Shown here piece after piece: positions 1-64,000 of a DNA stretch of 64,000 nt. The position numbers and the translations under genes were made by a program. Each line of letters begins with the position of its first letter. Positions within the stretch are counted from its first letter, which is position 1. The stretch is from contig NZ_CP094929.1 in the NCBI RefSeq assembly GCF_022869165.1, positions 3,348,001 through 3,412,000 on the forward strand, given 5' to 3'. A model generated the notes under the pieces. It saw nothing but the letters and a program-made list of their open reading frames with translations, searched no databases and was not told the DNA's origin. Source of the stretch: Sphaerochaeta associata (lineage in GTDB: Bacteria; Spirochaetota; Spirochaetia; Sphaerochaetales; Sphaerochaetaceae).

Positions 1-1
1 C

Positions 2-571
2 CTCCCCTACTCACAGGCTTTGAGCCGATTTCCCGCTCACCTGCAACAGTTGGACATGGAGAGCAACGGCAAACATGTGAACCGGGATGGGCAGAACCTC
101 TCCTATCCGACCGGACCGGTCATTTTCGGTGAGCCGGGAACCAACGGCCAGCACTCCTTCTACCAGCTGCTGCATCAGGGGACCGATATCGTGCCTCTGC
201 AGTTCATCGGCTTCTCCGAGTCTCAGTACCAAAAGGATGTCGTTGTGGAGGGCTCCACCAGCCAAGAGAAGCTGAACGCCAATCTTGTCGCCCAGATCGT
301 CGCCTTTGCCTTGGGCAAGAGTGATGGAAATGCAAACAAGCAGTTTGCAGGCAACCGGCCTTCCTCGCTGCTGTGTGCCAGACAACTCGACCCCAAGGCC
401 CTCGGAGCGCTGCTTGCGCACTACGAGAACAAGGTCATGTTCCAGGGCTTTGTGTGGAACCTCAACAGCTTCGACCAAGAAGGAGTCCAATTGGGCAAGG
501 TCCTGGCAGCCAAGGTCCTGGACGGCTGCAAGGGCGACGAGGTGCTCAAGGCATTCTCAGAGTTGCTCTAA
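2..571 (+). CDS. pgi: Glucose-6-phosphate isomerase, C-terminal part (5' end outside window)
   Basis: The frame is open from the window edge, so the start lies upstream and only about the last 189 residues are visible; the full enzyme is normally about 530 residues. It interconverts glucose-6-phosphate and fructose-6-phosphate in cytoplasmic glycolysis. The PGI signature LQQLDMESNGK is present near the start. The segment GEPGTNGQHSFYQLLHQG holds the conserved catalytic histidine region. FVWNLNSFDQEGVQLGK near the end holds the conserved C-terminal lysine. The reading frame is intact to a TAA stop and is followed directly by an intrinsic terminator, so this is the last gene of its transcription unit. 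Identification is secure; nothing can be said about its promoter. Confidence 0.95.
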   Translation, partial: LPYSQALSRFPAHLQQLDMESNGKHVNRDGQNLSYPTGPVIFGEPGTNGQHSFYQLLHQGTDIVPLQFIGFSESQYQKDVVVEGSTSQEKLNANLVAQIVAFALGKSDGNANKQFAGNRPSSLLCARQLDPKALGALLAHYENKVMFQGFVWNLNSFDQEGVQLGKVLAAKVLDGCKGDEVLKAFSELL

Positions 572-578
572 ACGTTGT

Positions 579-610
579 ACGGCCCCCCGCGGGGCCGTTG
601 CTATTTGTTC
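579..610 (+). terminator. Intrinsic terminator of pgi
   Basis: Perfect 8-bp stem ACGGCCCC/GGGGCCGT (579-586 and 591-598) with a CCGC loop, followed by TGCTATTTGTTCTT. It starts 7 nt after the pgi stop codon. Confidence 0.85.
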
Positions 611-635
611 TTCATATATCTTCTTGAAAAACCCG

Positions 636-664
636 TTGCCGCTTTTCTGGTTTTTCACTATTAT
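636..664 (+). promoter_or_regulatory. Promoter of the marR-ABC exporter operon
   Basis: TTGCCG (636-641), 17-nt spacer, TATTAT (659-664). The predicted start site falls in the inverted repeat just downstream, 25-30 nt before the MarR start codon. Confidence 0.55.
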
Positions 665-665
665 C

Positions 666-679
666 GTTAGCATCCTAAC
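666..679 (+). promoter_or_regulatory. Candidate MarR operator
   Basis: Inverted repeat GTTAG-CATC-CTAAC directly after the -10 box and overlapping the predicted transcription start. Its size and position suit autorepression by the MarR protein encoded immediately downstream. The assignment of the protein to this site is inference. Confidence 0.5.
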
Positions 680-695
680 AAATAGTCTGGAACAC

Positions 696-1139
696 ATGGA
701 AACAACACCGCGCATTGGATTCACCATCAAAACCCTCTCCCATCGCATCGGAAGGAACCTGGGACAGCAACTCAGGCTGGGGCATGACTGTGCCTCGACC
801 GCCGTACGCAGCCACATCCTGGGCTACTTCGCCCACCATGAGAAAGAAACCGTACTGCAAAGCGAGCTGCAACAGCACCTGCTCGTCAGGCGCTCGACCA
901 TGACCAATATACTGGCCGGTATGGAAAGCGAGGGGCTGGTCACCCGAGAAGACTGTCTTGCCGACAAGCGACAGAAACAAGTCCGCCTGACAGAGAAGGC
1001 GAAGGCTCTGTGCAACGAGCACCTCAAGCTGGTCAATGAGTTTGAGGACACCCTGAGAAGCTGCCTTACCGATGAAGAGCTGCAACAGTTCTTCACCATC
1101 ACCGAGAAACTGAATCAACTATTGGATAGCTATACATGA
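696..1139 (+). CDS. MarR-family transcriptional regulator
   Basis: This is a 147-residue winged-helix protein of typical MarR length. The central part shows the MarR DNA-binding pattern: LLVRRSTMTNILAGMESEGLV (recognition helix region) followed by the wing DKRQKQVRLTEKAKAL. The ATG at 696 was chosen because it gives the standard MarR N-terminus; upstream in-frame codons belong to the pgi/terminator region. Its TGA overlaps the ATG of the first ABC subunit (ATGA), so the three genes form one operon. An inverted repeat over the promoter start site (666-679) is the likely operator. By analogy with MarR-type drug-efflux operons it probably represses the exporter until a ligand binds; the ligand is unknown. 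Confidence 0.85.
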   Translation: METTPRIGFTIKTLSHRIGRNLGQQLRLGHDCASTAVRSHILGYFAHHEKETVLQSELQQHLLVRRSTMTNILAGMESEGLVTREDCLADKRQKQVRLTEKAKALCNEHLKLVNEFEDTLRSCLTDEELQQFFTITEKLNQLLDSYT

Positions 1140-2866
1140 TACACAACCTGAAAAAACAAGCAAAAGGCAATCTGGCCCCCACCTTCCTGACAATCCTCTT
1201 CGTCATTCTTGAGGTCGTCATGGACGTCACCATTCCCTTCCTGATGGCATTTCTGCTGGACAGGGGCGTCGATGCAGGAAACCTCTCGGAAATCATCAAA
1301 TGGGGATTGCTGTTGTTGCTCTGCGCCTCGATCGCCCTGCTCTTCGGAGTGCTTGCCGGCCACTTTGCCGCCAAGGCATCAACCGGCTTTGCACGTAATG
1401 TCCGCAGAAGTCTTTTCCACAGGGTGCAGGACTTCTCCTTCTCCAACATTGATAAGTTTTCCACTGCATCCTTGGTCACCCGCATGACCAGCGACGTCAC
1501 CAATATCCAACATGCGTATCAAATGCTCACCAGAATTGCGGTGCGCAGCCCGGTCATGCTGCTCTTCAGTTTCATTATGGCCTACAGCATCAATGCCCGC
1601 CTGAGCATGGTGTACCTGGTCGCAATTCCCGTACTCGGCATCGGTCTTTTCTTTTTAATCCGTGCAGCCTACCCGATTTTCACCCGGGTCTTCAAAATTT
1701 ACGATCGGCTGAATATGGTGGTGCAGGAGAACATCCGAGGAATCAGGGTGGTCAAATCATTCGTCCGTGAGGAGCATGAGAAAACAAAGTTCAACACCGT
1801 CTCCGATGAGATTTTCAAGAACTTCATGAAGGCTGAAAAAATTGTGGCCTACAACAGCCCCCTGATGCAGGGCACGATGTATGTATCCATCCTTGCAATC
1901 TCCTACATTGCAGCCCGCCTTATCGTCTCCTCCAGCATGACAACCGGCCAACTGATGAGCTTCATCACCTATACCTCGCAGATCCTGATGAGCCTGATGA
2001 TGCTCTCCATGGTCATCGTCATGCTGACCATCAGCAAGGCCTCGGCCCAACGGATCGAGGAGGTGCTCTCCGAGCAGAGCAATCTTACGCAGAATACCAA
2101 CGGCCTGACGACCATCGCCGATGGTTCGATTAGCTTTGAGCATGTCGACTTCAGCTACTTCAATGCACAAGAGAAGCGTTGTCTCTACGATATCAACCTA
2201 CGCATAGAGAGCGGACAGACGGTGGGCATCCTCGGCCCAACCGGCAGCGCAAAAACCACGCTGGTCCAGCTCATTCCCCGTCTCTACGACGTCCTGTCAG
2301 GATCGGTGAAGGTAGGGGGCGTCGATGTACGCGAATACAACCTTGAAAGCCTCAGGGAGGCGGTAGCAATGGTGTTGCAAAAGAACATCCTGTTCAGCGG
2401 AACCATTGCAGAGAACCTGCGATGGGGAAATGAGAAGGCCGGGGACGAGGAACTTGTCCAAGCATGCAGGATCGCCCAAGCCGACTCGTTCATCACGGCC
2501 ATGACCGATGGATATCAAACGCACATTGAGCAGGACGGGACAAACGTATCAGGAGGACAGAAGCAGAGACTGTGCATCGCCCGAGCCCTGCTGAAGAAAC
2601 CCAAGATCCTGATCCTCGACGACTCCACCAGTGCAGTGGATACAAAAACCGATGCTGCGATCCGCAAAGCCATGGCAACCGAGATGAGGCAAACTACGAA
2701 AATCATCATCGCCCAACGCGTTGCTTCCGTTGAGGACGCCGACCAGATCATCATGCTTGACGATGGCCGTATCCAGGCGGTGGGAAACCACCAACAGCTG
2801 CTTCAGTCCTGTCCGCGCTATCAGGAACTGTACACTGCACAACTGCGCAAGGAGGAACGGGCATGA
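1136..2866 (+). CDS. Heterodimeric ABC exporter, subunit with degenerate ATP site
   Basis: A 576-residue fused exporter half: an N-terminal six-helix ABC membrane domain (about residues 15-310), then an ATPase domain. Walker A reads GPTGSAKTT, with alanine where the family has glycine. The signature is VSGGQ. Walker B is ILILDDSTSAVD, with aspartate in place of the catalytic glutamate. That substitution is the hallmark of the degenerate partner in heterodimeric exporters of the BmrC/TM287 type. It overlaps the MarR gene by 4 nt and the second subunit by 4 nt. Substrates of such exporters are drugs, lipids or peptides; this one is unknown. It should act in the inner membrane with the next gene product. 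Confidence 0.9.
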   Translation: MIHNLKKQAKGNLAPTFLTILFVILEVVMDVTIPFLMAFLLDRGVDAGNLSEIIKWGLLLLLCASIALLFGVLAGHFAAKASTGFARNVRRSLFHRVQDFSFSNIDKFSTASLVTRMTSDVTNIQHAYQMLTRIAVRSPVMLLFSFIMAYSINARLSMVYLVAIPVLGIGLFFLIRAAYPIFTRVFKIYDRLNMVVQENIRGIRVVKSFVREEHEKTKFNTVSDEIFKNFMKAEKIVAYNSPLMQGTMYVSILAISYIAARLIVSSSMTTGQLMSFITYTSQILMSLMMLSMVIVMLTISKASAQRIEEVLSEQSNLTQNTNGLTTIADGSISFEHVDFSYFNAQEKRCLYDINLRIESGQTVGILGPTGSAKTTLVQLIPRLYDVLSGSVKVGGVDVREYNLESLREAVAMVLQKNILFSGTIAENLRWGNEKAGDEELVQACRIAQADSFITAMTDGYQTHIEQDGTNVSGGQKQRLCIARALLKKPKILILDDSTSAVDTKTDAAIRKAMATEMRQTTKIIIAQRVASVEDADQIIMLDDGRIQAVGNHQQLLQSCPRYQELYTAQLRKEERA

Positions 2867-4758
2867 GAATGAACGGCAATCAGAAACCACAGCTACACGG
2901 GGGAATGCCCAAACTGGATATTGCTACCTTCAAGCGTCTCTTTTCCTTGATCTTAATCCCCTACAAAGGGCGCTTTGTCATTGTCTTTCTGTGCATCATC
3001 ATCAGCGCCCTCAGCGGTGTCGCGGGTTCGGTATTCCTAAGAATACTCATCGACTCCTACATCACCCCGCTCATCGGGTCCGCAAATCCTTCCTTCGGCC
3101 CCCTCATACAGGCGCTGCTCTTGATGCTCGCCATCTATGCAAGCGGCGTTGTCGCCTCCTTTGTCTACAACCGATTGATGATCACCATCGCTCAAGGAAC
3201 CCTCAAATCCATCCGCGACTCCATGTTCTCCCATATGCAGACCTTGTCGATCCGCTACTTCGACACCCACTCCCACGGCGATGTGATGAGTCTGTATACC
3301 AACGATGCCGATACCCTGCGGCAGATGGTCACCCAATCAATCCCGAATTTCATCAACTCGATCATCACTGTCACGGCGATTTTCCTTGCGATGCTTCTGA
3401 CCAGCTGGCAGCTGACCCTCGTGGTGGTGGTCTCCCTCGTATTGATGCTCTCCATCTCCTCCAAGGTGGCAAAGAAGAGCGGCTCCTACTTCATGGCCCA
3501 ACAAAAGGCTATCGGCAAAACCAACGGATACATCGAGGAGATGATCAACGGCCAGAAGGTGATCAAGGTATTCACCTATGAGAATCGGGCGAAAGATCGA
3601 TTCGACCGACTCAATGAGGAACTAGCCGCCGATGCCTTCAACGCGCATCGCTTTGCAAACATCCTCATGCCGATCATGGGCAACATAAGCTATATCCAAT
3701 ATGTACTGGTCGCAATTGTCGGAGGCCTTCTGGCCCTCGGAGGAATCGGTTCGCTCACCCTGGGAGCCATCGCCTCCTTTCTGCAGCTCAGCCGCTCGAT
3801 CAATATGCCTATCAACCAGATGGCGCAGCAACTCAACTCGGTGGCAATGGCACTGGCAGGCACAAAACGCATTTTCGCACTCCTGGACGAATCGAGCGAA
3901 CCGGATGAGGGCTACATCCGCTTGGTGAACGCAAAGCAGAACGAAGAGGGAACGCTGACGGCAACCGAAGAGAAAACCAATCTCTGGGCATGGAAGGATG
4001 AAAGAACCAATACGCTTACCAAGCTATGCGGCCACGTGCAGTTGCACGAGGTAGATTTCGCCTATACTGCCGACAGGCTGGTTCTGCAGGATATCACCAT
4101 CGAAGCAAAACCCGGTCAGAAAATCGCCCTCGTCGGTGCCACAGGCGCCGGCAAGACAACCATCACCAATCTCATCAACCGGTTCTACGACCTTGCTGAT
4201 GGAAAAATCCAATACGATGGCATCAACATCAACACCATCTCCAAGGACCAATTGCGCCGATCATTGGGCGTGGTCCTGCAGGATGTCCATCTTTTCAGCG
4301 GAACGGTCATGGAGAACATCCGCTACGGCCGCCTGGACGCCACCGACGAACAGGTGATCGAGGCAGCAAAGCTGGCCAACGCCGACACCTTCATCGAACA
4401 CCTGGCACAGGGGTATCAAACCCAGCTCTCAGGGGACGGGACATCCCTCTCCCAAGGGCAGCGGCAGCTGCTCTCCATCGCACGGGCCATTGTGGCGAAC
4501 CCTCCGGTGCTGGTTCTCGACGAGGCAACCAGCAGTATCGACACCCATACCGAGACGGTTGTCCAACGTGGCATGGATGCCCTGATGCAGGGAAGAACGG
4601 TATTTGTCATAGCCCACAGGCTGTCGACCATCCGCAATGCCGATATGATTTTGGTGCTGCAGAACGGCAGGATCATCGAGCAGGGTACGCATGAGCAGCT
4701 CATCGAGCAGAAGGGCCAGTACTATCGCCTCTATACCGGGGCCTTTGAGCTGGAATAG
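2863..4758 (+). CDS. Heterodimeric ABC exporter, subunit with catalytic ATP site
   Basis: A 631-residue exporter half with an ABC membrane domain (about residues 25-330), a charged linker (roughly 345-395) and an ATPase domain. Walker A is GATGAGKTT and Walker B is VLVLDEATSSID with the catalytic glutamate intact. The ABC signature is LSQGQ rather than LSGGQ. This is the complement expected of the TM288/BmrD-type partner, so the dimer should have one consensus and one degenerate ATP site. Translation starts at an ATG overlapping the previous stop; an alternative ATG lies 6 nt downstream. The 3' end overlaps the convergent DMT transporter gene by 28 nt, with no terminator visible between them. 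Confidence 0.9.
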   Translation: MRMNGNQKPQLHGGMPKLDIATFKRLFSLILIPYKGRFVIVFLCIIISALSGVAGSVFLRILIDSYITPLIGSANPSFGPLIQALLLMLAIYASGVVASFVYNRLMITIAQGTLKSIRDSMFSHMQTLSIRYFDTHSHGDVMSLYTNDADTLRQMVTQSIPNFINSIITVTAIFLAMLLTSWQLTLVVVVSLVLMLSISSKVAKKSGSYFMAQQKAIGKTNGYIEEMINGQKVIKVFTYENRAKDRFDRLNEELAADAFNAHRFANILMPIMGNISYIQYVLVAIVGGLLALGGIGSLTLGAIASFLQLSRSINMPINQMAQQLNSVAMALAGTKRIFALLDESSEPDEGYIRLVNAKQNEEGTLTATEEKTNLWAWKDERTNTLTKLCGHVQLHEVDFAYTADRLVLQDITIEAKPGQKIALVGATGAGKTTITNLINRFYDLADGKIQYDGININTISKDQLRRSLGVVLQDVHLFSGTVMENIRYGRLDATDEQVIEAAKLANADTFIEHLAQGYQTQLSGDGTSLSQGQRQLLSIARAIVANPPVLVLDEATSSIDTHTETVVQRGMDALMQGRTVFVIAHRLSTIRNADMILVLQNGRIIEQGTHEQLIEQKGQYYRLYTGAFELE

Positions 4759-5675
4759 GTAACCAGAATCACCCCTATGGCAACGAGGGGCAGGGAGGCA
4801 AGGTACTGCATGCGCAGTACCGATTCTCCCAGCACAAGGGCTGAGAGCAGGGTGCCGAAAACCGGGATGAGAAAATTGAAGATGGTGATGGAGCTGACCC
4901 TGTTGTACTTGAGCAGCTTCGTCCACAACGAGAAGGCGGCGGCGCTCAGACCTGCCATATAGGCCAAGAGGCCGAAGCCTGCAAGACTGCTTCTTGGAAA
5001 AGAAGCTCCCTGCAACAAGGCAATCCCCAACAGGACCGAACCACCCAGAAACAGTTGCAGGGCGGTAAGCAGCACAGGGTCGATGGATTTGCTCATCCGT
5101 TTGCTGTACAGTGAACTCATGCTGTGCAACAAGGCGGCTATGATGACAAAGCCCTCTCCCTGCAGGGAGACGGAAAGCGTCAGGCTTGATTCAAAATTAA
5201 CCATAATCACCGCCAAAAACCCAAAGAGAATTCCTACAGCCTTTCGTGTGCTGATCTTGTCGTTGCTATAGAAAAAATGAGCCAGGATTGCACTGAAGAA
5301 GACCGAGGAGGCATTGAGAATGGAGCTTTTCGCCCCGGTGGTGTAGGACACACCCACGTAAAAGAAGTAGTAGTGAACCGTCGTCTGCATCAATGAAAGC
5401 AGGGCGATGCTTCCCCACTGCCTTCGATCAAGACTTCGGGGACTTTGCTTTACCCCTTTCTGGAAAAAACGGACGAAAAAGACCAGCAGTCCGGCCAAGG
5501 CAAAGCGAAGCCCGGCAAAAGCCATTTTTGCAGCAGTATCATCCGCTCCTACGGAAAACAGCTCATAGCCAAGCTTAATCGCCGGATAGGCGCTTCCCCA
5601 CAGCAGTGCACAAAAGCTTGCCAGCAGCGCGGCAACCACCGGTCTGGCCAGTATCGATTGTTTTTCTAATTGCAT
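4731..5675 (-). CDS. EamA/DMT-superfamily membrane transporter
   Basis: A 314-residue protein with about ten hydrophobic segments arranged as two EamA repeats. The N-terminal repeat begins ALLASFCALLWGSAYPAIKLGY, typical of the RhaT/YdcZ drug-metabolite transporter superfamily. It is an inner-membrane permease or exporter for a small metabolite that the sequence does not reveal. It lies downstream of the HAD phosphatase gene, whose stop codon overlaps this start by 10 nt, so the two are co-transcribed on the minus strand. The stop is inside the 3' end of the convergent ABC exporter gene. Confidence 0.85.
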   Translation of the reverse strand: MQLEKQSILARPVVAALLASFCALLWGSAYPAIKLGYELFSVGADDTAAKMAFAGLRFALAGLLVFFVRFFQKGVKQSPRSLDRRQWGSIALLSLMQTTVHYYFFYVGVSYTTGAKSSILNASSVFFSAILAHFFYSNDKISTRKAVGILFGFLAVIMVNFESSLTLSVSLQGEGFVIIAALLHSMSSLYSKRMSKSIDPVLLTALQLFLGGSVLLGIALLQGASFPRSSLAGFGLLAYMAGLSAAAFSLWTKLLKYNRVSSITIFNFLIPVFGTLLSALVLGESVLRMQYLASLPLVAIGVILVTYSSSKAPV

Positions 5676-6394
5676 AACGGCAGTTCCTCACAAAACCTAA
5701 TCAGGTCGCTCAAGCTTCCTTTGCGATACGAATCAAGAGAGTCTTGTTGTTCGTTGATCAGGCAATCGGTGACCAAGTACACCTGCATGCCCAGTTGCTG
5801 TGCAATCATGTCCTCACCGACATCGTTGCCGATCATCAAGCATTGCTCGGCCTTTACCGAACGACTCTTCAGAATCTCTTGGTAATAGCCTACATGAGGC
5901 TTTGCATAAGAAAAATCCTCATAGGTGGTAATCAAGGAAAAAAGGGAGGGGTCTAGATTCGCCCAACCCAAGCGGGCATAGGTTCCCTGCCAAGGGAAGA
6001 GCGGCGTGGTGGCGAGCACCACATCATAGCCCTTGCTGCGAACCATGGATACCAAGCCGGGAGCAAGCGGAGAAGGCTTGCTTGCAGCTTTAAGCTGATG
6101 AAAATCCTTTTCATAAAACGAAGCGAGGCGGGCATTGAATTCACTGACAGGGATGCCGGTCATGTGCTCGAACGTCTGGTCGAATCGCTCCTTGTTGGTC
6201 ATGGTCCCATCATTTGCGAGCATGGCTTTCAGTCCGAATTGAAGAGCTGAAAGAGCAGAAGAGCCGTCATAGCCGAGCTCGACACAGCATTTTTCAAACA
6301 GGTTGAAATATCCGTGCATGAACCGCTTCTGTTCAAGAGGGAGCAAGGTCCCGTCAAGGTCAAAGAGAATGGTATTCAGTCGTGCTGTAGCCAT
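5666..6394 (-). CDS. HAD-superfamily phosphatase
   Basis: A 242-residue haloacid-dehalogenase-fold hydrolase. Motif I is FDLDGTLLP at residues 10-18, motif II is the LATT segment, motif III lysine is in AKPHVGYY, and motif IV is GNDVGEDM. An alpha-helical cap lies between motifs I and II, so this is a type I cap enzyme, probably a sugar-phosphate or nucleotide phosphatase; the substrate cannot be deduced. The ATG at 6394 was chosen because it gives a normal HAD N-terminus and lies 6 nt after a good -10 box, which predicts a leaderless mRNA. The frame remains open upstream into the small RNA region, but that extension is not HAD-like. It overlaps the DMT gene by 10 nt. Confidence 0.85.
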   Translation of the reverse strand: MATARLNTILFDLDGTLLPLEQKRFMHGYFNLFEKCCVELGYDGSSALSALQFGLKAMLANDGTMTNKERFDQTFEHMTGIPVSEFNARLASFYEKDFHQLKAASKPSPLAPGLVSMVRSKGYDVVLATTPLFPWQGTYARLGWANLDPSLFSLITTYEDFSYAKPHVGYYQEILKSRSVKAEQCLMIGNDVGEDMIAQQLGMQVYLVTDCLINEQQDSLDSYRKGSLSDLIRFCEELPLCN

Positions 6395-6400
6395 TCGCCG

Positions 6401-6429
6401 ATGATACGTCGAATAACGATGAGCGTCAA
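6401..6429 (-). promoter_or_regulatory. Promoter for HAD/DMT operon, predicted leaderless
   Basis: Minus strand TTGACG (6424-6429), 17-nt spacer, TATCAT (6401-6406), then 6 nt to the ATG. No Shine-Dalgarno sequence is present. The -35 box starts just beyond the terminator of the upstream small RNA, which makes the two units separate. Confidence 0.65.
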
Positions 6430-6431
6430 CA

Positions 6432-6551
6432 AATAAAAAAACCCCCAGGGAAAAGGAGGTTAAACCCTGGGGGAACAAAAGGAGGTTAGAAAAAATCCGA
6501 TTTCGTTGCCATCCGACCCAACGGGTGCAGTAGCATGTCGTTCTCTTTCTG
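6432..6551 (-). ncRNA. Small RNA with two anti-Shine-Dalgarno motifs
   Basis: Predicted RNA of about 120 nt with its own promoter and terminator and no start codon followed by a convincing frame. It ends in a strong intrinsic terminator: CCCCCAGGG/CCCTGGGGG stem (6442-6450 with 6465-6473), then seven U. The segment UAACCUCCUUUU occurs twice, once single-stranded after a U6 run (about 6477-6488) and once as most of the terminator loop (6451-6462). The motif matches the 3' tail of 16S rRNA and resembles the module of the three sigma-54 RNAs near 57 kb. I infer a regulator that pairs with ribosome-binding sites. It could also be an mRNA leader for the HAD gene, but that gene has its own promoter downstream. 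Confidence 0.7.
6435..6473 (-). terminator. Intrinsic terminator of the 6.5-kb small RNA
   Basis: Nine perfect base pairs CCCCCAGGG/CCCTGGGGG, 14-nt loop holding ACCUCCUU, then UUUUUUU on the minus strand (6441-6435). Confidence 0.85.
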
Positions 6552-6557
6552 AAAAGA

Positions 6558-6586
6558 ACAGTACCGATAACACAAAAAAACGTCAA
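6558..6586 (-). promoter_or_regulatory. Promoter of the 6.5-kb small RNA
   Basis: Minus strand TTGACG (6581-6586), 17-nt spacer, TACTGT (6558-6563). The same pair of hexamers with the same spacing is found in front of the rhomboid gene at 56863-56891. Confidence 0.6.
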
Positions 6587-6712
6587 GCGGTTTTTTGAAT
6601 TTTCCCAAAAAAATGATTTTCTTTTTAATTACTGTGTCATAAGTTACTCTAGCTTGAAACAATGTTTCTAAAAATTATTGCATGATTGGGAAAATCCTTC
6701 ACATCTCACTGC
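6587..6712. other. Intergenic stretch between small RNA promoter and pfk hairpin
   Basis: AT-rich DNA with runs of A and T on both strands and no open frame, hairpin or repeat that I can support. It may include upstream promoter elements for the small RNA. Confidence 0.5.
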
Positions 6713-6739
6713 GAAGAAGGGGGTCTCGCCCCCTTCTTC
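6713..6739 (-). terminator. Hairpin after the phosphofructokinase gene
   Basis: Perfect 11-bp inverted repeat GAAGAAGGGGG/CCCCCTTCTTC with a 5-nt loop, 9 nt past the pfk stop codon. There is no U tract on either strand, so it is either a weak terminator or a 3'-end stabilising hairpin. Confidence 0.55.
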
Positions 6740-6747
6740 TGCTGATA

Positions 6748-8088
6748 TCAATCAAACTTAAAATTCTTCATGGAAAGAGGCTGGCGGGTATTCTCCAGCA
6801 CATCCCTCCATAAGGACCCTTCCAAGTCGACATGGTTTCGGGTTGATACCGCCACCTTGATCGGCAGATGTACAAATCGGTTGTGCAACAGGCCGATGAG
6901 CGCCTGCGTCTTGCCCGACATTGCAGCATGGACTGCATGTGCCCCCAGGCGGGCGCAGTAGATGGAGTCGTAGGAGTCCGCCGGAGCGCTGCGGATGATG
7001 TAGGACGGGTCGATGTATTTCACATTCGTCTCAATCCCCTCACGTTTGAAAAACTCGTTGATGCGGTCCTTGAGAAATATCCCGATATCCTGGAACTTGA
7101 CATTACCCGAGGCATCGAGCTCGTTGCTGGGTGGCAGCAACTCCTGTCCGGCTCCCTCACTGACCAAAACAACGGCATGGCCGCGGTCGAGTATTCGCCG
7201 TCTCAGGTGTTCCAACAAACCATTGGGGCCATCGAGGTCGAACGGATTCTCCGGAATGAGGCAGAAGTTGACATCGCTTTGGGCCAAAGCCGTCTGGGCG
7301 GCGATAAAGCCCGATTCACGTCCCATGACCTTGACCAAGCCGATGCCATTGATGGAGTTCTTTGCCTCGACGTGGGCGCTGCGGACAACAGGAACCGCCA
7401 TCTGGACAGCCGTATCGACGCCAAAGGAACTCTGGATCAAGGAGAGGTCGTTGTCGATGGTCTTGGGAATTCCGATGATGGAAATCTTCAGACCGCGTTT
7501 CTTCACCTCTTCGTAGATGTCATAGGCGCCTCGAAGGGTTCCATCCCCACCGATGGTGACCAAAATGTTGATATTCAGTTTTTCAAGGGAGTCGACGATC
7601 TCCTCAACCTGTTTACCGCCGCCACGTGCCGAACCGAGGATGGTTCCCCCCTTCTCCTGGATATCGTCCACAACATCGGGATCCAAGGTGATGAGCGGCC
7701 AAGGACTGTTTTCAAGCAGGCCTTGGTAGCCGAACTGCACTCCGCTGATTCTGCGCACCCCGTACCGGTACCAGAAACAGCGAACTACGGCTCGAATGAC
7801 ATTGTTAAGTCCTGGGCAGATACCTCCGCAGGTGCAAATAGCGGCATGTACGTGTGCCGGGTTGAAGTAGATTTTCGCCCTCGGGCCCGCAACTTCCACC
7901 GTCTCTTCATGACGGGGGACCGGATGACCGTTCTCATCGATATCGGTATCGATGCCGAACAGGATGTGGTCGTCGTCGTTGACATAATCGGCCTGTCCAT
8001 CATTATGCGTGGTGCTCATCATGATCGGGCTTGAGATTTTCGCCTCGCCGAGTACGGAAATGTTAAAATCCAATTTTTTCGTTGTCAC
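6748..8088 (-). CDS. 6-phosphofructokinase (PfkA family, ATP-type Gly with PPi-type Lys)
   Basis: A 446-residue PFK with a long N-terminal extension, as in the spirochaete and trypanosome clade. Catalytic GIPKTIDNDL and the nucleotide-site motif GGDGTLRGA are present. The glycine of GGDG is the ATP-type residue at position 104 (E. coli numbering), whereas lysine in PKTIDND is otherwise typical of PPi enzymes. This combination is known in trypanosomatid ATP-dependent enzymes, so phosphoryl donor ATP is more likely than PPi, though not certain. The start codon is GTG overlapping the TGA of the ModE-like gene, with GGAGGTGA just upstream. It commits fructose-6-phosphate to glycolysis in the cytoplasm and is third in an operon with an aminotransferase and a regulator. 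Confidence 0.85.
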   Translation of the reverse strand: MTTKKLDFNISVLGEAKISSPIMMSTTHNDGQADYVNDDDHILFGIDTDIDENGHPVPRHEETVEVAGPRAKIYFNPAHVHAAICTCGGICPGLNNVIRAVVRCFWYRYGVRRISGVQFGYQGLLENSPWPLITLDPDVVDDIQEKGGTILGSARGGGKQVEEIVDSLEKLNINILVTIGGDGTLRGAYDIYEEVKKRGLKISIIGIPKTIDNDLSLIQSSFGVDTAVQMAVPVVRSAHVEAKNSINGIGLVKVMGRESGFIAAQTALAQSDVNFCLIPENPFDLDGPNGLLEHLRRRILDRGHAVVLVSEGAGQELLPPSNELDASGNVKFQDIGIFLKDRINEFFKREGIETNVKYIDPSYIIRSAPADSYDSIYCARLGAHAVHAAMSGKTQALIGLLHNRFVHLPIKVAVSTRNHVDLEGSLWRDVLENTRQPLSMKNFKFD

Positions 8089-8465
8089 AGTTCACCTCCA
8101 GGTGCATCTTGCGCTTCAAGCAGAAGTGCCAAGTCCTGCCTGAATCGATCGAATGGTACGTTCAGATCCCTCTTGGCCTGCTTCTCAAAATTACGGTACA
8201 AGTCAAGAAAAGCCATGGCGAAGGCTGTGAGGGTCGCCCCGTCGCGACTTGCCCCACCCTTGCGTCGATTCAGAACAGCAACTCCAAGACTTCTTTCCAG
8301 GTTCTGCACCATGGAAAACGCCTTCGAATAGGAGATGCCCAAGGCCGAGGCGGCCTTGCGCAATGAGTTGTGCACCGCCACCTGATCAAGCAGCCAGAGC
8401 ACCCCGATTCCCATGAATTTATTGCCTTCCTCGTCGACGAGGTAGAGCTTTGTCTTTAGTTCCAT
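8085..8465 (-). CDS. ModE-like single-domain LysR-type HTH regulator
   Basis: A 126-residue protein with a winged helix of the LysR/ModE N-terminal type: LRKAASALGISYSKAFSMVQNLERSLG followed by the wing NRRKGGASRDGATLT. That arrangement matches ModE DNA-binding domains, but no C-terminal molybdate-binding (MOP) domain follows. Such short proteins are found in many anaerobes as putative molybdenum- or metabolite-linked regulators. It overlaps the aminotransferase gene by 10 nt and the phosphofructokinase start by 4 nt, so it is translationally coupled in the middle of that operon. A molybdenum-dependent xanthine-dehydrogenase-like operon lies 4 kb away, which is suggestive but proves nothing. 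Confidence 0.75.
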   Translation of the reverse strand: MELKTKLYLVDEEGNKFMGIGVLWLLDQVAVHNSLRKAASALGISYSKAFSMVQNLERSLGVAVLNRRKGGASRDGATLTAFAMAFLDLYRNFEKQAKRDLNVPFDRFRQDLALLLEAQDAPGGEL

Positions 8466-9754
8466 GCTTCTCCTGCCGCCTGATAGACCAAGTCCACCAG
8501 TTCAGCAATCTTATCACATTCCACCGAACAATAGGCAAGTCTGAACGTTACATCGGCAATATTGATGCATCCAACCTGATACTTGTCCAGTAAGTAACGA
8601 CGTAGAGCCTCGGCACTTCCTTTGGTCTTGAAGGCCATGAAGTACCCGCTATTGAAGGGATAGGGTGTCAGAAGAGGATTCCCCTCATGTTTCTTGAGCG
8701 CTTCCTTGAGGATCCGGTAGCGCTTTTCCATCTCCGTCTTTGCAGCAAGCTTGTCCGCCTCGTAGCGAGGGCCGTCCTTCATCGCCTTGGCCAGCAGACT
8801 CTGCCCGGGCTTGTCACAGTTGGAGACCGTGCTGCGGATGATGCCCAACGTCTTCTTGTTCAGCGCGTCAAAGTGAGCCTCGGTCAAATCCTTGCCGCCA
8901 TAGGTGATGAATCCGATACGGAACCCCCATACCATGTCTTCTTTGGTTGCAGCATCGCATTTGACGGCGAAAATGTTGGAGTGGGCGTTGCATAGGTAGG
9001 CAAACAGGCTCTCAGTGGCGGTCTCTTCCTCGAAGAAAAGGCCATAGTAGGCGTCGTCACTGATGACCATCAGCTTCATTCCACTCTCTGCAAGCTCGAT
9101 CAAGGCAGCAGCGATGGCTGCCATCTCGGCCTTGCTGGGAGTATAGCCGGTAGGGTTGTTGGGGAAGTTGAGAAGCAGGCGGGCTTTCCTGTCTGCAATC
9201 GACAGCAGTGCCTGTTTCATCCCTTCGACATTGAACCGTCCCGCATCCGTGTAGAGAGGGAAGGTAACAATACCAGCATTGACCTGATGGCCGAAGATCA
9301 ACTCATAGTTGTCCCATGCCAGATCGGGAATGACCAGCGTATCACCTTCTTGGGCGAACAGCTGGGCGAGCACGCTCAGTCCATGGGTGAGGCCTGAGGT
9401 AACGATGGGCAGCGAGATGGACTTGCCCGCAAGCGAAGGGTTCTTCACAAGCATCTGGGCTTTCCAAAGTGTCCTGAGCTGCTGGTCCCCTCCACCGGGG
9501 GCGTACGAGAAGAGTTCGGAGGGCTTGAAGGAGTTCTCGGCAAACTTGTTGTAAATATCCGACAGATACATGGGCTGGCCTTGTGAGGTGGCCATTCCGA
9601 TCGTGGCATTGAAACGAGTTGCTTTCTGGCCGGCTTCGGCGCTTTGGGCGACGATTCCCTTAGGGAAAAACATCCTTTGCCCGACGTCGGAGAGCATTGC
9701 ATCCACTATAGTGTTTTGCAAAGTCTCATTCAGTTCAGTGGCTAGTGCGTGCAT
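8456..9754 (-). CDS. Class I/II PLP-dependent aminotransferase
   Basis: A 432-residue fold-type I aminotransferase. Recognisable are the substrate segment YAPGGGDQQLR, the NFPNNPTGYTPS motif, the SDDAYYG motif, and CDAATKEDMVWGFRIGF with the PLP-binding lysine and conserved arginine. It transfers an amino group between an amino acid and a 2-oxoacid in the cytoplasm; the acceptor is not predictable beyond aspartate/tyrosine-type relatives. The start at 9754 has GGAGG about 8 nt upstream and so uses ordinary SD-directed initiation. It is the first gene of an operon with the ModE-like regulator and phosphofructokinase, which is an unusual pairing of amino-acid metabolism with glycolysis. Confidence 0.85.
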   Translation of the reverse strand: MHALATELNETLQNTIVDAMLSDVGQRMFFPKGIVAQSAEAGQKATRFNATIGMATSQGQPMYLSDIYNKFAENSFKPSELFSYAPGGGDQQLRTLWKAQMLVKNPSLAGKSISLPIVTSGLTHGLSVLAQLFAQEGDTLVIPDLAWDNYELIFGHQVNAGIVTFPLYTDAGRFNVEGMKQALLSIADRKARLLLNFPNNPTGYTPSKAEMAAIAAALIELAESGMKLMVISDDAYYGLFFEEETATESLFAYLCNAHSNIFAVKCDAATKEDMVWGFRIGFITYGGKDLTEAHFDALNKKTLGIIRSTVSNCDKPGQSLLAKAMKDGPRYEADKLAAKTEMEKRYRILKEALKKHEGNPLLTPYPFNSGYFMAFKTKGSAEALRRYLLDKYQVGCINIADVTFRLAYCSVECDKIAELVDLVYQAAGEAWN

Positions 9755-9818
9755 AACATGTCCTCCAGTTATGCATTACTGTATATACGGTTTCCCGGAA
9801 AATGTCATTAATACCAGC

Positions 9819-11909
9819 CTAAAAAACAAATTCTCCCTGCTTCTGATCCTCTCCGCCCGCGTTTGTTTTCAGCATGGCGAGAAAGGTCTCTTCGTCGACC
9901 ACCGTCACCCCCAGCGCCCGGGCGCTCTCCAATTTGCTCCCGCCTCCTGCTCCTGCAAGCAGATGCGTGGTTTTTCCGGTAACAGAGCTTACGGTCCGTC
10001 CCCCCCGCTTGGTTACTTCCTCCATGGCAAGGGATCGGGGATTGAAGTGCTCAAAAGAACCGGTCACACACCAAACCTGGCCCGAGAAGCTGTCGTCGAG
10101 CTTTTGCATCTGCTGATCTCTCTCCTCCATCGCAAGGCCTACGTCCGCAAGACGGGCAATTCTTTGCTGCATGGCGGGGTCGCTCAAGGCTTCGATGTAG
10201 AGATTTGCACTCTTTTGACCGATCTGCTTGATTGAGGTAAGCCGCTCGACATCATTGCGCTTTGCAATATCGAGTAGAGCATCCATGCTGGTAATACCAT
10301 GCGTGATCAGCAGCTCAGCACCTTTTTTGCCCAGCTCGGGAAGGCCAAGCGCAACCAAGACCTTGCGAAACGGTTGGGACTTGCTCTTCTGTACACCCTG
10401 CTCGATCAGGCGGATTTTCTTCTCCCCGAAGCCCGCCTGCTCTGCAAGAGCTTTACGATAATCGATGCGGTATATATCATCCACGTCCTTCAGGTAGCCC
10501 ATCTCTATAAGGACCGATGCGGTTTCGGGACCGAAGCTTTCAATGTCCATCCCATCCTTGCCGATGAAAAACTCGATGCGGCCCCTCACCTGGGCGGGGC
10601 AGGCGATGTTCGGGCAGAAGGTATGGGCACCGTGCACTTGCAGAACACTGTTGCAGACCGGGCACTGTGAAGGCATTGTATAGGTGCCTTCAGAAGCCTC
10701 GTTCTTCTCGATGACGCGCTCCACAGCCGGGATGACATCCCCGCGTCGTGATATCTCCACCGTGTCCCCGATTCCCAGCTCGAGCATGTTGATGTAGTCC
10801 TGGTTGTGCAAGGTGATATTACTGATCGTCGAACCAGCCACCTGTACCGGCGTCACCCGGGCGACCGGGGTGACCCTTCCCGTTCGCCCCACCTGCACAT
10901 CGATGGACTGAAGGACGGTCTGCGCCTGGGGGGACTCGAACTTATAGGCCAATGCCCATCGTGGGTGATGGCCGGTGTAGCCCAGCATCTCCCTTGCCGA
11001 CACCGAGTTCACCTTGGCAACCAAGCCGTCGATCTCGTAGTCCAGGGAGGATCGCTTTAGGGTATGCTCCTGGATATAGGAAGCAAGGTCGGAGAAACTT
11101 CCACCGAAGCCGGAAAGTCCGGCAGCCTCAAGAGCCTGCCTTGCCTGCACGCCATCCTTGGCAAAGTATCCAAGATTCGGATTGAGCCTGAATCCATAGG
11201 AAGCAAGTGTTGAGAGAATCTGCAGATGGTCGCTCTGCACCACATCCTTGGAGAACCCCTCGTAGACAAAAATCTGAAGAGGGACCTTGGCCACTTCGCT
11301 GCTCTTGATCCTTCGGATTGTTCCCGCTGCAAGATTGCGGGGATTCGCAAAAGGAACTTCCAAGCTCGCATTCAATGTGGCAAAGTTCGCCTTGGGAAGG
11401 TAGATTTCTCCTCGGACAGCCAGATTCGCTTCGGTCGGAAGTCTGAGCGGTATGGATGCTATGGTCTTGACGTTGGCCGTCACATCATTGCCCACCATGC
11501 CGTTGCCCCGTGTCACCGCCCGGACAAGCAGTCCATCCTCATAGTAGAGTACAATCGAAATTCCGTCGATTTTTTCCTCGATGACAATCCCCACATCCTC
11601 GCCGATTTTCGCCTCGGTCTTCTCAATCCAGGCGAGCAGCTCCCCATCACCGTACGCCTTATCCAGGCTGAGCACCGGAATGGTATGCGCAACTTCGCCG
11701 AGGGTCGAGTCGAGGTCGCTTCCCACCCGTTGGGTCGGAGAGTCGGCACGCTTTAGGTGGGGATGTTTTGCCTCCAAGGCAACCAAACGGTCGAAAAGCC
11801 GGTCGTACTCCAAATCACTGACCAAGGGACGGTTGTCCACATAGTAGGCTTTCTGATAGGCGGCAAGCTGCTCGGAAAGGGTATGGATTTCTTGTTCAAG
11901 TTCATTCAT
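9819..11909 (-). CDS. ligA: NAD-dependent DNA ligase LigA
   Basis: A 696-residue LigA of normal length that seals nicks in replication and repair using NAD+. The order is: Ia domain, adenylation domain with EEKIDGISIVLYY (lysine of KxDG), OB fold, four-cysteine zinc finger (CPVC...CPNIACP), helix-hairpin-helix repeats, and a C-terminal BRCT domain (residues about 610-685). The ATG at 11909 lies 7 nt after a TACAAT -10 box, so a leaderless transcript is predicted; an ATG 4 nt downstream is out of frame. The gene faces the xanthine-dehydrogenase-like operon, and the two promoter regions share about 110 bp. No terminator was found in the 64 nt between its stop and the aminotransferase start. Confidence 0.95.
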   Translation of the reverse strand: MNELEQEIHTLSEQLAAYQKAYYVDNRPLVSDLEYDRLFDRLVALEAKHPHLKRADSPTQRVGSDLDSTLGEVAHTIPVLSLDKAYGDGELLAWIEKTEAKIGEDVGIVIEEKIDGISIVLYYEDGLLVRAVTRGNGMVGNDVTANVKTIASIPLRLPTEANLAVRGEIYLPKANFATLNASLEVPFANPRNLAAGTIRRIKSSEVAKVPLQIFVYEGFSKDVVQSDHLQILSTLASYGFRLNPNLGYFAKDGVQARQALEAAGLSGFGGSFSDLASYIQEHTLKRSSLDYEIDGLVAKVNSVSAREMLGYTGHHPRWALAYKFESPQAQTVLQSIDVQVGRTGRVTPVARVTPVQVAGSTISNITLHNQDYINMLELGIGDTVEISRRGDVIPAVERVIEKNEASEGTYTMPSQCPVCNSVLQVHGAHTFCPNIACPAQVRGRIEFFIGKDGMDIESFGPETASVLIEMGYLKDVDDIYRIDYRKALAEQAGFGEKKIRLIEQGVQKSKSQPFRKVLVALGLPELGKKGAELLITHGITSMDALLDIAKRNDVERLTSIKQIGQKSANLYIEALSDPAMQQRIARLADVGLAMEERDQQMQKLDDSFSGQVWCVTGSFEHFNPRSLAMEEVTKRGGRTVSSVTGKTTHLLAGAGGGSKLESARALGVTVVDEETFLAMLKTNAGGEDQKQGEFVF

Positions 11910-11916
11910 GGCTCTG

Positions 11917-11946
11917 ATTGTACGGCTCTCTCAGCACTCATTGCAA
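11917..11946 (-). promoter_or_regulatory. ligA promoter, predicted leaderless
   Basis: Minus strand TTGCAA (11941-11946), 18-nt spacer, TACAAT (11917-11922), then 7 nt to the ATG; no SD sequence. Confidence 0.6.
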
Positions 11947-11968
11947 GCCGTGGTTCGGGTTTCTCTCA

Positions 11969-11997
11969 TTGCTTTGATGGTTCGTACATGGTATCTT
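11969..11997 (+). promoter_or_regulatory. Promoter of the xanthine-dehydrogenase-like operon
   Basis: TTGCTT (11969-11974), 17-nt spacer, TATCTT (11992-11997), followed by an SD GGGAGGGAG and the ATG at 12022. Confidence 0.5.
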
Positions 11998-12021
11998 TCT
12001 AAGGCGAGAGAGGGAGGGAGC

Positions 12022-13983
12022 ATGGCAGAGAAAAAACCATCGACAAGCAAGGTGACGGCGCTTCATGGACTGATCGTCACCGCCTCGGTCGATGCCGGCC
12101 GGATCGAGGAAATTTCCCTCCCCGAACTGGATGCAAACTTCACCTTGGTGACCACCCGGGACATCCCCGGCACGAACAGGGTCCGCACCCTCGACGCGGC
12201 CACACCGCTGCTCACCTCTTCGACCATAAGCTACCATCAACAGCCGATTCTGGCACTGTTCGGCTACGACAGCGAATCTGTACAGCTCAAGGCAAGGGAG
12301 ATCAACATCTCCTACCAGCTGCCCACGGCTCAGGAAAGCCCGACCGCGGTCATCGAGTCGACTCCGTACACCTACCATTTCGGGTCGCTTGAGAGCATCA
12401 CCAGCGATACCGACCTTGCCGTGCTGGAGCGCTCCTACCGCTACAGCGGCTCGGACTACCGAAGCAACACCCTCACCCGTATCAGCGTGGAGATGGAAGG
12501 TGATATCCTGCACGTCTATACACCCACACAATGGCCCAGTCATGTGCGGGAGACTGTCAGTGATACCACCGCAATCCCCAAGCGCAGGATAGTCGTACAT
12601 CGCCTCCCCTTCTACGCGCCCCATGACGAGATGCTTACCGCCCCTTCGGCCCTCTGCTCGATCGCCGCCATCGCCTGCTTAAAGGCCGACTGCCCCACCG
12701 ATCTCATGTGCAAGGTTGAAAGCTTCAGACCCGACCTTTCCATCAAGCGCAAGAGCTGGTATTACAGCGATGGACGGGTCCAGGCGGAAGACATACACGT
12801 GCAGGTCAATCAAGGGTGCGAACCGATGTTCAGCGACGAGATGGCCAATCAACTCATCGCAGGCCTGGTTCCTCTCTACCCCCTGCAGGCCTTGAACATC
12901 TCGATAACCTTCTCCTCCGGCAACACTCCTCCTTCGCACTTCTTCGGGGACCTCGGGTACGCCGATGCCCTTTCCAGCACCGAGGCCCACTACTGCTCAC
13001 TGGCAAAGCTTACCGGTTACAACCCCCTCTCATGGAGACTCAAGTTCACCGCAGAGAACACCGGGCACACCCAGGTCATCAGAACCGACAAGTATACCAA
13101 GCTCAAGGACCTGATAAACGAATTAAGCACCCGTTGTGATTTCCAGCGTAAGAATGCCGCCTATGAGATGCAGCGCCAGATGCGCGTTAAACTCTCCACC
13201 TTCTTCAACTACAGCAGGGGAACCGCCCTGGCCTGCGGCCCGGGGATCAGCGGGTTTTCCAGTGAGTGCCGCTCTCTTCCCCAGCAATCGGTCCAAATCA
13301 CCCTCAAGCCGAACAACAAGGTAGAGGTGAATACCTCGTTTTACAACAATGGGTCAAGTGCCGAAATCTGGCGGCAGATCATAAGCGAGGAGTTGAGCGT
13401 CTCCAAAAGCGACATCTCCTTCATTGAAGACCAAAAGGAGATGCTCGACAGCGGGCCGTCGGTGTTGTCGGCCAACAGCGGGCGCATGCCCCAACAAGTT
13501 CTTCGCGCCTGCAACCAGATCAAGGAGAAGCGATTCGTCCAGCCCCTGCCGATTTGTGAAAGCGTGCTCTCGCCCAAGCAACCGGAAACCAAAGGTTCGC
13601 TCTTTTTCAGCAACAGCTGGATAGCCCTCATCCTAGAGCTTGAAATCGATGCTGTCCTTCTGCAGCCCTTGGTTCGTTCGGTATGGGTCTCAGTCTCCCT
13701 TTCGCGAATATTCGACGAGCAGGTGCTCAAGAGCAAGATCCGCCATACCATCGTCTCCACTCTCAGAGAAGCCGGAGCGTTGCTCTCCCACCGAAGCAGC
13801 TTTGAGATCGACATCTCCATCACAAGCGATGGGGAGCAGATATCCTCCTCGGTTACCAGCGCCCTCAAAGGGGTGGTAACCGCAGCCTTCGTCTCCGCCC
13901 TCGAACAAGCCCTCGGAACCCCGGTGGCCAAGGTCCCTGTGGACGGAGCAACCTTGCTTGCAGCCATGCGGGGAAAATCATGA
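12022..13983 (+). CDS. Xanthine dehydrogenase-like large (molybdenum-type) subunit, diverged
   Basis: A 653-residue protein related to the molybdopterin-binding subunit of xanthine dehydrogenase/aldehyde oxidase. The N-terminus has the small-domain pattern (TALHGLIV..GRIEEISLPELD, TTRDIPGTNRV, hydrophobic repeats to about residue 110). The rest is shorter than the usual 750-790 residues. I cannot find the family's GGxFG molybdenum-site loop or the catalytic glutamate motif near the C-terminus. It may use a modified site, bind a different cofactor, or be structural. The context supports the family: the next two genes encode the iron-sulfur and FAD subunits and overlap one another. The ATG has a strong SD (GGGAGGGAG); longer upstream frames run into the ligA promoter. 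Confidence 0.65.
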   Translation: MAEKKPSTSKVTALHGLIVTASVDAGRIEEISLPELDANFTLVTTRDIPGTNRVRTLDAATPLLTSSTISYHQQPILALFGYDSESVQLKAREINISYQLPTAQESPTAVIESTPYTYHFGSLESITSDTDLAVLERSYRYSGSDYRSNTLTRISVEMEGDILHVYTPTQWPSHVRETVSDTTAIPKRRIVVHRLPFYAPHDEMLTAPSALCSIAAIACLKADCPTDLMCKVESFRPDLSIKRKSWYYSDGRVQAEDIHVQVNQGCEPMFSDEMANQLIAGLVPLYPLQALNISITFSSGNTPPSHFFGDLGYADALSSTEAHYCSLAKLTGYNPLSWRLKFTAENTGHTQVIRTDKYTKLKDLINELSTRCDFQRKNAAYEMQRQMRVKLSTFFNYSRGTALACGPGISGFSSECRSLPQQSVQITLKPNNKVEVNTSFYNNGSSAEIWRQIISEELSVSKSDISFIEDQKEMLDSGPSVLSANSGRMPQQVLRACNQIKEKRFVQPLPICESVLSPKQPETKGSLFFSNSWIALILELEIDAVLLQPLVRSVWVSVSLSRIFDEQVLKSKIRHTIVSTLREAGALLSHRSSFEIDISITSDGEQISSSVTSALKGVVTAAFVSALEQALGTPVAKVPVDGATLLAAMRGKS

Positions 13984-14531
13984 AAATAGAATGCACCATC
14001 GACGGCAAGGCTCTCTCCCTTTCGGTGAACTCAAACAAGCCTCTTTCCCTGATCCTGATGGAGGACGTGGGAAACAGGACCATCATCAGTCACTGCAGGG
14101 GGAATGCATGCGGAAATTGCATCGTTCTTATCAACGATGAGGCGGAGCTCAGCTGCATCATTCCCGCCTTCAGATTGCGGGAAGCCAACATCAAGACCTT
14201 TGAAAGCTATCAGAAAACGCGTCAGTACCGGGATATCGAACGGGCATACCAATCCACCGGCAACACCCCGTGCCCCAACTGCTATGCATCCAAGACTTTG
14301 ATCATCGAATCCATTCTCCAAGAGCTTACCAACAGTACGCGGCTGAAGGCCTTGGGCAGAAACAGTCCTCAGCTCCGAGACGAGAAGCAGAGCGAGGAGA
14401 AGCTGGATAAGAAAGCCATCATCCAGGAGCTCAGCCTCAATACCTGCCAATGCATGGACATGTCCGAGATGCTGCAGATTGTGGAAATAGCCCTTACCTA
14501 CAGGAGGCGCAAGCGTGTACGAAGGAATTAG
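13980..14531 (+). CDS. 2Fe-2S subunit of xanthine dehydrogenase-like enzyme
   Basis: A 183-residue protein with both iron-sulfur sites of the XdhC/CoxS family. The plant-type N-terminal cluster is CRGNACGNC plus a later cysteine (CX4CX2CX11C, residues about 40-60). The C-terminal four-helix domain has CPNC and CQC, which matches the CX2C...CXC pattern of the second cluster. It relays electrons between the molybdenum and FAD subunits in the cytoplasm. The start overlaps the large-subunit stop (ATGA). All eight cysteines are kept, which argues that the complex is functional even though the large subunit is diverged. A basic tail RRRKRVRRN is unusual but overlaps the next gene and may simply reflect that overlap. 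Confidence 0.85.
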   Translation: MKIECTIDGKALSLSVNSNKPLSLILMEDVGNRTIISHCRGNACGNCIVLINDEAELSCIIPAFRLREANIKTFESYQKTRQYRDIERAYQSTGNTPCPNCYASKTLIIESILQELTNSTRLKALGRNSPQLRDEKQSEEKLDKKAIIQELSLNTCQCMDMSEMLQIVEIALTYRRRKRVRRN

Positions 14532-15402
14532 GTCTCCTGTCATCCATACCCCCAAGACCCTCAGTGAGTTCGCCACCATCGCCTACCGCTATCCATCAGC
14601 GGTAATATGGGCGGGCGGCAGTTACCTGATGAGCCAAAAAGAGTACTATCCCAGCGAAATCAAGGACGGCATCATCGACCTCGGATCACTGGAGGAGCTG
14701 AAGAAAATCACCCGCAACGACCGATTCGTCGAAATCGGGGCGATGGTTACCGCCAGTCAGCTGCTCTTTGCAGGGAAACTGGTCCTGCCTCCTGTGCTGC
14801 AGGAGACTCTGCGTACCCTTGCTTCGCAAATCGTGAGGCGCCAGATCACCGTCGGCGGAAGCCTGTGCGTACCGGACATCCGGCTCGCACTCTCCACAGC
14901 CTTGGCGGTACTGGACGCCATGGCCGAAGTCAAATACTATCAAGGCGGAAAGGTTTCCACCCATTGGATCCCCATCGCAAAGCTCTACGACAAGGATGGC
15001 AAGCTCCTCCTTGGTTCTCAGAAAGCCCTGCTCACCCGCATCCGCATCGGCCTTGAATACGGTGATTACCAGAAGTTCGTTTGCGTTGAGGACCCTATCC
15101 GCAATACCGATGAATGTGTTATAGTTGCCTTCCAGGCAAACCGGTCGCAGAACGCTCTTTCAAAGGTCCAGTTCTGCATCACCTTTCCCAACAAGGCCTT
15201 CCATATAAGCAAGGACCTTGAGTCGAAGTTGTCGGGTTTGACCCTCCCGATTCATCCAGAACGGGTCAATACGCTCTCTTATGAGCTGGTAGCCGAATTA
15301 ACCAAAATGCACTCAGGAATCAGTGAACTGCAACTCGAGCGTGGAAGAAGGATTTTTGAATCCTTCCTGCACGATCTCAATGCCCAGTCCCTCTCATCCT
15401 GA
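14515..15402 (+). CDS. FAD-binding subunit of xanthine dehydrogenase-like enzyme
   Basis: A 295-residue protein of the CoxM/XdhB family. The first FAD motif reads WAGGSYLM (family AGGTDL) at about residue 32, and the second reads IVRRQITVGGSLC (family RNxATxGGNL) at about residue 120. It passes electrons from the iron-sulfur subunit to NAD+ or another acceptor. The start is GTG with AGGAGG 8 nt upstream, inside the end of the previous gene (17-nt overlap). The C-terminal CO-dehydrogenase flavoprotein domain is weakly conserved. The next gene, dnaE, begins 20 nt after the stop and may be read from the same transcript. Confidence 0.8.
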   Translation: MYEGIRSPVIHTPKTLSEFATIAYRYPSAVIWAGGSYLMSQKEYYPSEIKDGIIDLGSLEELKKITRNDRFVEIGAMVTASQLLFAGKLVLPPVLQETLRTLASQIVRRQITVGGSLCVPDIRLALSTALAVLDAMAEVKYYQGGKVSTHWIPIAKLYDKDGKLLLGSQKALLTRIRIGLEYGDYQKFVCVEDPIRNTDECVIVAFQANRSQNALSKVQFCITFPNKAFHISKDLESKLSGLTLPIHPERVNTLSYELVAELTKMHSGISELQLERGRRIFESFLHDLNAQSLSS

Positions 15403-15422
15403 GCACGTGGAGCACTGTATAC

Positions 15423-18400
15423 ATGTCTGAGCTTGAGTCCGAAATCAAAGTAGAGCAGAGTCGATTCGTCCATCTGCACAACCACACCGACTTCTCCCTC
15501 CTCGACGGAGCCGCCCCCATCAGCCGCTACATGGCAAAGGCGAAAAGCCTCGGCATGACGAGCCTGGCCATCACCGATCATGGGAATATGTTCGGCGCAT
15601 TGCGCTTCTATTACGCGGCCAAGGATGCCGGCATCAATCCGATCATCGGTTGTGAATTCTACTGCAATCCACCCTCTCATACCGAGCGCCCCGCCCCCGG
15701 CGGTCGAAAACCCAATCAGTACCACCTCATTCTCCTTGCAATGAACGAGAAAGGCTACCACAACCTGATGGAGCTCAACTCCATCTCGTACACCCAGGGG
15801 TTCTACTTCAAGCCCCGCATCGACGACGAGCTTCTGGTAAAATACAACGAAGGGCTCATCTGCCTTTCTGCCTGCCTGGGTGGGGAAATCCTGCAGCACC
15901 TGCTCAACGACCAATACGACAAGGCAAAGCAACGCGCACTTTGGTTCTCTTCGGTTTTCGACGACGGACGCTACTATCTGGAAATGCAGGACCACAACCT
16001 TGCCGAGCAGAAGCGCACCAACCCCCTGCTCAAGCAGCTCAGCGATGAGACCGGCATCCCCCTCGTCTGTACCAACGACATCCACTACATAGAAAAGGAT
16101 GACGCCAATGCCCAGGACCTGCTGCTCTGCGTAGGCACCAACTCCAAAAAGAACGATCCGGATCGCATGCGGTTCCCCAACCAGGAATTCTACATGAAAA
16201 GTGAAGAGCAGATGACCTCCCTCTTCAGCTGGTGTCCTGAGGCTGTGGAAAATACCAGCAGAATCGCCGAGCGATGCAACCTCGAAATTCACCTCCCAGG
16301 CCCGCTGTTGCCCGACTTCGATGTTCCCCGGGGCTTTGAAGGCCCGGCGGCGTATTTGCGCCATCTCTCCCATGAAGGGTTGAAAAAGCGGTATAAACAC
16401 GTCACCGAGGATTTGACAAAACGGTTGGATTATGAGCTGGATGTCATCATTAACATGAAGTTCGAGGGGTACTTTCTCATCGTCATGGACTACATCCAGT
16501 GGGCGAAGCAGCACGACATACCCGTCGGACCGGGGCGTGGATCGGGTGCAGGATCCTTGGTTGCATACTCCATCGAAATTACCGATGTCGACCCGATCAA
16601 GTACAACCTCCTGTTCGAACGATTCCTCAATCCCGAACGGGTGAGCATGCCCGACTTCGATATCGACTTCTGCTTCGAACGAAGGCAGGAGGTCATCAAC
16701 TATGTAACCGAGCACTATGGAACAGAGCGGGTCGCCCAGATCGCCACGTTCGGAACCCTGAAGGCCAAGGCCGTCGTCAAGGACGTCGCCCGAGTTCTGG
16801 ATATTCCCTTCGACGAATCGAACAATATCTGCAAACTCATCCCCGACGACCCCAAAATGACGCTCGCCAAGGCGTTTGAACAGAATAAGGAACTGGTTGA
16901 ACTGGAACAGAAAGGCGGCGTATATGCCGAGCTGTTCGATGCAGCACGACGTCTGGAGGGTTTGAACAGGCATACATCAACCCACGCAGCCGGAGTGGTC
17001 ATCGGCAAGGAGGAGCTGGTAAACTATGTCCCGCTCTATCGTGATGCCAAAACCGGTGCCATCTCCACCCAATACACCATGGATCTCATTGAAGAGTGCG
17101 GCCTGGTGAAAATGGACTTTCTGGGACTGAAGACCTTGACCCTGATCAAGCACACCGAGGACCTGATCCACAAGAAGGATCCAAACTTCACCAGCACTGC
17201 AATCGATGAGGAGGACCCCAAAACCTTTGAGATGCTCTGTCGGGGGGAGAGCACCGCCGTCTTCCAGTTTGAAAGCCAGGGAATGCAGAACATCCTCAAA
17301 GAGGCAAAACCCTCCAATATCGAGGACCTGGTCGCCCTCAACGCCCTCTATCGTCCCGGCCCGATGGCCTATATCCCACAGTTCATCAACTGCAAGCTTG
17401 GCCGCCAACCCATCACCTATGCAAACCCGGAGTTGGAAGAGGAGCTGAAGACCACATACGGGGTCATCGTCTATCAGGAACAGGTCATGAAGGTGGCCCA
17501 GATCATTGCCGGCTACTCGCTTGGCAGTGCTGATATTCTCAGGCGCATCATGGGTAAGAAGAAAGTCGCCGCACTTGAGAAGGAGAAGGTGAAGTTCATA
17601 GCCGGGGCGAAAGCCCTCGGTCGCAGCGAGCAGCATGCCGCAGAAATCTTCGAGATGCTCGAGCCCTTCGCCGGGTACGGTTTCAACAAGAGCCATGCGG
17701 TGGCCTACTCGGTCGTAGCGTACCAGACCGCCTTCCTCAAGGCAAACTACCCAGCCGAGTTCTGGGCGGCCAACCTGACCAACGAGATGAACAGCCCCGA
17801 CAAGTTCAGCGAGTATCTGCAGGTGGCGAAGGACCAAGGCCTTGAGATCCTTCCCCCTTCGGTCAACTACTCGGACAAGCACTTCTCTGTTGTGGACGGC
17901 AAGATCGTCTACGGCCTTGCCGGCATCAAGAATGTCGGGGAGGGGGTGGTCGAGCTGTTGGTGCAGGAACGGGAGAAGAGCGGCCCCTACAAGGACCTGC
18001 TGGACTTTTTGACCCGACTCGAGGCGAAGGCCATGAACACCAAGCTGTTGGAATCTCTGATCAAGGCGGGAGCCTTCGACAGCATGGGAACCAACCGCCC
18101 CACCTTGTTGGAAAACCTCAGCGATGCCATCGTTTATGTACAAAAGCGCAAGGAGGCAACCGCCTTCGGTCAGATTTCCCTCTTCGACGAGGAGACGGAA
18201 GCCTCGATGGAGACCTTCAGCATGAAACCGGTCGAGGACTGGAAGCTTCCTGAAAAACTGGAAATGGAGAAAGGCCTTTTGGGTTTCTACATCTCAGGCC
18301 ATCCCTTGGATGCCTTTGCTCAAGCAATAAACCAGCGGGTGACGGCCAACACCGCCCACTTGGAGACAATCGGGTTCAACCGGCCCACCAACATCATTGC

Positions 18401-18890
18401 CATGGTCAGCTCGATCAGGCCCTTCACCACCCAAAAGGGAGGTATCATGGCCTTTTTACAGCTCACCGACCGCAATGCAACCTTCGATGCAACCTTGTTC
18501 CCCAAGATTTTCGAGCAGTATCGTGACATGCTGCATGTCGATGGCATCTATGGATTTGTCGGTAAATTCGACAACTCCAGAGGCAATGATAAAATTTCCT
18601 ATCTGATTGAACAGATATTCGAGGATCCCAACCAGTTGGCCCCGATTGCCGTTTCGCGTTGCCACATTGAGTTGGAGAAGTCCTTTTGCAGTACTGAACA
18701 GATTTCCCATCTGAGGGACACCTGCCTCACCTATGGAGGTAGCTGCAGCGTCCTGCTCCACTTCAAGACCGAAGGGGAAAGCATGCCCCTGGTCGTCGAG
18801 TGCGGCCGAGAATTCTCGGTCCGGTACTGCGATGAGATTGAAACGGCGGTGAAGGAAAATCCCTCGGTGCTGAATATTTGGTTCGACTAA
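15423..18890 (+). CDS. dnaE: DNA polymerase III alpha subunit
   Basis: A 1155-residue replicative polymerase of normal DnaE1 length. The N-terminal PHP domain starts HLHNHTDFSLLDGA. The catalytic aspartates of the PolIIIA core are in PDFDIDFCFERR, preceded by GPGRGSGAGSLVAYSI. A tandem helix-hairpin-helix region follows, and an OB fold (IIAMVSSIRPFTTQKGGIMAFLQL) lies near residue 1000. It polymerises the chromosome as part of the holoenzyme. The start lies 20 nt beyond the FAD subunit stop; only a weak GAGCACGTGG-type SD is visible, so coupling to the upstream operon is possible. No residue of the known active site is missing. Confidence 0.95.
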   Translation: MSELESEIKVEQSRFVHLHNHTDFSLLDGAAPISRYMAKAKSLGMTSLAITDHGNMFGALRFYYAAKDAGINPIIGCEFYCNPPSHTERPAPGGRKPNQYHLILLAMNEKGYHNLMELNSISYTQGFYFKPRIDDELLVKYNEGLICLSACLGGEILQHLLNDQYDKAKQRALWFSSVFDDGRYYLEMQDHNLAEQKRTNPLLKQLSDETGIPLVCTNDIHYIEKDDANAQDLLLCVGTNSKKNDPDRMRFPNQEFYMKSEEQMTSLFSWCPEAVENTSRIAERCNLEIHLPGPLLPDFDVPRGFEGPAAYLRHLSHEGLKKRYKHVTEDLTKRLDYELDVIINMKFEGYFLIVMDYIQWAKQHDIPVGPGRGSGAGSLVAYSIEITDVDPIKYNLLFERFLNPERVSMPDFDIDFCFERRQEVINYVTEHYGTERVAQIATFGTLKAKAVVKDVARVLDIPFDESNNICKLIPDDPKMTLAKAFEQNKELVELEQKGGVYAELFDAARRLEGLNRHTSTHAAGVVIGKEELVNYVPLYRDAKTGAISTQYTMDLIEECGLVKMDFLGLKTLTLIKHTEDLIHKKDPNFTSTAIDEEDPKTFEMLCRGESTAVFQFESQGMQNILKEAKPSNIEDLVALNALYRPGPMAYIPQFINCKLGRQPITYANPELEEELKTTYGVIVYQEQVMKVAQIIAGYSLGSADILRRIMGKKKVAALEKEKVKFIAGAKALGRSEQHAAEIFEMLEPFAGYGFNKSHAVAYSVVAYQTAFLKANYPAEFWAANLTNEMNSPDKFSEYLQVAKDQGLEILPPSVNYSDKHFSVVDGKIVYGLAGIKNVGEGVVELLVQEREKSGPYKDLLDFLTRLEAKAMNTKLLESLIKAGAFDSMGTNRPTLLENLSDAIVYVQKRKEATAFGQISLFDEETEASMETFSMKPVEDWKLPEKLEMEKGLLGFYISGHPLDAFAQAINQRVTANTAHLETIGFNRPTNIIAMVSSIRPFTTQKGGIMAFLQLTDRNATFDATLFPKIFEQYRDMLHVDGIYGFVGKFDNSRGNDKISYLIEQIFEDPNQLAPIAVSRCHIELEKSFCSTEQISHLRDTCLTYGGSCSVLLHFKTEGESMPLVVECGREFSVRYCDEIETAVKENPSVLNIWFD

Positions 18891-18929
18891 TGGGAAAAAG
18901 TTCTGTATCTTGGACAGTGGAGGAACAAT

Positions 18930-19586
18930 ATGAACCAAACCTACTATGACAGCGGGGTTCCCATCCTACCGGCAGCATCCAATGTCTTCATGACCATTGC
19001 CTCGATTGCCGCTTCCCTGCTCTCCTTCTATTCGCTTCTGATCTGGCTCAGGATTGTTCTTACGTGGATCCGCATCCCCGGCCAGTTGCAGGAGAATCCG
19101 CTCGCCGCCCTTCTGGGCAAAATCGTCGACCCCTACCTCGCGTGGTTCAGGGGGATCAGCAGCCTTAGGCGAAGTCGGTTGGACCTCACCCCGCTCGTGG
19201 CCCTTGCAGTCCTTTCGGTGGTCCAGTCGATGCTTCGCCTCTATGGGTCCTACGGCAGCTTGACGGTGGGCATGGTCGTTGCCTTGGTGCTGCAGACGCT
19301 CTGGTCCTACCTGCTCAGCCCCGTCTTCTGGTTCTTGATCATCCTCTTGGGCATACGCCTTGTTTTCTGTTACAAGCGCAGCCCGGGAGTCATCGGGTAC
19401 ATCTCCATGCTCGATTCCATGATCGGCGGAGTACTGAACTGGGTGCAGAACCTCTTCTATCCCAAAAAGTCAATCAACGACCGACAGCTGATCATCACAA
19501 GTCTGGTCTTCTTCATCGCCGCCTATATCGGATCTTCTCTGCTGCTGCGTTTCATGGTGGGATTCTTCGCCAAGCTCGGATTCTGA
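18930..19586 (+). CDS. YggT-family integral membrane protein
   Basis: A 218-residue protein with two YggT-like blocks of paired membrane helices. The first, around residues 25-75, has LLIWLRIVLTWI followed by VDPYLAWFRG, the typical YggT ending. The second, about residues 115-215, is less regular. YggT proteins are linked to osmotic stress and membrane organisation, but the molecular role is unclear. An SD GGAGG precedes the ATG at 18930. The next gene, recG, starts 4 nt after the stop, so the two are co-transcribed, probably with dnaE as well. Confidence 0.75.
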   Translation: MNQTYYDSGVPILPAASNVFMTIASIAASLLSFYSLLIWLRIVLTWIRIPGQLQENPLAALLGKIVDPYLAWFRGISSLRRSRLDLTPLVALAVLSVVQSMLRLYGSYGSLTVGMVVALVLQTLWSYLLSPVFWFLIILLGIRLVFCYKRSPGVIGYISMLDSMIGGVLNWVQNLFYPKKSINDRQLIITSLVFFIAAYIGSSLLLRFMVGFFAKLGF

Positions 19587-19589
19587 TCC

Positions 19590-21677
19590 ATGGCGTACGT
19601 CCGCGGCCTGAAAACCAGTATTACCGAACTCGGTGGAGTCGGGCCTGCCGCAAAGGCAGGCTATGCCGAACTTGGCATCACCACCTACAGCGACCTGCTC
19701 CTGCTCTCCCCCAGATCCTGGGAGGATCGCAGTGAAGTACACCCGCTGGGTTTGGTTGAAGACTCCCAGATGGCCAATACCCTGGTCGAGGTGCTCTCCC
19801 ACTCCTATTTTGGCATGAGAACGGGCAAAAAGCGGACCTTGAAGATTATTGTCCGCGATGTCTCAGGACTCGGGGACGGCCGGCTCAGCCTGTTGTGTTT
19901 CGGACGCAACTTTCTGGAAAAAACCATCAAGGTCGGGCGGATCTATTACTTGTACGGCAGCGTCAACCGCAACCGTGGCGAGCTGCAATGCTCCCAATTT
20001 GAACTCTATCCGGCCACCGAGGATGGCGATTTCCCCAAACAGTTCGGACAGATCCTTCCCATCTATCCCCTGCGCGGCTCGCTGAGCCAGCGTCTTATCA
20101 GAGCAAACATCAAGGCAGTGCTGGCAACTGTCGACAGATTTGAACAGGAGCTGCCCACCTCCCTGCGCGAACGGTACCACCTCATGGATACCGACCAGGC
20201 AATCAGAACCTACCACTTCCCCCCCTCGGTGGAAATCCTGCACCAAGCACGCAGGACCCTGGCCCTGACCGAGCTTTTCTACCTGCAGCTGGTGACCAGA
20301 AGGCATAAAAGCCTGGAACAACGCAGTGCACGGACTGGGCCGAGCATTCCCACCAAGCTGGAGTTGAAGTGCATCGAAACACTGCCCTTCAGCCTGACGG
20401 TCGACCAGCTGGCCAGCCTGAAGGAAATCCGCAAGGACCTGGACAGTGATGTCCCCATGAACCGACTGTTGCAAGGCGATGTCGGCAGCGGAAAGACCTT
20501 GGTGGCTTGGATCAGCGCCCTGCACGTCCTCTCCCAGGGAGCTCAGGTGGCCTTCATGGCCCCCACCGAACTTTTAGCCCGACAGCATGCAGAATCGGGG
20601 GCTGCATTGTTGGAAAAACTTGGAATCAGACTGGCCTTTTTGACCGGTTCGGTCAAAAACAAGGAACGCAGGCTCCTGCTTGAGGCCATCAAAGACGGAG
20701 AAGTCGATATCATCATCGGCACCCACGCCCTCTTCTCGGCCGAGGTTGTCTTTCGCAACCTCAGGTATGTCATCATCGACGAGCAACACAGATTTGGAGT
20801 CGAACAGCGCCTTGCCCTTCTGGAGAAAGCCCAAGTTCCCGACCTGCTGCTCATGACCGCCACCCCGATTCCCCGCACCCTTTCGCTGACCGTATTCGGA
20901 AATCTCAACGTTTCCACCCTCAAGACCATGCCGGCCGGCCGCAAGCCGGTCATCACCCATCTGGTCAATGAGCAGAGCCGCAAGCGCATGTACCAGGCGG
21001 TGGGGGTCGAGTTCCAACGGGGGCACCAGGCGTATTTCGTCTACCCGCGCATCGATGACAGCGGCGAGAGCGACCTTCGCGATGTCACAAACATGTACGA
21101 ATTCCTCAAGGATGAATACCCTGCCGTCCCCTCGGCCTTGATCCACAGCAAGCTTGATGAGGAGGAGAAGGTCCGTATCCTCAAGGAGTATCAGGCAGGC
21201 AGGCTCTCCTACCTGGTATCCACCAGTGTGGTCGAGGTCGGAATCGACATCCCCAATGCCACGTGCATGGTCATCGAGCATGCCGACCGCTTCGGACTTT
21301 CGGCGCTGCACCAGCTGCGTGGACGTGTCGGACGATCGGAGCTGCAGTCCTACTGTTTTCTAGTCTTCGGAAATGACCTGACCGATGAGGCGAAACAACG
21401 ATTGAAGGTGATGAAAGAGTCCAACGACGGCTTCTTCATCGCCGAGCAGGACCTGCTCATCCGAGGACCGGGCGAGATAACGGGCACAAGACAGTCGGGC
21501 TACCTCAAGCTCATCTATGCTTCGCTGACCGACGACCTGCCGCTTATCGAGATAGCCAGAAACGAAGCAGATCTCCTGTTGGAGCACGATCCGGGGTTGC
21601 TGTTGGTCGAGCATGAACCGATCAGGGCCGTCCTTGCCAATGCCCCTCCCTTTGAAGAAGAGCACAAAGAGGCATGA
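19590..21677 (+). CDS. recG: ATP-dependent DNA helicase RecG
   Basis: A 695-residue RecG of normal length that drives branch migration and fork reversal. The N-terminal wedge/OB domain covers residues to about 250. Walker A is GDVGSGKTLVAW, the DExH motif is IIDEQHRFGVEQR, motif III is TATPIPRTLSLT, and motif VI is LHQLRGRVGRSELQSYCFL followed by the C-terminal helical hairpin region. It lies 4 nt after the YggT gene. Its stop is followed by a promoter for rsmD. Identification is secure. Confidence 0.95.
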   Translation: MAYVRGLKTSITELGGVGPAAKAGYAELGITTYSDLLLLSPRSWEDRSEVHPLGLVEDSQMANTLVEVLSHSYFGMRTGKKRTLKIIVRDVSGLGDGRLSLLCFGRNFLEKTIKVGRIYYLYGSVNRNRGELQCSQFELYPATEDGDFPKQFGQILPIYPLRGSLSQRLIRANIKAVLATVDRFEQELPTSLRERYHLMDTDQAIRTYHFPPSVEILHQARRTLALTELFYLQLVTRRHKSLEQRSARTGPSIPTKLELKCIETLPFSLTVDQLASLKEIRKDLDSDVPMNRLLQGDVGSGKTLVAWISALHVLSQGAQVAFMAPTELLARQHAESGAALLEKLGIRLAFLTGSVKNKERRLLLEAIKDGEVDIIIGTHALFSAEVVFRNLRYVIIDEQHRFGVEQRLALLEKAQVPDLLLMTATPIPRTLSLTVFGNLNVSTLKTMPAGRKPVITHLVNEQSRKRMYQAVGVEFQRGHQAYFVYPRIDDSGESDLRDVTNMYEFLKDEYPAVPSALIHSKLDEEEKVRILKEYQAGRLSYLVSTSVVEVGIDIPNATCMVIEHADRFGLSALHQLRGRVGRSELQSYCFLVFGNDLTDEAKQRLKVMKESNDGFFIAEQDLLIRGPGEITGTRQSGYLKLIYASLTDDLPLIEIARNEADLLLEHDPGLLLVEHEPIRAVLANAPPFEEEHKEA

Positions 21678-21686
21678 AACGGCAAC

Positions 21687-21715
21687 TTGCACAAGTGTGC
21701 TCAGGTTACTATCAT
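21687..21715 (+). promoter_or_regulatory. rsmD promoter
   Basis: TTGCAC (21687-21692), 17-nt spacer, TATCAT (21710-21715), then an SD-like GGAGCGAGGTG before the ATG at 21736. Confidence 0.5.
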
Positions 21716-21735
21716 CAAGGAGCGAGGTGAAACGT

Positions 21736-22299
21736 ATGCGCATAACCGGAGGAATCTATCGCGGAAGGACAGTTGCCTGTCCCCCGGGAATCATAAGACC
21801 TGCAATGGACATGATGAGGGAGTCGCTGTTCTCAATCCTGGGAAACCTGGAGGGAAAGAGCTGGCTGGACCTGTTCACCGGCAGCGGTTGCGTCGGTATC
21901 GAAGCTGCAAGCCGGGGAGCGGCTCCTGTGCATCTGGTGGAGAAGGACCGGCTCAAGAAATCCACCATCATAGAGAACATCAGTATGGTGGAGAGCGAGA
22001 TCACTCTTTTCATGGCGGATGTCCATCGATTCATCCCAACCGCCAAGCGTCAGTACGACATCGTCTACGCCGATCCTCCATTCCCCATGCAGGGAAAGGT
22101 CGGACTCGCCCAATCGGTGGACAAGCAGAAGCTGCTCTCCGATGGAGGGCTTTTCATCATCCACTACCCCTCCGAGGAAAAAGGCCAGTGGCCCGAGCAG
22201 GTGGGGAACCTGGTTTGCTACGACCAGCGTAAATACGGCAGAAGCACCCTTCGTTTCTATAAGAATACCCAAAATGCGGGAGAACAGCATGAAATCTGA
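21736..22299 (+). CDS. rsmD: 16S rRNA (guanine(966)-N2)-methyltransferase RsmD
   Basis: A 187-residue SAM-dependent methyltransferase that modifies G966 of 16S rRNA in the small subunit. It starts MRITGGIYRGR, typical of RsmD. It has RPAMDMMRESLFSIL, the SAM loop LDLFTGSGCVGIEAASRG, and the catalytic DPPFP motif (family DPPY/F). The ATG at 21736 was chosen for the conserved N-terminus and the SD; an upstream in-frame ATG would add residues unlike the family. The thioesterase start codon lies inside the last 11 nt of this gene. Confidence 0.92.
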   Translation: MRITGGIYRGRTVACPPGIIRPAMDMMRESLFSILGNLEGKSWLDLFTGSGCVGIEAASRGAAPVHLVEKDRLKKSTIIENISMVESEITLFMADVHRFIPTAKRQYDIVYADPPFPMQGKVGLAQSVDKQKLLSDGGLFIIHYPSEEKGQWPEQVGNLVCYDQRKYGRSTLRFYKNTQNAGEQHEI

Positions 22300-23113
22300 C
22301 CTTGTCCTGATCGATGAAAACAACATAGCACACAGCACATTCACCACGTACAGCTATGAGACGGATTGTTTCTCTGAAGCCCGATTGGCTTTTTATTTCC
22401 AGATTGTACAGGAGGCGGCGGGCATGCATGCAGCGATGCGCGGCTGCTCGATTCCCGATTTGCATAAGGAAGGAAAGACGTGGGTCATCACCCGCAGCAG
22501 CATGGAGATCGAGCGATATACCTGCTGGCCCGAGGTGATCAAGGTCCAGACCTGGGCGCAGGAGCCGATCAGGCTGCACCTCCCTCGTGTGGTCAAGGGC
22601 TTTGATGGTGCAGGCAATCCGCTTTTTACCGCCAAGACCCATTGGGCCATCATCGACCTGGACAATGGCAGACCTCTGAGGCCCATGGATATGTCACTGC
22701 GTATCGGACTTCCCCCCGCCGATGATGAAATGCATCGGCTGGACATGACGCTCCCCAGGAGGCAGGAAGACGAGAGCCTTGAGCTGCTGTGCACCTTCAA
22801 ACCGATCATTGCATATCTGGATACCGACCGGAACCTTCACGTGAACAACATCTCATACCTCAACTGGGCTCTGGAAAGCCTTCCTTCGGCGTTCCGCAAC
22901 CGCTGTAAGGTCTCATCGGTCGATGTATCCTATCTCAGGCAGACATTCCTTGAGGATGATTTGATTGTCTCCACCTATGCTCCCCGGAAAGAAGCCCTGT
23001 TCAGTGATGAACCGACACTGCAGCATACGATCGTGCGCAAGGAGAAGGATGGAACATCCACCTCGGTGTGGCAGGGAACGACAACCTGGAAACGAAGGGA
23101 AGAACTCAGATAA
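22289..23113 (+). CDS. Acyl-ACP thioesterase-like protein (FatA/FAT family)
   Basis: A 274-residue double-hotdog protein resembling bacterial acyl-ACP thioesterases. The first hotdog has FSEARLAFYFQIVQEAAGMHA. The second has the conserved DTDRNLHVNNISYLNWALE segment, the family's catalytic Asp/Asn-His-rich loop. It would release fatty acids from acyl carrier protein in the cytoplasm. The ATG at 22289 was preferred over one 15 nt upstream because GGGAG lies at the right spacing. It overlaps rsmD by 11 nt and the convergent glycosidase-like gene by 8 nt. Substrate chain length is unknown. Confidence 0.8.
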   Translation: MKSDLVLIDENNIAHSTFTTYSYETDCFSEARLAFYFQIVQEAAGMHAAMRGCSIPDLHKEGKTWVITRSSMEIERYTCWPEVIKVQTWAQEPIRLHLPRVVKGFDGAGNPLFTAKTHWAIIDLDNGRPLRPMDMSLRIGLPPADDEMHRLDMTLPRRQEDESLELLCTFKPIIAYLDTDRNLHVNNISYLNWALESLPSAFRNRCKVSSVDVSYLRQTFLEDDLIVSTYAPRKEALFSDEPTLQHTIVRKEKDGTSTSVWQGTTTWKRREELR

Positions 23114-24122
23114 AGACTTTGCGAAGCGTGGGATCCTTGCCCAGCAACAAGCCTATGGACTCACGAACAAGGAAGAGGCCGTTCTTGGAGTTGGCGCTGT
23201 AATAGCAGTACCAGCAGCCCTCCTCACTCTTGTAATGCACATCACAACCGACGATATAGCGGCTCGCCCAACCCGATTGGGGGGGGACGAGCACCGGGGA
23301 GCGGAACGAGGGCTTGAAAACAAGCCCGTCGGTACTTTCCAGTTGCAACAGCATGCTGGTGGTCTTCGCCCGCTTCTTGTCCCAGTACATGGCACACTCA
23401 AAGCCTACATACCCGTCATCGGTCTTCACCACCTTGATGCTTCCCACCGCCATGTTTCGATAGGGGTCGTCGGCATAGGGTGAGAGCAGAGGCTCCCCCT
23501 CGTTGGCCAAGGCATACGGACCCTCCAAATTGCTTGAAAGAGCCATTGCGAAGTGTCTGCTTGTCTTTTGCTTGGTATCGGGGAGCAACAGGTGCGAGGC
23601 GCCGAAGTAGAGGCGGTAGCCCTGCTCCGTCTTGATGAGCTGGGGACGGGAGATGCGCGGTTTCTTCAACCCATCCTTGGCAAAGGGAACCGTTCGGCTG
23701 TCCAGAAGGATTTTGGGTTCACTGAACAGAATCAGGTCGGTCGAGGAACGCATTTCAAAGCGGCTGTAGGTTATCTTCTCCTGCTCCCTTCGTCTGAACC
23801 GTCCTTTTCGGATGGGAGGCAGGGAGGCATTGTGCTTCTCATACATCAGGTAGTAGATGCCGTCCTCATGGTATATGAAGGGGGAATGGCCCCTGAGCTC
23901 GATCATCTTCTTGGGCTCCCAACTGATCCCGTTCTCACTGATGAAGTGCTCGATTCCCACCCAGGTGTGGCCGAACAGATGCCATTTGCCGTCCGGGCTC
24001 TCCTCGGGGAACAGGAAGCATGGATCGCAGAGCCGGCTCATATACCACTGGCTGCGAATGACAGGCTCATCGCTGAACGGATACCACGAGATTTTCGAAA
24101 AGGTGGAGAGGGAGAGGGCCAT
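23106..24122 (-). CDS. Five-bladed beta-propeller glycoside-hydrolase-like protein
   Basis: A 338-residue protein without a signal peptide, so cytoplasmic. Repeated W/Y-rich segments such as GKWHLFGHTWVGIEHFISENGISW, HSPFIYHEDGIYYLMYEKHN and RPQLIKTEQGYRLYFGAS fit the five-bladed propeller of GH43/GH130/GH32 families. Acidic residues at blade edges could be catalytic, but I cannot assign a family with certainty. It is last in a minus-strand operon after lspA and a small membrane protein. A glycan-related role is inference from fold only. Confidence 0.55.
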   Translation of the reverse strand: MALSLSTFSKISWYPFSDEPVIRSQWYMSRLCDPCFLFPEESPDGKWHLFGHTWVGIEHFISENGISWEPKKMIELRGHSPFIYHEDGIYYLMYEKHNASLPPIRKGRFRRREQEKITYSRFEMRSSTDLILFSEPKILLDSRTVPFAKDGLKKPRISRPQLIKTEQGYRLYFGASHLLLPDTKQKTSRHFAMALSSNLEGPYALANEGEPLLSPYADDPYRNMAVGSIKVVKTDDGYVGFECAMYWDKKRAKTTSMLLQLESTDGLVFKPSFRSPVLVPPQSGWASRYIVGCDVHYKSEEGCWYCYYSANSKNGLFLVRESIGLLLGKDPTLRKVFI

Positions 24123-24127
24123 CGGAC

Positions 24128-24415
24128 CTACTCCTGCTTGCGCTTATTGGGTCGGCGTCCACCCCAAAGCGGACTGAGGTTCTGCTCGAGGTTGAACTTC
24201 TTGTTCATCCACTTGATGATCTTGGAGTAGACAAAGAAACTCCCACCGATGCTCACGACAAACGTCAGGCCCAGCCACATCGGGATCAAGGAGCTGTTGG
24301 GGTCGACGAACCGGGTGATCAGGATGAAACAGACGATGAAGAGAATCATCATCAACAGGATGTTCAATACGGTGGCAGCCAACATGAACCAGAGGGTATT
24401 CGATTTCTTAGACAT
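24128..24415 (-). CDS. Small two-helix membrane protein, unknown function
   Basis: A 95-residue protein with two hydrophobic helices (about residues 9-32 and 43-63) and a basic C-terminus ending RRPNKRKQE. I do not recognise a family. The ATG at 24415 was chosen because it gives MSKKSNTLWF, a plausible membrane-protein N-terminus, and overlaps the lspA stop by 8 nt. It is followed 5 nt later by the propeller glycosidase-like gene. Small membrane proteins of this type beside lspA are seen in other spirochaetes, but their role is not known to me. Confidence 0.6.
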   Translation of the reverse strand: MSKKSNTLWFMLAATVLNILLMMILFIVCFILITRFVDPNSSLIPMWLGLTFVVSIGGSFFVYSKIIKWMNKKFNLEQNLSPLWGGRRPNKRKQE

Positions 24416-24935
24416 GCTTTCCTTCCTTGGATTCCGAACGCTCGAACAGAATGCTGGCCGCAAGCAGGATGCCGCTGATGACCAGGGAGGCATCAGCTAT
24501 ATTCCAGGTCGGCCAACGTTCAAAGCCCAGAAATCCATAGACTTTGACGCTGATGAAATCCACCACCCTGAAGCTTCGGAAAATCCGGTCGATCAGGTTG
24601 CCGATGCCTCCACCCAGAAACAAGGCGAGCACCCAACGGTGGAATGAACTGAGTATGAAACGTTTGGAAAAAAACACCACGCACACGGCGATGACCAAAA
24701 GCACGGGGACAATGATGAAAAACAGCAGCTTGACGGCCAAGGGCAGACTGTCGCCCATACTGAAGGCAATGGCGGTATTACGCACATGGACGATAGCGAG
24801 AAAGTCACCCCAATACTGATAACCGACGGTGTTTTCTGCAATATGACGAACTATCCAAGCCTTGGAAAGCTGGTCTGCAAGGATAACACAAGCTGTAAGC
24901 AATAATGGCAGGTAGCTTCGTTTGTTCTGTCCCAT
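24408..24935 (-). CDS. lspA: Lipoprotein signal peptidase (signal peptidase II)
   Basis: A 175-residue inner-membrane aspartic protease with four membrane helices that removes signal peptides from prolipoproteins. Conserved motifs are ILADQLSKAW, VRNTAIAFSMG, GGGIGNLIDRIF (first catalytic aspartate) and WNIADASLVISG (second catalytic aspartate). The ATG at 24935 lies 7 nt after a TATAGT -10 box with no SD, so a leaderless transcript is predicted. An upstream in-frame ATG would extend into the NIF3 gene and the promoter. Identification is secure. Confidence 0.93.
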   Translation of the reverse strand: MGQNKRSYLPLLLTACVILADQLSKAWIVRHIAENTVGYQYWGDFLAIVHVRNTAIAFSMGDSLPLAVKLLFFIIVPVLLVIAVCVVFFSKRFILSSFHRWVLALFLGGGIGNLIDRIFRSFRVVDFISVKVYGFLGFERWPTWNIADASLVISGILLAASILFERSESKEGKHV

Positions 24936-24942
24936 AGTGCTG

Positions 24943-24971
24943 ACTATACTATAACCCGGTTGGGTTGGCAA
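24943..24971 (-). promoter_or_regulatory. lspA promoter, predicted leaderless
   Basis: Minus strand TTGCCA (24966-24971), 17-nt spacer, TATAGT (24943-24948), 7 nt to ATG. The -35 lies inside the end of the NIF3 gene. Confidence 0.65.
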
Positions 24972-25701
24972 CAAAGACAACGTTAAGTGAGAAGGTCTCA
25001 CGGATGTGTTCCATGAGCGCCAAAGGTCCGAACGTCTCGGTCACATAATGCCCCCCGGCGATCACCGTAATCCCGCCTTCGGCGGCATCGTGATAATACT
25101 GGTGCTCAAACTCTCCGGTTATAAAGCAGTCAAGGCCATCCGAAAGAGCTGCGAGCACATCCGAGCTCGCACCCCCGCTTACGATTCCCACTCGGTGTAT
25201 CACCTCATCACCGAATGGAAGGATCAGGGGGTTCTTGAATCCCAACCTGGCTGATATCCACTCTGCACTCCGACCATCGGCCAGCGTACCCTTGAAGCCC
25301 AGCATCCGGCCCTTGTGCTCTGCAAAGCCTTGGATGTCCTGCAGCCCCAGCTTTCTTGCAATGGTAATGTTGTTACCCACCTCGCTGTGGGCGTCAAGTG
25401 GAAGGTGGGCCGCATATACATCCAGATTTCCCTCAATGAGCGTCTTCAGCCTGGTGTAGTGAGGCCCGCACACGGCAAGCGGCTGTCCCCAGAACAGGCC
25501 GTGATGAACCACCAGCAGGTCTGCACCCGCCTCTATTGCCCCCTCGAATACGGCCTGACAGGCGTCCACGGCAAAAGCGACGGTATGCACCTCGCGATCG
25601 AGGGGCCCTACAACCAGGGAATTCATTGAGCGATCAATACCCTCAAACGAGGCAACTTCCAGATATGCATCAAGATAGGTGACCAGTTCACTACGTTTCA
25701 T
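24949..25701 (-). CDS. NIF3/YbgI-family dinuclear metal protein
   Basis: A 250-residue NIF3-family protein (GTP cyclohydrolase 1 type 2 homologue in some databases). Metal-binding motifs are present: LLVVHHGLFWG (HHG), AAHLPLDAHSEVGNN (HxxxD/H) and the C-terminal VIAGGHYVTETFGPLAL (GH...E). The fold is a toroidal hexamer binding two metals; the physiological substrate is not settled. The ATG at 25701 is 6 nt from a TATACT -10 box. The next ATG upstream abuts the -10 box and could not be translated from that promoter. It is divergent from the LonB-like protease, and the two leaderless promoters share 52 bp. Confidence 0.82.
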   Translation of the reverse strand: MKRSELVTYLDAYLEVASFEGIDRSMNSLVVGPLDREVHTVAFAVDACQAVFEGAIEAGADLLVVHHGLFWGQPLAVCGPHYTRLKTLIEGNLDVYAAHLPLDAHSEVGNNITIARKLGLQDIQGFAEHKGRMLGFKGTLADGRSAEWISARLGFKNPLILPFGDEVIHRVGIVSGGASSDVLAALSDGLDCFITGEFEHQYYHDAAEGGITVIAGGHYVTETFGPLALMEHIRETFSLNVVFVANPTGL

Positions 25702-25707
25702 AGCCAT

Positions 25708-25747
25708 AGTATAAAGAGTTGACACCTTTTGTTCCACCACCTATAGT
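25708..25747. promoter_or_regulatory. Divergent leaderless promoters for NIF3 and LonB-like genes
   Basis: Plus strand: TTGACA (25719-25724), 17-nt spacer, TATAGT (25742-25747), 6 nt to ATG 25754. Minus strand: -10 TATACT (25708-25713), 6 nt to ATG 25701, with a weak -35. Neither gene has an SD sequence. Confidence 0.7.
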
Positions 25748-25753
25748 TCGAGC

Positions 25754-27787
25754 ATGACCGATACACAGGTACGGGTAAAGCCGCTTACATATGAAGAAGC
25801 TTCCTTTGATTTCGACCTCGCAACCATTCGAACATGCAGGGCTCTTGGCAGCAGTGAGCCGATTGTCGGGCAACCACGCGCCCTGAGGACGCTCGAACTG
25901 GGTCTTTCCCTCTCCAAAAGCGGCTACAACATCTTTGTCAGCGGCGACAGCGGCAGCGGCAGGCACAAGGCGGTGCGCCATGCAGTTCAGAATCTTATCC
26001 ACGACACCTCGTCGCTGTGCGACCTCGTCTATGTCTACAACTTCCTCCAACCCAACAGTCCGAGGGTACTTACCTTCACGTGCGGGGATGGGCAGCTGTT
26101 TTGTGATGCTTCAGAGGCATTCAACCAAGAGCTTCTCTCCCTGGCCCTGCAAAAGCGGGATTTTTATGCAACGGCCCTCGAACTGGTTTCAGAATTCGAG
26201 GCGCAGTTCCCCCAAGCATCGCTTCGTGACCATTTCGACCATATACGCATGGACCTCAAGCGGATGGACAAGCACATCCAGGGCCTTGATGAAAAGGCCT
26301 GCAAAGCCGATCCTATTGCCACCAAATACCGGGCGAATCTTCTGGTAAATCATGCAAAGGCCACTCAGAGACCTTTTATCATTGAATCACATCCATCCTT
26401 TTCAAACCTCTTCGGCTCGGTGGACAACGAGCAGAAAATGCCCCATTTGGGCCTGCATGCAGGAACCCTGCTGGAGGCGAGCGGAGGCTTCTTGGTCATC
26501 GATGCCGAGGAGCTGCTCAGCGAGCAGGGACTGTGGGACGCGCTGAAGCGCTACCTTGATGCCAACGCCCTGACTGTTGAGAGCGGAGCCATCACCAAGG
26601 GTGAATTACGCAGCGCCTCCATCAGGCCGCAGATGCCCCCGTTGCCGGTCAAGGTCATTCTTATCGGCAGTGAGGAGACCTATGACACCCTCACCGAAGG
26701 CGATGAGCGCTTTCTCACCCTTTTCAAGCTCTGTGCACAGTTTGACTACTCGATGAATCTTGATGAGAAGGCCATCGCCCAGACAATCGCCAACCTTGAC
26801 AGCTATGCAAAGCAGAACCAGTTGCTCGAGCTCAGTGACGAGGCTTTTCTCCAGCTGCTCAGATACAGCTGCTGGTATGTGGAGTCCCGCGAACATCTGA
26901 GCACCCAGTTCTCCACCCTCTACGACCTGCTCGAGGAGGCGAACTGGTGGGCGCGTTATCATCGGAAGAACCAAATCGACGATCAGGTGATCCTCACCGC
27001 CCATGCAGAGCGGGAGTATGCCAACGGCATCAGCGAGACCAAGATCAACGAGGAAATCATCAGCGGCGATATGATCATCAGCCTGAGCGGCACCAAGGTC
27101 GGGGTGGTCAACGGCTTGGCCGTCATGGACAGGGGGAGCGCATCCTTCGGGACTCCCACGGTGATCAGCTGCACGGTGGCGCCGGGCAATGAGGGTATTG
27201 TAAACATCGAGCACGAGGCCGGTCTGAGCGGTGAAATCCACGATAAGGGGCTGTTGATTCTCGAGGGGTACCTGCGCAAGCACTATGCCCGCACCTTCCC
27301 CCTTTCCATTTATGCAGGAATCGCCTTCGAGCAGTCCTATGCCGAAGTGGATGGGGACAGCGCCTCCTCAAGCGAGCTGTACGCCCTGCTGTCGGCCATC
27401 GGGGAGCTTCCCGTCCGCCAGGACATCGCCGTCACCGGTTCGGTGAACCAGATGGGCATGATCCAGCCGGTGGGCGGCATCAATGAAAAAATCGAAGGAT
27501 TCTTTCATACCTGCCAGGCGACCGGCCTGACCGGAAGGCAGGGGGTCATCATTCCATTTCAGAATGTACGCAACCTGATTCTCGGCTATGAGGTGCTTGA
27601 GGCGATCAAGGCCAAACAGTTCTTCATCTACCCCATCAAGACGATCGATGAAGGCATGCAACTCTTGACCGAACGGCCTGCAGGCATCCGCAATGCAAAG
27701 GGCAACTACAGCGCAGGCAATTTCAACTACGATATCGAGGACAGGTTGCGCAAGATGTACCAGGCGGTCCTAGCCAACAGAGGTTAG
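25754..27787 (+). CDS. LonB-like ATP-dependent protease
   Basis: A 677-residue protease of the AAA_32/Lon_C family (COG1067). Residues 1-250 carry the ATPase part, with the Walker A-like SGDSGSGRHKAVR and a long insertion. A LonB-type lid follows (about 330-420). The C-terminal protease domain holds the Ser-Lys dyad: serine in VDGDSASSSELYALLSAI and lysine in GGINEKIEGFF. Unlike classical Lon, it lacks the N-terminal LAN domain. It degrades misfolded or regulatory proteins in the cytoplasm. The near-consensus promoter and 6-nt -10-to-ATG distance predict a leaderless mRNA. Its stop overlaps the convergent MATE gene by 18 nt. Confidence 0.88.
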   Translation: MTDTQVRVKPLTYEEASFDFDLATIRTCRALGSSEPIVGQPRALRTLELGLSLSKSGYNIFVSGDSGSGRHKAVRHAVQNLIHDTSSLCDLVYVYNFLQPNSPRVLTFTCGDGQLFCDASEAFNQELLSLALQKRDFYATALELVSEFEAQFPQASLRDHFDHIRMDLKRMDKHIQGLDEKACKADPIATKYRANLLVNHAKATQRPFIIESHPSFSNLFGSVDNEQKMPHLGLHAGTLLEASGGFLVIDAEELLSEQGLWDALKRYLDANALTVESGAITKGELRSASIRPQMPPLPVKVILIGSEETYDTLTEGDERFLTLFKLCAQFDYSMNLDEKAIAQTIANLDSYAKQNQLLELSDEAFLQLLRYSCWYVESREHLSTQFSTLYDLLEEANWWARYHRKNQIDDQVILTAHAEREYANGISETKINEEIISGDMIISLSGTKVGVVNGLAVMDRGSASFGTPTVISCTVAPGNEGIVNIEHEAGLSGEIHDKGLLILEGYLRKHYARTFPLSIYAGIAFEQSYAEVDGDSASSSELYALLSAIGELPVRQDIAVTGSVNQMGMIQPVGGINEKIEGFFHTCQATGLTGRQGVIIPFQNVRNLILGYEVLEAIKAKQFFIYPIKTIDEGMQLLTERPAGIRNAKGNYSAGNFNYDIEDRLRKMYQAVLANRG

Positions 27788-29137
27788 GCTGCGCAGCTTC
27801 TTTAAAAAAGGAAGTATGTAGGCAAGCGAGAGTACAAAGGTAAGCACATCGGCGATGGGCTGGGCGAGCTGCACCCCTGCAAGCCCGACGAGACCGGGCA
27901 GCAGTGAGATGACAGGAACAAAGAAGAAACCCTGTCTGGCAAGGGCCAATACGGAGCTTGAGCTGCCGTGGCCGGTACTTTGGAACACCATCCCGCTCAA
28001 GGTATTGAACGAGGACAGCGGCATCAGGATGCACTGGTAGCGTATGGCAACCGTCCCGATGGCGATGACCGTCGGGTCTGAGAGAAACAGCAGCATGATA
28101 TAGTGCGCTCCTGCAAAGCAGACCACACCGATGAAGGTGAAAGCCAGAACTCCGGTTCGCACACAGAACGTATAGGCTTCAATCAGACGGTCGTAGCGCT
28201 TGGCTCCCCAGCTGAAGCCGGCAACCGGCTGCAGGCCTTGTCCGAATCCTATCAAAGCCGAGTTGAGGAACTGCATCACGCGGGTGGTGATGGACATCGC
28301 AGCTATCGCTTCATCACCGAATGGGGCGGAGAAAACATTCAGACAAATCGCTGAAACGGTGTGCAGCAGGGTACGAAAGAGCGAAGGGGCTCCAACGGTG
28401 AAGATATCACGATAGATCCACCACTTCAGTCTCACATGCCGGAGGGAAAGGTGCAAGTTGCTTCTTCTCTTGACGAAATGCGAGAAGAGAATGAAGAAAC
28501 TGAAGCCCTGACTGAGAACTGTTGCAAGGGCCGCCCCCTTGATGCCCATGCCCAGAACAAAGATGAATATCGGATCGAGTATCACATTCAGGATGGCACC
28601 GCTGCTCATCCCGAGCATGCCAAGGTGGGCCTTCCCCTCCGAACGGAGGTTGTTGTTCATCGTATAGCAGACCGCCATCCAAGGTGCACCGACGAGAATC
28701 ACCGAGGCATAGCTGACCGCTTCGGTCTCGATGGTGGGGGTTGCTCCCAAGAACCGTACCAGCGAGGTGGTGCCGGCCAGACCGGCCAGGGTGAACAGCA
28801 GGGCCATGCTCATCGAGGTGAAAAAGGCGGTGCTGAAAACTTGGTCTGCCTCAGTGCGTTGCTTTGCGCCAAGCAGACGCGAAACCGTATTGGCAGACCC
28901 CTGGCCGAATGTGATGCCGATGGACTGGATGATGCTCATGATCGAATAGACTATCCCCACCGCAGCACTGCTTTCGGTCCCCAACCGACTGACGAATATG
29001 GTATCGGTCATCGAGTAGAATGAGGTGATGAGCATGCTGATGATCGTCGGGGTAGCCAATTGAAGAATGAGTGATCTCACCGGTTGCTCGGTCATACGCT
29101 TATAGTTCTGCTCGGCGTTGAGCGTTTGGAATTTCAT
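27770..29137 (-). CDS. MATE-family multidrug/cation antiporter
   Basis: A 455-residue protein with about twelve hydrophobic helices in two repeats. The first repeat has LATPTIISMLITSFYSMTDTIFVSRLGTESSAAVG, the typical MATE N-terminal helix pair. The second begins near FRTLLHTVSAICLNVF. It exports drugs or metabolites with Na+ or H+ in the inner membrane. The start at 29137 (MKFQTLNAEQNYKRM) is near the upstream gene's stop; an alternative start 12 nt upstream is possible. It is last in a minus-strand operon after rsmI and a SpoU methyltransferase. Confidence 0.85.
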   Translation of the reverse strand: MKFQTLNAEQNYKRMTEQPVRSLILQLATPTIISMLITSFYSMTDTIFVSRLGTESSAAVGIVYSIMSIIQSIGITFGQGSANTVSRLLGAKQRTEADQVFSTAFFTSMSMALLFTLAGLAGTTSLVRFLGATPTIETEAVSYASVILVGAPWMAVCYTMNNNLRSEGKAHLGMLGMSSGAILNVILDPIFIFVLGMGIKGAALATVLSQGFSFFILFSHFVKRRSNLHLSLRHVRLKWWIYRDIFTVGAPSLFRTLLHTVSAICLNVFSAPFGDEAIAAMSITTRVMQFLNSALIGFGQGLQPVAGFSWGAKRYDRLIEAYTFCVRTGVLAFTFIGVVCFAGAHYIMLLFLSDPTVIAIGTVAIRYQCILMPLSSFNTLSGMVFQSTGHGSSSSVLALARQGFFFVPVISLLPGLVGLAGVQLAQPIADVLTFVLSLAYILPFLKKLRSLTSVG

Positions 29138-29934
29138 GCAGAGAACCATCCATGCATCATGATTCCTGCAGCCACTGCGACATTCAACGAACCTTTGGTC
29201 CCCGCCTGGGCGATGGACAGCCTGCCCAGCGAAGCTTCACAGGCGCCAAGCAAGGCCGGACTCACCCCCAGCTCTTCACTGCCTATCACACCAATCCCTT
29301 TGGCCGGAAATGGGAATACATCAAGTTCGGTTCCTCCGGTCTCCAAGGCGAACAGGGGAAGATCGAGGATCTTCAACCGGGCGAGCATCGCTTCCTCACC
29401 GAGCACCTCATACTCCACAGTCCGGGTGCACCCTCGGCTTGTTTTATAGGTTCTTGGATGATCGACGGCGGCACAACCCTCCACCAGATAGATTTTCTGA
29501 ATGCCGAAGGAGTCGGCCGATCGGAAGATGGAGCCGATATTGTACGGCGAGCGGAGACGGTCGAGGACCAGGATGTGGTCGAGAATCGTGCGCTGGCTCG
29601 AATCCAGGTTACCTTCCTCATCAACGAAATCCCAATCGGCACTATCGCTGCCCAATGCCTGAAGCAACAAATAGTGAATGTCTTCACAGGCGACAGCCAG
29701 CTCGGCCTCCTGGAGCAGGGAAAGCTTTACACCAAGTCCTGCCAGGCGTGCAAGCTCGCTTTCGCCGAGCACCGAGCGAAACTGAGGAGAGTCGAACAGT
29801 CCTGTCAGGGCCGCAAGATATGCGGGTTCATGCTGATTGCGCAGGGCAAGCGTTGCCTGTTGGTGAAACAGCAGGGCGCACTTGCGTACGCACGTACGAT
29901 CCTTGAGCGTTTTAAGCTTCGCTATCGTTATCAT
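29134..29934 (-). CDS. SpoU (TrmH)-family RNA 2'-O-methyltransferase
   Basis: A 266-residue protein whose C-terminal half is a SPOUT methyltransferase. Motif 1 is DRLRSPYNIGSIFRSADSFGI, motif 2 is IGVIGSEELGVSP and motif 3 is LSIAQAGTKGSLNVAVAAGI, the knotted SAM site. The N-terminal 110 residues are not like the standard substrate-binding domain, so the RNA target (tRNA or rRNA) is unknown. The ATG at 29934 overlaps the rsmI stop by 23 nt. A longer upstream frame exists but lies inside rsmI. Confidence 0.82.
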   Translation of the reverse strand: MITIAKLKTLKDRTCVRKCALLFHQQATLALRNQHEPAYLAALTGLFDSPQFRSVLGESELARLAGLGVKLSLLQEAELAVACEDIHYLLLQALGSDSADWDFVDEEGNLDSSQRTILDHILVLDRLRSPYNIGSIFRSADSFGIQKIYLVEGCAAVDHPRTYKTSRGCTRTVEYEVLGEEAMLARLKILDLPLFALETGGTELDVFPFPAKGIGVIGSEELGVSPALLGACEASLGRLSIAQAGTKGSLNVAVAAGIMMHGWFSA

Positions 29935-30619
29935 CGCTTTCACCCGTTTGTTTTGGAGCGACCAGTACGGCGAACTCCCCTTTAACCGCATCCCTGCCGG
30001 CAAGCGTGGAGGCAACCTCGGCAGCGGTACCCTGGAGGAACTCCTCAAACTTCTTGGTCATCTCCCTGCCCGCAACCAACGTACGTGTCGCATCGAGGGC
30101 GGCGATCTCTTCCAAAGTCTTTATGATACGGAACGGGGACTCATAGAGGATGAAAGCTTCGTCACGCTGCAGCAACTGTGCAAGACGCTTGGTCCTTCTT
30201 CCCTTTCTCGGGCTGAGGAATCCTTCAAAGGTGAAGCTCTTGCCGACAAAGCCGGCTACGCTGACCAGCGTTGCAACAGCACTGGGGCCGGGAATGGGAA
30301 CTACAGGAAAGCCCGCCTGACGGACGGCGGTGACAACCCTGGCCCCGGGGTCGCTTATGCCGGGAGTGCCGGCATCGCTGACAAAGGCCACATCCAATCC
30401 ACTGCCCAGCAACTCCACGATACCCTTGGCCGAGTTGATCTCGTTGTGGGCGTGACAGGCGATCAGGCGCTTGGAAATTTCGAAGTGATTCAGCAGCTGC
30501 TGGGTGTGACGGGTGTCCTCGCAGGCGATTACATCCACGTTCTTCAGCGTCTGTACAGCCCGGTAGGTGATGTCCTCAAGGTTCCCGATTGGTGTCGCCA
30601 CCATATAAAAGGTACTCAT
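29912..30619 (-). CDS. rsmI: 16S rRNA (cytidine(1402)-2'-O)-methyltransferase RsmI
   Basis: A 235-residue tetrapyrrole-methylase-fold enzyme that methylates C1402 of 16S rRNA. Visible are YMVATPIGNLEDITYRAVQTL, CEDTRHTQQLL, VSDAGTPGISDPG and IPGPSAVATLVSVAG. The start at 30619 gives MSTFYMVATP, the conserved N-terminus, and lies 7 nt from a TAGACT -10 box, predicting a leaderless mRNA. The next gene starts inside its 3' end. Two SAM-dependent RNA methyltransferases in one operon suggest a common role in ribosome maturation. Confidence 0.93.
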   Translation of the reverse strand: MSTFYMVATPIGNLEDITYRAVQTLKNVDVIACEDTRHTQQLLNHFEISKRLIACHAHNEINSAKGIVELLGSGLDVAFVSDAGTPGISDPGARVVTAVRQAGFPVVPIPGPSAVATLVSVAGFVGKSFTFEGFLSPRKGRRTKRLAQLLQRDEAFILYESPFRIIKTLEEIAALDATRTLVAGREMTKKFEEFLQGTAAEVASTLAGRDAVKGEFAVLVAPKQTGESDDNDSEA

Positions 30620-30626
30620 GCGCTTC

Positions 30627-30655
30627 AGTCTACATGCTCTCATTCATCCTTACAA
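30627..30655 (-). promoter_or_regulatory. rsmI promoter, predicted leaderless
   Basis: Minus strand TTGTAA (30650-30655), 17-nt spacer, TAGACT (30627-30632), 7 nt to ATG; no SD. Confidence 0.55.
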
Positions 30656-30665
30656 GCGTAATGGG

Positions 30666-30703
30666 TTGGTATCGTTTCCCACACGGTTTGGTATTTTTCA
30701 CCA
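30666..30703 (+). promoter_or_regulatory. Candidate PspF upstream activation sites, first psp operon
   Basis: Two 16-bp elements, TTGGTATCGTTTCCCA (30666-30681) and TTGGTATTTTTCACCA (30688-30703), 22 bp apart. Both fit TGGY-N7-NCCA. Two similar elements lie upstream of the second psp operon. The distance to the sigma-54 promoter (about 75-110 bp) suits an enhancer-binding protein. Confidence 0.55.
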
Positions 30704-30776
30704 TAAGGTAGGAAAAACCCCCTGCATTTACCCGAATCCTACAGAAAATCAATCATTTTCTTCTGGTTTTTAAAAG

Positions 30777-30793
30777 TTGGCACGCCTTTTGCA
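30777..30793 (+). promoter_or_regulatory. Sigma-54 promoter of first psp operon
   Basis: TTGGCACGCCTTTTGCA matches the -24/-12 consensus TGGCACG-N4-TTGC. Transcription should start near 30804, giving a leader of about 44 nt before pspA. Confidence 0.85.
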
Positions 30794-30847
30794 TAGCTAT
30801 CTACGTAACAACGAAACCACAACAGCCACCCGGTGGCGAAGGAGACA

Positions 30848-31525
30848 ATGATGCAGATGTTTAAAAGAATCGCCGATATCTTCAACTCACACGTCAATAG
30901 TGCTTTGGACAAGCTTGAAGATCCGGCAAAGATGATCAGCCTGATGATCACCGAACTGGAGGATACCCAGACCAAGGCCCGTTCTTCCATGGCAGCCCGT
31001 AAAGCGGAGCAAACAAGCCTGGAGAGAGAAAAGGCTGAGTTTGAGAAATCCGTCCTTCGTTGGGAAGATCGCGCAAAGCTGGCCATCACCAATGGTCGTG
31101 AGGACCTGGCCCGCGAAGCCCTGTTGGAGAAAAAGCATGCCGCCGAGCAAATCAAGCGCATCGAGGAGCAACTTGCCAACCTGACTTCAATTCTTGCCAG
31201 CCAGAGCGCCCAGCTCACCCAGATCGCCGATAAGCTCAAGGAAGTCAAGGACAAACAACAGATCCTCGTCCAGAGAGCCAGAAGCGCCAAGGAGAAGAAG
31301 CAGGTCGCCCAGACCCTGAAGAGCAGCGATAGTGCAGACCTTGCCCGTAAGTTCAGTGAGCTCGAGAGCAAAATCGAGCGGATGGAAGCCGATGCCGAAA
31401 TGGCAGGCTATCATGGATCACCTTCTGCGAGCGATGAGTTTGCAAAAATGGAATCCGATGAGGCCATCGAGGCCGAGCTTGCAAGCTTGAAGCAGTCCAT
31501 GACCAAGAAGAAGGAGCAGAAATAA
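30848..31525 (+). CDS. pspA: PspA/IM30-family envelope-stress protein (copy 1)
   Basis: A 225-residue PspA homologue, nearly all alpha-helical coiled coil. Family landmarks are MFKRIADIFNSHVNSALDKLEDPAKMI at the amphipathic N-terminus and AKLAITNGREDLAREALLEK in the helical core. PspA binds stressed membranes from the cytoplasmic side and, in enterobacteria, also inhibits PspF. The ATG at 30848 was chosen because AAGGAG precedes it at good spacing. It lies behind a sigma-54 promoter and is followed by a PspC gene that overlaps its stop by 1 nt. A second pspA lies 1.5 kb downstream in its own operon. Confidence 0.9.
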   Translation: MMQMFKRIADIFNSHVNSALDKLEDPAKMISLMITELEDTQTKARSSMAARKAEQTSLEREKAEFEKSVLRWEDRAKLAITNGREDLAREALLEKKHAAEQIKRIEEQLANLTSILASQSAQLTQIADKLKEVKDKQQILVQRARSAKEKKQVAQTLKSSDSADLARKFSELESKIERMEADAEMAGYHGSPSASDEFAKMESDEAIEAELASLKQSMTKKKEQK

Positions 31526-31728
31526 TGTACTACGACAGAGAAGAGGATCGTACCCTGTATCGTGAAAGACGGGGCATGATATTGGGAGTGTTCCAAGGAT
31601 TGGCCACCTGGTCGGGGCTGCCGGTACTCCTGCTCAGAATCATCGGCCTTATCCTGCTCTTCTCGGTTGGATTCGTTCCGATGGCCATCGCCTACATTCT
31701 GACAGCACTCATGCTGCCTTCACGATAA
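31525..31728 (+). CDS. Short PspC-domain membrane protein
   Basis: A 67-residue protein consisting of just a PspC domain: LYRERRGMILGVFQGLATWSGLPVLLLRIIGLILLFSVG and a second hydrophobic segment. PspC proteins sense or transmit envelope stress at the inner membrane and can bind PspA. The ATG shares one base with the pspA stop (TAATG). It lacks the C-terminal extension seen in the second copy at 34 kb. Confidence 0.82.
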   Translation: MYYDREEDRTLYRERRGMILGVFQGLATWSGLPVLLLRIIGLILLFSVGFVPMAIAYILTALMLPSR

Positions 31729-31772
31729 CCGAACCAGACATTTTTTCATGACTGTCATTGAGTTTCTTCCTT

Positions 31773-31806
31773 GAGCAGGGCATCATTTGATGTCCTGCTC
31801 TTCTTC
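31773..31806 (+). terminator. Terminator between first psp operon and pspF
   Basis: Twelve-base-pair hairpin (31773-31784 with 31789-31800; one G-U pair) with an ATTT loop and TTCTTCTT downstream on the plus strand. It contains the stop codon of the convergent pspF gene. Confidence 0.65.
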
Positions 31807-32802
31807 TTGCAGGCGGTCCTGATATTTTCGGTACAGTCCCCGCAGTTGGTCATAGGTCAGATTGAGCAGCTTTGCAGCCTCTTTCTGGTTGCCTGAAGCG
31901 TTCTTGAGGGCTTGTTTGAGATACTTGAGGTCCAGCTCAAGTCGTGCCGCCTCGAATTGGCTCAAATCGAGCTCTGCCTCCTGAAGGGGCAGGACCGGCT
32001 GTTGCTGACTCGTGCGCTTGAATGGATTGTCGAACGGGTTGAACTCAAGGTGTTCGATCAGTGAAGCGTCGCTGCGATAGACAGCCCGCTCAACAACATT
32101 TTTCAGCTCACGGACATTACCCGGCCAAGGATAGCAGAGCATCTGGGAGATGACGTCCTCACTGAACGAGGGCATCTCCTTGCGCCCGCACTCAAGGGTC
32201 ATCTTGGAGGCAAAATAGGTTGCCAACAGGATTATATCCTCGCCCCGCTCGCGAAGCGGGGGAAGGAAGAGCACCTCGAAGGAGAGGCGGTCCAGCAGGT
32301 CCTCCTTGAACTTTCCCTGTTCGCACAGGGTCGGCAGGTCGGCATTGGTCGCACCGATGATCCGTACGTTCGTTTCATGGGTCACCGACGATCCCACCCG
32401 CTCGTAGGTGCCGTACTCGACCACCCTGAGAATCTTCTCCTGGACTTCCAAGGGGATGAGACCGATCTCATCCAGAAAGAGCGTCCCGCCTTCGGCTTCC
32501 TCGAACCTGCCTTTGCGGGTCTTCTGCGCTCCGGTGAAAGCTCCTTGCTCATAGCCGAAAAGTTCTGTTTCAATGAGGGAGGGCGGAAGGGCGGCGCAGT
32601 TGACCGTTACCAGGTTCTGCTGCCACCTCGGGGAGAGGAAGTGGAGACGTCTGGCGGCAATTTCCTTGCCGCTGCCCCGTTCTCCTACAAGCAGCACCGA
32701 GCGATTCACGGTTGCAGCCCGGCTGAGCTTGCTTTGGAAGTCAAGAAAGACTTCACTCTCACCCAGGGGTTGCTGATTGTATCCGGCTTGCACGGCTTCC
32801 AT
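31783..32802 (-). CDS. pspF: Sigma-54-dependent activator PspF
   Basis: A 339-residue enhancer-binding protein with no N-terminal sensory domain, as in PspF. The AAA+ domain starts LGESEVFLDFQSKLSRAA. It has Walker A GERGSGKE, the sigma-54 contact loop GYEQGAFTGAQ, Walker B GGTLFLDEIG and the arginine-finger region. The C-terminus is a Fis-type HTH (NQKEAAKLLNLTYDQLRGLYRKY). The ATG at 32802 was chosen because GAGGTGGAG precedes it; an upstream frame adds an unrelated N-terminus. It lies between two psp operons with sigma-54 promoters, and one pair of putative binding sites sits just upstream of its own start, suggesting autoregulation as in E. coli. Confidence 0.9.
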   Translation of the reverse strand: MEAVQAGYNQQPLGESEVFLDFQSKLSRAATVNRSVLLVGERGSGKEIAARRLHFLSPRWQQNLVTVNCAALPPSLIETELFGYEQGAFTGAQKTRKGRFEEAEGGTLFLDEIGLIPLEVQEKILRVVEYGTYERVGSSVTHETNVRIIGATNADLPTLCEQGKFKEDLLDRLSFEVLFLPPLRERGEDIILLATYFASKMTLECGRKEMPSFSEDVISQMLCYPWPGNVRELKNVVERAVYRSDASLIEHLEFNPFDNPFKRTSQQQPVLPLQEAELDLSQFEAARLELDLKYLKQALKNASGNQKEAAKLLNLTYDQLRGLYRKYQDRLQEEEQDIK

Positions 32803-32816
32803 ACACTCCACCTCAC

Positions 32817-32851
32817 TTGGTAAATTTAGCCATCCTTGGCAGGTTTCACCA
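32817..32851 (+). promoter_or_regulatory. Candidate PspF upstream activation sites, second psp operon
   Basis: TTGGTAAATTTAGCCA (32817-32832) and TTGGCAGGTTTCACCA (32836-32851), both TGGY-N7-NCCA. They lie 100-135 bp upstream of the sigma-54 promoter and 15 bp from the divergent pspF start. Confidence 0.55.
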
Positions 32852-32948
32852 GCGTTAGGGTAGCACAGCTTGGTGAGAGCGAAAAGAGGAAGGGCCGCAA
32901 TCCTAGGCAAAATGGCGATTTAGATATTTTTCTTTAAACTTTTAATAG

Positions 32949-32965
32949 TTGGCACGATTCGTGCA
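32949..32965 (+). promoter_or_regulatory. Sigma-54 promoter of second psp operon
   Basis: TTGGCACGATTCGTGCA has a consensus -24 (TGGCACG) and a -12 TGC with one mismatch to TTGC. The transcription start should be near 32976, 38 nt before pspA copy 2. Confidence 0.82.
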
Positions 32966-33013
32966 TCTAGATTTTCACGAACACAGGTGGTACTACTACC
33001 TAAGGAGAGAAGT

Positions 33014-33670
33014 ATGGGAGTGTTTTCAAGATTCTTAGATATTGTCAACGCAAATATCAACTCACTGCTCGACAAGGCGGAAGATCCGGAAAAGATGATC
33101 AAGTTGATGATGCAGGAGATGGAAGATACCCTGATCGAGCTGAAGAGTTCCTGCGCTGCGAAAATGGCCAGCAGAGCCAAAACCGACCGCACCTACAAGG
33201 AGGCGCTCAGTGCTGTCGATCGCTGGCAGAGCAGAGCGGAGCTCGCCATCAGCAAAGGTCGGGAGGATCTGGCCAGGGAAGCGTTGCTGGAACGAAAGCA
33301 GGCAAAGGCGGCCCTTGATCAGCTGCAGGCTGAGCTCAGTGCATACGACGACTTGATCAGGACTGCAAAGAGCGAGATCAATCAGATCGAGGACAAGCTT
33401 ACCACGGTCAAGCAGAAGTATCAGATGATGGTTGAGCGGGCCAAGCGTGCTCGCGAAGAACAGGCTGCACAGGAGGCTCTCAAGCGTGCCAACGACAGCA
33501 GCACCTTCGGTCGGTTCAGCGATATGGAAGAGAAGATCGACCGGATGCAGGCAAACAATGAGATGAATCGGCCCACCAATTCTTCTCTCGACGACAAGTT
33601 CAGGGACCTGGAAGAGATGGATGACATTGATGCCGAAATCGCTGAACTGCGCAAGCGCGCCGGCTTGTAA
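33014..33670 (+). CDS. pspA: PspA/IM30-family envelope-stress protein (copy 2)
   Basis: A 218-residue PspA homologue. It begins MGVFSRFLDIVNANINSLLDKAEDPEKMIKLMMQEMEDTL, the classical PspA N-terminus, and has RAELAISKGREDLAREALLERK in the core. AAGGAGAG precedes the ATG at 33014. It heads a four-gene operon with PspB-like, PspC and DUF4097 proteins. Two paralogues under separate sigma-54 promoters but near one pspF suggest different envelope targets or stoichiometries. Confidence 0.9.
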   Translation: MGVFSRFLDIVNANINSLLDKAEDPEKMIKLMMQEMEDTLIELKSSCAAKMASRAKTDRTYKEALSAVDRWQSRAELAISKGREDLAREALLERKQAKAALDQLQAELSAYDDLIRTAKSEINQIEDKLTTVKQKYQMMVERAKRAREEQAAQEALKRANDSSTFGRFSDMEEKIDRMQANNEMNRPTNSSLDDKFRDLEEMDDIDAEIAELRKRAGL

Positions 33671-33684
33671 AGTAGAGGCGAAGC

Positions 33685-34029
33685 ATGGAAGCTATTTGGA
33701 TTCTATCTGTCATCTTCACGTTCATCATCATCATTTCCACCATCGATCATCGGTACAACCTCAGGAAGAAAAAGATCGATGCCGCCCTCAGGATGCGGGA
33801 GATGGAGATGGGACTCCCTCCGGGAACCTACAGTTCCACCAAGATCAAAAGCGGGAAAAACCGGAATACGGTCGATCCATCCTTCACTGAATGGAAGCAG
33901 ACATCCAATAGGACTGAACTGAAGAAGGGTATCGATGATTTGCAGCAGAGGCTGGCAAATCTGGAAACAATAATGAACAACCGGAAGGCAAAGCCTGAAG
34001 GTATGCAAGATAAGGAATGGAAGGAATGA
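33685..34029 (+). CDS. PspB-like single-pass membrane protein
   Basis: A 114-residue protein with one N-terminal membrane helix (MEAIWILSVIFTFIIIISTI) followed by a basic segment HRYNLRKKK and a C-terminal helix with coiled-coil character (ELKKGIDDLQQRLANLETIM). This is the architecture of PspB, though longer than the usual 74 residues and with little direct similarity. It sits between pspA and pspC in the classical pspABC order. PspB with PspC would recruit PspA to the inner membrane. The call depends mainly on architecture and position. Confidence 0.65.
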   Translation: MEAIWILSVIFTFIIIISTIDHRYNLRKKKIDAALRMREMEMGLPPGTYSSTKIKSGKNRNTVDPSFTEWKQTSNRTELKKGIDDLQQRLANLETIMNNRKAKPEGMQDKEWKE

Positions 34030-34391
34030 TTGCTATGGCTACCAAAAAATTGTACAGATCCCCTCGGGGAAAGATTTTCGGGGTTTGCACCGGCCTTGCT
34101 GAGTGGAGGGACCTGCCCGCCGACCCAGTTCGTCTGATTGTTTTCCTGGTGGTGCTTGTCACCGGAGTGTTCCCGGGAGCCTTGATCTACTTGGCTGCCG
34201 CCCTCTTGATTCCCATGAATCCAGGATACGACTACTCTGAGAGCACAATCTACTCCAATGACGAACCCAAGCAGAGTGAAGCGGAGCTGAAAGCCGAGTA
34301 CGAGAGACTCAAGCGCAAGGTCGAAAAGATGGAAAGCGAAATGTTCAACAAGGAACGGGATTGGGACGACCGATTCCACCAGGGAAGCTGA
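34026..34391 (+). CDS. pspC: PspC-domain protein with coiled-coil tail
   Basis: A 121-residue protein. The PspC domain covers residues about 5-65 (KLYRSPRGKIFGVCTGLAEWRDLPADPVRLIVFLVVL and a second helix). A charged C-terminal helix (EAELKAEYERLKRKVEKMESEM) follows and may form a coiled coil. The ATG at 34026 overlaps the stop of the PspB-like gene (ATGA) and is preceded by AAGGA; a second ATG lies 9 nt downstream. It is probably the inner-membrane sensor/adaptor of the Psp response. Confidence 0.82.
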   Translation: MIAMATKKLYRSPRGKIFGVCTGLAEWRDLPADPVRLIVFLVVLVTGVFPGALIYLAAALLIPMNPGYDYSESTIYSNDEPKQSEAELKAEYERLKRKVEKMESEMFNKERDWDDRFHQGS

Positions 34392-34392
34392 T

Positions 34393-35265
34393 ATGCTCAA
34401 AGATACCAAGGCCAACAAGATTTTCCTGATAATTCTGGTGGTTCTGTTGGCCCTCGGCTTCACCGTAAGCAGAGGGTGGACCATCCGTAGCAGGGACAGC
34501 CGGACCAACCAGTCCATCGATTTCGCAACCACCGATTCGCTGAAGGTTTCGACGATTTCCAATGACATCGTCATCGAAGTGGACAACGCCGCCAAAGGCG
34601 CTTCCGTTTCGATTGGAAAAAATGAGTCGGACGTCCTGTCGGTCTCGAAAACCGGCAGGAGCCTGAACGTGGACGTCAAACCCAAGAAAGCATGGTATTT
34701 CCGCTTCTTCTCCTACTCCCCCTCGGCGCTGGTCATCACCCTGCCCGCATCCCGCCTGGACGGCCTTGAGCTTTCCAGCATCTCGGGGGATATCCGGATC
34801 CTGCACCCCATCCAGGGCAGCACTTTGGTTGCCAGGAGCACCAGCGGAGAGATCGATTTCTTGACCTTGACAGCCGATCAGAGCATTAAACTGAGCAGCA
34901 TCAGCGGCAGCATCAATGGAAGTGAAGTTGCCGGTAAGCGTTCGGTTGAACTGATGAGCACCAGCGGAAGCATCGAAGTACAGAGCGTAGAGGCTCAGGA
35001 TGCAAATCTCAAATCCATCAGTTCCAGCATTGAGGCAGAGGTGGAGATCCTGGACGGAGGATCGCTGAACGCCGCCTCGACCAGCGGTTCCGTGCAGATT
35101 GATCTGAAGCAGAGCTCCAACCTGAAGATCCAAGCCTCCAGCACCAGCGGCCAGATAGTTTTCAATGATAAGGATATGGGAAAGAGTGCGGCATTTGAGA
35201 CGGGAAGCGCCAGAAACAAGGTGAACCTCTCCACTGTGAGCGGTTCAATCAAGCTCTGGTACTGA
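34393..35265 (+). CDS. DUF4097-family membrane-anchored beta-helix protein
   Basis: A 290-residue protein with an N-terminal membrane anchor (IFLIILVVLLALGFTVS) and an extracytoplasmic beta-solenoid. The repeats are obvious: short strands ending SSISGDI, STSGEI, SSISGSI, STSGSI, STSGSV, STSGQI. That pattern is typical of DUF4097 proteins, which in Firmicutes accompany PspC/Lia-type stress proteins. It starts one nucleotide after the pspC stop. The likely role is at the outer face of the membrane or in the periplasm, in envelope stress; the mechanism is unknown. Confidence 0.78.
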   Translation: MLKDTKANKIFLIILVVLLALGFTVSRGWTIRSRDSRTNQSIDFATTDSLKVSTISNDIVIEVDNAAKGASVSIGKNESDVLSVSKTGRSLNVDVKPKKAWYFRFFSYSPSALVITLPASRLDGLELSSISGDIRILHPIQGSTLVARSTSGEIDFLTLTADQSIKLSSISGSINGSEVAGKRSVELMSTSGSIEVQSVEAQDANLKSISSSIEAEVEILDGGSLNAASTSGSVQIDLKQSSNLKIQASSTSGQIVFNDKDMGKSAAFETGSARNKVNLSTVSGSIKLWY

Positions 35266-35285
35266 ATTGCAGGCATTACAGCCAG

Positions 35286-35311
35286 GCTGTCTCGAAAGAG
35301 GCAGCTTTTTT
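35286..35311 (+). terminator. Terminator of second psp operon
   Basis: Eight-base-pair stem GCTGTCTC/GAGGCAGC with a GAAA tetraloop, followed by six T. Confidence 0.85.
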
Positions 35312-35313
35312 AT

Positions 35314-35342
35314 TTGACTAGCAGTCTATCCATCGGTAGCAT
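35314..35342 (+). promoter_or_regulatory. Promoter of the DUF1576 gene
   Basis: TTGACT (35314-35319), 17-nt spacer, TAGCAT (35337-35342), starting directly after the psp terminator. Confidence 0.55.
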
Positions 35343-35365
35343 ACCTATATACCAGAGGAGGCACC

Positions 35366-36628
35366 GTGCAGCGTAGTGAAAAGCTTTTATATCTTCTGAT
35401 GGTTCTACTTATCACCTTGCTCTTCATTACCGCCATGGCCCTCGAGGGCCCGCTCGAGGTGGTGGGACAGGTTGTATCCTTACAGAGAGAAAGTGCACGT
35501 CTGATCAACGATTTCACCCTCTACGGGGTGGGAACTGCACTCTTCAATGCCGCAACCGTAGGAACGCTTGGTTTGGTTTTGGTCTACTTTGCCACCGTCA
35601 GTCTTTCTGGACCCACCCTCTCTGCAATCCTGACGATGATGGGCTTCGCCTTCTTCGGCAACACCCTGCTCAACTGCACTCCCCTCATCCTGGGAGTATG
35701 GCTTGCCAGCAAGCTCGCACGGAAAACCTTCGGTTCCTACAGTCTCATCGCCCTATTCGGCACCGCTCTCGGACCGCTGGTCACCTATGTCATGTTCTCC
35801 CTCGGCCTTCCTTATGCACTTTCCATCCCTCTGGGGTTGGTTTCAGGAGTTGCTGCAGGCTTCATCCTCCCTGCAGTCGCCGGCTCGATGCTGCAGCTTC
35901 ATCAAGGCTACAATCTGTACAACGTCGGCTTCAGCTGCGGCTTCATCGGCCTGTTTGCAGCGAATCTGCTGCTCGCATCCAACAAGATGCAAGCCATAAC
36001 CATTGCATGGAATACTGCGTACTCCCTCTCCCTCACCCTGCTTGTCCCCGTTTTCAGCCTCACCCTCATTATCACCGCCATCGTCGTCGACAAACCCAAG
36101 CGCAGCATGCAAGGACTGCTTGCCATCCAGAAGCTGTCCGGACGGCTTCCCTACGACTTTTTCGACACCGGGTATTTCGGCGGTACGCTGCTGAACATCG
36201 GCCTGCTCGGATTGTTGTACTGGACCTATGTACTGGTAGTTGGAGGTGTCATCAACGGCCCGGTCATCGGAGGAATCTTCACCATCATGGCTTTCGGAGG
36301 TTTCGGCAAAACCTTGAAAAACACCACCCCGGTGGTTGTAGGAGTCATTCTTTCCACCTTGCTGTTCGGCAAGTCCCTTACAGCCCCCGGGCCCTTGCTT
36401 GCAGCGCTTTTTGCCACCACACTCGCCCCTATCGCCGGTCAATTCGGCATCATCGCCGGCCTGCTTGCAGGCTTCATCCACCTGATCATGGTGGAAGTAA
36501 CGGCTTCCTGGCATGCCGGCCTCGACCTCTATAACAATGGATTTGCAGGAGGTCTGACCGCAAGTTTATTCATCGCCATCCTGCAATGGTACAAGACCAA
36601 TCGCCCGAAGGAGGATTTCACCACATGA
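35366..36628 (+). CDS. DUF1576-family polytopic membrane protein
   Basis: A 420-residue protein with about eleven hydrophobic segments. Two similar halves can be seen: GVGTALFNAATVGTLGL...MMGFAFFGNTLLNCTPLILGVWLASKL and GYFGGTLLNIGLLGLL...IMAFGGFGKTLKNTTPVVVGVILSTLL. That internal repeat and the GFxxxGKTLxNxTP signature fit DUF1576, a family found in spirochaetes and clostridia and thought to be transporters. The start is GTG with GGAGG at good spacing. Substrate unknown. The following small gene overlaps its stop and is probably a partner. Confidence 0.72.
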   Translation: MQRSEKLLYLLMVLLITLLFITAMALEGPLEVVGQVVSLQRESARLINDFTLYGVGTALFNAATVGTLGLVLVYFATVSLSGPTLSAILTMMGFAFFGNTLLNCTPLILGVWLASKLARKTFGSYSLIALFGTALGPLVTYVMFSLGLPYALSIPLGLVSGVAAGFILPAVAGSMLQLHQGYNLYNVGFSCGFIGLFAANLLLASNKMQAITIAWNTAYSLSLTLLVPVFSLTLIITAIVVDKPKRSMQGLLAIQKLSGRLPYDFFDTGYFGGTLLNIGLLGLLYWTYVLVVGGVINGPVIGGIFTIMAFGGFGKTLKNTTPVVVGVILSTLLFGKSLTAPGPLLAALFATTLAPIAGQFGIIAGLLAGFIHLIMVEVTASWHAGLDLYNNGFAGGLTASLFIAILQWYKTNRPKEDFTT

Positions 36629-37017
36629 AACGAAAAGAGTTTCTCGGACGACTGATTGGGGAAGTAACAAACTTCCTGCTCGAAGGCAATCCCCTCCGAC
36701 TCGTCGTCTCCCTGCACCAGGAAGACGATGGTGCACATATCAGCTTCTTCGACGACCGGCCGAGGTCGGAAGAGGAGATTCAGCGAATCTACAACTCCCT
36801 CAATCCCCAAAAGAGCAGACCAGAGCTCGCCGAATACTATGGTTTGATGGCCGGCCACGATATGGCGTGGGATGCACGACTGAAACTCATCGGCTGGCAG
36901 ATCAAGCATGCCAGTGTTGACAATTCGGACAGCGGATTGAGAATCGACCTGTGGTTGGGCAGTGATGCATTCAACCCGGAGAACTTTACGTTGAATAAGA
37001 AGGAAAAGAAGAAGTAA
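36625..37017 (+). CDS. Hypothetical cytoplasmic protein linked to DUF1576
   Basis: A 130-residue soluble protein with no recognised domain. It is acidic in the middle and ends with a lysine-rich tail NKKEKKK. Its ATG overlaps the stop of the DUF1576 gene (ATGA), which implies translational coupling and perhaps physical association. The frame has normal composition for this genome, so it is likely a real gene. Confidence 0.6.
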   Translation: MKRKEFLGRLIGEVTNFLLEGNPLRLVVSLHQEDDGAHISFFDDRPRSEEEIQRIYNSLNPQKSRPELAEYYGLMAGHDMAWDARLKLIGWQIKHASVDNSDSGLRIDLWLGSDAFNPENFTLNKKEKKK

Positions 37018-37018
37018 T

Positions 37019-37044
37019 TGCAACAAATCTTATATTTTTTGTTG
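37019..37044 (+). terminator. AU-rich hairpin after the DUF1576 operon
   Basis: Nine-base-pair inverted repeat TGCAACAAA/TTTGTTGCA around an AT-rich loop, beginning just after the stop of the preceding gene. The U-rich tract lies in the stem rather than after it, so termination is uncertain. Confidence 0.35.
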
Positions 37045-37122
37045 CATAAGCTCTTTTAGTTATGGGTTCTGTTGTATATTAATGCAGAATCTGTTGCATA
37101 ATATTCCAATTTTGGCTATCAT
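37040..37122 (+). promoter_or_regulatory. carAB promoter region with repeated TGTTGYATA elements
   Basis: TTGCAT (37094-37099), 17-nt spacer, TATCAT (37117-37122) form a promoter. Upstream and overlapping the -35 are three elements TGTTGCATAA (37040), TGTTGTATAT (37070) and TGTTGCATAA (37092). The last two are 22 bp apart on the same helical face. They may be operators for a pyrimidine- or arginine-responsive regulator; the regulator is not identified. Confidence 0.45.
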
Positions 37123-37150
37123 CCCTACAATTTAAGCGGATGGAGCAGCC

Positions 37151-38296
37151 ATGAACACATGCTTTCTACTTCTCGAAGACGGAACCTTGTATCAGGGCAA
37201 CGGGTTCGGATTGCAAGCCCCGTTGCTTGACGATCATCTCTGTGCAGCAGAGCTCGTCTTCAATACCAGTATGACCGGATATCAGGAGATTCTGACCGAT
37301 CCCTCCTACCATGGACAGATGGTGGTCATGACCTATCCGCACATAGGAAACTATGGCTGTGAGCCTGATTTCGATGAGGGGATTTCCTCTCCAAGTCCCA
37401 TTTGTTGTACCGCTCTTATTGTTCGAGCAGCATATGAAGGCCCTCTTCCTTTGAAGAGGGTCTCTTTAGATACCTACCTATCCGAGCATAAAACAGTCGG
37501 GATTACCGACATCGACACCCGCTGTCTTACCATCCATCTGAGAAAGCATGGTGCACAGAATGCAGCAGTCTTCCGGACCATGGACGGGAAGCTGACAGAC
37601 CACCAATACCACCGGGCTCTCGAAAAGCTTGCAGCCTACCCGCATGTCGGACAGCGCAATCTTATTGAAGGTGTTGCAACAAAACAGACGATTACAAACC
37701 CGAAGCTACCCAACCTCCCCAAGCATCCGAAGCTCAGGTTTGCCGTGGTGGATTTCGGTATCAAACGTTCCATCATCGCCGAGCTGTACAAACGGAATAT
37801 CGCCGTTACACTCTTCCCCCCTTCGGTCCAGGCAGAAGAGATACTTGGAAGCGGCTGCGATGCAATGCTGCTCTCCAACGGGCCCGGGGACCCGGCCCTT
37901 CTTACCGAAGCAGTGACGATGACCAAAGCGGTTATGGACTCCCTACCTGTCTTCGGGATCTGTCTGGGCCACCAGCTGATCACCTGGGCGCTGGGAGGAA
38001 GAACGTATAAAATGAAGTACGGCCACCATGGCGGCAACCACCCCGTCATCGACATCCGCACCAAAGCCTGCTTTGTCACCAGCCAAAACCACGGATACGC
38101 AAGCCAGGAGGATTCCCTGCCTTTCGAGGTCGCAGTCTGGCTGCGCAACGCCAACGACAACTCCGTCGAAGGGCTGTATCACACCAGCAAGCCCATATGC
38201 TGTGTACAGTTCCACCCCGAAGCCTCACCAGGCCCCCGGGATGCCTCATGGATTTTCGATACCTTCATCCGGACTGCACAGGAGGCAAAAGCATGA
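37151..38296 (+). CDS. carA: Carbamoyl-phosphate synthase small subunit
   Basis: A 381-residue glutamine amidotransferase subunit that provides ammonia for carbamoyl phosphate in pyrimidine and arginine synthesis. The N-terminal CPSase domain has FNTSMTGYQEILTDPSY. The C-terminal class I GATase has the nucleophile in FGICLGHQLI and the His/Glu pair in VQFHPEASPGP. It heads carAB, and its stop overlaps the carB start by 4 nt. The AT-rich leader holds direct repeats that may be operator sites. Confidence 0.95.
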   Translation: MNTCFLLLEDGTLYQGNGFGLQAPLLDDHLCAAELVFNTSMTGYQEILTDPSYHGQMVVMTYPHIGNYGCEPDFDEGISSPSPICCTALIVRAAYEGPLPLKRVSLDTYLSEHKTVGITDIDTRCLTIHLRKHGAQNAAVFRTMDGKLTDHQYHRALEKLAAYPHVGQRNLIEGVATKQTITNPKLPNLPKHPKLRFAVVDFGIKRSIIAELYKRNIAVTLFPPSVQAEEILGSGCDAMLLSNGPGDPALLTEAVTMTKAVMDSLPVFGICLGHQLITWALGGRTYKMKYGHHGGNHPVIDIRTKACFVTSQNHGYASQEDSLPFEVAVWLRNANDNSVEGLYHTSKPICCVQFHPEASPGPRDASWIFDTFIRTAQEAKA

Positions 38297-41200
38297 GTGC
38301 CAGAACCGACATCAAGAGGATTCTCGTCATCGGCAGCGGCCCGATCGTCATCGGCCAAGCCTGCGAATTCGATTACAGCGGGACACAAGCGGTCAAGGCG
38401 CTGAAGGAAGAGGGGTATGAGGTAATCCTGCTCAACCCCAATCCTGCAACCGTCATGACAACCCCCTCCTTGGCCGACAAGGTCTATCTCGATCCCTTGA
38501 AGGTAGAATATGTCGAACAAATCTTTCAACGCGAGAGACCCGATGCAATCCTGACCACCATGGGAGGCCAGAGCAGCTTGAACCTTGCCCTGGAACTGGA
38601 CAAGGCGGGATTGCTCGAGCAGTACGGGGTCGAGGTGATCGGCTCCTCCATAGCCTCCATCAAACTTGCCGAGGACCGAGGCTCCTTCAAACAAGTGGTG
38701 GAGGGACTTGGCTTGGAGAGCGCCAACAGCCATGTTGTACACTCGCTTGCTGAAGCACAGTCGAAACTTGCAGACTTCCCTTATCCGCGCATCATCCGTC
38801 CCTCCTATACATTGGGAGGAATGGGTGGCTCGATCGCCAACAACGAACAAGAGTTCCCCGAACTTCTGCTCCACGCCCTCGAGACCAGCCCGACCGGCGA
38901 GGCGCTCATCGAGGAGTCCTTGATTGGATGGAAGGAGTTCGAGATGGAGGTTATGCGCGACAAAGCCGACAACGCGATCATTGTCTGCTCGATCGAGAAC
39001 ATCGACCCCATGGGAGTGCATACCGGGGACAGCATCACCATCGCTCCCATCCAGACACTGGATGACAAGCTCTACCAAACAATGCGAAATGCTTCAATAG
39101 CAATCCTGCGTGCGGTAGGAGTCGACTGCGGAGGCAGCAATGTCCAGTTTGCAGTCCATCCAGAGACAGGGAGAATGGTGGTCATCGAAATGAATCCGCG
39201 TGTCTCCCGATCGTCGGCCCTTGCCAGCAAGGCAACCGGATTTCCCATCGCCCGCTGCTCGGCGAAACTCGCAGTAGGCTATACAATGGATGAGGTGGTC
39301 AATGAGATCACCGGCCAATCGGTCTCCTGCTTCGAACCGGTGCTGGACTACTGTGCCGTCAAGGTCCCTCGCTTCGAGCTGGAGAAGTTCCCCCTCCCAA
39401 TCTCGGCATTGGGAACACAAATGAGAAGCGTAGGAGAAGCCCTTGCGCTGGGGAGAACCGCCTTGGAGGCCTTGAACAAGGCCATCCGTGCATCCGAACG
39501 CAAGCTGGAAGGCTTGTGCGACCTGGTTGCGATCGGCCGCTACAGCGAAGTGGAGGTGGAGCAATTCTTAGGCAGTGCACACCCGCTGAGACTCTTGTCC
39601 GCCTATACCACGTTGGTCAGAAAAGGGCCATCCAGCCTGCCTATGATCGAACAAATCACCAAATTCGACCGCTGGTTCCTGCATCTGCTGGTGCAGCAAT
39701 ACGAGTTGGAACAAGCCATCCGCTCCAAGCTCGATCAGCAAACCCTGCTCGATGCAAAGAAGGCCGGTATCAGCGACCGTCATCTCGCCTTCCTTACCTC
39801 ACAAACGCCACAGGCCATCGAGCGGCTGCGCTATGCCTATGAAATGCACCCGGTAAATCACCATGTCGATACCTGCTCGGGTGAGTTCGATGCCCTCACT
39901 CCCTATTTGTATACCACCTACGACGAAACGACCGAGGCCAAGCCAATGGGAGAAGAAGCGGTAGTCATCCTTGCCAGCGGTCCGAACAGGATCGGCCAAG
40001 GCTTGGAGTTCGACACCTGCTGCACCCTCGCCTCCCTTGCCTACCGCAAGTTGGGCAAGAAGACCATCATGATCAACAGCAACCCGGAGACAGTCTCGAC
40101 CGACTTCAACATCTCCGACCGTCTCTATATGGAGAGTCTGGCTTCCGAGGAGGTCAAGGAAATCCTGCGTCTTGAACGAGCGAAGCATGTAGTGGTTCAA
40201 TTGGGAGGACAAACCCCGCTGAACCTTGCCGGCGACCTGATCAAGGCAGGCGCCTCGATAGTCGGAACAAGCCTGAAGGGACTGCTTGATGCCGGAGACC
40301 GTGGAAAATTCTCCGCCCTGGTCTCCGAGCTCGGCCTCAGGCAGCCGAAGAACCGCAGTGCCAAACGAACCGAGGATATCCTTCCCCTGGCCAAGGAAGT
40401 CGGATTTCCCGTCCTCATCCGCCCCTCCTTCGTACTCGGGGGACGAGGCATGTACATCGTCTATGATGAAGAGGCCTTGCTTGCGCTCACGCACCTTGAG
40501 GCCAGCGAAGAGGCTCCCGTTTTGGTTGACCAGTTTCTGGAGGATGCCTTCGAGTATGACCTCGATGCGGTCTGTGACGGCAAGAGCCTCTACATCGGAG
40601 GAATACTGCAGCATATCGAGGCTGCAGGAATCCACAGCGGCGATTCGGCCGCCGTCTTTCCACCCTACAAGTCCAGTCCCCAGATCCTGGAGCAGATGCA
40701 GGCTTGGGCGCACAAGCTCGCCATAGCCTTGGACACCAGGGGTCTGATGAACATCCAGTTTGCCGCCAAGGACGGGCTCTTGTACCTCATCGAGGTAAAT
40801 CCCCGCGCTTCCAGGACCATTCCCTTCATTGCCAAGACCTCTGGCGTCGATCTCATCGAGGCGGCGGTACGGGTCTGGGAAGGAGAGGATTTGGTCTCCC
40901 AAGGCTTGGTGAAAACCGTTGGAGGCAGGGCGATGGGAACTTGCAGGACCGGGTGGGCGGTCAAGGAAGCGGTGTTCAGCTTCGACCGTTTCTCCAATGT
41001 CGACCCCGCCCTCGGACCGGAGATGCGCTCAACAGGAGAGTCGATCGGCCTAGGTAAAACATTCGGCGAGGCGTTCGCAAAGAGCCAGATCAGCGCGGGC
41101 AACAAGCTGCCTGTTGCAGGAAAGGTCTTTGTCAGCGTCAACAAGAAGGACCGCGCCACCATTCTGCCGGTTGTGCAGAAGCTGGTAGGCCTGGGCTTTG

Positions 41201-41502
41201 CAGTAGCGGCAACCAAGGGAACTGCAGGCTTCCTGTTCGAACAGGGAATCTTGTGCGAGGTGATGCAGAAGGTCCATGAGGGGAGGCCGAACATCATCGA
41301 CTATCTGAGGAGCAGGCAGATTGCCTTGGTGATCAACACACCGATGGGCTACCAGGCACACGCCAGCGACGATGAGATCCGCAGCATCGCCATGCGACTG
41401 AAGATTCCCTACACCACTACCACCAGTGCCGCCATAGCTGCTGTACAGGCAATCGAATACCTGCAAAAAAAACAAGTGGTTGTTCGTTCCCTCTCTTCCT
41501 AG
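38293..41502 (+). CDS. carB: Carbamoyl-phosphate synthase large subunit
   Basis: A 1069-residue subunit of normal length that joins bicarbonate, ammonia and two ATP. It starts TDIKRILVIGSGPIVIGQACEFDYSGTQA. Two ATP-grasp halves are present (IIRPSYTLGGMGGSI near residue 170; VLIRPSFVLGGRGMYIV near residue 710), followed by the oligomerisation domain and a C-terminal MGS-like allosteric domain. The ATG overlaps carA (ATGA). Confidence 0.95.
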   Translation: MSARTDIKRILVIGSGPIVIGQACEFDYSGTQAVKALKEEGYEVILLNPNPATVMTTPSLADKVYLDPLKVEYVEQIFQRERPDAILTTMGGQSSLNLALELDKAGLLEQYGVEVIGSSIASIKLAEDRGSFKQVVEGLGLESANSHVVHSLAEAQSKLADFPYPRIIRPSYTLGGMGGSIANNEQEFPELLLHALETSPTGEALIEESLIGWKEFEMEVMRDKADNAIIVCSIENIDPMGVHTGDSITIAPIQTLDDKLYQTMRNASIAILRAVGVDCGGSNVQFAVHPETGRMVVIEMNPRVSRSSALASKATGFPIARCSAKLAVGYTMDEVVNEITGQSVSCFEPVLDYCAVKVPRFELEKFPLPISALGTQMRSVGEALALGRTALEALNKAIRASERKLEGLCDLVAIGRYSEVEVEQFLGSAHPLRLLSAYTTLVRKGPSSLPMIEQITKFDRWFLHLLVQQYELEQAIRSKLDQQTLLDAKKAGISDRHLAFLTSQTPQAIERLRYAYEMHPVNHHVDTCSGEFDALTPYLYTTYDETTEAKPMGEEAVVILASGPNRIGQGLEFDTCCTLASLAYRKLGKKTIMINSNPETVSTDFNISDRLYMESLASEEVKEILRLERAKHVVVQLGGQTPLNLAGDLIKAGASIVGTSLKGLLDAGDRGKFSALVSELGLRQPKNRSAKRTEDILPLAKEVGFPVLIRPSFVLGGRGMYIVYDEEALLALTHLEASEEAPVLVDQFLEDAFEYDLDAVCDGKSLYIGGILQHIEAAGIHSGDSAAVFPPYKSSPQILEQMQAWAHKLAIALDTRGLMNIQFAAKDGLLYLIEVNPRASRTIPFIAKTSGVDLIEAAVRVWEGEDLVSQGLVKTVGGRAMGTCRTGWAVKEAVFSFDRFSNVDPALGPEMRSTGESIGLGKTFGEAFAKSQISAGNKLPVAGKVFVSVNKKDRATILPVVQKLVGLGFAVAATKGTAGFLFEQGILCEVMQKVHEGRPNIIDYLRSRQIALVINTPMGYQAHASDDEIRSIAMRLKIPYTTTTSAAIAAVQAIEYLQKKQVVVRSLSS

Positions 41503-41508
41503 GAGCAA

Positions 41509-41537
41509 TTGCCTTTTGGGTCCTCTTACGATAGTAT
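41509..41537 (+). promoter_or_regulatory. aspS promoter
   Basis: TTGCCT (41509-41514), 17-nt spacer, TAGTAT (41532-41537), then a leader of about 32 nt with SD AAGGAG (41553-41557 region) before the ATG at 41576. Confidence 0.5.
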
Positions 41538-41575
41538 GACAATACTTTACAAAGGAGACCCAAGAGGGACCGAGT

Positions 41576-43372
41576 ATGTCTGAAGAAGTATTTTCCCAAC
41601 GAACAACTACCTGCGGGGCGCTGACCAAGGCTGACAACGGAAAAACCGTCGTCCTCAATGGCTGGGTGCACCGTGACCGAAATCATGGCGCACTGCATTT
41701 CATCAACCTCAGAGACCGTTACGGCATCACCCAGGTGGTAGTCGATGACGATGCGTCACCAGCTCTCCAGGCTGTTGCAAGCGAGCTTCGTCTCGAATAC
41801 TGCATTGCCGTCACCGGTTTCGTCCGCCTTCGGCCCGACTCCATGGTCAATCCCGAGATGAGCACCGGCGAGATTGAAGTAAAGGCACAGAGCATCGAGA
41901 TTCTCAGCCGCTGCGCCCCTCTTCCTTTCCAGATCGATGACGGCAAGGAGACACGCGAGGACCTCAGGCTCAAGTATCGGTACCTTGACTTGCGCAGCCA
42001 AGGCATGCAGCAAAGGCTCAAGCTGAGGCATGATTTCATTTTGGCGTGCAGAAAGTACCTTGCAAGTCGCGATTTCTATGAGATTGAGACTCCGACCTTG
42101 ATCAAGAGCACCCCCGAAGGTGCCCGCGACTTCCTGGTTCCCAGCAGAATCTATGCAGGCAAGTTCTATGCACTTCCACAGAGTCCCCAGCTCTTCAAGC
42201 AGATTCTCATGGTCGGCGGCATGGACAAGTATTTCCAAATCGCCCGCTGTTACCGTGACGAGGACGCCCGCGGTGATCGTCAGCTCGAGTTTACCCAGCT
42301 GGACCTTGAGATGAGCTTCGTCAAACGCGACGATGTCCTTTCCTTGATGGAGGACCTGTTCAACAGCGTCTTCAGGGAAGTCATGAACTACGAGCTGCCC
42401 GCACGCTTCAGACGGCTTTCCTACAACGATGCCCTGAATACCTACGGCTGCGACAAGCCCGACCTTCGTTTCGACCTTCCCCTCAGTGATGTGAACGACC
42501 TGGCCCAAAAGAGCAGCTTTGCCACATTCAAGGACATCGTCGCCAACGGCGGGTATGTCAAGGCACTGTGCGCTCCCAAAACCGAGGGTGTGGACTTTTC
42601 CCGCAAGTACATCACCGAGCTTGAGGATGCCGCCAAGATCTACGGAGCCCAAGGGCTTGCCTGGATAAAGGTGGGTGAGAACAAGAATCTTTCGGGTGGA
42701 GTGAGCAAGTTCTTCAGCGGTCTTGAAGCTGAGCTTGTCGAAAAACTCGGTGCCAACGAAGGGGATATGATTCTCTTTGTCGCCCACCAGAACTGGAAGA
42801 AGTGCTGTGCAAGCCTCAGTGCCGTACGTACCAAGCTCGGCAAGGACCTGAACCTTATCAGAAAGGGTTTCGAGTTCTGCTGGATCATCGACTTCCCCCT
42901 CTTCGAGTACAATGAGGCAGGCGGACACTGGGAGGCCGCACACCATATGTTCAGCATGCCCCAGGCCGAGTACCTCGATACCCTCGAGTCCGATCCGGGC
43001 AGCGTAAAGGGTGATTTGTACGACCTGGTCCTCAATGGGTATGAGGTAGCCTCCGGCTCGATCCGTATCCACGATGTCGAGCTTCAGAAGCGCATCTTCC
43101 GCATCTGCAACTTTGATGACAAGACAGCAGAGGAGCGCTTCGGCTTCCTGCTCAATGCCTTCCGCTACGGGCCTCCCCCGCACGGCGGCATTGCTCCGGG
43201 AGTCGACCGTATGGTGATGATCATGAGCGAGCAGACATCCATCCACGAGGTCATCGCATTCCCGAAGAATACGGCTGCAGTCAGCCCGATGGACGATTCA
43301 CCGTCCGAAGTCGACCAGCAGCAGCTTGACGATTTGCACTTGATCATCAACTATCCCAAGCCTAAAGCTTGA
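41576..43372 (+). CDS. aspS: Aspartyl-tRNA synthetase
   Basis: A 598-residue bacterial-type class II synthetase that charges tRNA-Asp (possibly tRNA-Asn too). The N-terminal OB fold has VVLNGWVHRDRNHGALHFINLRDRYG. The catalytic domain has the motif 2 segment CYRDEDARGDRQLEFTQLDLEMSF, the bacterial GAD insertion (about residues 285-415), and motif 3 GIAPGVDRMVMIM. The length, including GAD, is normal. I see no asparagine-synthetase or GatCAB genes in the window to judge whether it is non-discriminating. Confidence 0.95.
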   Translation: MSEEVFSQRTTTCGALTKADNGKTVVLNGWVHRDRNHGALHFINLRDRYGITQVVVDDDASPALQAVASELRLEYCIAVTGFVRLRPDSMVNPEMSTGEIEVKAQSIEILSRCAPLPFQIDDGKETREDLRLKYRYLDLRSQGMQQRLKLRHDFILACRKYLASRDFYEIETPTLIKSTPEGARDFLVPSRIYAGKFYALPQSPQLFKQILMVGGMDKYFQIARCYRDEDARGDRQLEFTQLDLEMSFVKRDDVLSLMEDLFNSVFREVMNYELPARFRRLSYNDALNTYGCDKPDLRFDLPLSDVNDLAQKSSFATFKDIVANGGYVKALCAPKTEGVDFSRKYITELEDAAKIYGAQGLAWIKVGENKNLSGGVSKFFSGLEAELVEKLGANEGDMILFVAHQNWKKCCASLSAVRTKLGKDLNLIRKGFEFCWIIDFPLFEYNEAGGHWEAAHHMFSMPQAEYLDTLESDPGSVKGDLYDLVLNGYEVASGSIRIHDVELQKRIFRICNFDDKTAEERFGFLLNAFRYGPPPHGGIAPGVDRMVMIMSEQTSIHEVIAFPKNTAAVSPMDDSPSEVDQQQLDDLHLIINYPKPKA

Positions 43373-43377
43373 TTTGG

Positions 43378-43405
43378 AGAGCCCTGGAGCAATCCGGGGC
43401 TCTTC
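43378..43405 (+). terminator. Hairpin after aspS
   Basis: Ten-base-pair stem AGAGCCCTGG/CCGGGGCTCT (one G-T pair) with an AGCAAT loop, followed by TCCTT. The T tract is weak. Confidence 0.6.
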
Positions 43406-43406
43406 C

Positions 43407-43477
43407 TTGACAAAGAGGGCAAACGGCCCTAGTGTGTAAAAGACATCTGCGGGACTGCAAATCCTGCGGATGTCTTT
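43407..43477 (+). promoter_or_regulatory. Promoter and 5' hairpin of the CDF transporter
   Basis: TTGACA (43407-43412), 17-nt spacer, TAGTGT (43430-43435). Immediately downstream is a 15-bp hairpin (43439-43453 with 43463-43477; two G-T pairs, 9-nt loop) followed by ATTCT. The hairpin would sit at the extreme 5' end of the mRNA, 22 nt before the start codon. Confidence 0.5.
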
Positions 43478-43499
43478 ATTCTATGCAGAGAGATGCCCT

Positions 43500-44381
43500 A
43501 TGAAAACAAACCTTGCGCTGACTGTATCAAAAATCAATATCTTCAATAATGTGGTGCTTGCAATCAGCAAGATCAGCATCGGTGTCGTCGCTCACTCGGC
43601 AGCCCTGCTCAACGACGGTATCAACAACGCCGGAGATGTAGTCAGCTCGGTCATCGCCTCGGTGGGTATTTCTGCGGCCGGAAAAGAGTCCGATGCAGAG
43701 CACCAATACGGACATGAACGGTTGGAGAGCGTTGCAGCCATTCTTTTGTCGGGTATCATCATGGTCGTGGGGCTGGGCTTGCTCGTTGATGGAATCTCCT
43801 CAATCATAAAAGGCTCCTACCATGAGAAACCGGTCCCCGGCCTGCTTGCCGTCATTGCAGCCATTGTCTCCATCGTAGTAAAGGAGATCATGTTCCTCTA
43901 TACCCGATGGGCGGCTAAGAAGACAGCCTCTTCGGCCCTGCTTGCCTCAAGCTGGGACTCACAGAGCGATGTGCTGGCCACCACCGGCGGCTTGATCGGC
44001 ATCCTCTTTTCCCGCATGGGGTACCCGATCGCCGATTCCATTGCAGCCATCATCATCGCCCTCTTCATCTTCCGTGTCGGTGTGCAGGTATTCCGCGACG
44101 GGGCCGACCAAATGGTCGACCGTGCCTGCAAGGAGGAGACGGTCCAGCAGATTCGCACCGTCATTCTCGACCAGGAAGGGGTCCGCGGCTTGGACCTGCT
44201 GCGAACAAGAACCTTCGGTTCTCGTTGCTATGTCGACGTGGAAATCTCCGCCGATGGTCTGCAAAGCCTGGTGGATGCACACTCCATCGCCGAACGCGTC
44301 CATCACGCCATCGAGAAGAACTTCCCCCAGGTAAAGCACTGCATGGTGCATGTAAATCCCAGCAGGCAGAAGAAACTATAG
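43500..44381 (+). CDS. Cation diffusion facilitator (CDF) metal transporter
   Basis: A 293-residue CDF protein: six membrane helices then a cytoplasmic C-terminal domain. Metal-site landmarks are HSAALLNDGINNAGDVVSSVIA (family HSxxDxxxxD, with asparagine for one aspartate) and QYGHERLESVAAILLSGIIM. A second site in helix 5 has SWDSQSDVLATTGGLIG (SxxD pattern). It exports Zn, Mn, Fe or Co from the cytoplasm. The start at 43500 was preferred over an ATG at 43470 because that one lies inside the leader hairpin. Confidence 0.85.
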   Translation: MKTNLALTVSKINIFNNVVLAISKISIGVVAHSAALLNDGINNAGDVVSSVIASVGISAAGKESDAEHQYGHERLESVAAILLSGIIMVVGLGLLVDGISSIIKGSYHEKPVPGLLAVIAAIVSIVVKEIMFLYTRWAAKKTASSALLASSWDSQSDVLATTGGLIGILFSRMGYPIADSIAAIIIALFIFRVGVQVFRDGADQMVDRACKEETVQQIRTVILDQEGVRGLDLLRTRTFGSRCYVDVEISADGLQSLVDAHSIAERVHHAIEKNFPQVKHCMVHVNPSRQKKL

Positions 44382-44477
44382 TTTACGATATATCAGAAAC
44401 TTTAATCGTAAATACATAATTTTTACGATATATCGTATTTTTACCATAAAAACTCTTTACTTTACGATATACCGTAA
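44382..44477 (+). promoter_or_regulatory. Three TTTACGATATAYC operator-like repeats
   Basis: TTTACGATATATC at 44382-44394, the perfect 14-bp palindrome TACGATATATCGTA at 44424-44437, and TACGATATACCGTA at 44463-44476. They are about 40 bp apart. The third lies within the promoter spacer of the AAA-DUF4143 gene, so a bound protein would block transcription. A half-site ATCGTAA lies at 44405-44411. Confidence 0.6.
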
Positions 44478-44484
44478 CTATACT
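44456..44484 (+). promoter_or_regulatory. Promoter of the AAA-DUF4143 gene
   Basis: TTTACT (44456-44461), 17-nt spacer containing an operator-like palindrome, TATACT (44479-44484). Confidence 0.55.
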
Positions 44485-44504
44485 GCCATTAAAAGGCAGA
44501 ACAT

Positions 44505-45722
44505 ATGATACTCAATAGAAATCAGTATCTTGACCGAGTCAAGGCCTTCATGCACCAGGATATCATTAAAATACTCACTGGTATCCGGCGTTGCGGCAAA
44601 TCGAGGCTGCTCTCCCTCATAAGGGAAGAGCTCCTCCAACAAGGAGTGCCGCAGTCACATATTCTTCTGGTGAACTTTGAATCTTTTCAATTGGATTTTG
44701 AGAAAACCGTGAAAGCTGTGTATGCAGCCGTCCAAGCATTGACGAAACAAGCAGCAGGAAAGAAGGTATATCTATTATTTGATGAGATTCAGGAAATTGA
44801 GCATTGGGAGCGGGTTGTCAATGCCTGTCAAATTGATTTTGACTGCGATATATACCTAACGGGCTCGAATGCTTACTTATTGTCCAGCGAACTTTCCACC
44901 TATCTCAGCGGAAGGTATATTGAGATTCAGGTGTATCCCTTCTCTTTCCGGGAAGTATGGGAGTATGGAGTTCTCAACGAGAAGACAGCTACCAAGGAGC
45001 AAGCATTTGAAAAATATCTGAATCTTGGTGGACTGCCTTTTATTCATCAAAACTCTCTTTCCCCAGAGAATGCGCGAGTCTATCTTGAAGATGTCTTTGA
45101 GTCAGTTTTGGTAAAAGATATCATAGCCCGCAACAAAGTGCGTGATATCGATACATTAAGGAGAATTCTTATCTATTGCGTGGCGAACAGCGGCAGGATG
45201 TTCTCTGCCTCGAGTATCGTTAAGTACCTGAAACATGAACATCTGTCCATCTCTTTGGATACGTTGTATCGGTACATCGAATATTTCAAGGCTTCATGCC
45301 TTGTCCTTCCCGTCAGCCGATTCGATATCAAAGGGAAAGAAGTCCTGCGATTTCAACAAAAACTCTACCTCAGCGACCATGGGTTCAGACTCGTTGCATT
45401 CTCCAGCAATGTACGTGATATTGAACTCATTCTTGAGAATCTGGTTCTTCTTCATTTGCTTCAATACGGCTATACGGTTTTTACAGGTCACTTGGACGGG
45501 GTAGAAATCGATTTTGTTGCACATAAAGGAGAACAATTACTTTATATCCAAGTCTGCTACCTTCTAGCCAGCGAAGAAACAAGAGAACGTGAGTTCGGAA
45601 ATCTTGAGAGAATTCGGGATAACTTCCCAAAATACGTAGTCTCCATGGATCCGATCAGGCAAGGCCGCAACGGCATCGAGCACTCCCATATCATCGATTT
45701 CCTCCTATCAGAACCCCTCTAA
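44505..45722 (+). CDS. AAA-type ATPase with C-terminal DUF4143 domain
   Basis: A 405-residue protein of the AAA_14/DUF4143 family. Walker A is GIRRCGKSRLL (residues about 21-31) and Walker B is VYLLFDEIQEI. The C-terminal domain has DGVEIDFVAHKGEQLLYIQV, which resembles a PD-(D/E)XK-like nuclease motif. Base composition is AT-richer than neighbouring genes, and codons such as ATA and TTA are more frequent, which suggests recent acquisition. The promoter is flanked by three palindromes. Members are scattered across bacteria and archaea; their function is unsettled, and defence or mobile-element roles have been proposed. Confidence 0.8.
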   Translation: MILNRNQYLDRVKAFMHQDIIKILTGIRRCGKSRLLSLIREELLQQGVPQSHILLVNFESFQLDFEKTVKAVYAAVQALTKQAAGKKVYLLFDEIQEIEHWERVVNACQIDFDCDIYLTGSNAYLLSSELSTYLSGRYIEIQVYPFSFREVWEYGVLNEKTATKEQAFEKYLNLGGLPFIHQNSLSPENARVYLEDVFESVLVKDIIARNKVRDIDTLRRILIYCVANSGRMFSASSIVKYLKHEHLSISLDTLYRYIEYFKASCLVLPVSRFDIKGKEVLRFQQKLYLSDHGFRLVAFSSNVRDIELILENLVLLHLLQYGYTVFTGHLDGVEIDFVAHKGEQLLYIQVCYLLASEETREREFGNLERIRDNFPKYVVSMDPIRQGRNGIEHSHIIDFLLSEPL

Positions 45723-45798
45723 AAACTTCCCTCACGTTTTGCCGGTGTGCTATGCTTTCAGACATACAGTCGCATACCAAAAGGAATACGATCTTATC

Positions 45799-46944
45799 AT
45801 GATGGAAACCATGCTGCGTACCCAGATTCTTCTCCTTTGTCTTATGTTGCTCGGCTTCTGCTATGCCGCCACAACGTGGAAGCCCTTGTTCGGCGGCTTG
45901 GGTTCTTCGCTCTCGCTTCGGCTCTACCATCTCTTCATTCTCTTTACCACCATCATGCTGGTCACCGATCTTCTAGGTTGGGTTTTGGATGGGAGACAGG
46001 ATAAAGGTGTACATCAGATTCTGCTGGCGGCCCACACAATCTACTATGCCATACACGCCCTGCCGACCATCTGTTATATTCTCTATGCCGATCAGCTGCT
46101 CTACCAAAATCCAGAGAGGTTGAAACGTTGGGCAGTACCTCTGATAATCCTGGCAGGCTTGCTTGCACTTGCTTCATTGGCCTCCCCAATCACTGGATGG
46201 TTCTTTCACGTCGATGCGCAGAATGTATACACTCGAGGAACATGGTTCATCGGCTATGCTGTTGTCCAATTGCTGCTGCTGGGAGCATCACTCATCCCTC
46301 TTATCGGAGCCGCAAAGAAAAGTACGGCAAGGACGTATTGGACGCTGGTCTTCTTTCCGGTCATTGCATTTGCAGGGGGCCTGCTTCAATCGTTGTTCTA
46401 TGGCTTGGTGTTGATCTGGCCGGTGACCACGGTATTTCTTGTGGCTGCAGCGCTGAACATCCAGAAAAACCAAATCGGCATCGACCACCTTACCGGCATC
46501 TCCAACCGTTTGTTGTTCGATGAAATGCTCAATCATCATCTGCATCTTCAACAAGGATTCGGCTGCATCCTGATGGACCTGGACGGGTTCAAGCAGATCA
46601 ACGACACGTTGGGGCACGATGCGGGCGATCAGGCGCTCCAGGAGATGGCCAGGATTCTCAGGCGGGTGGCCGGACCCAAGGACATCGTAGCCCGCTACGG
46701 CGGCGATGAGTTTGTAATACTGATGCATGAGGCTTCAGAGTATCACCTGCAGGACTTGGTTTCGAGAATCGAACTTGAAGTGGCGATGAGCAACCAGTCC
46801 TCCAAAAGGCCGTATCTGCTATCGGTGAGCATGGGATACGCCATCTTCGACTCCTCACTGTTTTCCGATGACAAGAATTTCATGGCCGGCCTCGACGGGG
46901 CCATGTATGAACAGAAGCGGAGCAAGCTTGGCAACAGGAAGTGA
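45799..46944 (+). CDS. Membrane-anchored diguanylate cyclase (GGDEF)
   Basis: A 381-residue protein with about seven N-terminal membrane helices (roughly residues 8-215) and a C-terminal GGDEF domain. DHLTGISNRLLFDEML marks the domain start, DLDGFKQINDTLGHDAGD is the metal-binding part, and YGGDEFVILM is the intact active site. No I-site RxxD is evident at the usual position upstream of GGDEF. It should make cyclic di-GMP in response to a membrane signal. The start at 45799 is uncertain; a longer frame begins at 45739. An extended -10 (TGCTATGCT) lies at 45748-45756. No EAL or PilZ protein is encoded in the window. Confidence 0.82.
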   Translation: MMETMLRTQILLLCLMLLGFCYAATTWKPLFGGLGSSLSLRLYHLFILFTTIMLVTDLLGWVLDGRQDKGVHQILLAAHTIYYAIHALPTICYILYADQLLYQNPERLKRWAVPLIILAGLLALASLASPITGWFFHVDAQNVYTRGTWFIGYAVVQLLLLGASLIPLIGAAKKSTARTYWTLVFFPVIAFAGGLLQSLFYGLVLIWPVTTVFLVAAALNIQKNQIGIDHLTGISNRLLFDEMLNHHLHLQQGFGCILMDLDGFKQINDTLGHDAGDQALQEMARILRRVAGPKDIVARYGGDEFVILMHEASEYHLQDLVSRIELEVAMSNQSSKRPYLLSVSMGYAIFDSSLFSDDKNFMAGLDGAMYEQKRSKLGNRK

Positions 46945-47018
46945 GAGGACCGTCATGCTCGCTGGAAATATCGTCCTGTATGGGCTATGATGGAGAAAAC
47001 GATGACAAGGAGTAATCC

Positions 47019-47405
47019 ATGGGTGATAAAAAACATATACGTGCAGACTTTGTTCCGGGCCACTACCAGTTTACAACCGACAAAGGCTCCAGTTTCACCA
47101 TAGGGCCTGAGAGCGCTCCCTATGACTACCTGCTGGGCGCACTATCGGGCTGTCTGTTTTCAACCTTTGAGGAGCTTGCGGTAAAGATGCGCGTAAGCTG
47201 GGAGCATGTCAGTTTTGAGGTGCATGCAGAGAAGCGCGAGGACGTACCGACCACGCTTCGGGAGCTTTCCATAACCGTAGAGGCTACCGGTGTGGACAAC
47301 CAGCAAAAGTTCAGCAAAGCCTTTGAGACTGCTACGCGCTACTGCTCCATCTACCAGACCATCAGCGGTGTCAGTGAAATGCACTGGTCTGTGGATTTCA
47401 GGTAA
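47019..47405 (+). CDS. OsmC/Ohr-family protein
   Basis: A 128-residue OsmC-fold protein. The two redox cysteines are in ALSGCLFSTFEELA and TATRYCSIYQTI, the positions used in the peroxide/hydroperoxide-reducing family. The short form without the Ohr-specific motifs resembles YhfA-type members. It probably detoxifies organic hydroperoxides in the cytoplasm. AAGGAG precedes the ATG. The next gene starts 5 nt after the stop, so the two form an operon. Confidence 0.82.
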   Translation: MGDKKHIRADFVPGHYQFTTDKGSSFTIGPESAPYDYLLGALSGCLFSTFEELAVKMRVSWEHVSFEVHAEKREDVPTTLRELSITVEATGVDNQQKFSKAFETATRYCSIYQTISGVSEMHWSVDFR

Positions 47406-47410
47406 TTGCA

Positions 47411-47986
47411 ATGGCAGGCAACGGACGCTTCACCACCATTCTCCTGTTCGAGGCTTTTGAGAAGGCCCTCATGCAGTTCATGCATGAGGACGCGCAGGTT
47501 CTTACCTGGCCACGGGCCAAGGCGAGCCTTGCACACTGCCTGGCCGGCCAACTGCAACGGAGTCTGAGAAGCGTCCTCGGCTTGAGCGAGGACAGCGCCA
47601 GTCCCGCTTTCTTCTCGCTTCCGCAGGATATCAAGGTCGATATTCTGGTCGAAGGGTGTGACATCCTGGTACACGACCGAAAAGGCAAGCACCTGTTGGG
47701 CATCGTCCTTGGCTACGACTATCTGTCCAAGGCACAGCAGGAGCACCTGCATCAACTCAAGGAGCAAGGCTTCAGGCTCGTCCTGGGGGTCTCGTTCTTG
47801 ATGCAGAAGGAGTACGTCCTTCTCTACAGTCCGAAACAAGAAAGTCTTGAGTACTATCACTTCAACAAACAAGATGGTACGACACACCACCTCATGCAGC
47901 GCGACGTAGAAGGCGAAGCCGATGATCGTCAGCTCTCCTTGGGAATCAAGGTACGAAAGAAGCGGAAGCCTATACAGGATCAATGA
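47411..47986 (+). CDS. Hypothetical protein downstream of OsmC
   Basis: A 191-residue soluble protein that I do not recognise. The segment VDILVEGCDILVHDRKGKHLLGIVLGYDYLSKAQQEHLHQLKEQGF reads like the core of a PD-(D/E)XK-fold nuclease (strand-Asp, strand with G/E, helix), but the catalytic spacing is not convincing. The C-terminus is basic (KVRKKRKPIQDQ). It follows OsmC by 5 nt, and its stop overlaps the convergent DUF6062 gene by 17 nt. Confidence 0.55.
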   Translation: MAGNGRFTTILLFEAFEKALMQFMHEDAQVLTWPRAKASLAHCLAGQLQRSLRSVLGLSEDSASPAFFSLPQDIKVDILVEGCDILVHDRKGKHLLGIVLGYDYLSKAQQEHLHQLKEQGFRLVLGVSFLMQKEYVLLYSPKQESLEYYHFNKQDGTTHHLMQRDVEGEADDRQLSLGIKVRKKRKPIQDQ

Positions 47987-48698
47987 CGCGGTGACGGCCG
48001 GTCATCTTGTCCACACCCCGCTTGTGGGCATCCTCACATCCATTCCAAGGTTTATCCATATTCTCCGACTTGTACTTCTGGGTCATCCAATGAACATCAT
48101 TTGCTATTCTGTCCAGGTTGAGCACCTCGGTCTGGGTCAGGTCATGTACAAACTGGGCGAGCAACGAACCCGATAGAACGGCCGGAGCCGTTTCCAACAG
48201 AAGCTGGAAGTGATGCAGGCAAAACCCTTTGCCTTCCTGCAGGGCAGAACGGAAAGCTGAGTCCTCCCCCCATAGATAGCAGGTAGTGAATAGATAGCGA
48301 TCCAGGCGCTGCTGCATCGCACTACAGACCAAGCATCCTTTCTCGCGCTTTTGCATATCTTCCTTCAAGGATTGTATGGCCTTCTTGGCCTGCCTGGGAT
48401 TCTTGGTCCCCAGCAGGCTGTTTATCGATTTCTCAAACTTGGTCCGTGTCATGCCAAGGTATGTATCGGTCATCAGAGCGATGCCCTGGGGTTTGTTGGC
48501 GGCTGTCAACAGCTGCCAATGCTTGGTACAGAACCCGCTCTCATTGACCTTGACCCGAGTCCCGGGGTTCATGACCGAATTTCCCAGATAGAAGGAAAGA
48601 GCATCCTTCTGGGCCTCGGCCATCAAATCACACACGTAGCACTCACTCTTGCTTGCAACACCATCCCATACAGGAATGGTTTCCAGTTCAAGCTTCAT
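47970..48698 (-). CDS. DUF6062-family cysteine-rich protein
   Basis: A 242-residue cytoplasmic protein with two similar halves. Each contains a CxxC (SECYVCDL; KGCLVCSA) and a [ST]GFC/GKGFC-x-x-H-[WF] motif (SGFCTKHWQLL; KGFCLHHFQLL). This makes two likely zinc sites, as in DUF6062 proteins. The function is unknown. Its start overlaps the C-terminal transketolase stop by 4 nt, so it is the last gene of the transketolase operon. Confidence 0.7.
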   Translation of the reverse strand: MKLELETIPVWDGVASKSECYVCDLMAEAQKDALSFYLGNSVMNPGTRVKVNESGFCTKHWQLLTAANKPQGIALMTDTYLGMTRTKFEKSINSLLGTKNPRQAKKAIQSLKEDMQKREKGCLVCSAMQQRLDRYLFTTCYLWGEDSAFRSALQEGKGFCLHHFQLLLETAPAVLSGSLLAQFVHDLTQTEVLNLDRIANDVHWMTQKYKSENMDKPWNGCEDAHKRGVDKMTGRHRVIDPV

Positions 48699-49642
48699 AC
48701 AGCTACCAAGGCTTCAACCTTCTCGACGATTGAAGCAGCGGTAAAACCGAAGGTTTGTGCAAGGTAGGCAAGTTTCCCGACTTCCCCGAAACGTTCGCCG
48801 ACATTGACGAAATCCATTCGGGTCGGCTGTACCCGGGCGAGGTGTGCGGCAACGGCCTCTCCGATCCCGCCTGCATACCGGCCGTTTTCACAGACCAGGA
48901 TCCGGCCGGTTTTTGCTGCCACCTGCTCGATCAAGGGATAATCGAGGGGACGGATGGTATGCAGGTCGACCAAGGTGGCTTTCACTCCCTTCTGGAGCAA
49001 CAGCTTCACCGCCTCCTGGGCGGCATTGACCATTACTTCTCCGGTAGCGAAAATACCGACATCCGATCCTTCGGCCAGGACTATGCCCTTGCCCAATTCA
49101 ATGGGAGTTCCCACCGGGTAGCGGTGGGTGGCACCCTTTCTGGGAACCCGGGTATAGGAAGCCTTGTTCAGCTCATAGGCCTGACGGATCAACTCATACA
49201 GGCTCTGGGCGTCGCTCGGTTCGATGATGGTGACACCGGGAACCTGTCGCATGAGGGCGATGTCCTCGAACGGCATGTGCGTCCCGCCGTTGAGCTGTGC
49301 GGTAATGCCCGGGTCGCTTCCGATGAGATGCACTGTTTGGCCTGTGTATCCGACAGAGAGAAAAACCTGGTCGTAGGCGCGACGGGTGGCAAAGCAGCCA
49401 AAGCTGTGGGCGAACGGAACCAGACCCATTGAGGCCAGGCCCGCAGCCACACCCACCATATTCGCCTCGGCGATACCACAGTTGTAGAACCGATCGGGAT
49501 AGCGCGAACAGAAGGATCCCGAGCCGAGACAGCTGGCCAGATCGGCATCCAGCATCACTACTTCCTTGTGCTCGGAAGCAAGATCATTGATGGCAGCCAT
49601 CGCTGCATCGCGCATATTTTCACAGGTACTTAAATCTCTCAT
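48695..49642 (-). CDS. Transketolase, C-terminal subunit
   Basis: A 315-residue subunit of a split transketolase holding the pyrimidine-binding and C-terminal domains. The catalytic glutamate is in NCGIAEANMVGVAAGLASMG, and the hydrophobic pocket HSFGCFATRRAYDQV follows. Together with the N-terminal subunit encoded upstream it would transfer two-carbon ketol units between sugar phosphates with thiamine diphosphate. The start overlaps the N-terminal subunit's stop (ATGA), consistent with one-to-one assembly. Confidence 0.9.
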   Translation of the reverse strand: MRDLSTCENMRDAAMAAINDLASEHKEVVMLDADLASCLGSGSFCSRYPDRFYNCGIAEANMVGVAAGLASMGLVPFAHSFGCFATRRAYDQVFLSVGYTGQTVHLIGSDPGITAQLNGGTHMPFEDIALMRQVPGVTIIEPSDAQSLYELIRQAYELNKASYTRVPRKGATHRYPVGTPIELGKGIVLAEGSDVGIFATGEVMVNAAQEAVKLLLQKGVKATLVDLHTIRPLDYPLIEQVAAKTGRILVCENGRYAGGIGEAVAAHLARVQPTRMDFVNVGERFGEVGKLAYLAQTFGFTAASIVEKVEALVAV

Positions 49643-50472
49643 AGCGTTGCCCCCTCGCGAGCATACAAATCGGCGATGGCCTTCTGGGCCGCCTTCTGGT
49701 CGAAAGCCATGCTGTGGTTGGCTGCCACACCCTCTCCGGGAATAAATCCGTAGGACTTGATGGTGTCCAGGATGATCATGCTGGGTCGGTCCACAACCGC
49801 TTGGGCACGCTTTACGGCGCGGTCGATCTGATCGAAGTCATGGCCGTTGATCCGCTGCACATGCCAGTTGAATCCAAGCCAGCGGGTCTCGATGTATTCC
49901 ATGTCGGAAATGTCTGAGACATATCCGTCCAGCTGCTGCTTGTTGTAGTCGGTGAAGGCGATCAAATTGCCCAGCTTCCACTGGCTGGCTGTATGGGCTG
50001 CCTCCCAGATCTGGCCTTCCTGACTCTCCCCGTCACCGATGATGGCATACGTACGGGCATCCAGGCCTTTGATCTTCTGACCCAAAGCGATGCCTACAGC
50101 AGCGCTGAAACCCTGACCGAGCGAGCCGGCGGTGAAATCCACTCCGACTGTCTTGTTCATGTCACAATGGCTGGGAAGATTGGTGCCCCCACTGTTGAGC
50201 GTTTTCAGAAGCTCGGCGTTAAAATACCCTTTACTGGCCAAGGTTGCATACACTGCCGGCCCTGCATGACCTTTCGAGCAGACAAAGCGATCGCGGTCTT
50301 CCTTCCTGGGATTGCTTGGGTCGATCCTCATTGCTTCATAATAGAGATAGGTGAGCACTTCCACGATGGACATACTTCCGCCGATGTGTCCCGAGCCAAA
50401 ATTTCCGATTTCCTCAATGGTGAGCCTGCGGATTTCCAACGCCTGCTGCTTGAGCCGTTTCATGTCTAGCAT
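49639..50472 (-). CDS. Transketolase, N-terminal subunit
   Basis: A 277-residue subunit binding the thiamine diphosphate pyrophosphate and metal. The motifs are GSGHIGGSMSIVEVL near the start and GDGESQEGQIWEAA...NKQQLDG (the GDG-N thiamine motif) at about 155-190. The split form is common in Firmicutes and spirochaetes and may serve a specialised pathway. It lies 9 nt downstream of a class II aldolase gene. The pairing suggests a pentose, methyl-pentose or sugar-phosphate route. Confidence 0.9.
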   Translation of the reverse strand: MLDMKRLKQQALEIRRLTIEEIGNFGSGHIGGSMSIVEVLTYLYYEAMRIDPSNPRKEDRDRFVCSKGHAGPAVYATLASKGYFNAELLKTLNSGGTNLPSHCDMNKTVGVDFTAGSLGQGFSAAVGIALGQKIKGLDARTYAIIGDGESQEGQIWEAAHTASQWKLGNLIAFTDYNKQQLDGYVSDISDMEYIETRWLGFNWHVQRINGHDFDQIDRAVKRAQAVVDRPSMIILDTIKSYGFIPGEGVAANHSMAFDQKAAQKAIADLYAREGATL

Positions 50473-50481
50473 CTCGTTCCC

Positions 50482-51147
50482 CTATTTTTGGTATTTCATG
50501 TGCATAAGCTGCTGCAACCGGTTCTCTCCCAAGGGGGAGACATCGTATCCTGCAGATGCCATCTGTGTTGTGATCACCGTCATTTGTGCTGCCCGCTCAA
50601 GAAGCTCAATCTTATCGAAGGCCTCAAGCATCGAATGCCCGAGGGTTACCGCCCCATGGTTTTCCAGCAACAACACGTCGTGGTCGAACGCCTTCACCGC
50701 CGCAATCTCCGCAAGGTTGACCGTCCCCATCAGGCGGTAGTCGACCAGAACAGGGTCTTCAAGAATATAGTAGGATTCGGCGATCAAATGGGTGTTTATC
50801 GCACACTTTCCATCCTTCTGTATGGCGGTGAATGCCGACACATACGTAGGATGGGCATGCACGATCGCTGTACAGTCGGGGCGGGAGATGAGAATGAGGC
50901 GATGCATCTCGGTCTCTATGCTCAGGCGCAGCTGAGGCGTCAGGTTCTTGCCGTCAATGGTGACTACTGCGATGTCCTCGAAGGTGAGCAAGCCTTTATC
51001 CAAAGCGGAAGGAGTGATGCAGAACAGATCCTCATTTATTCTCAGGCTGATGTTTCCGCCACTGGCCGTGGTAAGTTGCCGGTCGTACAGGCGCGTCATG
51101 AAAGAAGCGACTTGTCGCCGCTGTTGTTCGTATTGTTTGATATCCAT
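50482..51147 (-). CDS. Class II aldolase / sugar-phosphate epimerase family protein
   Basis: A 221-residue zinc-dependent class II aldolase/adducin-fold protein. Zinc ligands are in AIVHAHPTYVSA (two histidines) and LLLENHGAVTLG (third histidine). The catalytic glutamate is in SIETEMHRL. This resembles L-fuculose-1-phosphate aldolase and L-ribulose-5-phosphate 4-epimerase; the exact reaction cannot be told. An extended -10 (TGCTATACT) lies 6 nt upstream of the ATG, predicting a leaderless mRNA. It heads the operon aldolase-transketolase-DUF6062. Confidence 0.82.
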   Translation of the reverse strand: MDIKQYEQQRRQVASFMTRLYDRQLTTASGGNISLRINEDLFCITPSALDKGLLTFEDIAVVTIDGKNLTPQLRLSIETEMHRLILISRPDCTAIVHAHPTYVSAFTAIQKDGKCAINTHLIAESYYILEDPVLVDYRLMGTVNLAEIAAVKAFDHDVLLLENHGAVTLGHSMLEAFDKIELLERAAQMTVITTQMASAGYDVSPLGENRLQQLMHMKYQK

Positions 51148-51153
51148 AGGGCG

Positions 51154-51162
51154 AGTATAGCA
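51154..51162 (-). promoter_or_regulatory. Extended -10 promoter of the aldolase/transketolase operon
   Basis: Minus strand TGC-TATACT (51162-51154), 6 nt before the ATG; no good -35 and no SD. Confidence 0.5.
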
Positions 51163-51206
51163 TGTCTCCGGTATCGTGGGAAAGGAAAACCATCCTCACC
51201 CAAGGC

Positions 51207-51235
51207 TTGAGATGCACAAGGGGTTTTGCTACAAT
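51207..51235 (+). promoter_or_regulatory. proS promoter
   Basis: TTGAGA (51207-51212), 17-nt spacer, TACAAT (51230-51235), followed by a leader with SD AAGGAGA at 51255. Confidence 0.55.
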
Positions 51236-51269
51236 GGCCACTGTTCGAATACCAAGGAGACGTATCAAG

Positions 51270-53036
51270 ATGAGGATGTCCAAACTCTTTTCAAAAACCC
51301 TTCGCGAGGCCCCGAACGGTGCTGACAGCAAGGGCTACGAGTATTTGCTTCGTGCAGGTTTTATCCGCCAATTGGGAGCCGGTATTTTCAGTTTGCTTCC
51401 CTTCGGCTTCAATGCAACCAAGAAGATTGAGCAGGTCATCCGCGAGGAAATGAATGCAATCGGAGGCCAGGAAATCCTGATGCCCTTGGTCAACCCTGCC
51501 GACATCTGGAAAGAGACCGGTCGGTACTACAGCATCGACAAGGAGATGAGCCGCTTCAGCGACCGTGTCGGTCGTGACATGGTGCTTGCCATGACCCACG
51601 AGGAAGCTGTCACCGACCTGGCCCGCGGTGAGATCGACAGCTATAAGCGCCTGCCGCTTCTGGTCTACCAGATCCAGACCAAGTGGCGCGACGATCCCCG
51701 TCCCCGTGCCGGCCTGATCCGCGTGCGTGAATTCACCATGAAAGACAGCTACTCCTTCGATGTCGACCAAGCGGGTCTGGATGCCCAGTATGCCGCCCAT
51801 TACAAAGCCTACTTCAGGATTTTCAGTCGGTGTGGTCTTCCTGTCATTGTTGTCGGAGCCGACAGCGGCATGATGGGAGGCAAGATCTCCCACGAGTACA
51901 TGTACCTCTCCGCCATCGGTGAGGACACGATCATCACCTGCCCGACGTGCGGATACACCGCCAACCGCCAGGTGGCGACCTTCAAGAAAACCTACTATAC
52001 CGAGCCGATGAAGCAGACCGAGAAGGTTCTCACCCCCGATTGCAAGACCATCGATGAGCTTGCTGCGTTCCTGAAGATTGAGAAGCGGCAGACCGCCAAG
52101 GCTGTGTTCATGGTCGGAACCTTCATCAACGATACCAATGGCGAGGAAGAGGACAAGCTGATCGTCGGCATCATCCGTGGCGATCTGGAGGTTGAGGAAA
52201 ACAAGCTCCAGAATGCCGCCCGTGCAAACGCCCTCAGGCCCGCCCATGCAGAGGAGATCCTTGCAAAGAAGATGGTCCCCGGCTACGGCTCGGCCATCGG
52301 ATGCAGCAAGGATGTCCTGGTCATCGTCGATGACTCGGTGGCAAAGAGCAACAACCTTGTCGCAGGGGCGAACGAGGAAGGGTATCACCTACTGAATACC
52401 AACTTTGAACGCGACTATACAGGCCAGACCGCCGACATTGCAAGTGCTGCAGCCGGCTATGCCTGCCCCGAGTGCGAAGGGAGTCTTTCTGCTTCCAAAG
52501 GCGTTGAGGTTGGAAATATCTTCCAGCTCAACACCCGCTACAGCGAGAGCATGAACTGCAGTTATCAGGATGAGGGAGGAGTCCGCAAGCCTGTCATCAT
52601 GGGTAGCTACGGCATCGGGGTGGGACGCCTTCTCGCCTGTCTTGCCGAGAACTATAGTGATGAACAAGGGCTTTCCTTGCCCATCTCCGTTGCACCGATG
52701 CAGGTACATCTTGTCAGCCTGGTAAAAGACGCCGAGATCGGCGAGCAACTGTACAAGCAGCTCAGTGCTGCCGGTGTTGAAGTGCTTTATGACGACCGCA
52801 AGGAGTCCGCCGGTGTCAAGTTCGCCGATGCCGACCTCATCGGGCTTCCGATCCGCATCACTTTGGGCAACCGCTCCCTGAAGGAGGGCAAGGTCGAGGT
52901 GAAACTGAGAAGAAACCTAGAAGAGACCTTCAGCTTCGAGCTGGCCACGGTTGTGGAAGAGACCAAGGCCCTCATTGCAAAACTCAAGGCCGAGCTTGAG
53001 GATCAGGTTATCGAGAAAGAGTGGAAGCAGGCATAA
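51270..53036 (+). CDS. proS: Prolyl-tRNA synthetase, bacterial type
   Basis: A 588-residue class II synthetase. MSKLFSKTLREAP, the motif 1 region GFIRQLGAGIFSLLPFG, and motif 2 IQTKWRDDPRPRAGLIRVREFTMKDSYSFD are all standard. The INS editing domain (about residues 240-390) is present, including GCSKDVLVIVDDSV. Motif 3 (IMGSYGIGVGRLLACLAE) and the anticodon-binding domain follow. It charges tRNA-Pro and can clear Ala-tRNA-Pro. The ATG at 51270 is 8 nt from the SD; a second ATG 6 nt on is possible. Confidence 0.95.
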   Translation: MRMSKLFSKTLREAPNGADSKGYEYLLRAGFIRQLGAGIFSLLPFGFNATKKIEQVIREEMNAIGGQEILMPLVNPADIWKETGRYYSIDKEMSRFSDRVGRDMVLAMTHEEAVTDLARGEIDSYKRLPLLVYQIQTKWRDDPRPRAGLIRVREFTMKDSYSFDVDQAGLDAQYAAHYKAYFRIFSRCGLPVIVVGADSGMMGGKISHEYMYLSAIGEDTIITCPTCGYTANRQVATFKKTYYTEPMKQTEKVLTPDCKTIDELAAFLKIEKRQTAKAVFMVGTFINDTNGEEEDKLIVGIIRGDLEVEENKLQNAARANALRPAHAEEILAKKMVPGYGSAIGCSKDVLVIVDDSVAKSNNLVAGANEEGYHLLNTNFERDYTGQTADIASAAAGYACPECEGSLSASKGVEVGNIFQLNTRYSESMNCSYQDEGGVRKPVIMGSYGIGVGRLLACLAENYSDEQGLSLPISVAPMQVHLVSLVKDAEIGEQLYKQLSAAGVEVLYDDRKESAGVKFADADLIGLPIRITLGNRSLKEGKVEVKLRRNLEETFSFELATVVEETKALIAKLKAELEDQVIEKEWKQA

Positions 53037-53059
53037 GCCGATGTGCTTCCTTCCAAAAA

Positions 53060-53090
53060 ACCTTCGTCTTCGGGCGAAGGTTTTTATTTG
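53060..53090 (+). terminator. proS terminator
   Basis: Nine-base-pair stem ACCTTCGTC/GGCGAAGGT (one G-T pair) with a TTCG tetraloop, then TTTTTATTTG. Confidence 0.9.
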
Positions 53091-53105
53091 TCCGCACCCG
53101 CTCTC

Positions 53106-53134
53106 TTGGCATCGGGAATAGACGGCCTTACACT
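53106..53134 (+). promoter_or_regulatory. Promoter of the exported ankyrin gene
   Basis: TTGGCA (53106-53111), 17-nt spacer, TACACT (53129-53134), then SD AAAGGAGG before the ATG. Confidence 0.5.
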
Positions 53135-53151
53135 GCAAAAGGAGGCTGATG

Positions 53152-54297
53152 ATGAAACACATCTCTGCACTTCTCATTCTTTTGCTGGTTCTCATGTTTC
53201 CCTGCTTTTCTTCGGATGAGGACCTTTACCGTGCGGCGTCAGTGGGCAACCCTTCCGATGTCGTGCTCGCAGCTGTCAGTACAGGCTCCCTGTTTGTCGA
53301 AGAGGAGGACGGCTGGAACGCCCTCTTCTATGCGGCGACCAACAATGCCGATGTCACAGTCCTGCAACTGTTGCTCGACAATGGGTTTGCCGTCAACCAA
53401 ACCGACAATCAGGGAATGACTCCTTTGATGTACTGTTGTGAGTATAATAAAGCTCCTTCAGTGACTGCCTTTCTGTTGGAAAAGGGGGCCGACGTACAGA
53501 CACGCTCTCCCAAAGGAGAGTCCGCCCTGCATCGGGCCTGCCTCGGCAAGGCGGGCAAAGAAGTGATCGACCTACTATTGAAGGCCGGCGCTTCTGCCGG
53601 ACAGACCAATATCTACGGACAGACTGCTCTCCACTTTGCAGCTTACAGCGGAAGCGGTGGAGACATCCTCACCACCCTCATCCTTGCAGGAGCAGCGGTG
53701 AATCAGAAAGATTATATCGGAAAGACGGCGTTATTGTACCTGATGGAAAGACAACCGGATAAGGATGCGATAGAAGCAATGCTCATATTCGGTGCAAATC
53801 CGGATCTTGCTGACAACGAAGGCAACACCGCATTGATGATGGCGGCGGGAAGAGCAAACGATGGAGATATTATCAAGCTGCTGGTACGCCATGGGGCCAA
53901 AGTCGAGTCGCGCAACCTCTCTGGTGTCACCGCCTTGATGTATGCAGCTGCGTACAATCAGAATCTTGATGTGCTGGATGAGCTGATCAATGCAGGGGCT
54001 GAAATCGACACAACCTCCATAACAGGGATGAGTGCATTGGCATATGCGGCCTGGCACAACAGCAACAGGTCCATCACCTCCCGCCTGCTCGCCCATGGTG
54101 CCTCGATACACAGCACCGATGAGAAGGGGCAGACACCTTTGATGTATGCAGCTGCAGCAAATCCCAATGTCGAGGTGGTCAAGCTGCTTCTTCAGGCAGG
54201 CTCGGATTCCGACAGGAAAAATCTGGAAGGCTATAGCGCCCGAGAGTTTGTACAGATGAATCCCAACAAAGAGAGTATTGCTCCTCTGTTCAAATAA
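53152..54297 (+). CDS. Exported ankyrin-repeat protein
   Basis: A 381-residue protein with a cleavable signal peptide (MKHISALLILLLVLMFPCFSS) followed by about ten ankyrin repeats. Repeats such as GWNALFYAATNNADVTVLQLLLDNGF and GMTPLMYCCEYNKAPSVTAFLLEKGADVQ are regular to near the C-terminus. The cysteine at the end of the hydrophobic stretch is not in a clear lipobox, so secretion to the periplasm is more likely than lipoprotein anchoring. Ankyrin repeats mediate protein binding; the partner is unknown. ATG 53152 was chosen over 53149 for SD spacing. It converges on a cytoplasmic ankyrin gene. Confidence 0.85.
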   Translation: MKHISALLILLLVLMFPCFSSDEDLYRAASVGNPSDVVLAAVSTGSLFVEEEDGWNALFYAATNNADVTVLQLLLDNGFAVNQTDNQGMTPLMYCCEYNKAPSVTAFLLEKGADVQTRSPKGESALHRACLGKAGKEVIDLLLKAGASAGQTNIYGQTALHFAAYSGSGGDILTTLILAGAAVNQKDYIGKTALLYLMERQPDKDAIEAMLIFGANPDLADNEGNTALMMAAGRANDGDIIKLLVRHGAKVESRNLSGVTALMYAAAYNQNLDVLDELINAGAEIDTTSITGMSALAYAAWHNSNRSITSRLLAHGASIHSTDEKGQTPLMYAAAANPNVEVVKLLLQAGSDSDRKNLEGYSAREFVQMNPNKESIAPLFK

Positions 54298-54386
54298 ACT
54301 CTTACCGCTCAGACTGTTCAATGGGGTCAATGCAGAAGCGTAGTACATTTGCTCAAGCAACGTGAGCCACAGTCAGCCTCTCATAC

Positions 54387-54423
54387 AAAACAGGCTTTCT
54401 TCCATACCCTGGGAGAAAGCCTG
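54387..54423 (-). terminator. Terminator of the cytoplasmic ankyrin gene
   Basis: Thirteen-base-pair stem (54391-54403 with 54411-54423, one G-T pair) with a 7-nt loop; TTTTGT follows on the minus strand. Confidence 0.75.
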
Positions 54424-54443
54424 ACTGCTTGGATAGAGAAGAT

Positions 54444-54956
54444 TTAGTTCGCTCCCATCTTCTTCAGCTGGTTAACAATATAGGTTCTCTTGGCAGCCTT
54501 GGCATACTCGAGTACCGAGTGGCCCTGATAATCCCTCGCATTGATGTCTGCGCCTGCTTTCAGCAGGGCTGAAATGACGCGGGTCTCGGGGTTGCTGTTC
54601 ACCGCCATGATCAAGGCGGTCTCTCCGAGGTAGTTTCGGGCGTTGAGGTCGGCCCCTGCCTTCAAAAGCTCCTCGATGATCTTCGGGCTTTCGCTCTTGT
54701 TTGCTGCAAGGTGCAGGGAGTTGGAGCGGTACTTCGGCTCGGCTTCCTGAATGTCAGCCCCTGCTTCCAGCAAGGCTTTCAATACATTGACCGAGGGGTT
54801 GTACTGGGCTGCAAGCATAATGGGAGTAAGGCCCCACTCGTTCTGGGTGTGAATGTCAGCACCCTGGTCCAGAAGGCTCTTGATTTCCTTCACCTTGGTA
54901 GCGGTTACAGCAGCTGCGAGCAACTTTTTGTTCAGGGTTTCTTCACGTTTCGCCAT
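54444..54956 (-). CDS. Cytoplasmic ankyrin-repeat protein
   Basis: A 170-residue protein without a signal peptide made of about four ankyrin repeats. Examples are KEIKSLLDQGADIHTQNEWGLTPIMLAAQYNPSVNVLKALLEAGAD and GETALIMAVNSNPETRVISALLKAGADIN. It is acidic/lysine-rich at the N-terminus (MAKREETLNKK). AAGGAG precedes the ATG. It converges with the exported ankyrin gene and has its own terminator, so the two are separate transcription units. A protein-binding role is likely; the partner is unknown. Confidence 0.85.
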   Translation of the reverse strand: MAKREETLNKKLLAAAVTATKVKEIKSLLDQGADIHTQNEWGLTPIMLAAQYNPSVNVLKALLEAGADIQEAEPKYRSNSLHLAANKSESPKIIEELLKAGADLNARNYLGETALIMAVNSNPETRVISALLKAGADINARDYQGHSVLEYAKAAKRTYIVNQLKKMGAN

Positions 54957-55095
54957 ATCACTATATCTCCTTACTCATTATTTGATTTACACTTATCTAT
55001 ACACAGTATTTCAAGTTTTCCTGATATTGTATAGCCTCGCAGGTGATAATTTTCTGAGTTTGGCTTTCCCCTCCCCCAATTGACTGCTTTAGGAT

Positions 55096-55125
55096 TTGCC
55101 AGTTCATACAAATATGCTGTATGAT
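55096..55125 (+). promoter_or_regulatory. Adenosine deaminase promoter, predicted leaderless
   Basis: TTGCCA (55096-55101), 18-nt spacer, TATGAT (55120-55125), 6 nt to ATG 55132; no SD. Confidence 0.6.
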
Positions 55126-55131
55126 GCTTGT

Positions 55132-56220
55132 ATGGTAACGAAGGAAATCATCCAGCAGGTTCCGAAAGTGGAACTGCATGACCATCTTGACGGTGGATTG
55201 AGGATCCAGACCATTCTGGAGCTTGCCAAGGAGCAGCACGTTGAGCTTCCCAGCAATGATCCGCAGAAGTTGCATGACTGGTTTGTCCGCGGTTGCAAGC
55301 AAAAAAGTTTGACTCTGTATCTGGAACCCTTCGGTGTAACCACCCAGGTAATGCAGACCCAGCAGGCCCTCGAGAGGGTTGCCTTCGAAGCGGTTGAAGA
55401 TCTGGCGCGCGAACATGTCTGCTATGCAGAAATTCGTTTTGCTCCCATTCTCCATGTCAACAAGGGCTTGAGTCTCGAACAGGTGGTACAGGCTGTGCTT
55501 GATGGACTGCAGCGGGGAACAAGGCAGACAGGCATGCCCACCGGCTTGATTTTGTGTGCAATGCGCAACCAGAGCCCGAGCATCAGCCACACCATTGCAG
55601 AACTTGCAGTTGCCTTTGCCGACCGGGGTGTTGTCGGATTCGACCTGGCAGGTGATGAGATCGGCTACCCTCCCAAGAAACATCTGGAGGCTTTCCAGTT
55701 CATCCGCAACAAGAACTTCAACATTACCATTCATGCAGGGGAAGCCTTCGGCGTGGAGTCGATCTGGCAGGCGGTACAGCTGTGCGGCGCCCACCGCATC
55801 GGACACGGTGTGCGTCTGGTCGAAGACATGGGGCTTGAAGGGTCAAGAATCGATGAGATGGGTTCGCTTGCGAATTTCATCCTCGACCGCCGCATCCCGA
55901 TGGAGATGTGCCTGACCAGCAACGTAGGAACAGGAGCCGCCAAGGACTATGCAAGCCATCCCTTCCCTATCTTGTTCCGCAACAAGTTCCGTGTATTTTT
56001 GTGCAGCGACAACCGCCTGATGAGTGATACCAATCTCACCCGTGAGATGGAACTCGCCGTACAATATTATAACCTGAACATTCGTGACCTGGAGAAAATC
56101 ACCATCAATGCGATGAAGTCAGCTTTCATCCATCACGACCAGAAGCTTTCCATCATCTACGATGTGATCAAGAAAGGATATTTGGCCATCAGGGAGCAGT
56201 ACGGTATCACCGATTATTAA
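55132..56220 (+). CDS. add: Adenosine deaminase
   Basis: A 362-residue metal-dependent amidohydrolase that converts adenosine or deoxyadenosine to inosine in purine salvage. The N-terminal metal site is KVELHDHLDGGL (HxHxDG). The central HAGE (residues about 203-206) and GAHRIGHG motifs are present. The last conserved aspartate is in VFLCSDNRLM, where the usual SDDP is altered to SDN. The ATG at 55132 is 6 nt from the -10 box. The stop overlaps the convergent rhomboid gene by 4 nt. Confidence 0.9.
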   Translation: MVTKEIIQQVPKVELHDHLDGGLRIQTILELAKEQHVELPSNDPQKLHDWFVRGCKQKSLTLYLEPFGVTTQVMQTQQALERVAFEAVEDLAREHVCYAEIRFAPILHVNKGLSLEQVVQAVLDGLQRGTRQTGMPTGLILCAMRNQSPSISHTIAELAVAFADRGVVGFDLAGDEIGYPPKKHLEAFQFIRNKNFNITIHAGEAFGVESIWQAVQLCGAHRIGHGVRLVEDMGLEGSRIDEMGSLANFILDRRIPMEMCLTSNVGTGAAKDYASHPFPILFRNKFRVFLCSDNRLMSDTNLTREMELAVQYYNLNIRDLEKITINAMKSAFIHHDQKLSIIYDVIKKGYLAIREQYGITDY

Positions 56221-56855
56221 AGGGTTCGCTTGAACACGTCGATGGGGTTGATACGCATCCTGATCCTGCAATACAGATACCCGAAAACCAATCCGCTCAG
56301 ATGCGTCAGGTGAGCTACGTTGCCGCCTCTGCCGAACACATGGCTGGACAGTTCGATGATGGCATAGAGAATGACCAAGATCGGGGCCCGAACGGGAATG
56401 AAGCCAAACACAAAGATTACCGAATAAGGGTAGAAGACGGCGAACATCAGCATCACCCCGTAGATGGCTCCTGAAGCTCCTACCAGAATTACGTTGGTTC
56501 CGGCCAGGTAATAGCTGACAAAACTGGCAATACCGCCGAACAATCCGGTCAACAGGTAGAAAAGCAGAAATTCCTTGCTGCCGATTCTTTTCTCGACCAT
56601 CGAACCAAAAATGAAAAGGCTGAGCATGTTGAACAGCAGATGATTAAAACTTCCATGCACAAACATGTAGGTAAACAGCTGCCACAGATAGCCGTTGAGC
56701 ACGAAGGAAGGAATCATTGCCAGGTAGTAGGCACTACGAGGATACAGAAAAGCGGTAAGCAGATAGATCAAGGCATTGATCACCACCAGCTTCAAGGTAT
56801 AATTCTTATATGTACCATCCCGGAATCTCCGGTTGATGAGAGATGCTTTCTTCAT
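56217..56855 (-). CDS. Rhomboid-family intramembrane serine protease
   Basis: A 212-residue protein with about six membrane helices. The catalytic serine is in VGASGAIYGVML (GASG), and the partner histidine is in NVAHLTHLSGLVFG. The oxyanion residues HGSFNHLLFNML are also present. It cleaves membrane proteins within or near the bilayer; the substrate is unknown. The ATG at 56855 is 7 nt from a TACTGT -10 box, so the mRNA should be leaderless. Its -35 box adjoins the enhancer sites of the sigma-54 RNA array. Confidence 0.88.
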   Translation of the reverse strand: MKKASLINRRFRDGTYKNYTLKLVVINALIYLLTAFLYPRSAYYLAMIPSFVLNGYLWQLFTYMFVHGSFNHLLFNMLSLFIFGSMVEKRIGSKEFLLFYLLTGLFGGIASFVSYYLAGTNVILVGASGAIYGVMLMFAVFYPYSVIFVFGFIPVRAPILVILYAIIELSSHVFGRGGNVAHLTHLSGLVFGYLYCRIRMRINPIDVFKRTL

Positions 56856-56862
56856 AGGCTAT

Positions 56863-56891
56863 ACAGTATAAATTGCAGGTCAAATCGTCAA
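56863..56891 (-). promoter_or_regulatory. Rhomboid gene promoter, predicted leaderless
   Basis: Minus strand TTGACG (56886-56891), 17-nt spacer, TACTGT (56863-56868), 7 nt to ATG. Same hexamers and spacing as the 6.5-kb small RNA promoter. Confidence 0.6.
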
Positions 56892-56938
56892 TTGTGCAAT
56901 TTTTGCACAATAATCAGAGGGTGTGCAAGCAATGCACA
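56892..56938 (+). promoter_or_regulatory. Two palindromic enhancer sites upstream of the sigma-54 RNA array
   Basis: TTGTGCAATTTTTGCACAA (56892-56910) and TGTGCAAGCAATGCACA (56922-56938) both fit TGTGCA-N5-TGCACA. Centres are 29 bp apart and lie about 116 and 87 bp upstream of the first predicted RNA start, a normal distance for a sigma-54 activator. They do not match the psp-type sites, so a different activator is likely. Confidence 0.6.
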
Positions 56939-56990
56939 GTGCTTTGGGAGGAAAATCCTATCCAGACACCGTCATTTGAAGGATTTCAAG

Positions 56991-57007
56991 TTGGCATGCT
57001 AATTGCA
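56991..57007 (+). promoter_or_regulatory. Sigma-54 promoter, RNA A
   Basis: TTGGCATGCTAATTGCA: -24 GG and -12 GC with correct spacing; one mismatch (T for C) in the -24 element. Confidence 0.8.
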
Positions 57008-57016
57008 TTGTTATAA

Positions 57017-57114
57017 GTAGAACAGAGCAACATTTTTTTCATACTCCTCCTTTTTCATACCGACAGGGTGCCAAGAGATTTACCCCAATCAGCTTTTGGC
57101 ATCCTTCTTTTTTT
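57017..57114 (+). ncRNA. Sigma-54-dependent small RNA A
   Basis: Predicted RNA of about 98 nt starting 12 nt after the -12 GC. It opens with (U)AGAACAGAGCAAC, a U7 run, and CUCCUCCUUUUU. It ends in a 12-bp hairpin (57066-57077 with 57093-57104, two G-U pairs) whose loop contains ACCCCA, followed by UUCUUUUUUU. There is no AUG. It is the first of three tandem copies and the most diverged of them. Function is inferred from the anti-SD-like CCUCCUU and its siblings. Confidence 0.75.
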
Positions 57115-57233
57115 GTACTTATTCTGCGCATTTTTGTATTGCTGTAACTTTTTTTCACACTGGGTCTTTCAGTTCTACCTTCAACTCCATTACATTAAGC
57201 TATATAGCAAGTCCATATGTACAACTTATTAAG

Positions 57234-57250
57234 TTGGCACGCAAGTTGCA
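57234..57250 (+). promoter_or_regulatory. Sigma-54 promoter, RNA B
   Basis: TTGGCACGCAAGTTGCA is a full match to TTGGCACG-N4-TTGCA. Confidence 0.88.
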
Positions 57251-57259
57251 GTATAATTA

Positions 57260-57365
57260 GCAGAACAGAGCAACAGTTTTTTTCAAACCTCCTTAAAGTG
57301 TGATTTCTTTGGTGCCAGCGGTTCTCTCTCCCCACCCCACAAATTCCGCTGGCACCATCTTTTTG
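57260..57365 (+). ncRNA. Sigma-54-dependent small RNA B
   Basis: Predicted RNA of about 106 nt. It begins CAGAACAGAGCAACAG, then U7, CAAACCUCCUUAAAG, a spacer, and a perfect 11-bp terminator stem GGTGCCAGCGG/CCGCTGGCACC (57311-57321 with 57346-57356). The 24-nt loop contains CCCCACCCCACA, and AUCUUUUUG follows. It shares its 5' end, U run, CCUCCUU core, stem start GGUGCCA and C-rich loop with RNA C. There is no reading frame. Confidence 0.8.
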
Positions 57366-57373
57366 CCCTCCGG

Positions 57374-57408
57374 TGTGCAATCGAGAAACCATGTGAAGAA
57401 ATTGCACA
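57374..57408 (+). promoter_or_regulatory. TGTGCA and TGCACA half-sites upstream of RNA C
   Basis: TGTGCA (57374-57379) and TGCACA (57403-57408), 29 bp apart, the same helical spacing as between the two full palindromes upstream of RNA A. They lie about 105-135 bp upstream of the RNA C start. Confidence 0.45.
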
Positions 57409-57483
57409 GGTGTCACCCATCTACATAACTCAAATACATGTCTTAAAGTATTTATACATAGCTAATAGTTGTCTATTTAATAC

Positions 57484-57500
57484 TTGGCATGCATGTTGCA
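57484..57500 (+). promoter_or_regulatory. Sigma-54 promoter, RNA C
   Basis: TTGGCATGCATGTTGCA: -24/-12 consensus with one mismatch. Confidence 0.82.
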
Positions 57501-57510
57501 TCATGATTGA

Positions 57511-57613
57511 CAGAACAGAGCAACCGTTTTTTCAACCTCCTTTTCGTGTTTTACCTTGGGTGCCAGTGAGAAAAACCTTCCCACCCCACATATTCTCACT
57601 GGCACCTTTCTTG
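57511..57613 (+). ncRNA. Sigma-54-dependent small RNA C
   Basis: Predicted RNA of about 103 nt. It begins CAGAACAGAGCAACCG, then U6, CAACCUCCUUUUCGUG, and a perfect 13-bp terminator stem (57559-57571 with 57594-57606). The loop holds CCCACCCCACA, and UUUCUUG follows. The block U6-C-AACCUCCUUUU is nearly identical to that of the 6.5-kb RNA. The terminator tail overlaps the -35 box of rlmE. There is no AUG or usable frame. Confidence 0.8.
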
Positions 57614-57639
57614 TACCCTTTTGCCTGCTTTGGTATAGT
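57611..57639 (+). promoter_or_regulatory. rlmE promoter, predicted leaderless
   Basis: TTGTAC (57611-57616), 17-nt spacer, TATAGT (57634-57639), 6 nt to ATG 57646; no SD. Confidence 0.6.
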
Positions 57640-57645
57640 CTAGAT

Positions 57646-58251
57646 ATGGCAACCAGCAGAAGAGACCGTGCAGACTCCTATACAAAACGTGCACACAAGG
57701 AAGGCTACCCTGCACGCTCCGTCTACAAACTTGAAGAGCTGCAGCAGAGTTTCAAGCTCATCAAGAGCGGCGATACCGTATTGGATGTGGGTGCAGCTCC
57801 AGGGTCGTGGACGCTCTATACCCATAATGAATTGATCAAGGGCAAGGGAACAATTATTGCAGTCGACCTCAATCCCCTGAACCTCAATCCGGTACCTGTA
57901 ACCGTCACATCCTATGTCGGGGATGCATTCGGAAAAGAGATGAGGGAAAAACTCATCTCCCACGGCCCCTACGATGTCATCATCAGTGACGCCGCCCCCA
58001 TGACGATGGGAAACCGGGCAGTCGATACTGCACGCAGTGAGAATCTTGCCGAGCAGGTTGTCTACCTTGCCCAGGACCATCTGAAGGTACATGGAAATCT
58101 AGTGGTCAAAATCTTTCAGGGGGGAGGACAGGTTGAACTGCTCAAACTCATGCGCACGCTCTTTGCAAAAGTTAAACCTTTCAAGCCGAAAGCCTGCAGG
58201 GATGACTCCTTCGAGATTTATCTGGTAGGCTTGGATCGGTTGGAGAAGTGA
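57646..58251 (+). CDS. rlmE: 23S rRNA 2'-O-methyltransferase RlmE/FtsJ
   Basis: A 201-residue Rossmann methyltransferase with the FtsJ K-D-K-E tetrad. RARSVYKLEELQQSF-like N-terminus (ARSVYKLEEL), the SAM loop VLDVGAAPGSWTLY, the catalytic ISDAAPMTMG, and VVKIFQGG with the second lysine are clear. It methylates U2552 of 23S rRNA late in large-subunit assembly. The ATG at 57646 gives the conserved N-terminus; the frame stays open upstream into RNA C but without family similarity. Its stop is 1 nt from the end of the convergent TPR gene. Confidence 0.9.
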   Translation: MATSRRDRADSYTKRAHKEGYPARSVYKLEELQQSFKLIKSGDTVLDVGAAPGSWTLYTHNELIKGKGTIIAVDLNPLNLNPVPVTVTSYVGDAFGKEMREKLISHGPYDVIISDAAPMTMGNRAVDTARSENLAEQVVYLAQDHLKVHGNLVVKIFQGGGQVELLKLMRTLFAKVKPFKPKACRDDSFEIYLVGLDRLEK

Positions 58252-58252
58252 T

Positions 58253-58885
58253 TCAGGATTTTTTTGCCTTGGCAAGGTTCCTTGCTGCACCTTGGTGGTC
58301 AACCAATTCCAGAACTCTGATGAAGTATTGAATGGCCTGCTCTTTCCGATGATAATGCTCAAGCTCAAGAACTCCAAGATTGTTCAAAGCCTCTATCTGT
58401 GTCGGGTCTATTTCCACAATTGAGCAATACTGTTCATATGCGATGTCAAGATTCTTTGTCATCGCATCATGTGCTGTTTGCATACGTGAAAGAACATCAA
58501 GGACACGGTCATAGAGTTCAGCATTTGCAAGAATATCCATCCGCAAAACAATGAATTTCTTTTCTTTGCTGGAAATTACTTCCTTCTGGGCTTTTGCATA
58601 CCAATCGATTGCATCCTGTCTTTTGCCGCTCAAATAGGCAATATCGGCAAGTAAGCGACAAAGCCTGAGACTTTCTCCATATGTCTGTATTGCTCCTAGA
58701 AGCTGTGTATACGCGTCTTCCATCTTGCCGGCACCAAACGTTATCAATGCCAGGTTGTACACCAATCCAACGGAGGGACCGCTGTGCTTGATGAGTTTTC
58801 GTGTGAAGCGTTCTGCTTCAGGCCAAGAATTCTGCACCATGGCGTTTAGCATTCTTCGTTGATAGTACCATTTCAATACATCCAT
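58253..58885 (-). CDS. TPR-repeat protein
   Basis: A 210-residue protein built of tetratricopeptide-like helical pairs from about residue 20 to the end. The clearest repeats are VYNLALITFGAGKMEDAYTQLLGAIQ, LLADIAYLSGKRQDAIDWYAKAQ and ALNNLGVLELEHYHRKEQAIQYFIRVLEL. There is no signal peptide. It probably scaffolds protein contacts; the partner is unknown. The ATG at 58885 was preferred to a longer start that would lie in an intergenic hairpin. It is downstream of gntP on the minus strand. Confidence 0.75.
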   Translation of the reverse strand: MDVLKWYYQRRMLNAMVQNSWPEAERFTRKLIKHSGPSVGLVYNLALITFGAGKMEDAYTQLLGAIQTYGESLRLCRLLADIAYLSGKRQDAIDWYAKAQKEVISSKEKKFIVLRMDILANAELYDRVLDVLSRMQTAHDAMTKNLDIAYEQYCSIVEIDPTQIEALNNLGVLELEHYHRKEQAIQYFIRVLELVDHQGAARNLAKAKKS

Positions 58886-58898
58886 ACTTTCCCCACAT

Positions 58899-58931
58899 GT
58901 TGATGCCGATGATTTTTTCCTCGGCATCAAC
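58899..58931. terminator. Hairpin between gntP and the TPR gene
   Basis: Perfect 11-bp inverted repeat GTTGATGCCGA/TCGGCATCAAC with an 11-nt loop. No U tract follows on the minus strand, so it may be a processing or stability element rather than a strong terminator. Confidence 0.45.
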
Positions 58932-58945
58932 TATTCACTGAGATT

Positions 58946-60289
58946 TTACAGTACGAATACACCAATAATCATCAGAACAGCCAACGTCGTGATGCCTTGT
59001 AACAAGGTAACACCAGTCTGCGTCTTGTAGGCGGTGGTAGTATCCATATCGGAGAACTGAGAAACCACCCAGAAATAACTGTCGTTTGCGTGTGAAACAG
59101 TCATGGAACCGGCTCCGATGGCCAGCAAGGCAAGGACCTTAGCAATCTCGCTAGTCCAGCCAAGTTGACCCATCAACGGTGCAATCATTGCACTAGTGAC
59201 AATCATGGCAACAGTTGAAGCACCCATTGCGGTTTTAAGCAATGCTGCAATTAAGAAGGGAATCAGCAATCCTGCATTCATCTGCATTAAAGAGTTACTA
59301 AGTATATCGGCAATCGGCAGGGTCTTCAATACTGCACCGAGGGCACCACCAGCACCGGTAATAGCCAAAATACTCGCAGAACTCTCAATACCTTCACTGA
59401 GCCAGGTGAATGCGGCGCCTTTCTTTTCTGATTTGGGAATCAGGGTAACTGCAAGGCCTACGCCAAGAATCAAGGCGGTCACTGGATTACCTATGAAATC
59501 AAAGAAGGACTTTGCAACACCTGTTCCAAACGGAGCTGCAGGAAAGTCTGCTACTGACTTTAAAGCTATCAATACGATAGGAAGCAGAATTGGCGCAAAA
59601 GAACGAATTGCTCCAGGAAGCTTTCCATATTTTTCAACCAATTCTTCAAGAGAAACCTCGGGATTGGCTGGAATGTCGAACTTGCTGGAAATCTTCATTG
59701 CATAGAGATATCCAACCAACATGGGTGCAAGGGAAACCAATAAGCCAACAAGAATCACCAGACCCAAGTCAGCATTGAGCGTACCTGCCATGATGATCGG
59801 TCCCGGAGTAGGAGGCACCAGGCAGTGCGTCGAGTAAAGACCGCTGCTGAGACATGTCGCCATCACCGCAAGCGAGATGCCGGATTTTGCAGCCAGTGCT
59901 CTATTGATTGGAGAAAGAATGACGAAACCGGAATCGCAGAATACTGGGATACTGACAATATAACCTGTGATACTCATCGTAAGGGGAGCGCGTTTCTTTC
60001 CTACTATATTCAAGATGGTATTGGCCATTGTCAAAGCAGCACCGGTTTTCTCGAGAATCGTCCCGATGATGGTTCCTGCAATGATGACAATTCCGATGCT
60101 TCCCAAGATGGAGCCGAAACCGGAGGTCAATGTGTTGATTAGTGCATCAACCGGCATTCCTCCCAGAATCCCTACAAAATACCCTGCTAGCAACAACACG
60201 ATGAATGGATGCCACTTGAACTTGGATATCAAGAGTATCATTCCTACGATTGCGACAATGATGATTAGAAACAAATACCATCCTGCCAT
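58946..60289 (-). CDS. GntP-family gluconate/organic acid permease
   Basis: A 447-residue polytopic membrane protein of the gluconate:H+ symporter family. Typical features are the N-terminal FKWHPFIVLLLAGYFVGILGGMP, the PVFCDSGFVIL and HCLVPPTPGPI motifs, and the C-terminal VSHANDSYFWVVSQFSDMD. It imports gluconate or a related sugar acid or hydroxy acid. AGGAGGAAG precedes the ATG. It lies 32 nt downstream of an MBL-fold enzyme and probably shares its GntR-controlled promoter. No gluconate kinase is nearby. Confidence 0.88.
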   Translation of the reverse strand: MAGWYLFLIIIVAIVGMILLISKFKWHPFIVLLLAGYFVGILGGMPVDALINTLTSGFGSILGSIGIVIIAGTIIGTILEKTGAALTMANTILNIVGKKRAPLTMSITGYIVSIPVFCDSGFVILSPINRALAAKSGISLAVMATCLSSGLYSTHCLVPPTPGPIIMAGTLNADLGLVILVGLLVSLAPMLVGYLYAMKISSKFDIPANPEVSLEELVEKYGKLPGAIRSFAPILLPIVLIALKSVADFPAAPFGTGVAKSFFDFIGNPVTALILGVGLAVTLIPKSEKKGAAFTWLSEGIESSASILAITGAGGALGAVLKTLPIADILSNSLMQMNAGLLIPFLIAALLKTAMGASTVAMIVTSAMIAPLMGQLGWTSEIAKVLALLAIGAGSMTVSHANDSYFWVVSQFSDMDTTTAYKTQTGVTLLQGITTLAVLMIIGVFVL

Positions 60290-60321
60290 TTTTTCTTCCT
60301 CCTGTACTGATACTAAAAACC

Positions 60322-61161
60322 TTATTCTTCAAGAATAAGGGAAGATCCCAATGTATTATGAAAATGCATCTCGGAATTCTCTGTTGCCAAAACAATGGCA
60401 TCGTTGCCGCTGCAATGGGATATTCCTAGAATTGAGATTCCCTGCCTTTTAAATTCATCAATTGTGGTTTTTGTACGACTCATATCTGATTCAACCAGAT
60501 GGGTCCCTCCCAGCAGTGCATAGATAGGCGAAGAAAACTGCTGGCGTACCGTATCAAGCATATTGAGGATTCCTGGATGGGAGCATCCGACCAAAACAAT
60601 CAATCCTTTGCTGCTTTCTACAACCAGAAGTACTTCATCCGAAAAATGATCCGGCATCCAACCGTTCGATGTCCTCACAACAAATCGGGGATGGATGGTC
60701 TCTTCAGGATGGAGATTGAAAAAGTTCGTGACCATCCAAATCCCTGGAAATATTTCTTTCTTTTCTTTGATTATTTCATGCTTGATACCGTGTTGTCTCA
60801 GATACAACGTATTAAAGTCATTGCCCAGATATTGGTAGGAAGCATTGAACCGAGCATATTTCGGGTTGAAAAACCCATCACCGGTATACAGGGTGTAGGG
60901 ATGATTCGGGTACGTCTCTACCAATGGCCGAAACCCACCACTGTGATCATAGTGGCCGTGACTGAGTACTATATGCTCAACAGCATCCAAAGGCTTGTTC
61001 AGTTTTTGTGCGTTTTGCAAGAACGCTGAGCTTCTACCGGTGTCAAACAATACCGATATAGAATTCATCTCCACTAAGAAAGAGAGCCCGTGTTCAGCAA
61101 TCATGCCGGTGTGCTCTCCTTCGGTATTCTCTTCAAGTGTGGTTATTTCAAGTGCCATCAT
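60322..61161 (-). CDS. MBL-fold metallohydrolase (COG1237 type)
   Basis: A 279-residue metallo-beta-lactamase-fold protein. The HxHxDH motif is LSHGHYDHSGG (residues about 67-77), a later metal histidine is in VGCSHPGILNM, and the C-terminal histidine is in GISHCSG. The pattern resembles the COG1237 family, some members of which are named dihydropterin-aminobenzene phosphate synthases. The substrate is unknown; the operon partner GntP suggests processing of a sugar acid or lactone. A lactonase role would be attractive but is only inference. Two adjacent ATGs (61161 and 61158) could serve as start. Confidence 0.75.
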   Translation of the reverse strand: MMALEITTLEENTEGEHTGMIAEHGLSFLVEMNSISVLFDTGRSSAFLQNAQKLNKPLDAVEHIVLSHGHYDHSGGFRPLVETYPNHPYTLYTGDGFFNPKYARFNASYQYLGNDFNTLYLRQHGIKHEIIKEKKEIFPGIWMVTNFFNLHPEETIHPRFVVRTSNGWMPDHFSDEVLLVVESSKGLIVLVGCSHPGILNMLDTVRQQFSSPIYALLGGTHLVESDMSRTKTTIDEFKRQGISILGISHCSGNDAIVLATENSEMHFHNTLGSSLILEE

Positions 61162-61180
61162 AGATCCTTAATGAACATCT

Positions 61181-61204
61181 AACTCATCAGAGGTCTGACA
61201 AGTT
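61181..61204 (-). promoter_or_regulatory. Candidate GntR operator
   Basis: A 24-bp palindrome AACT-N2-TCAGA-N2-TCTGA-N2-AGTT, located between the promoter (61213-61240) and the start of the MBL gene. A bound repressor would block transcription start or elongation. The GntR protein encoded immediately upstream is the likely ligand. Confidence 0.6.
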
Positions 61205-61212
61205 GAGCTAAC

Positions 61213-61240
61213 AATAAACCCTCCTCAGTCACCTTGTCAA
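61213..61240 (-). promoter_or_regulatory. Promoter of the MBL-gntP operon
   Basis: Minus strand TTGACA (61235-61240), 16-nt spacer, TTTATT (61213-61218), in the gap after the GntR gene and before the operator. Confidence 0.5.
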
Positions 61241-61249
61241 CGAAAATTT

Positions 61250-61945
61250 TTACAGAGTCCCATAATGCAATTGAATATCAGATAGAGCGTTTCGCAAGTG
61301 ATCTTCCATTGCTTTGCTAGCTTCCTGTGAATCATGGTTCTTGATAGCTTGAAGCATCCTGCCATGTTCGATGATGGATGATTGTAATCTTCCTGGAGCA
61401 TGCAGGCTCGCATACCACCCCTCATTGAGCGTTTGGTCCATGGTGCGCATCAGCACTGTAAGTGTTCGGTTCTTTGTTGCTTTTGCTATAGCCAAATGAA
61501 ATGCGCTGTCACTTGCTATCGCCTTGGAAACATCACCATCTCCGACATGGGCGACGAAGGCGTCGTAATGAGACTGCAGAGCTTCCAAATCTTTTTCTTC
61601 GGCACGTTCACATGCCACCCAGGCTGCGTGTGGCTCGATCAACAAGCGAACCTCGAAATGTTCCCGCAAGGAATCTGCATTCTCTACCACCCACTCCTTG
61701 ACCGGATGCCTCTTTGAAGTCATGTCGTTGATGAAAACACCCTTGCCCTGATAAACTTTCACTACGCCTGATACTTCCAACATACGCAAAGCCTCACGAA
61801 TTGAAGACCTGCTTACTTCGAGTTTTGCTGAGAGTTGCTTTTCACTATAAAGCTTATCCCCCGGCTTGAGTTGTTCAGTCCGAATAATTTCGTTGATGGC
61901 ATCGGTAACCATGATTGATAGACGTTCTTTCTTGAGCGATTGCAT
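61250..61945 (-). CDS. GntR-family (FadR subfamily) transcriptional regulator
   Basis: A 231-residue regulator. The N-terminal winged helix has LKPGDKLYSEKQLSAKLEVSRSSIREALRMLEVSGVV, the classical GntR signature. The C-terminal FCD-type all-helical domain covers residues 90-225. Such domains bind sugar acids, lactate or acyl groups, often with a metal. The ATG at 61945 is 6 nt from a TACGAT -10 box, predicting a leaderless mRNA. A 24-bp palindrome before the downstream MBL-gntP operon is its likely operator. The gene is divergent from the DUF3842 gene. Confidence 0.88.
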   Translation of the reverse strand: MQSLKKERLSIMVTDAINEIIRTEQLKPGDKLYSEKQLSAKLEVSRSSIREALRMLEVSGVVKVYQGKGVFINDMTSKRHPVKEWVVENADSLREHFEVRLLIEPHAAWVACERAEEKDLEALQSHYDAFVAHVGDGDVSKAIASDSAFHLAIAKATKNRTLTVLMRTMDQTLNEGWYASLHAPGRLQSSIIEHGRMLQAIKNHDSQEASKAMEDHLRNALSDIQLHYGTL

Positions 61946-61951
61946 GTGCGT

Positions 61952-61980
61952 ATCGTAACGCTTAGTGTGCAATGGTGCAA
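61952..61980 (-). promoter_or_regulatory. GntR gene promoter, predicted leaderless
   Basis: Minus strand TTGCAC (61975-61980), 17-nt spacer, TACGAT (61952-61957), 6 nt to ATG. Confidence 0.55.
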
Positions 61981-61992
61981 GTAATCTTACTC

Positions 61993-62021
61993 TGGCAATC
62001 TATGTGTGTTTCTTCTATACT
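61993..62021 (+). promoter_or_regulatory. DUF3842 gene promoter, predicted leaderless
   Basis: TGGCAA (61993-61998, weak -35), 17-nt spacer, TATACT (62016-62021), 6 nt to ATG 62028; no SD. Confidence 0.5.
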
Positions 62022-62027
62022 GGTTTT

Positions 62028-62462
62028 ATGGAACCCATACACACAGTCGTAGTCATCGACGGCCAGGGTGGAAGCCTCGGAAAAAGTTTGGTTGAAGCAA
62101 TAAAAAAACGATTCGAACAGGTATACGTACTGGCCATCGGGACCAACAGTCTTGCTGCAAGCGCCATGCTGCGCAGCGGTGCAGATGGAATTGCCACCGG
62201 GGAGAACCCGGTCGTGGTTGCTTCCCGGAACGCCGATCTGATCATCGGACCGTTGGGAATCATAACAGCCGACGCCCTGCACGGGGAGATTACACCGACA
62301 ATGGCTGTTGCCGTTGCCCAGAGCAAGGCCCATAAGATCCTGCTTCCGATCAGCAAGTGCAATGTGAGCATCGTAGGAAGGCAGGACCTGAGCCTGACAG
62401 AGATGATCGAGCTCGCCCTTTCCGAGATTGCAGCCTTTCTTGACAACCAGCCATCTGGCTAG
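62028..62462 (+). CDS. DUF3842-family protein
   Basis: A 144-residue protein of the DUF3842 family with a Rossmann-like start VVVIDGQGGSLGKSLVEAIKK (glycine-rich loop). Other conserved segments are IGTNSLAASAMLRSGADGIATGENPVV and LLPISKCNVSIVG. The function is unknown; a nucleotide-binding or sensory role has been suggested for the loop. The ATG at 62028 is set by the family N-terminus and the leaderless promoter. It is followed by the metal-type ABC transporter, whose promoter lies in its last 20 codons. Confidence 0.75.
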   Translation: MEPIHTVVVIDGQGGSLGKSLVEAIKKRFEQVYVLAIGTNSLAASAMLRSGADGIATGENPVVVASRNADLIIGPLGIITADALHGEITPTMAVAVAQSKAHKILLPISKCNVSIVGRQDLSLTEMIELALSEIAAFLDNQPSG

Positions 62463-62468
62463 TACAAT
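62440..62468 (+). promoter_or_regulatory. Promoter of the DUF1893-ABC transporter operon
   Basis: TTGACA (62440-62445), 17-nt spacer, TACAAT (62463-62468); near-consensus, within the end of the DUF3842 gene. Confidence 0.7.
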
Positions 62469-62474
62469 ACGCCC

Positions 62475-62578
62475 AACCAAGCCCTATGAAGGGGCTGATC
62501 CTAAACCGTTTACCTGTTTACGAAAAGAGCCATGAAGGCAGAGAAGGATGACAGTCCTTTGCTTTCATGGCTTTTTTT
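62475..62578 (+). promoter_or_regulatory. Leader with attenuator/possible riboswitch before the ABC genes
   Basis: About 100 nt of leader between the promoter and the ATG. It has a small hairpin AGCCC/GGGCT (62480-62495), a linker with repeated GTTTAC, then a long terminator hairpin: outer 13-bp stem 62528-62540 with 62560-62572, inner AAGGA/TCCTT, and seven T just before the start codon. A terminator directly in front of a transporter gene implies transcription attenuation. I do not recognise it as a known riboswitch class. Confidence 0.6.
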
Positions 62579-63622
62579 ATGGAGTTGTCCGTGGAACTGT
62601 ATAAAAAGCCCCTTCCAGAGGGAACCACCTTATGTGTCTACAACCGTGACCGGCTCATCTTCTCAGACAGCGGCCGCTGGCTCACCCCGCTCTTCGCCCT
62701 TGAGCGATTCCTGGCTACATACAGCGGCGAACGCGATTGCCTCTGCGCCCACGACACCGCAGCAGGGAAAGCGGCTGCGGTATTGATGAGCCGCATGGGA
62801 ATCAAGCGATGTCACATAAATTTGGTAAGCGACCTTGCTGTTGCATTCTATGAAGAGCACGGCATTGTGGTAAGTTGGGAGAAACGCATCGAACGTCTGG
62901 CCTGTAAAACTGAGGAGTTGCTTGCCGATATGACCAGCGAGGAGGAGATGTACCGCCTGCTCAGAAGACGCGCCAAGCTGGTACGAGGGGTAAGCATTGA
63001 AGCCAAAAAGGTCTCGTTTGCCTACGCAGACCAAAAACCGATACTTGAAAACCTGTCATTTTCTGTCGAAGAAGGGGGAAGGCTCATCATCCAAGGCGAC
63101 AACGGCATGGGTAAAACCACCCTGCTCAATGTACTGATGGGAAAGCTCAAGCCTACCGGGGGAGTCGTTCTCATCGACGGCAAGGAGCCCTCGACTTTAG
63201 CAAAAAGAACCATCGGATACATCAAGCAGCAACAGACCCAAGAACAGTACCCCGTCTCGGCGCGGGAGGTGGTCAGCATGGCCGTCGATCCAAATCTGGA
63301 CACCAAGCAACAAAAATGGGAGATCGACACAGCCCTTAGGAGGACCGGTGTCTTTGAGATGGCTGATCGGAATTTCTTCACCCTCAGCGGTGGGGAGCGG
63401 CAGAAAGTGTCGCTCTCACGGACGCTCTGCCAAAAGGCCCGGCTTTTGCTTCTCGACGAACCCACATCATTTCTGGATGCCAAGAGTCGGACGACCCTTG
63501 TAGAAGTACTGCACTCCCTCACCGTCGATGAGATGCCGACCATTGTGATTGTCACCCACGACAAGGAGCTTGAGGCCGATCTCGCCTGGCCTGTTCTCCG
63601 TCTGGAGGGCAGGCATGCATGA
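62579..63622 (+). CDS. DUF1893-ABC ATPase fusion, metal-transporter type
   Basis: A 347-residue fusion. Residues 1-125 are a DUF1893 domain (TTLCVYNRDRLIFSDSGRWLTPLFAL, AGKAAAVLMSRMGIKRCHI, LAVAFYEEHGIVVSW). Residues about 140-345 are an ABC ATPase with Walker A GDNGMGKTT, signature LSGGERQK and Walker B LLLLDEPTSFLD. The ATPase type and the following ABC-3 permease resemble zinc/manganese/iron importers. DUF1893 alone is a small nucleotide- or metal-linked domain; here it may sense substrate. The ATG at 62579 directly follows a terminator U tract and has no SD. Confidence 0.8.
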   Translation: MELSVELYKKPLPEGTTLCVYNRDRLIFSDSGRWLTPLFALERFLATYSGERDCLCAHDTAAGKAAAVLMSRMGIKRCHINLVSDLAVAFYEEHGIVVSWEKRIERLACKTEELLADMTSEEEMYRLLRRRAKLVRGVSIEAKKVSFAYADQKPILENLSFSVEEGGRLIIQGDNGMGKTTLLNVLMGKLKPTGGVVLIDGKEPSTLAKRTIGYIKQQQTQEQYPVSAREVVSMAVDPNLDTKQQKWEIDTALRRTGVFEMADRNFFTLSGGERQKVSLSRTLCQKARLLLLDEPTSFLDAKSRTTLVEVLHSLTVDEMPTIVIVTHDKELEADLAWPVLRLEGRHA

Positions 63623-64000
63623 TTTTCTGTTCGCCCTCAGTCTCCCCCCGGTTGCACGGGGTCTGGTTGCGATGGCCATAGCAGGCCTGTGCTTTCCGGC
63701 AAGCGGAGTGATGGTATTGCGTCTGAATCTGGTACCGATGCGCTATATGCTCATGCATGGGGTGATTCTCGGCGGCGCACTGTCGCTTGCATTCTCCCTG
63801 CCGGTACTACCCACCAGCATCCTGCTCAATGTTCTGCTCGTCTTTCTCATGCTGCACTTGAAAGGAAATTCCTCCCATGGCTTCGGGCTTGCCAGCGCCG
63901 CTGCAATGGTCTTCTCCATGGCCCTAGCCTCCTTGGTCATGCATGTGTGGGATGTACCGGCCAAGGATACCCTGCAGCTTTTATGGGGGAGTCCGTTCGC
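63619..64000 (+). CDS. ABC-3 (ZnuB/MntB-like) permease, 5' part
   Basis: The gene runs off the window after 127 codons; the full family is about 270 residues. It has hydrophobic helices beginning LPPVARGLVAMAIAGLCFPASGVMVLRLNLVPMRYMLMHGVILGGALSLAF, the typical ABC-3 pattern for zinc, manganese or iron transport. The ATG overlaps the ATPase stop (ATGA), so the two are coupled. A binding protein gene is not in view and may lie beyond the edge. Confidence 0.82.

Follow-up and report, generated by a model that had tools for sequence, protein, structure and literature searches.

The analysed stretch of Sphaerochaeta associata DNA (64,000 nucleotides, called the window below) carries, between a rhomboid protease gene and the rlmE/ftsJ methyltransferase gene, an array of three tandem units that were located by a repeat search and are spaced by 243 and 250 bp (Table 1). 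Each unit starts with a perfect sigma-54 box of the TTGGCA-N6-TTGCA type, which is followed about 11 bp on by AGAACAGAGCAAC (the same letters in all three copies), a U-run, the motif CCUCCUU and a hairpin followed by a T-rich tail. The 5' ends, inferred by counting 12 nt downstream of the C of the -12 element, are predicted at about 57018-57020, at 57261 and at 57511. The feature extends beyond the repeat, with enhancer-like palindromes starting at 56893. On the other side, a possible sigma-70 promoter of rlmE overlaps the tail of unit 3; its -10 part is present also in loci L002 and L006, and a consensus scan did not flag this promoter.

Table 1. Observed and predicted features of the array and its neighbours (window coordinates)
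Feature	Position	Strand	Remarks
Rhomboid protease gene, left neighbour	56217..56855	-	Pfam PF01694
UAS1a, enhancer-like palindrome TGTGCAATTTTTGCACA	56893..56909		kept in 12 same-genus loci; top genome-wide match
UAS1b, enhancer-like palindrome TGTGCAAGCAATGCACA	56922..56938		genus conservation and genome scan
Sigma-54 -24/-12 box, unit 1	56991..57007	+	
Predicted sRNA 1, type 1	57019..57115	+	anti-SD CCTCCTT 57046-57052; terminator 57067-57104 plus T-run
UAS2 TGTAACTTTTTTTCACA	57143..57159		position kept in 12-locus alignment
Sigma-54 box, unit 2	57234..57250	+	
Predicted sRNA 2, type 2	57261..57364	+	anti-SD 57288-57294; terminator 57310-57357, loop CUCUCUCCCCACCCCA
UAS3 region	57375..57408		half-site TGTGCAA 57375-57381 and TGTGAAGAAATTGCACA 57392-57408
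Sigma-54 box, unit 3	57484..57500	+	
Predicted sRNA 3	57511..57615	+	anti-SD 57536-57542; terminator 57559-57606
Possible sigma-70 promoter of rlmE, TTGTAC-N17-TATAGT, extended -10	57611..57639	+	by eye
rlmE/ftsJ methyltransferase gene, right neighbour	57646..58251	+	Pfam PF01728

The first-pass annotation had described three tandem repeats of about 245 bp, each with a -24/-12 promoter and with a common start, U-run and core, and all of this was borne out (the boxes read TTGGCATGCTAATTGCA, TTGGCACGCAAGTTGCA and TTGGCATGCATGTTGCA). The terminator hairpin that it assigned to each copy is present in all three, but the ACCCCA loop is exact only in copies 2 and 3; copy 1, a distinct sub-type (type 1), has the shorter loop ACCCCAAU. 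Its statement that no copy has a reading frame does not hold literally, for mechanical ORFs overlap the region, but protein coding appears unlikely because copy 2 lacks an ATG and one-base indels occur in the U-run and in the loops among the RNA copies.

The folding z-scores of the three window RNAs ranged from -3.1 to -3.9 relative to shuffled sequence. Among 27 copies from 12 loci of the genus the pairs of the terminator stem were retained at 99.5%, and two-sided compensatory changes were observed at 5 of 11 stem pairs among copies. Types 2 and 3 also have a C-rich terminator loop similar to CUCUCUCCCCACCCCA. Every window RNA contains CCUCCUU, which is complementary to the Shine-Dalgarno sequence and was predicted to lie in a hairpin loop in 45 of 64 type-2 sequences (for example UCAUAC[CUCCUUUA]GUGUGA). 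This hairpin was judged by single-sequence folding; in the window's genus its stem contains one A.G mismatch, and elsewhere the changes are mostly one-sided.

Conservation and distribution of the promoters and RNAs

Seven matches to a strict sigma-54 pattern (up to two mismatches) were found in the window, against 1.4 expected. The -24 GG/-12 GC arrangement at fixed spacing is present in all three units, and the fourth perfect box of the window is a pspA promoter. The sequence TGGCA[C/T]-N6-TGC was present within 45 bp upstream of 96 of 98 distinct sRNA copies, the other two being off by one base, at a background of 443 in 114,000 windows (0.4%). The RpoN gene was found in every one of 26 genomes of the genus.

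A strict pattern combining promoter and RNA start was matched in 12 of 24 genus genomes, with two to three tandem matches in each, and the reversed control gave no match. All 12 of these loci have copies 1 and 2, and only three have copy 3. Identity across the loci was 98% for RNA 2 and 90% for RNA 1, but fell to 56% in the linker and to 53% in the 60 bp that precede the first promoter. In 84,980 species the exact pattern was found on 57 contigs, all from spirochaetes, including Sphaerochaeta halotolerans and Bullifex porci. A covariance model built from the genus copies (R1) detected the RNA in 54 of 395 genomes of the class, all belonging to the window's family, and a model from a wider set (R2) in 86, seven of them outside the family. 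Such a search among family relatives had been proposed by the first-pass annotation, and R2 recovered the RNA, in one to four copies, from 79 of the 92 family genomes listed. The annotation had stated that its reading would be refuted if promoter and stem were not conserved in related genomes; they are, which speaks in its favour. Four tandem type-2 copies and no type-1 copy were seen in genome G016 (L073 776-1959, minus strand of the locus).

Two further families, f17 and f4 (the latter with two tandem copies), have sRNA copies with sigma-54 boxes and TTTCACA half-sites. Their position corresponds to that of the array: one flank holds a rhomboid-like and a polyprenyl-synthase-like gene (gene names here rest on the appearance of the proteins rather than on Pfam). 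In f17 rlmE is on the other side of the sRNA, and in f4 no rlmE was present within about 2.5 kb downstream. Synteny with rlmE is kept in most genomes, and copies away from rlmE were found at L083 and L086.

Matches in families f3, f22, f2 and f11 are similar RNAs without a sigma-54 box, with weak E-values that leave homology unresolved; a pgi-like gene adjoins three of them. Four such box-less RNAs (L231 2797-2883, on the minus strand of that locus; L234 1461-1547; L235 1206-1295; L236 1265-1353) carry a C-rich loop in the terminator as well as a CCUCCUUU hairpin, and a TGTAAC element recurs upstream of them. It is possible that the RNAs without a box are distant relatives under a different promoter.

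Since promoter, body and terminator are kept together in about 80 genomes while the flanks are not, and since copies also occur away from rlmE, the comparison strongly supports the reading of the three units as sigma-54-dependent small-RNA genes, transcription and RpoN dependence being inferred. A phage origin was considered and rejected, viral contigs giving no match. No match to Rfam 15 was obtained in the window at the gathering cut-off, and a search of L001 and its relatives at E up to 1 returned nothing but one irrelevant weak RNase P fragment. No paper describing the family was found in a literature search that missed most subscription journals. The remark of the annotation that no described family in spirochaetes has such a layout is consistent with both results.

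Upstream palindromes and candidate activators

Each unit has, 60-130 bp upstream of its sigma-54 box, palindromes of 17 bp or half-sites that fit TGTGnAA-N3-TTnCACA. These sites are kept across the genus and in nearly all other genera inspected; no clear UAS was found at the divergent sigma-54 copy of L083. With at most one mismatch from TGTGCAANNNTTGCACA the whole genome contained the two unit-1 sites and one site within an ABC-transporter ORF. The latter, at 737498, was taken as a chance occurrence. By their conservation, and in the absence of binding data, the palindromes qualify as putative upstream enhancer sites for an activator.

Among the proteins encoded in the genome, five have a clear sigma-54 activator domain: one is PspF-like, one is PrpR-like, in one no DNA-binding domain was detected, and the last two are response regulators, each with a partner kinase. 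Both response regulators are kept in nearly all sampled relatives (with some regulators left untyped in a few genomes), and the UAS of the sRNA genes was not found at the operon of either, where it could have indicated autoregulation. One of the two pairs, with a membrane histidine kinase, adjoins a TolC-MFP-MacB-type operon, a neighbourhood that is kept in several genera and in f17. The identity of this MacAB-linked regulator is 67-73% in f4 and f17, the families where sigma-54 sRNA copies also occur, and about 40-60% in most other families; one f3 genome has a close relative of it, and a sigma-54 sRNA copy was not found there. The kept neighbourhood and the higher identity in f4 and f17, while the Rrp2-like pair is class-wide, lead us to favour the MacAB-linked pair, by a modest preference, as the inferred activator of the sRNAs.

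The same sRNA promoters could instead be activated by the Rrp2-like regulator, an NtrC-type protein paired with a PAS kinase (L045). It was present class-wide and in the genomes checked, and Rrp2 is a sigma-54 activator that has been studied in Borrelia (PMC4014564). This assignment nevertheless looks doubtful, for the distribution of the sRNAs tracks the MacAB-linked regulator better, and a different set of genes seems to suit the Rrp2-like protein: an upstream motif similar to GTGTGTCA, which by eye is unlike the UAS of the sRNAs, is shared by the gene of a sigma-70-type factor and two hsp20-like genes. Since the motif differs, and since about 3.4 kb separate the sigma gene from the Rrp2-like regulator, these stress genes are suggested as targets of that regulator. 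Together with their sigma-54 boxes (L054 ~5253-5267, L055 ~5327-5341, L045 ~8606-8620) the motif suggests a sigma-54 heat/stress regulon.

Elsewhere in the genome, sigma-54 boxes were seen at pspA and in a PrpR-linked transporter cluster, besides the hsp20-like and sigma-factor genes. A divergent PspF-like activator gene lies between two pspA-like genes (window 30777-33670); the first of these two has a perfect box in front of it (30777), the second a weaker one (32949). A sigma-54 activator-like protein of 376 aa without a detected DNA-binding domain adjoins a FeoB-like gene (L048 5756-6886), and short activators of similar size occur in other family members.

Possible function and relation to known sRNAs

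We consider it rather probable that the array encodes redundant antisense sRNAs under the control of sigma-54 and an NtrC-type two-component system, with transcription, regulator and targets all inferred. The array would yield three RNAs of about 95-105 nt. An NtrC-type response regulator, most likely the partner of the membrane kinase encoded beside the TolC-MFP-MacB-type transporter, would bind TGTGnAA-N3-TTnCACA, hydrolyse ATP and open the sigma-54 promoters together, and a single signal would thereby give a burst of redundant sRNA. The link of this regulator to a transporter points to an envelope signal or a toxic compound. C-rich single-stranded segments, namely ACCUCCUU (in a small hairpin loop in most other genera) and, in types 2 and 3, the terminator loop, would then pair with the Shine-Dalgarno sequences or G-rich leaders of selected mRNAs and block their translation without Hfq. 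The sRNAs thus probably turn down other genes by covering ribosome-binding sites. Of the 26 genus genomes, only the MAG G004 gave an Hfq match; it lies on a short contig (L061) of this fragmented assembly and is possibly contamination.

No target was identified, as simple complement searches gave no convincing excess over the controls. The C-rich loop had 9 complements in the genome, against 10 on the reversed-pattern control. For the 5' element the numbers were 38 (three of them self-matches) and 19. CCUCCUU alone would not be specific, for about a quarter of the window ORFs of at least 150 aa have a Shine-Dalgarno match of at least 6 nt near a possible start.

Alternatively, the sRNAs may not pair with mRNAs and may bind a protein or act as a decoy, either as a sponge of the CsrB/CrcZ kind or as a mimic of the 16S rRNA 3' tail, by which factors associated with the ribosome would be titrated. 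The most invariant parts of the RNA are the 5' element ACAGAGCAACAG and the U-run, yet the remaining genomic complements of the element lie mostly inside ORFs, not in leaders. ACCUCCUUU, which equals the end of 16S rRNA, counts for a decoy, and several copies would suit titration. CrcZ and CrcY are RpoN-linked sponges (PMC6292655). No known protein-binding motif is repeated within one RNA, unlike in CsrB or CrcZ; by inspection each RNA has one 5' element and one CCUCCUU. In addition, Hfq, the partner of CrcZ, is missing, and the C-rich segments lie in loops as in antisense sRNAs. Protein binding or titration remains possible, if unlikely. A sigma-54-controlled leader or attenuator of rlmE is very improbable even though only about 30 bp or less separate rlmE from the last terminator and the synteny is mostly conserved, because every unit terminates on its own and copies occur elsewhere, including the f4 array, and rlmE seems to have a separate -10 element beyond the last unit.

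The antisense reading can be compared with several known systems. The five LhrC sRNAs of Listeria monocytogenes (LhrC1-5) are near-identical, 111-114 nt long and multicopy like the array, and all depend on one two-component system, LisRK, which responds to cell-envelope stress; through a redundant CU-rich motif they impede lapB translation, for which Hfq is dispensable (PMC4132741). The LisR-dependent promoters have not been described as sigma-54 promoters, the motif is UCCC and not CCUCCUU, and the host belongs to the Firmicutes. No sequence homology to LhrC is indicated, and no Rfam family of any kind matched, in a copy of Rfam that may or may not include an LhrC model. Qrr sRNAs are Hfq-dependent and multicopy in several vibrios, where the gene copies are dispersed. 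Qrr1 of Vibrio is made from a TGGCA-N7-TGC sigma-54 promoter with an NtrC-type regulator bound at upstream sites (PMC10162802). Qrr sRNAs differ from the array RNAs in serving quorum sensing and have no sequence similarity to them; the array RNAs fail the criteria of that family, with no Rfam match and with Hfq absent from 25 of the 26 genus genomes. By analogy, the array would work like LhrC under Qrr-type control, yet it is neither.

CrcZ and CrcY exceed the array RNAs in length and use repeated CA motifs to titrate Hfq-Crc. Like the array RNAs they are non-coding, linked to RpoN and present in more than one copy, in Pseudomonas and Azotobacter (PMC6292655). The array RNAs have no such CA motifs and no Hfq to bind, and they do not carry the many repeated protein-binding motifs per RNA by which sponges of the CrcZ/CsrB type are recognised. 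RepG has a C/U-rich terminator loop and acts in a bacterium without Hfq. It is an sRNA of Helicobacter pylori that targets a G-rich mRNA leader (PMC8295292), and it differs in being single copy, not described as sigma-54-dependent and without homology to the array.

We regard the array as a new family of predicted sRNAs, in which redundant tandem copies and anti-Shine-Dalgarno motifs are combined with sigma-54 control in hosts apparently without Hfq. To our knowledge, regulatory RNAs have barely been explored in spirochaetes except Borrelia and Leptospira. We can only tentatively propose that a bank of redundant, Hfq-free anti-Shine-Dalgarno sRNAs is the main or only conserved output of a two-component/enhancer system dedicated to it, and that this sigma-54 output defines the lineage of Sphaerochaetaceae and two neighbouring families. 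If the box-less RNAs of other spirochaete families, which have a similar 5' hairpin and CCUCC loops, are an older form, the promoter type would have been swapped during evolution. The family bears on the role of sigma-54 in these spirochaetes and on the reason why sRNA genes stay in tandem copies, and, with a promoter type, an enhancer motif and a locus that are all fixed and with an activator that is probable, it offers a test case for post-transcriptional control without Hfq.
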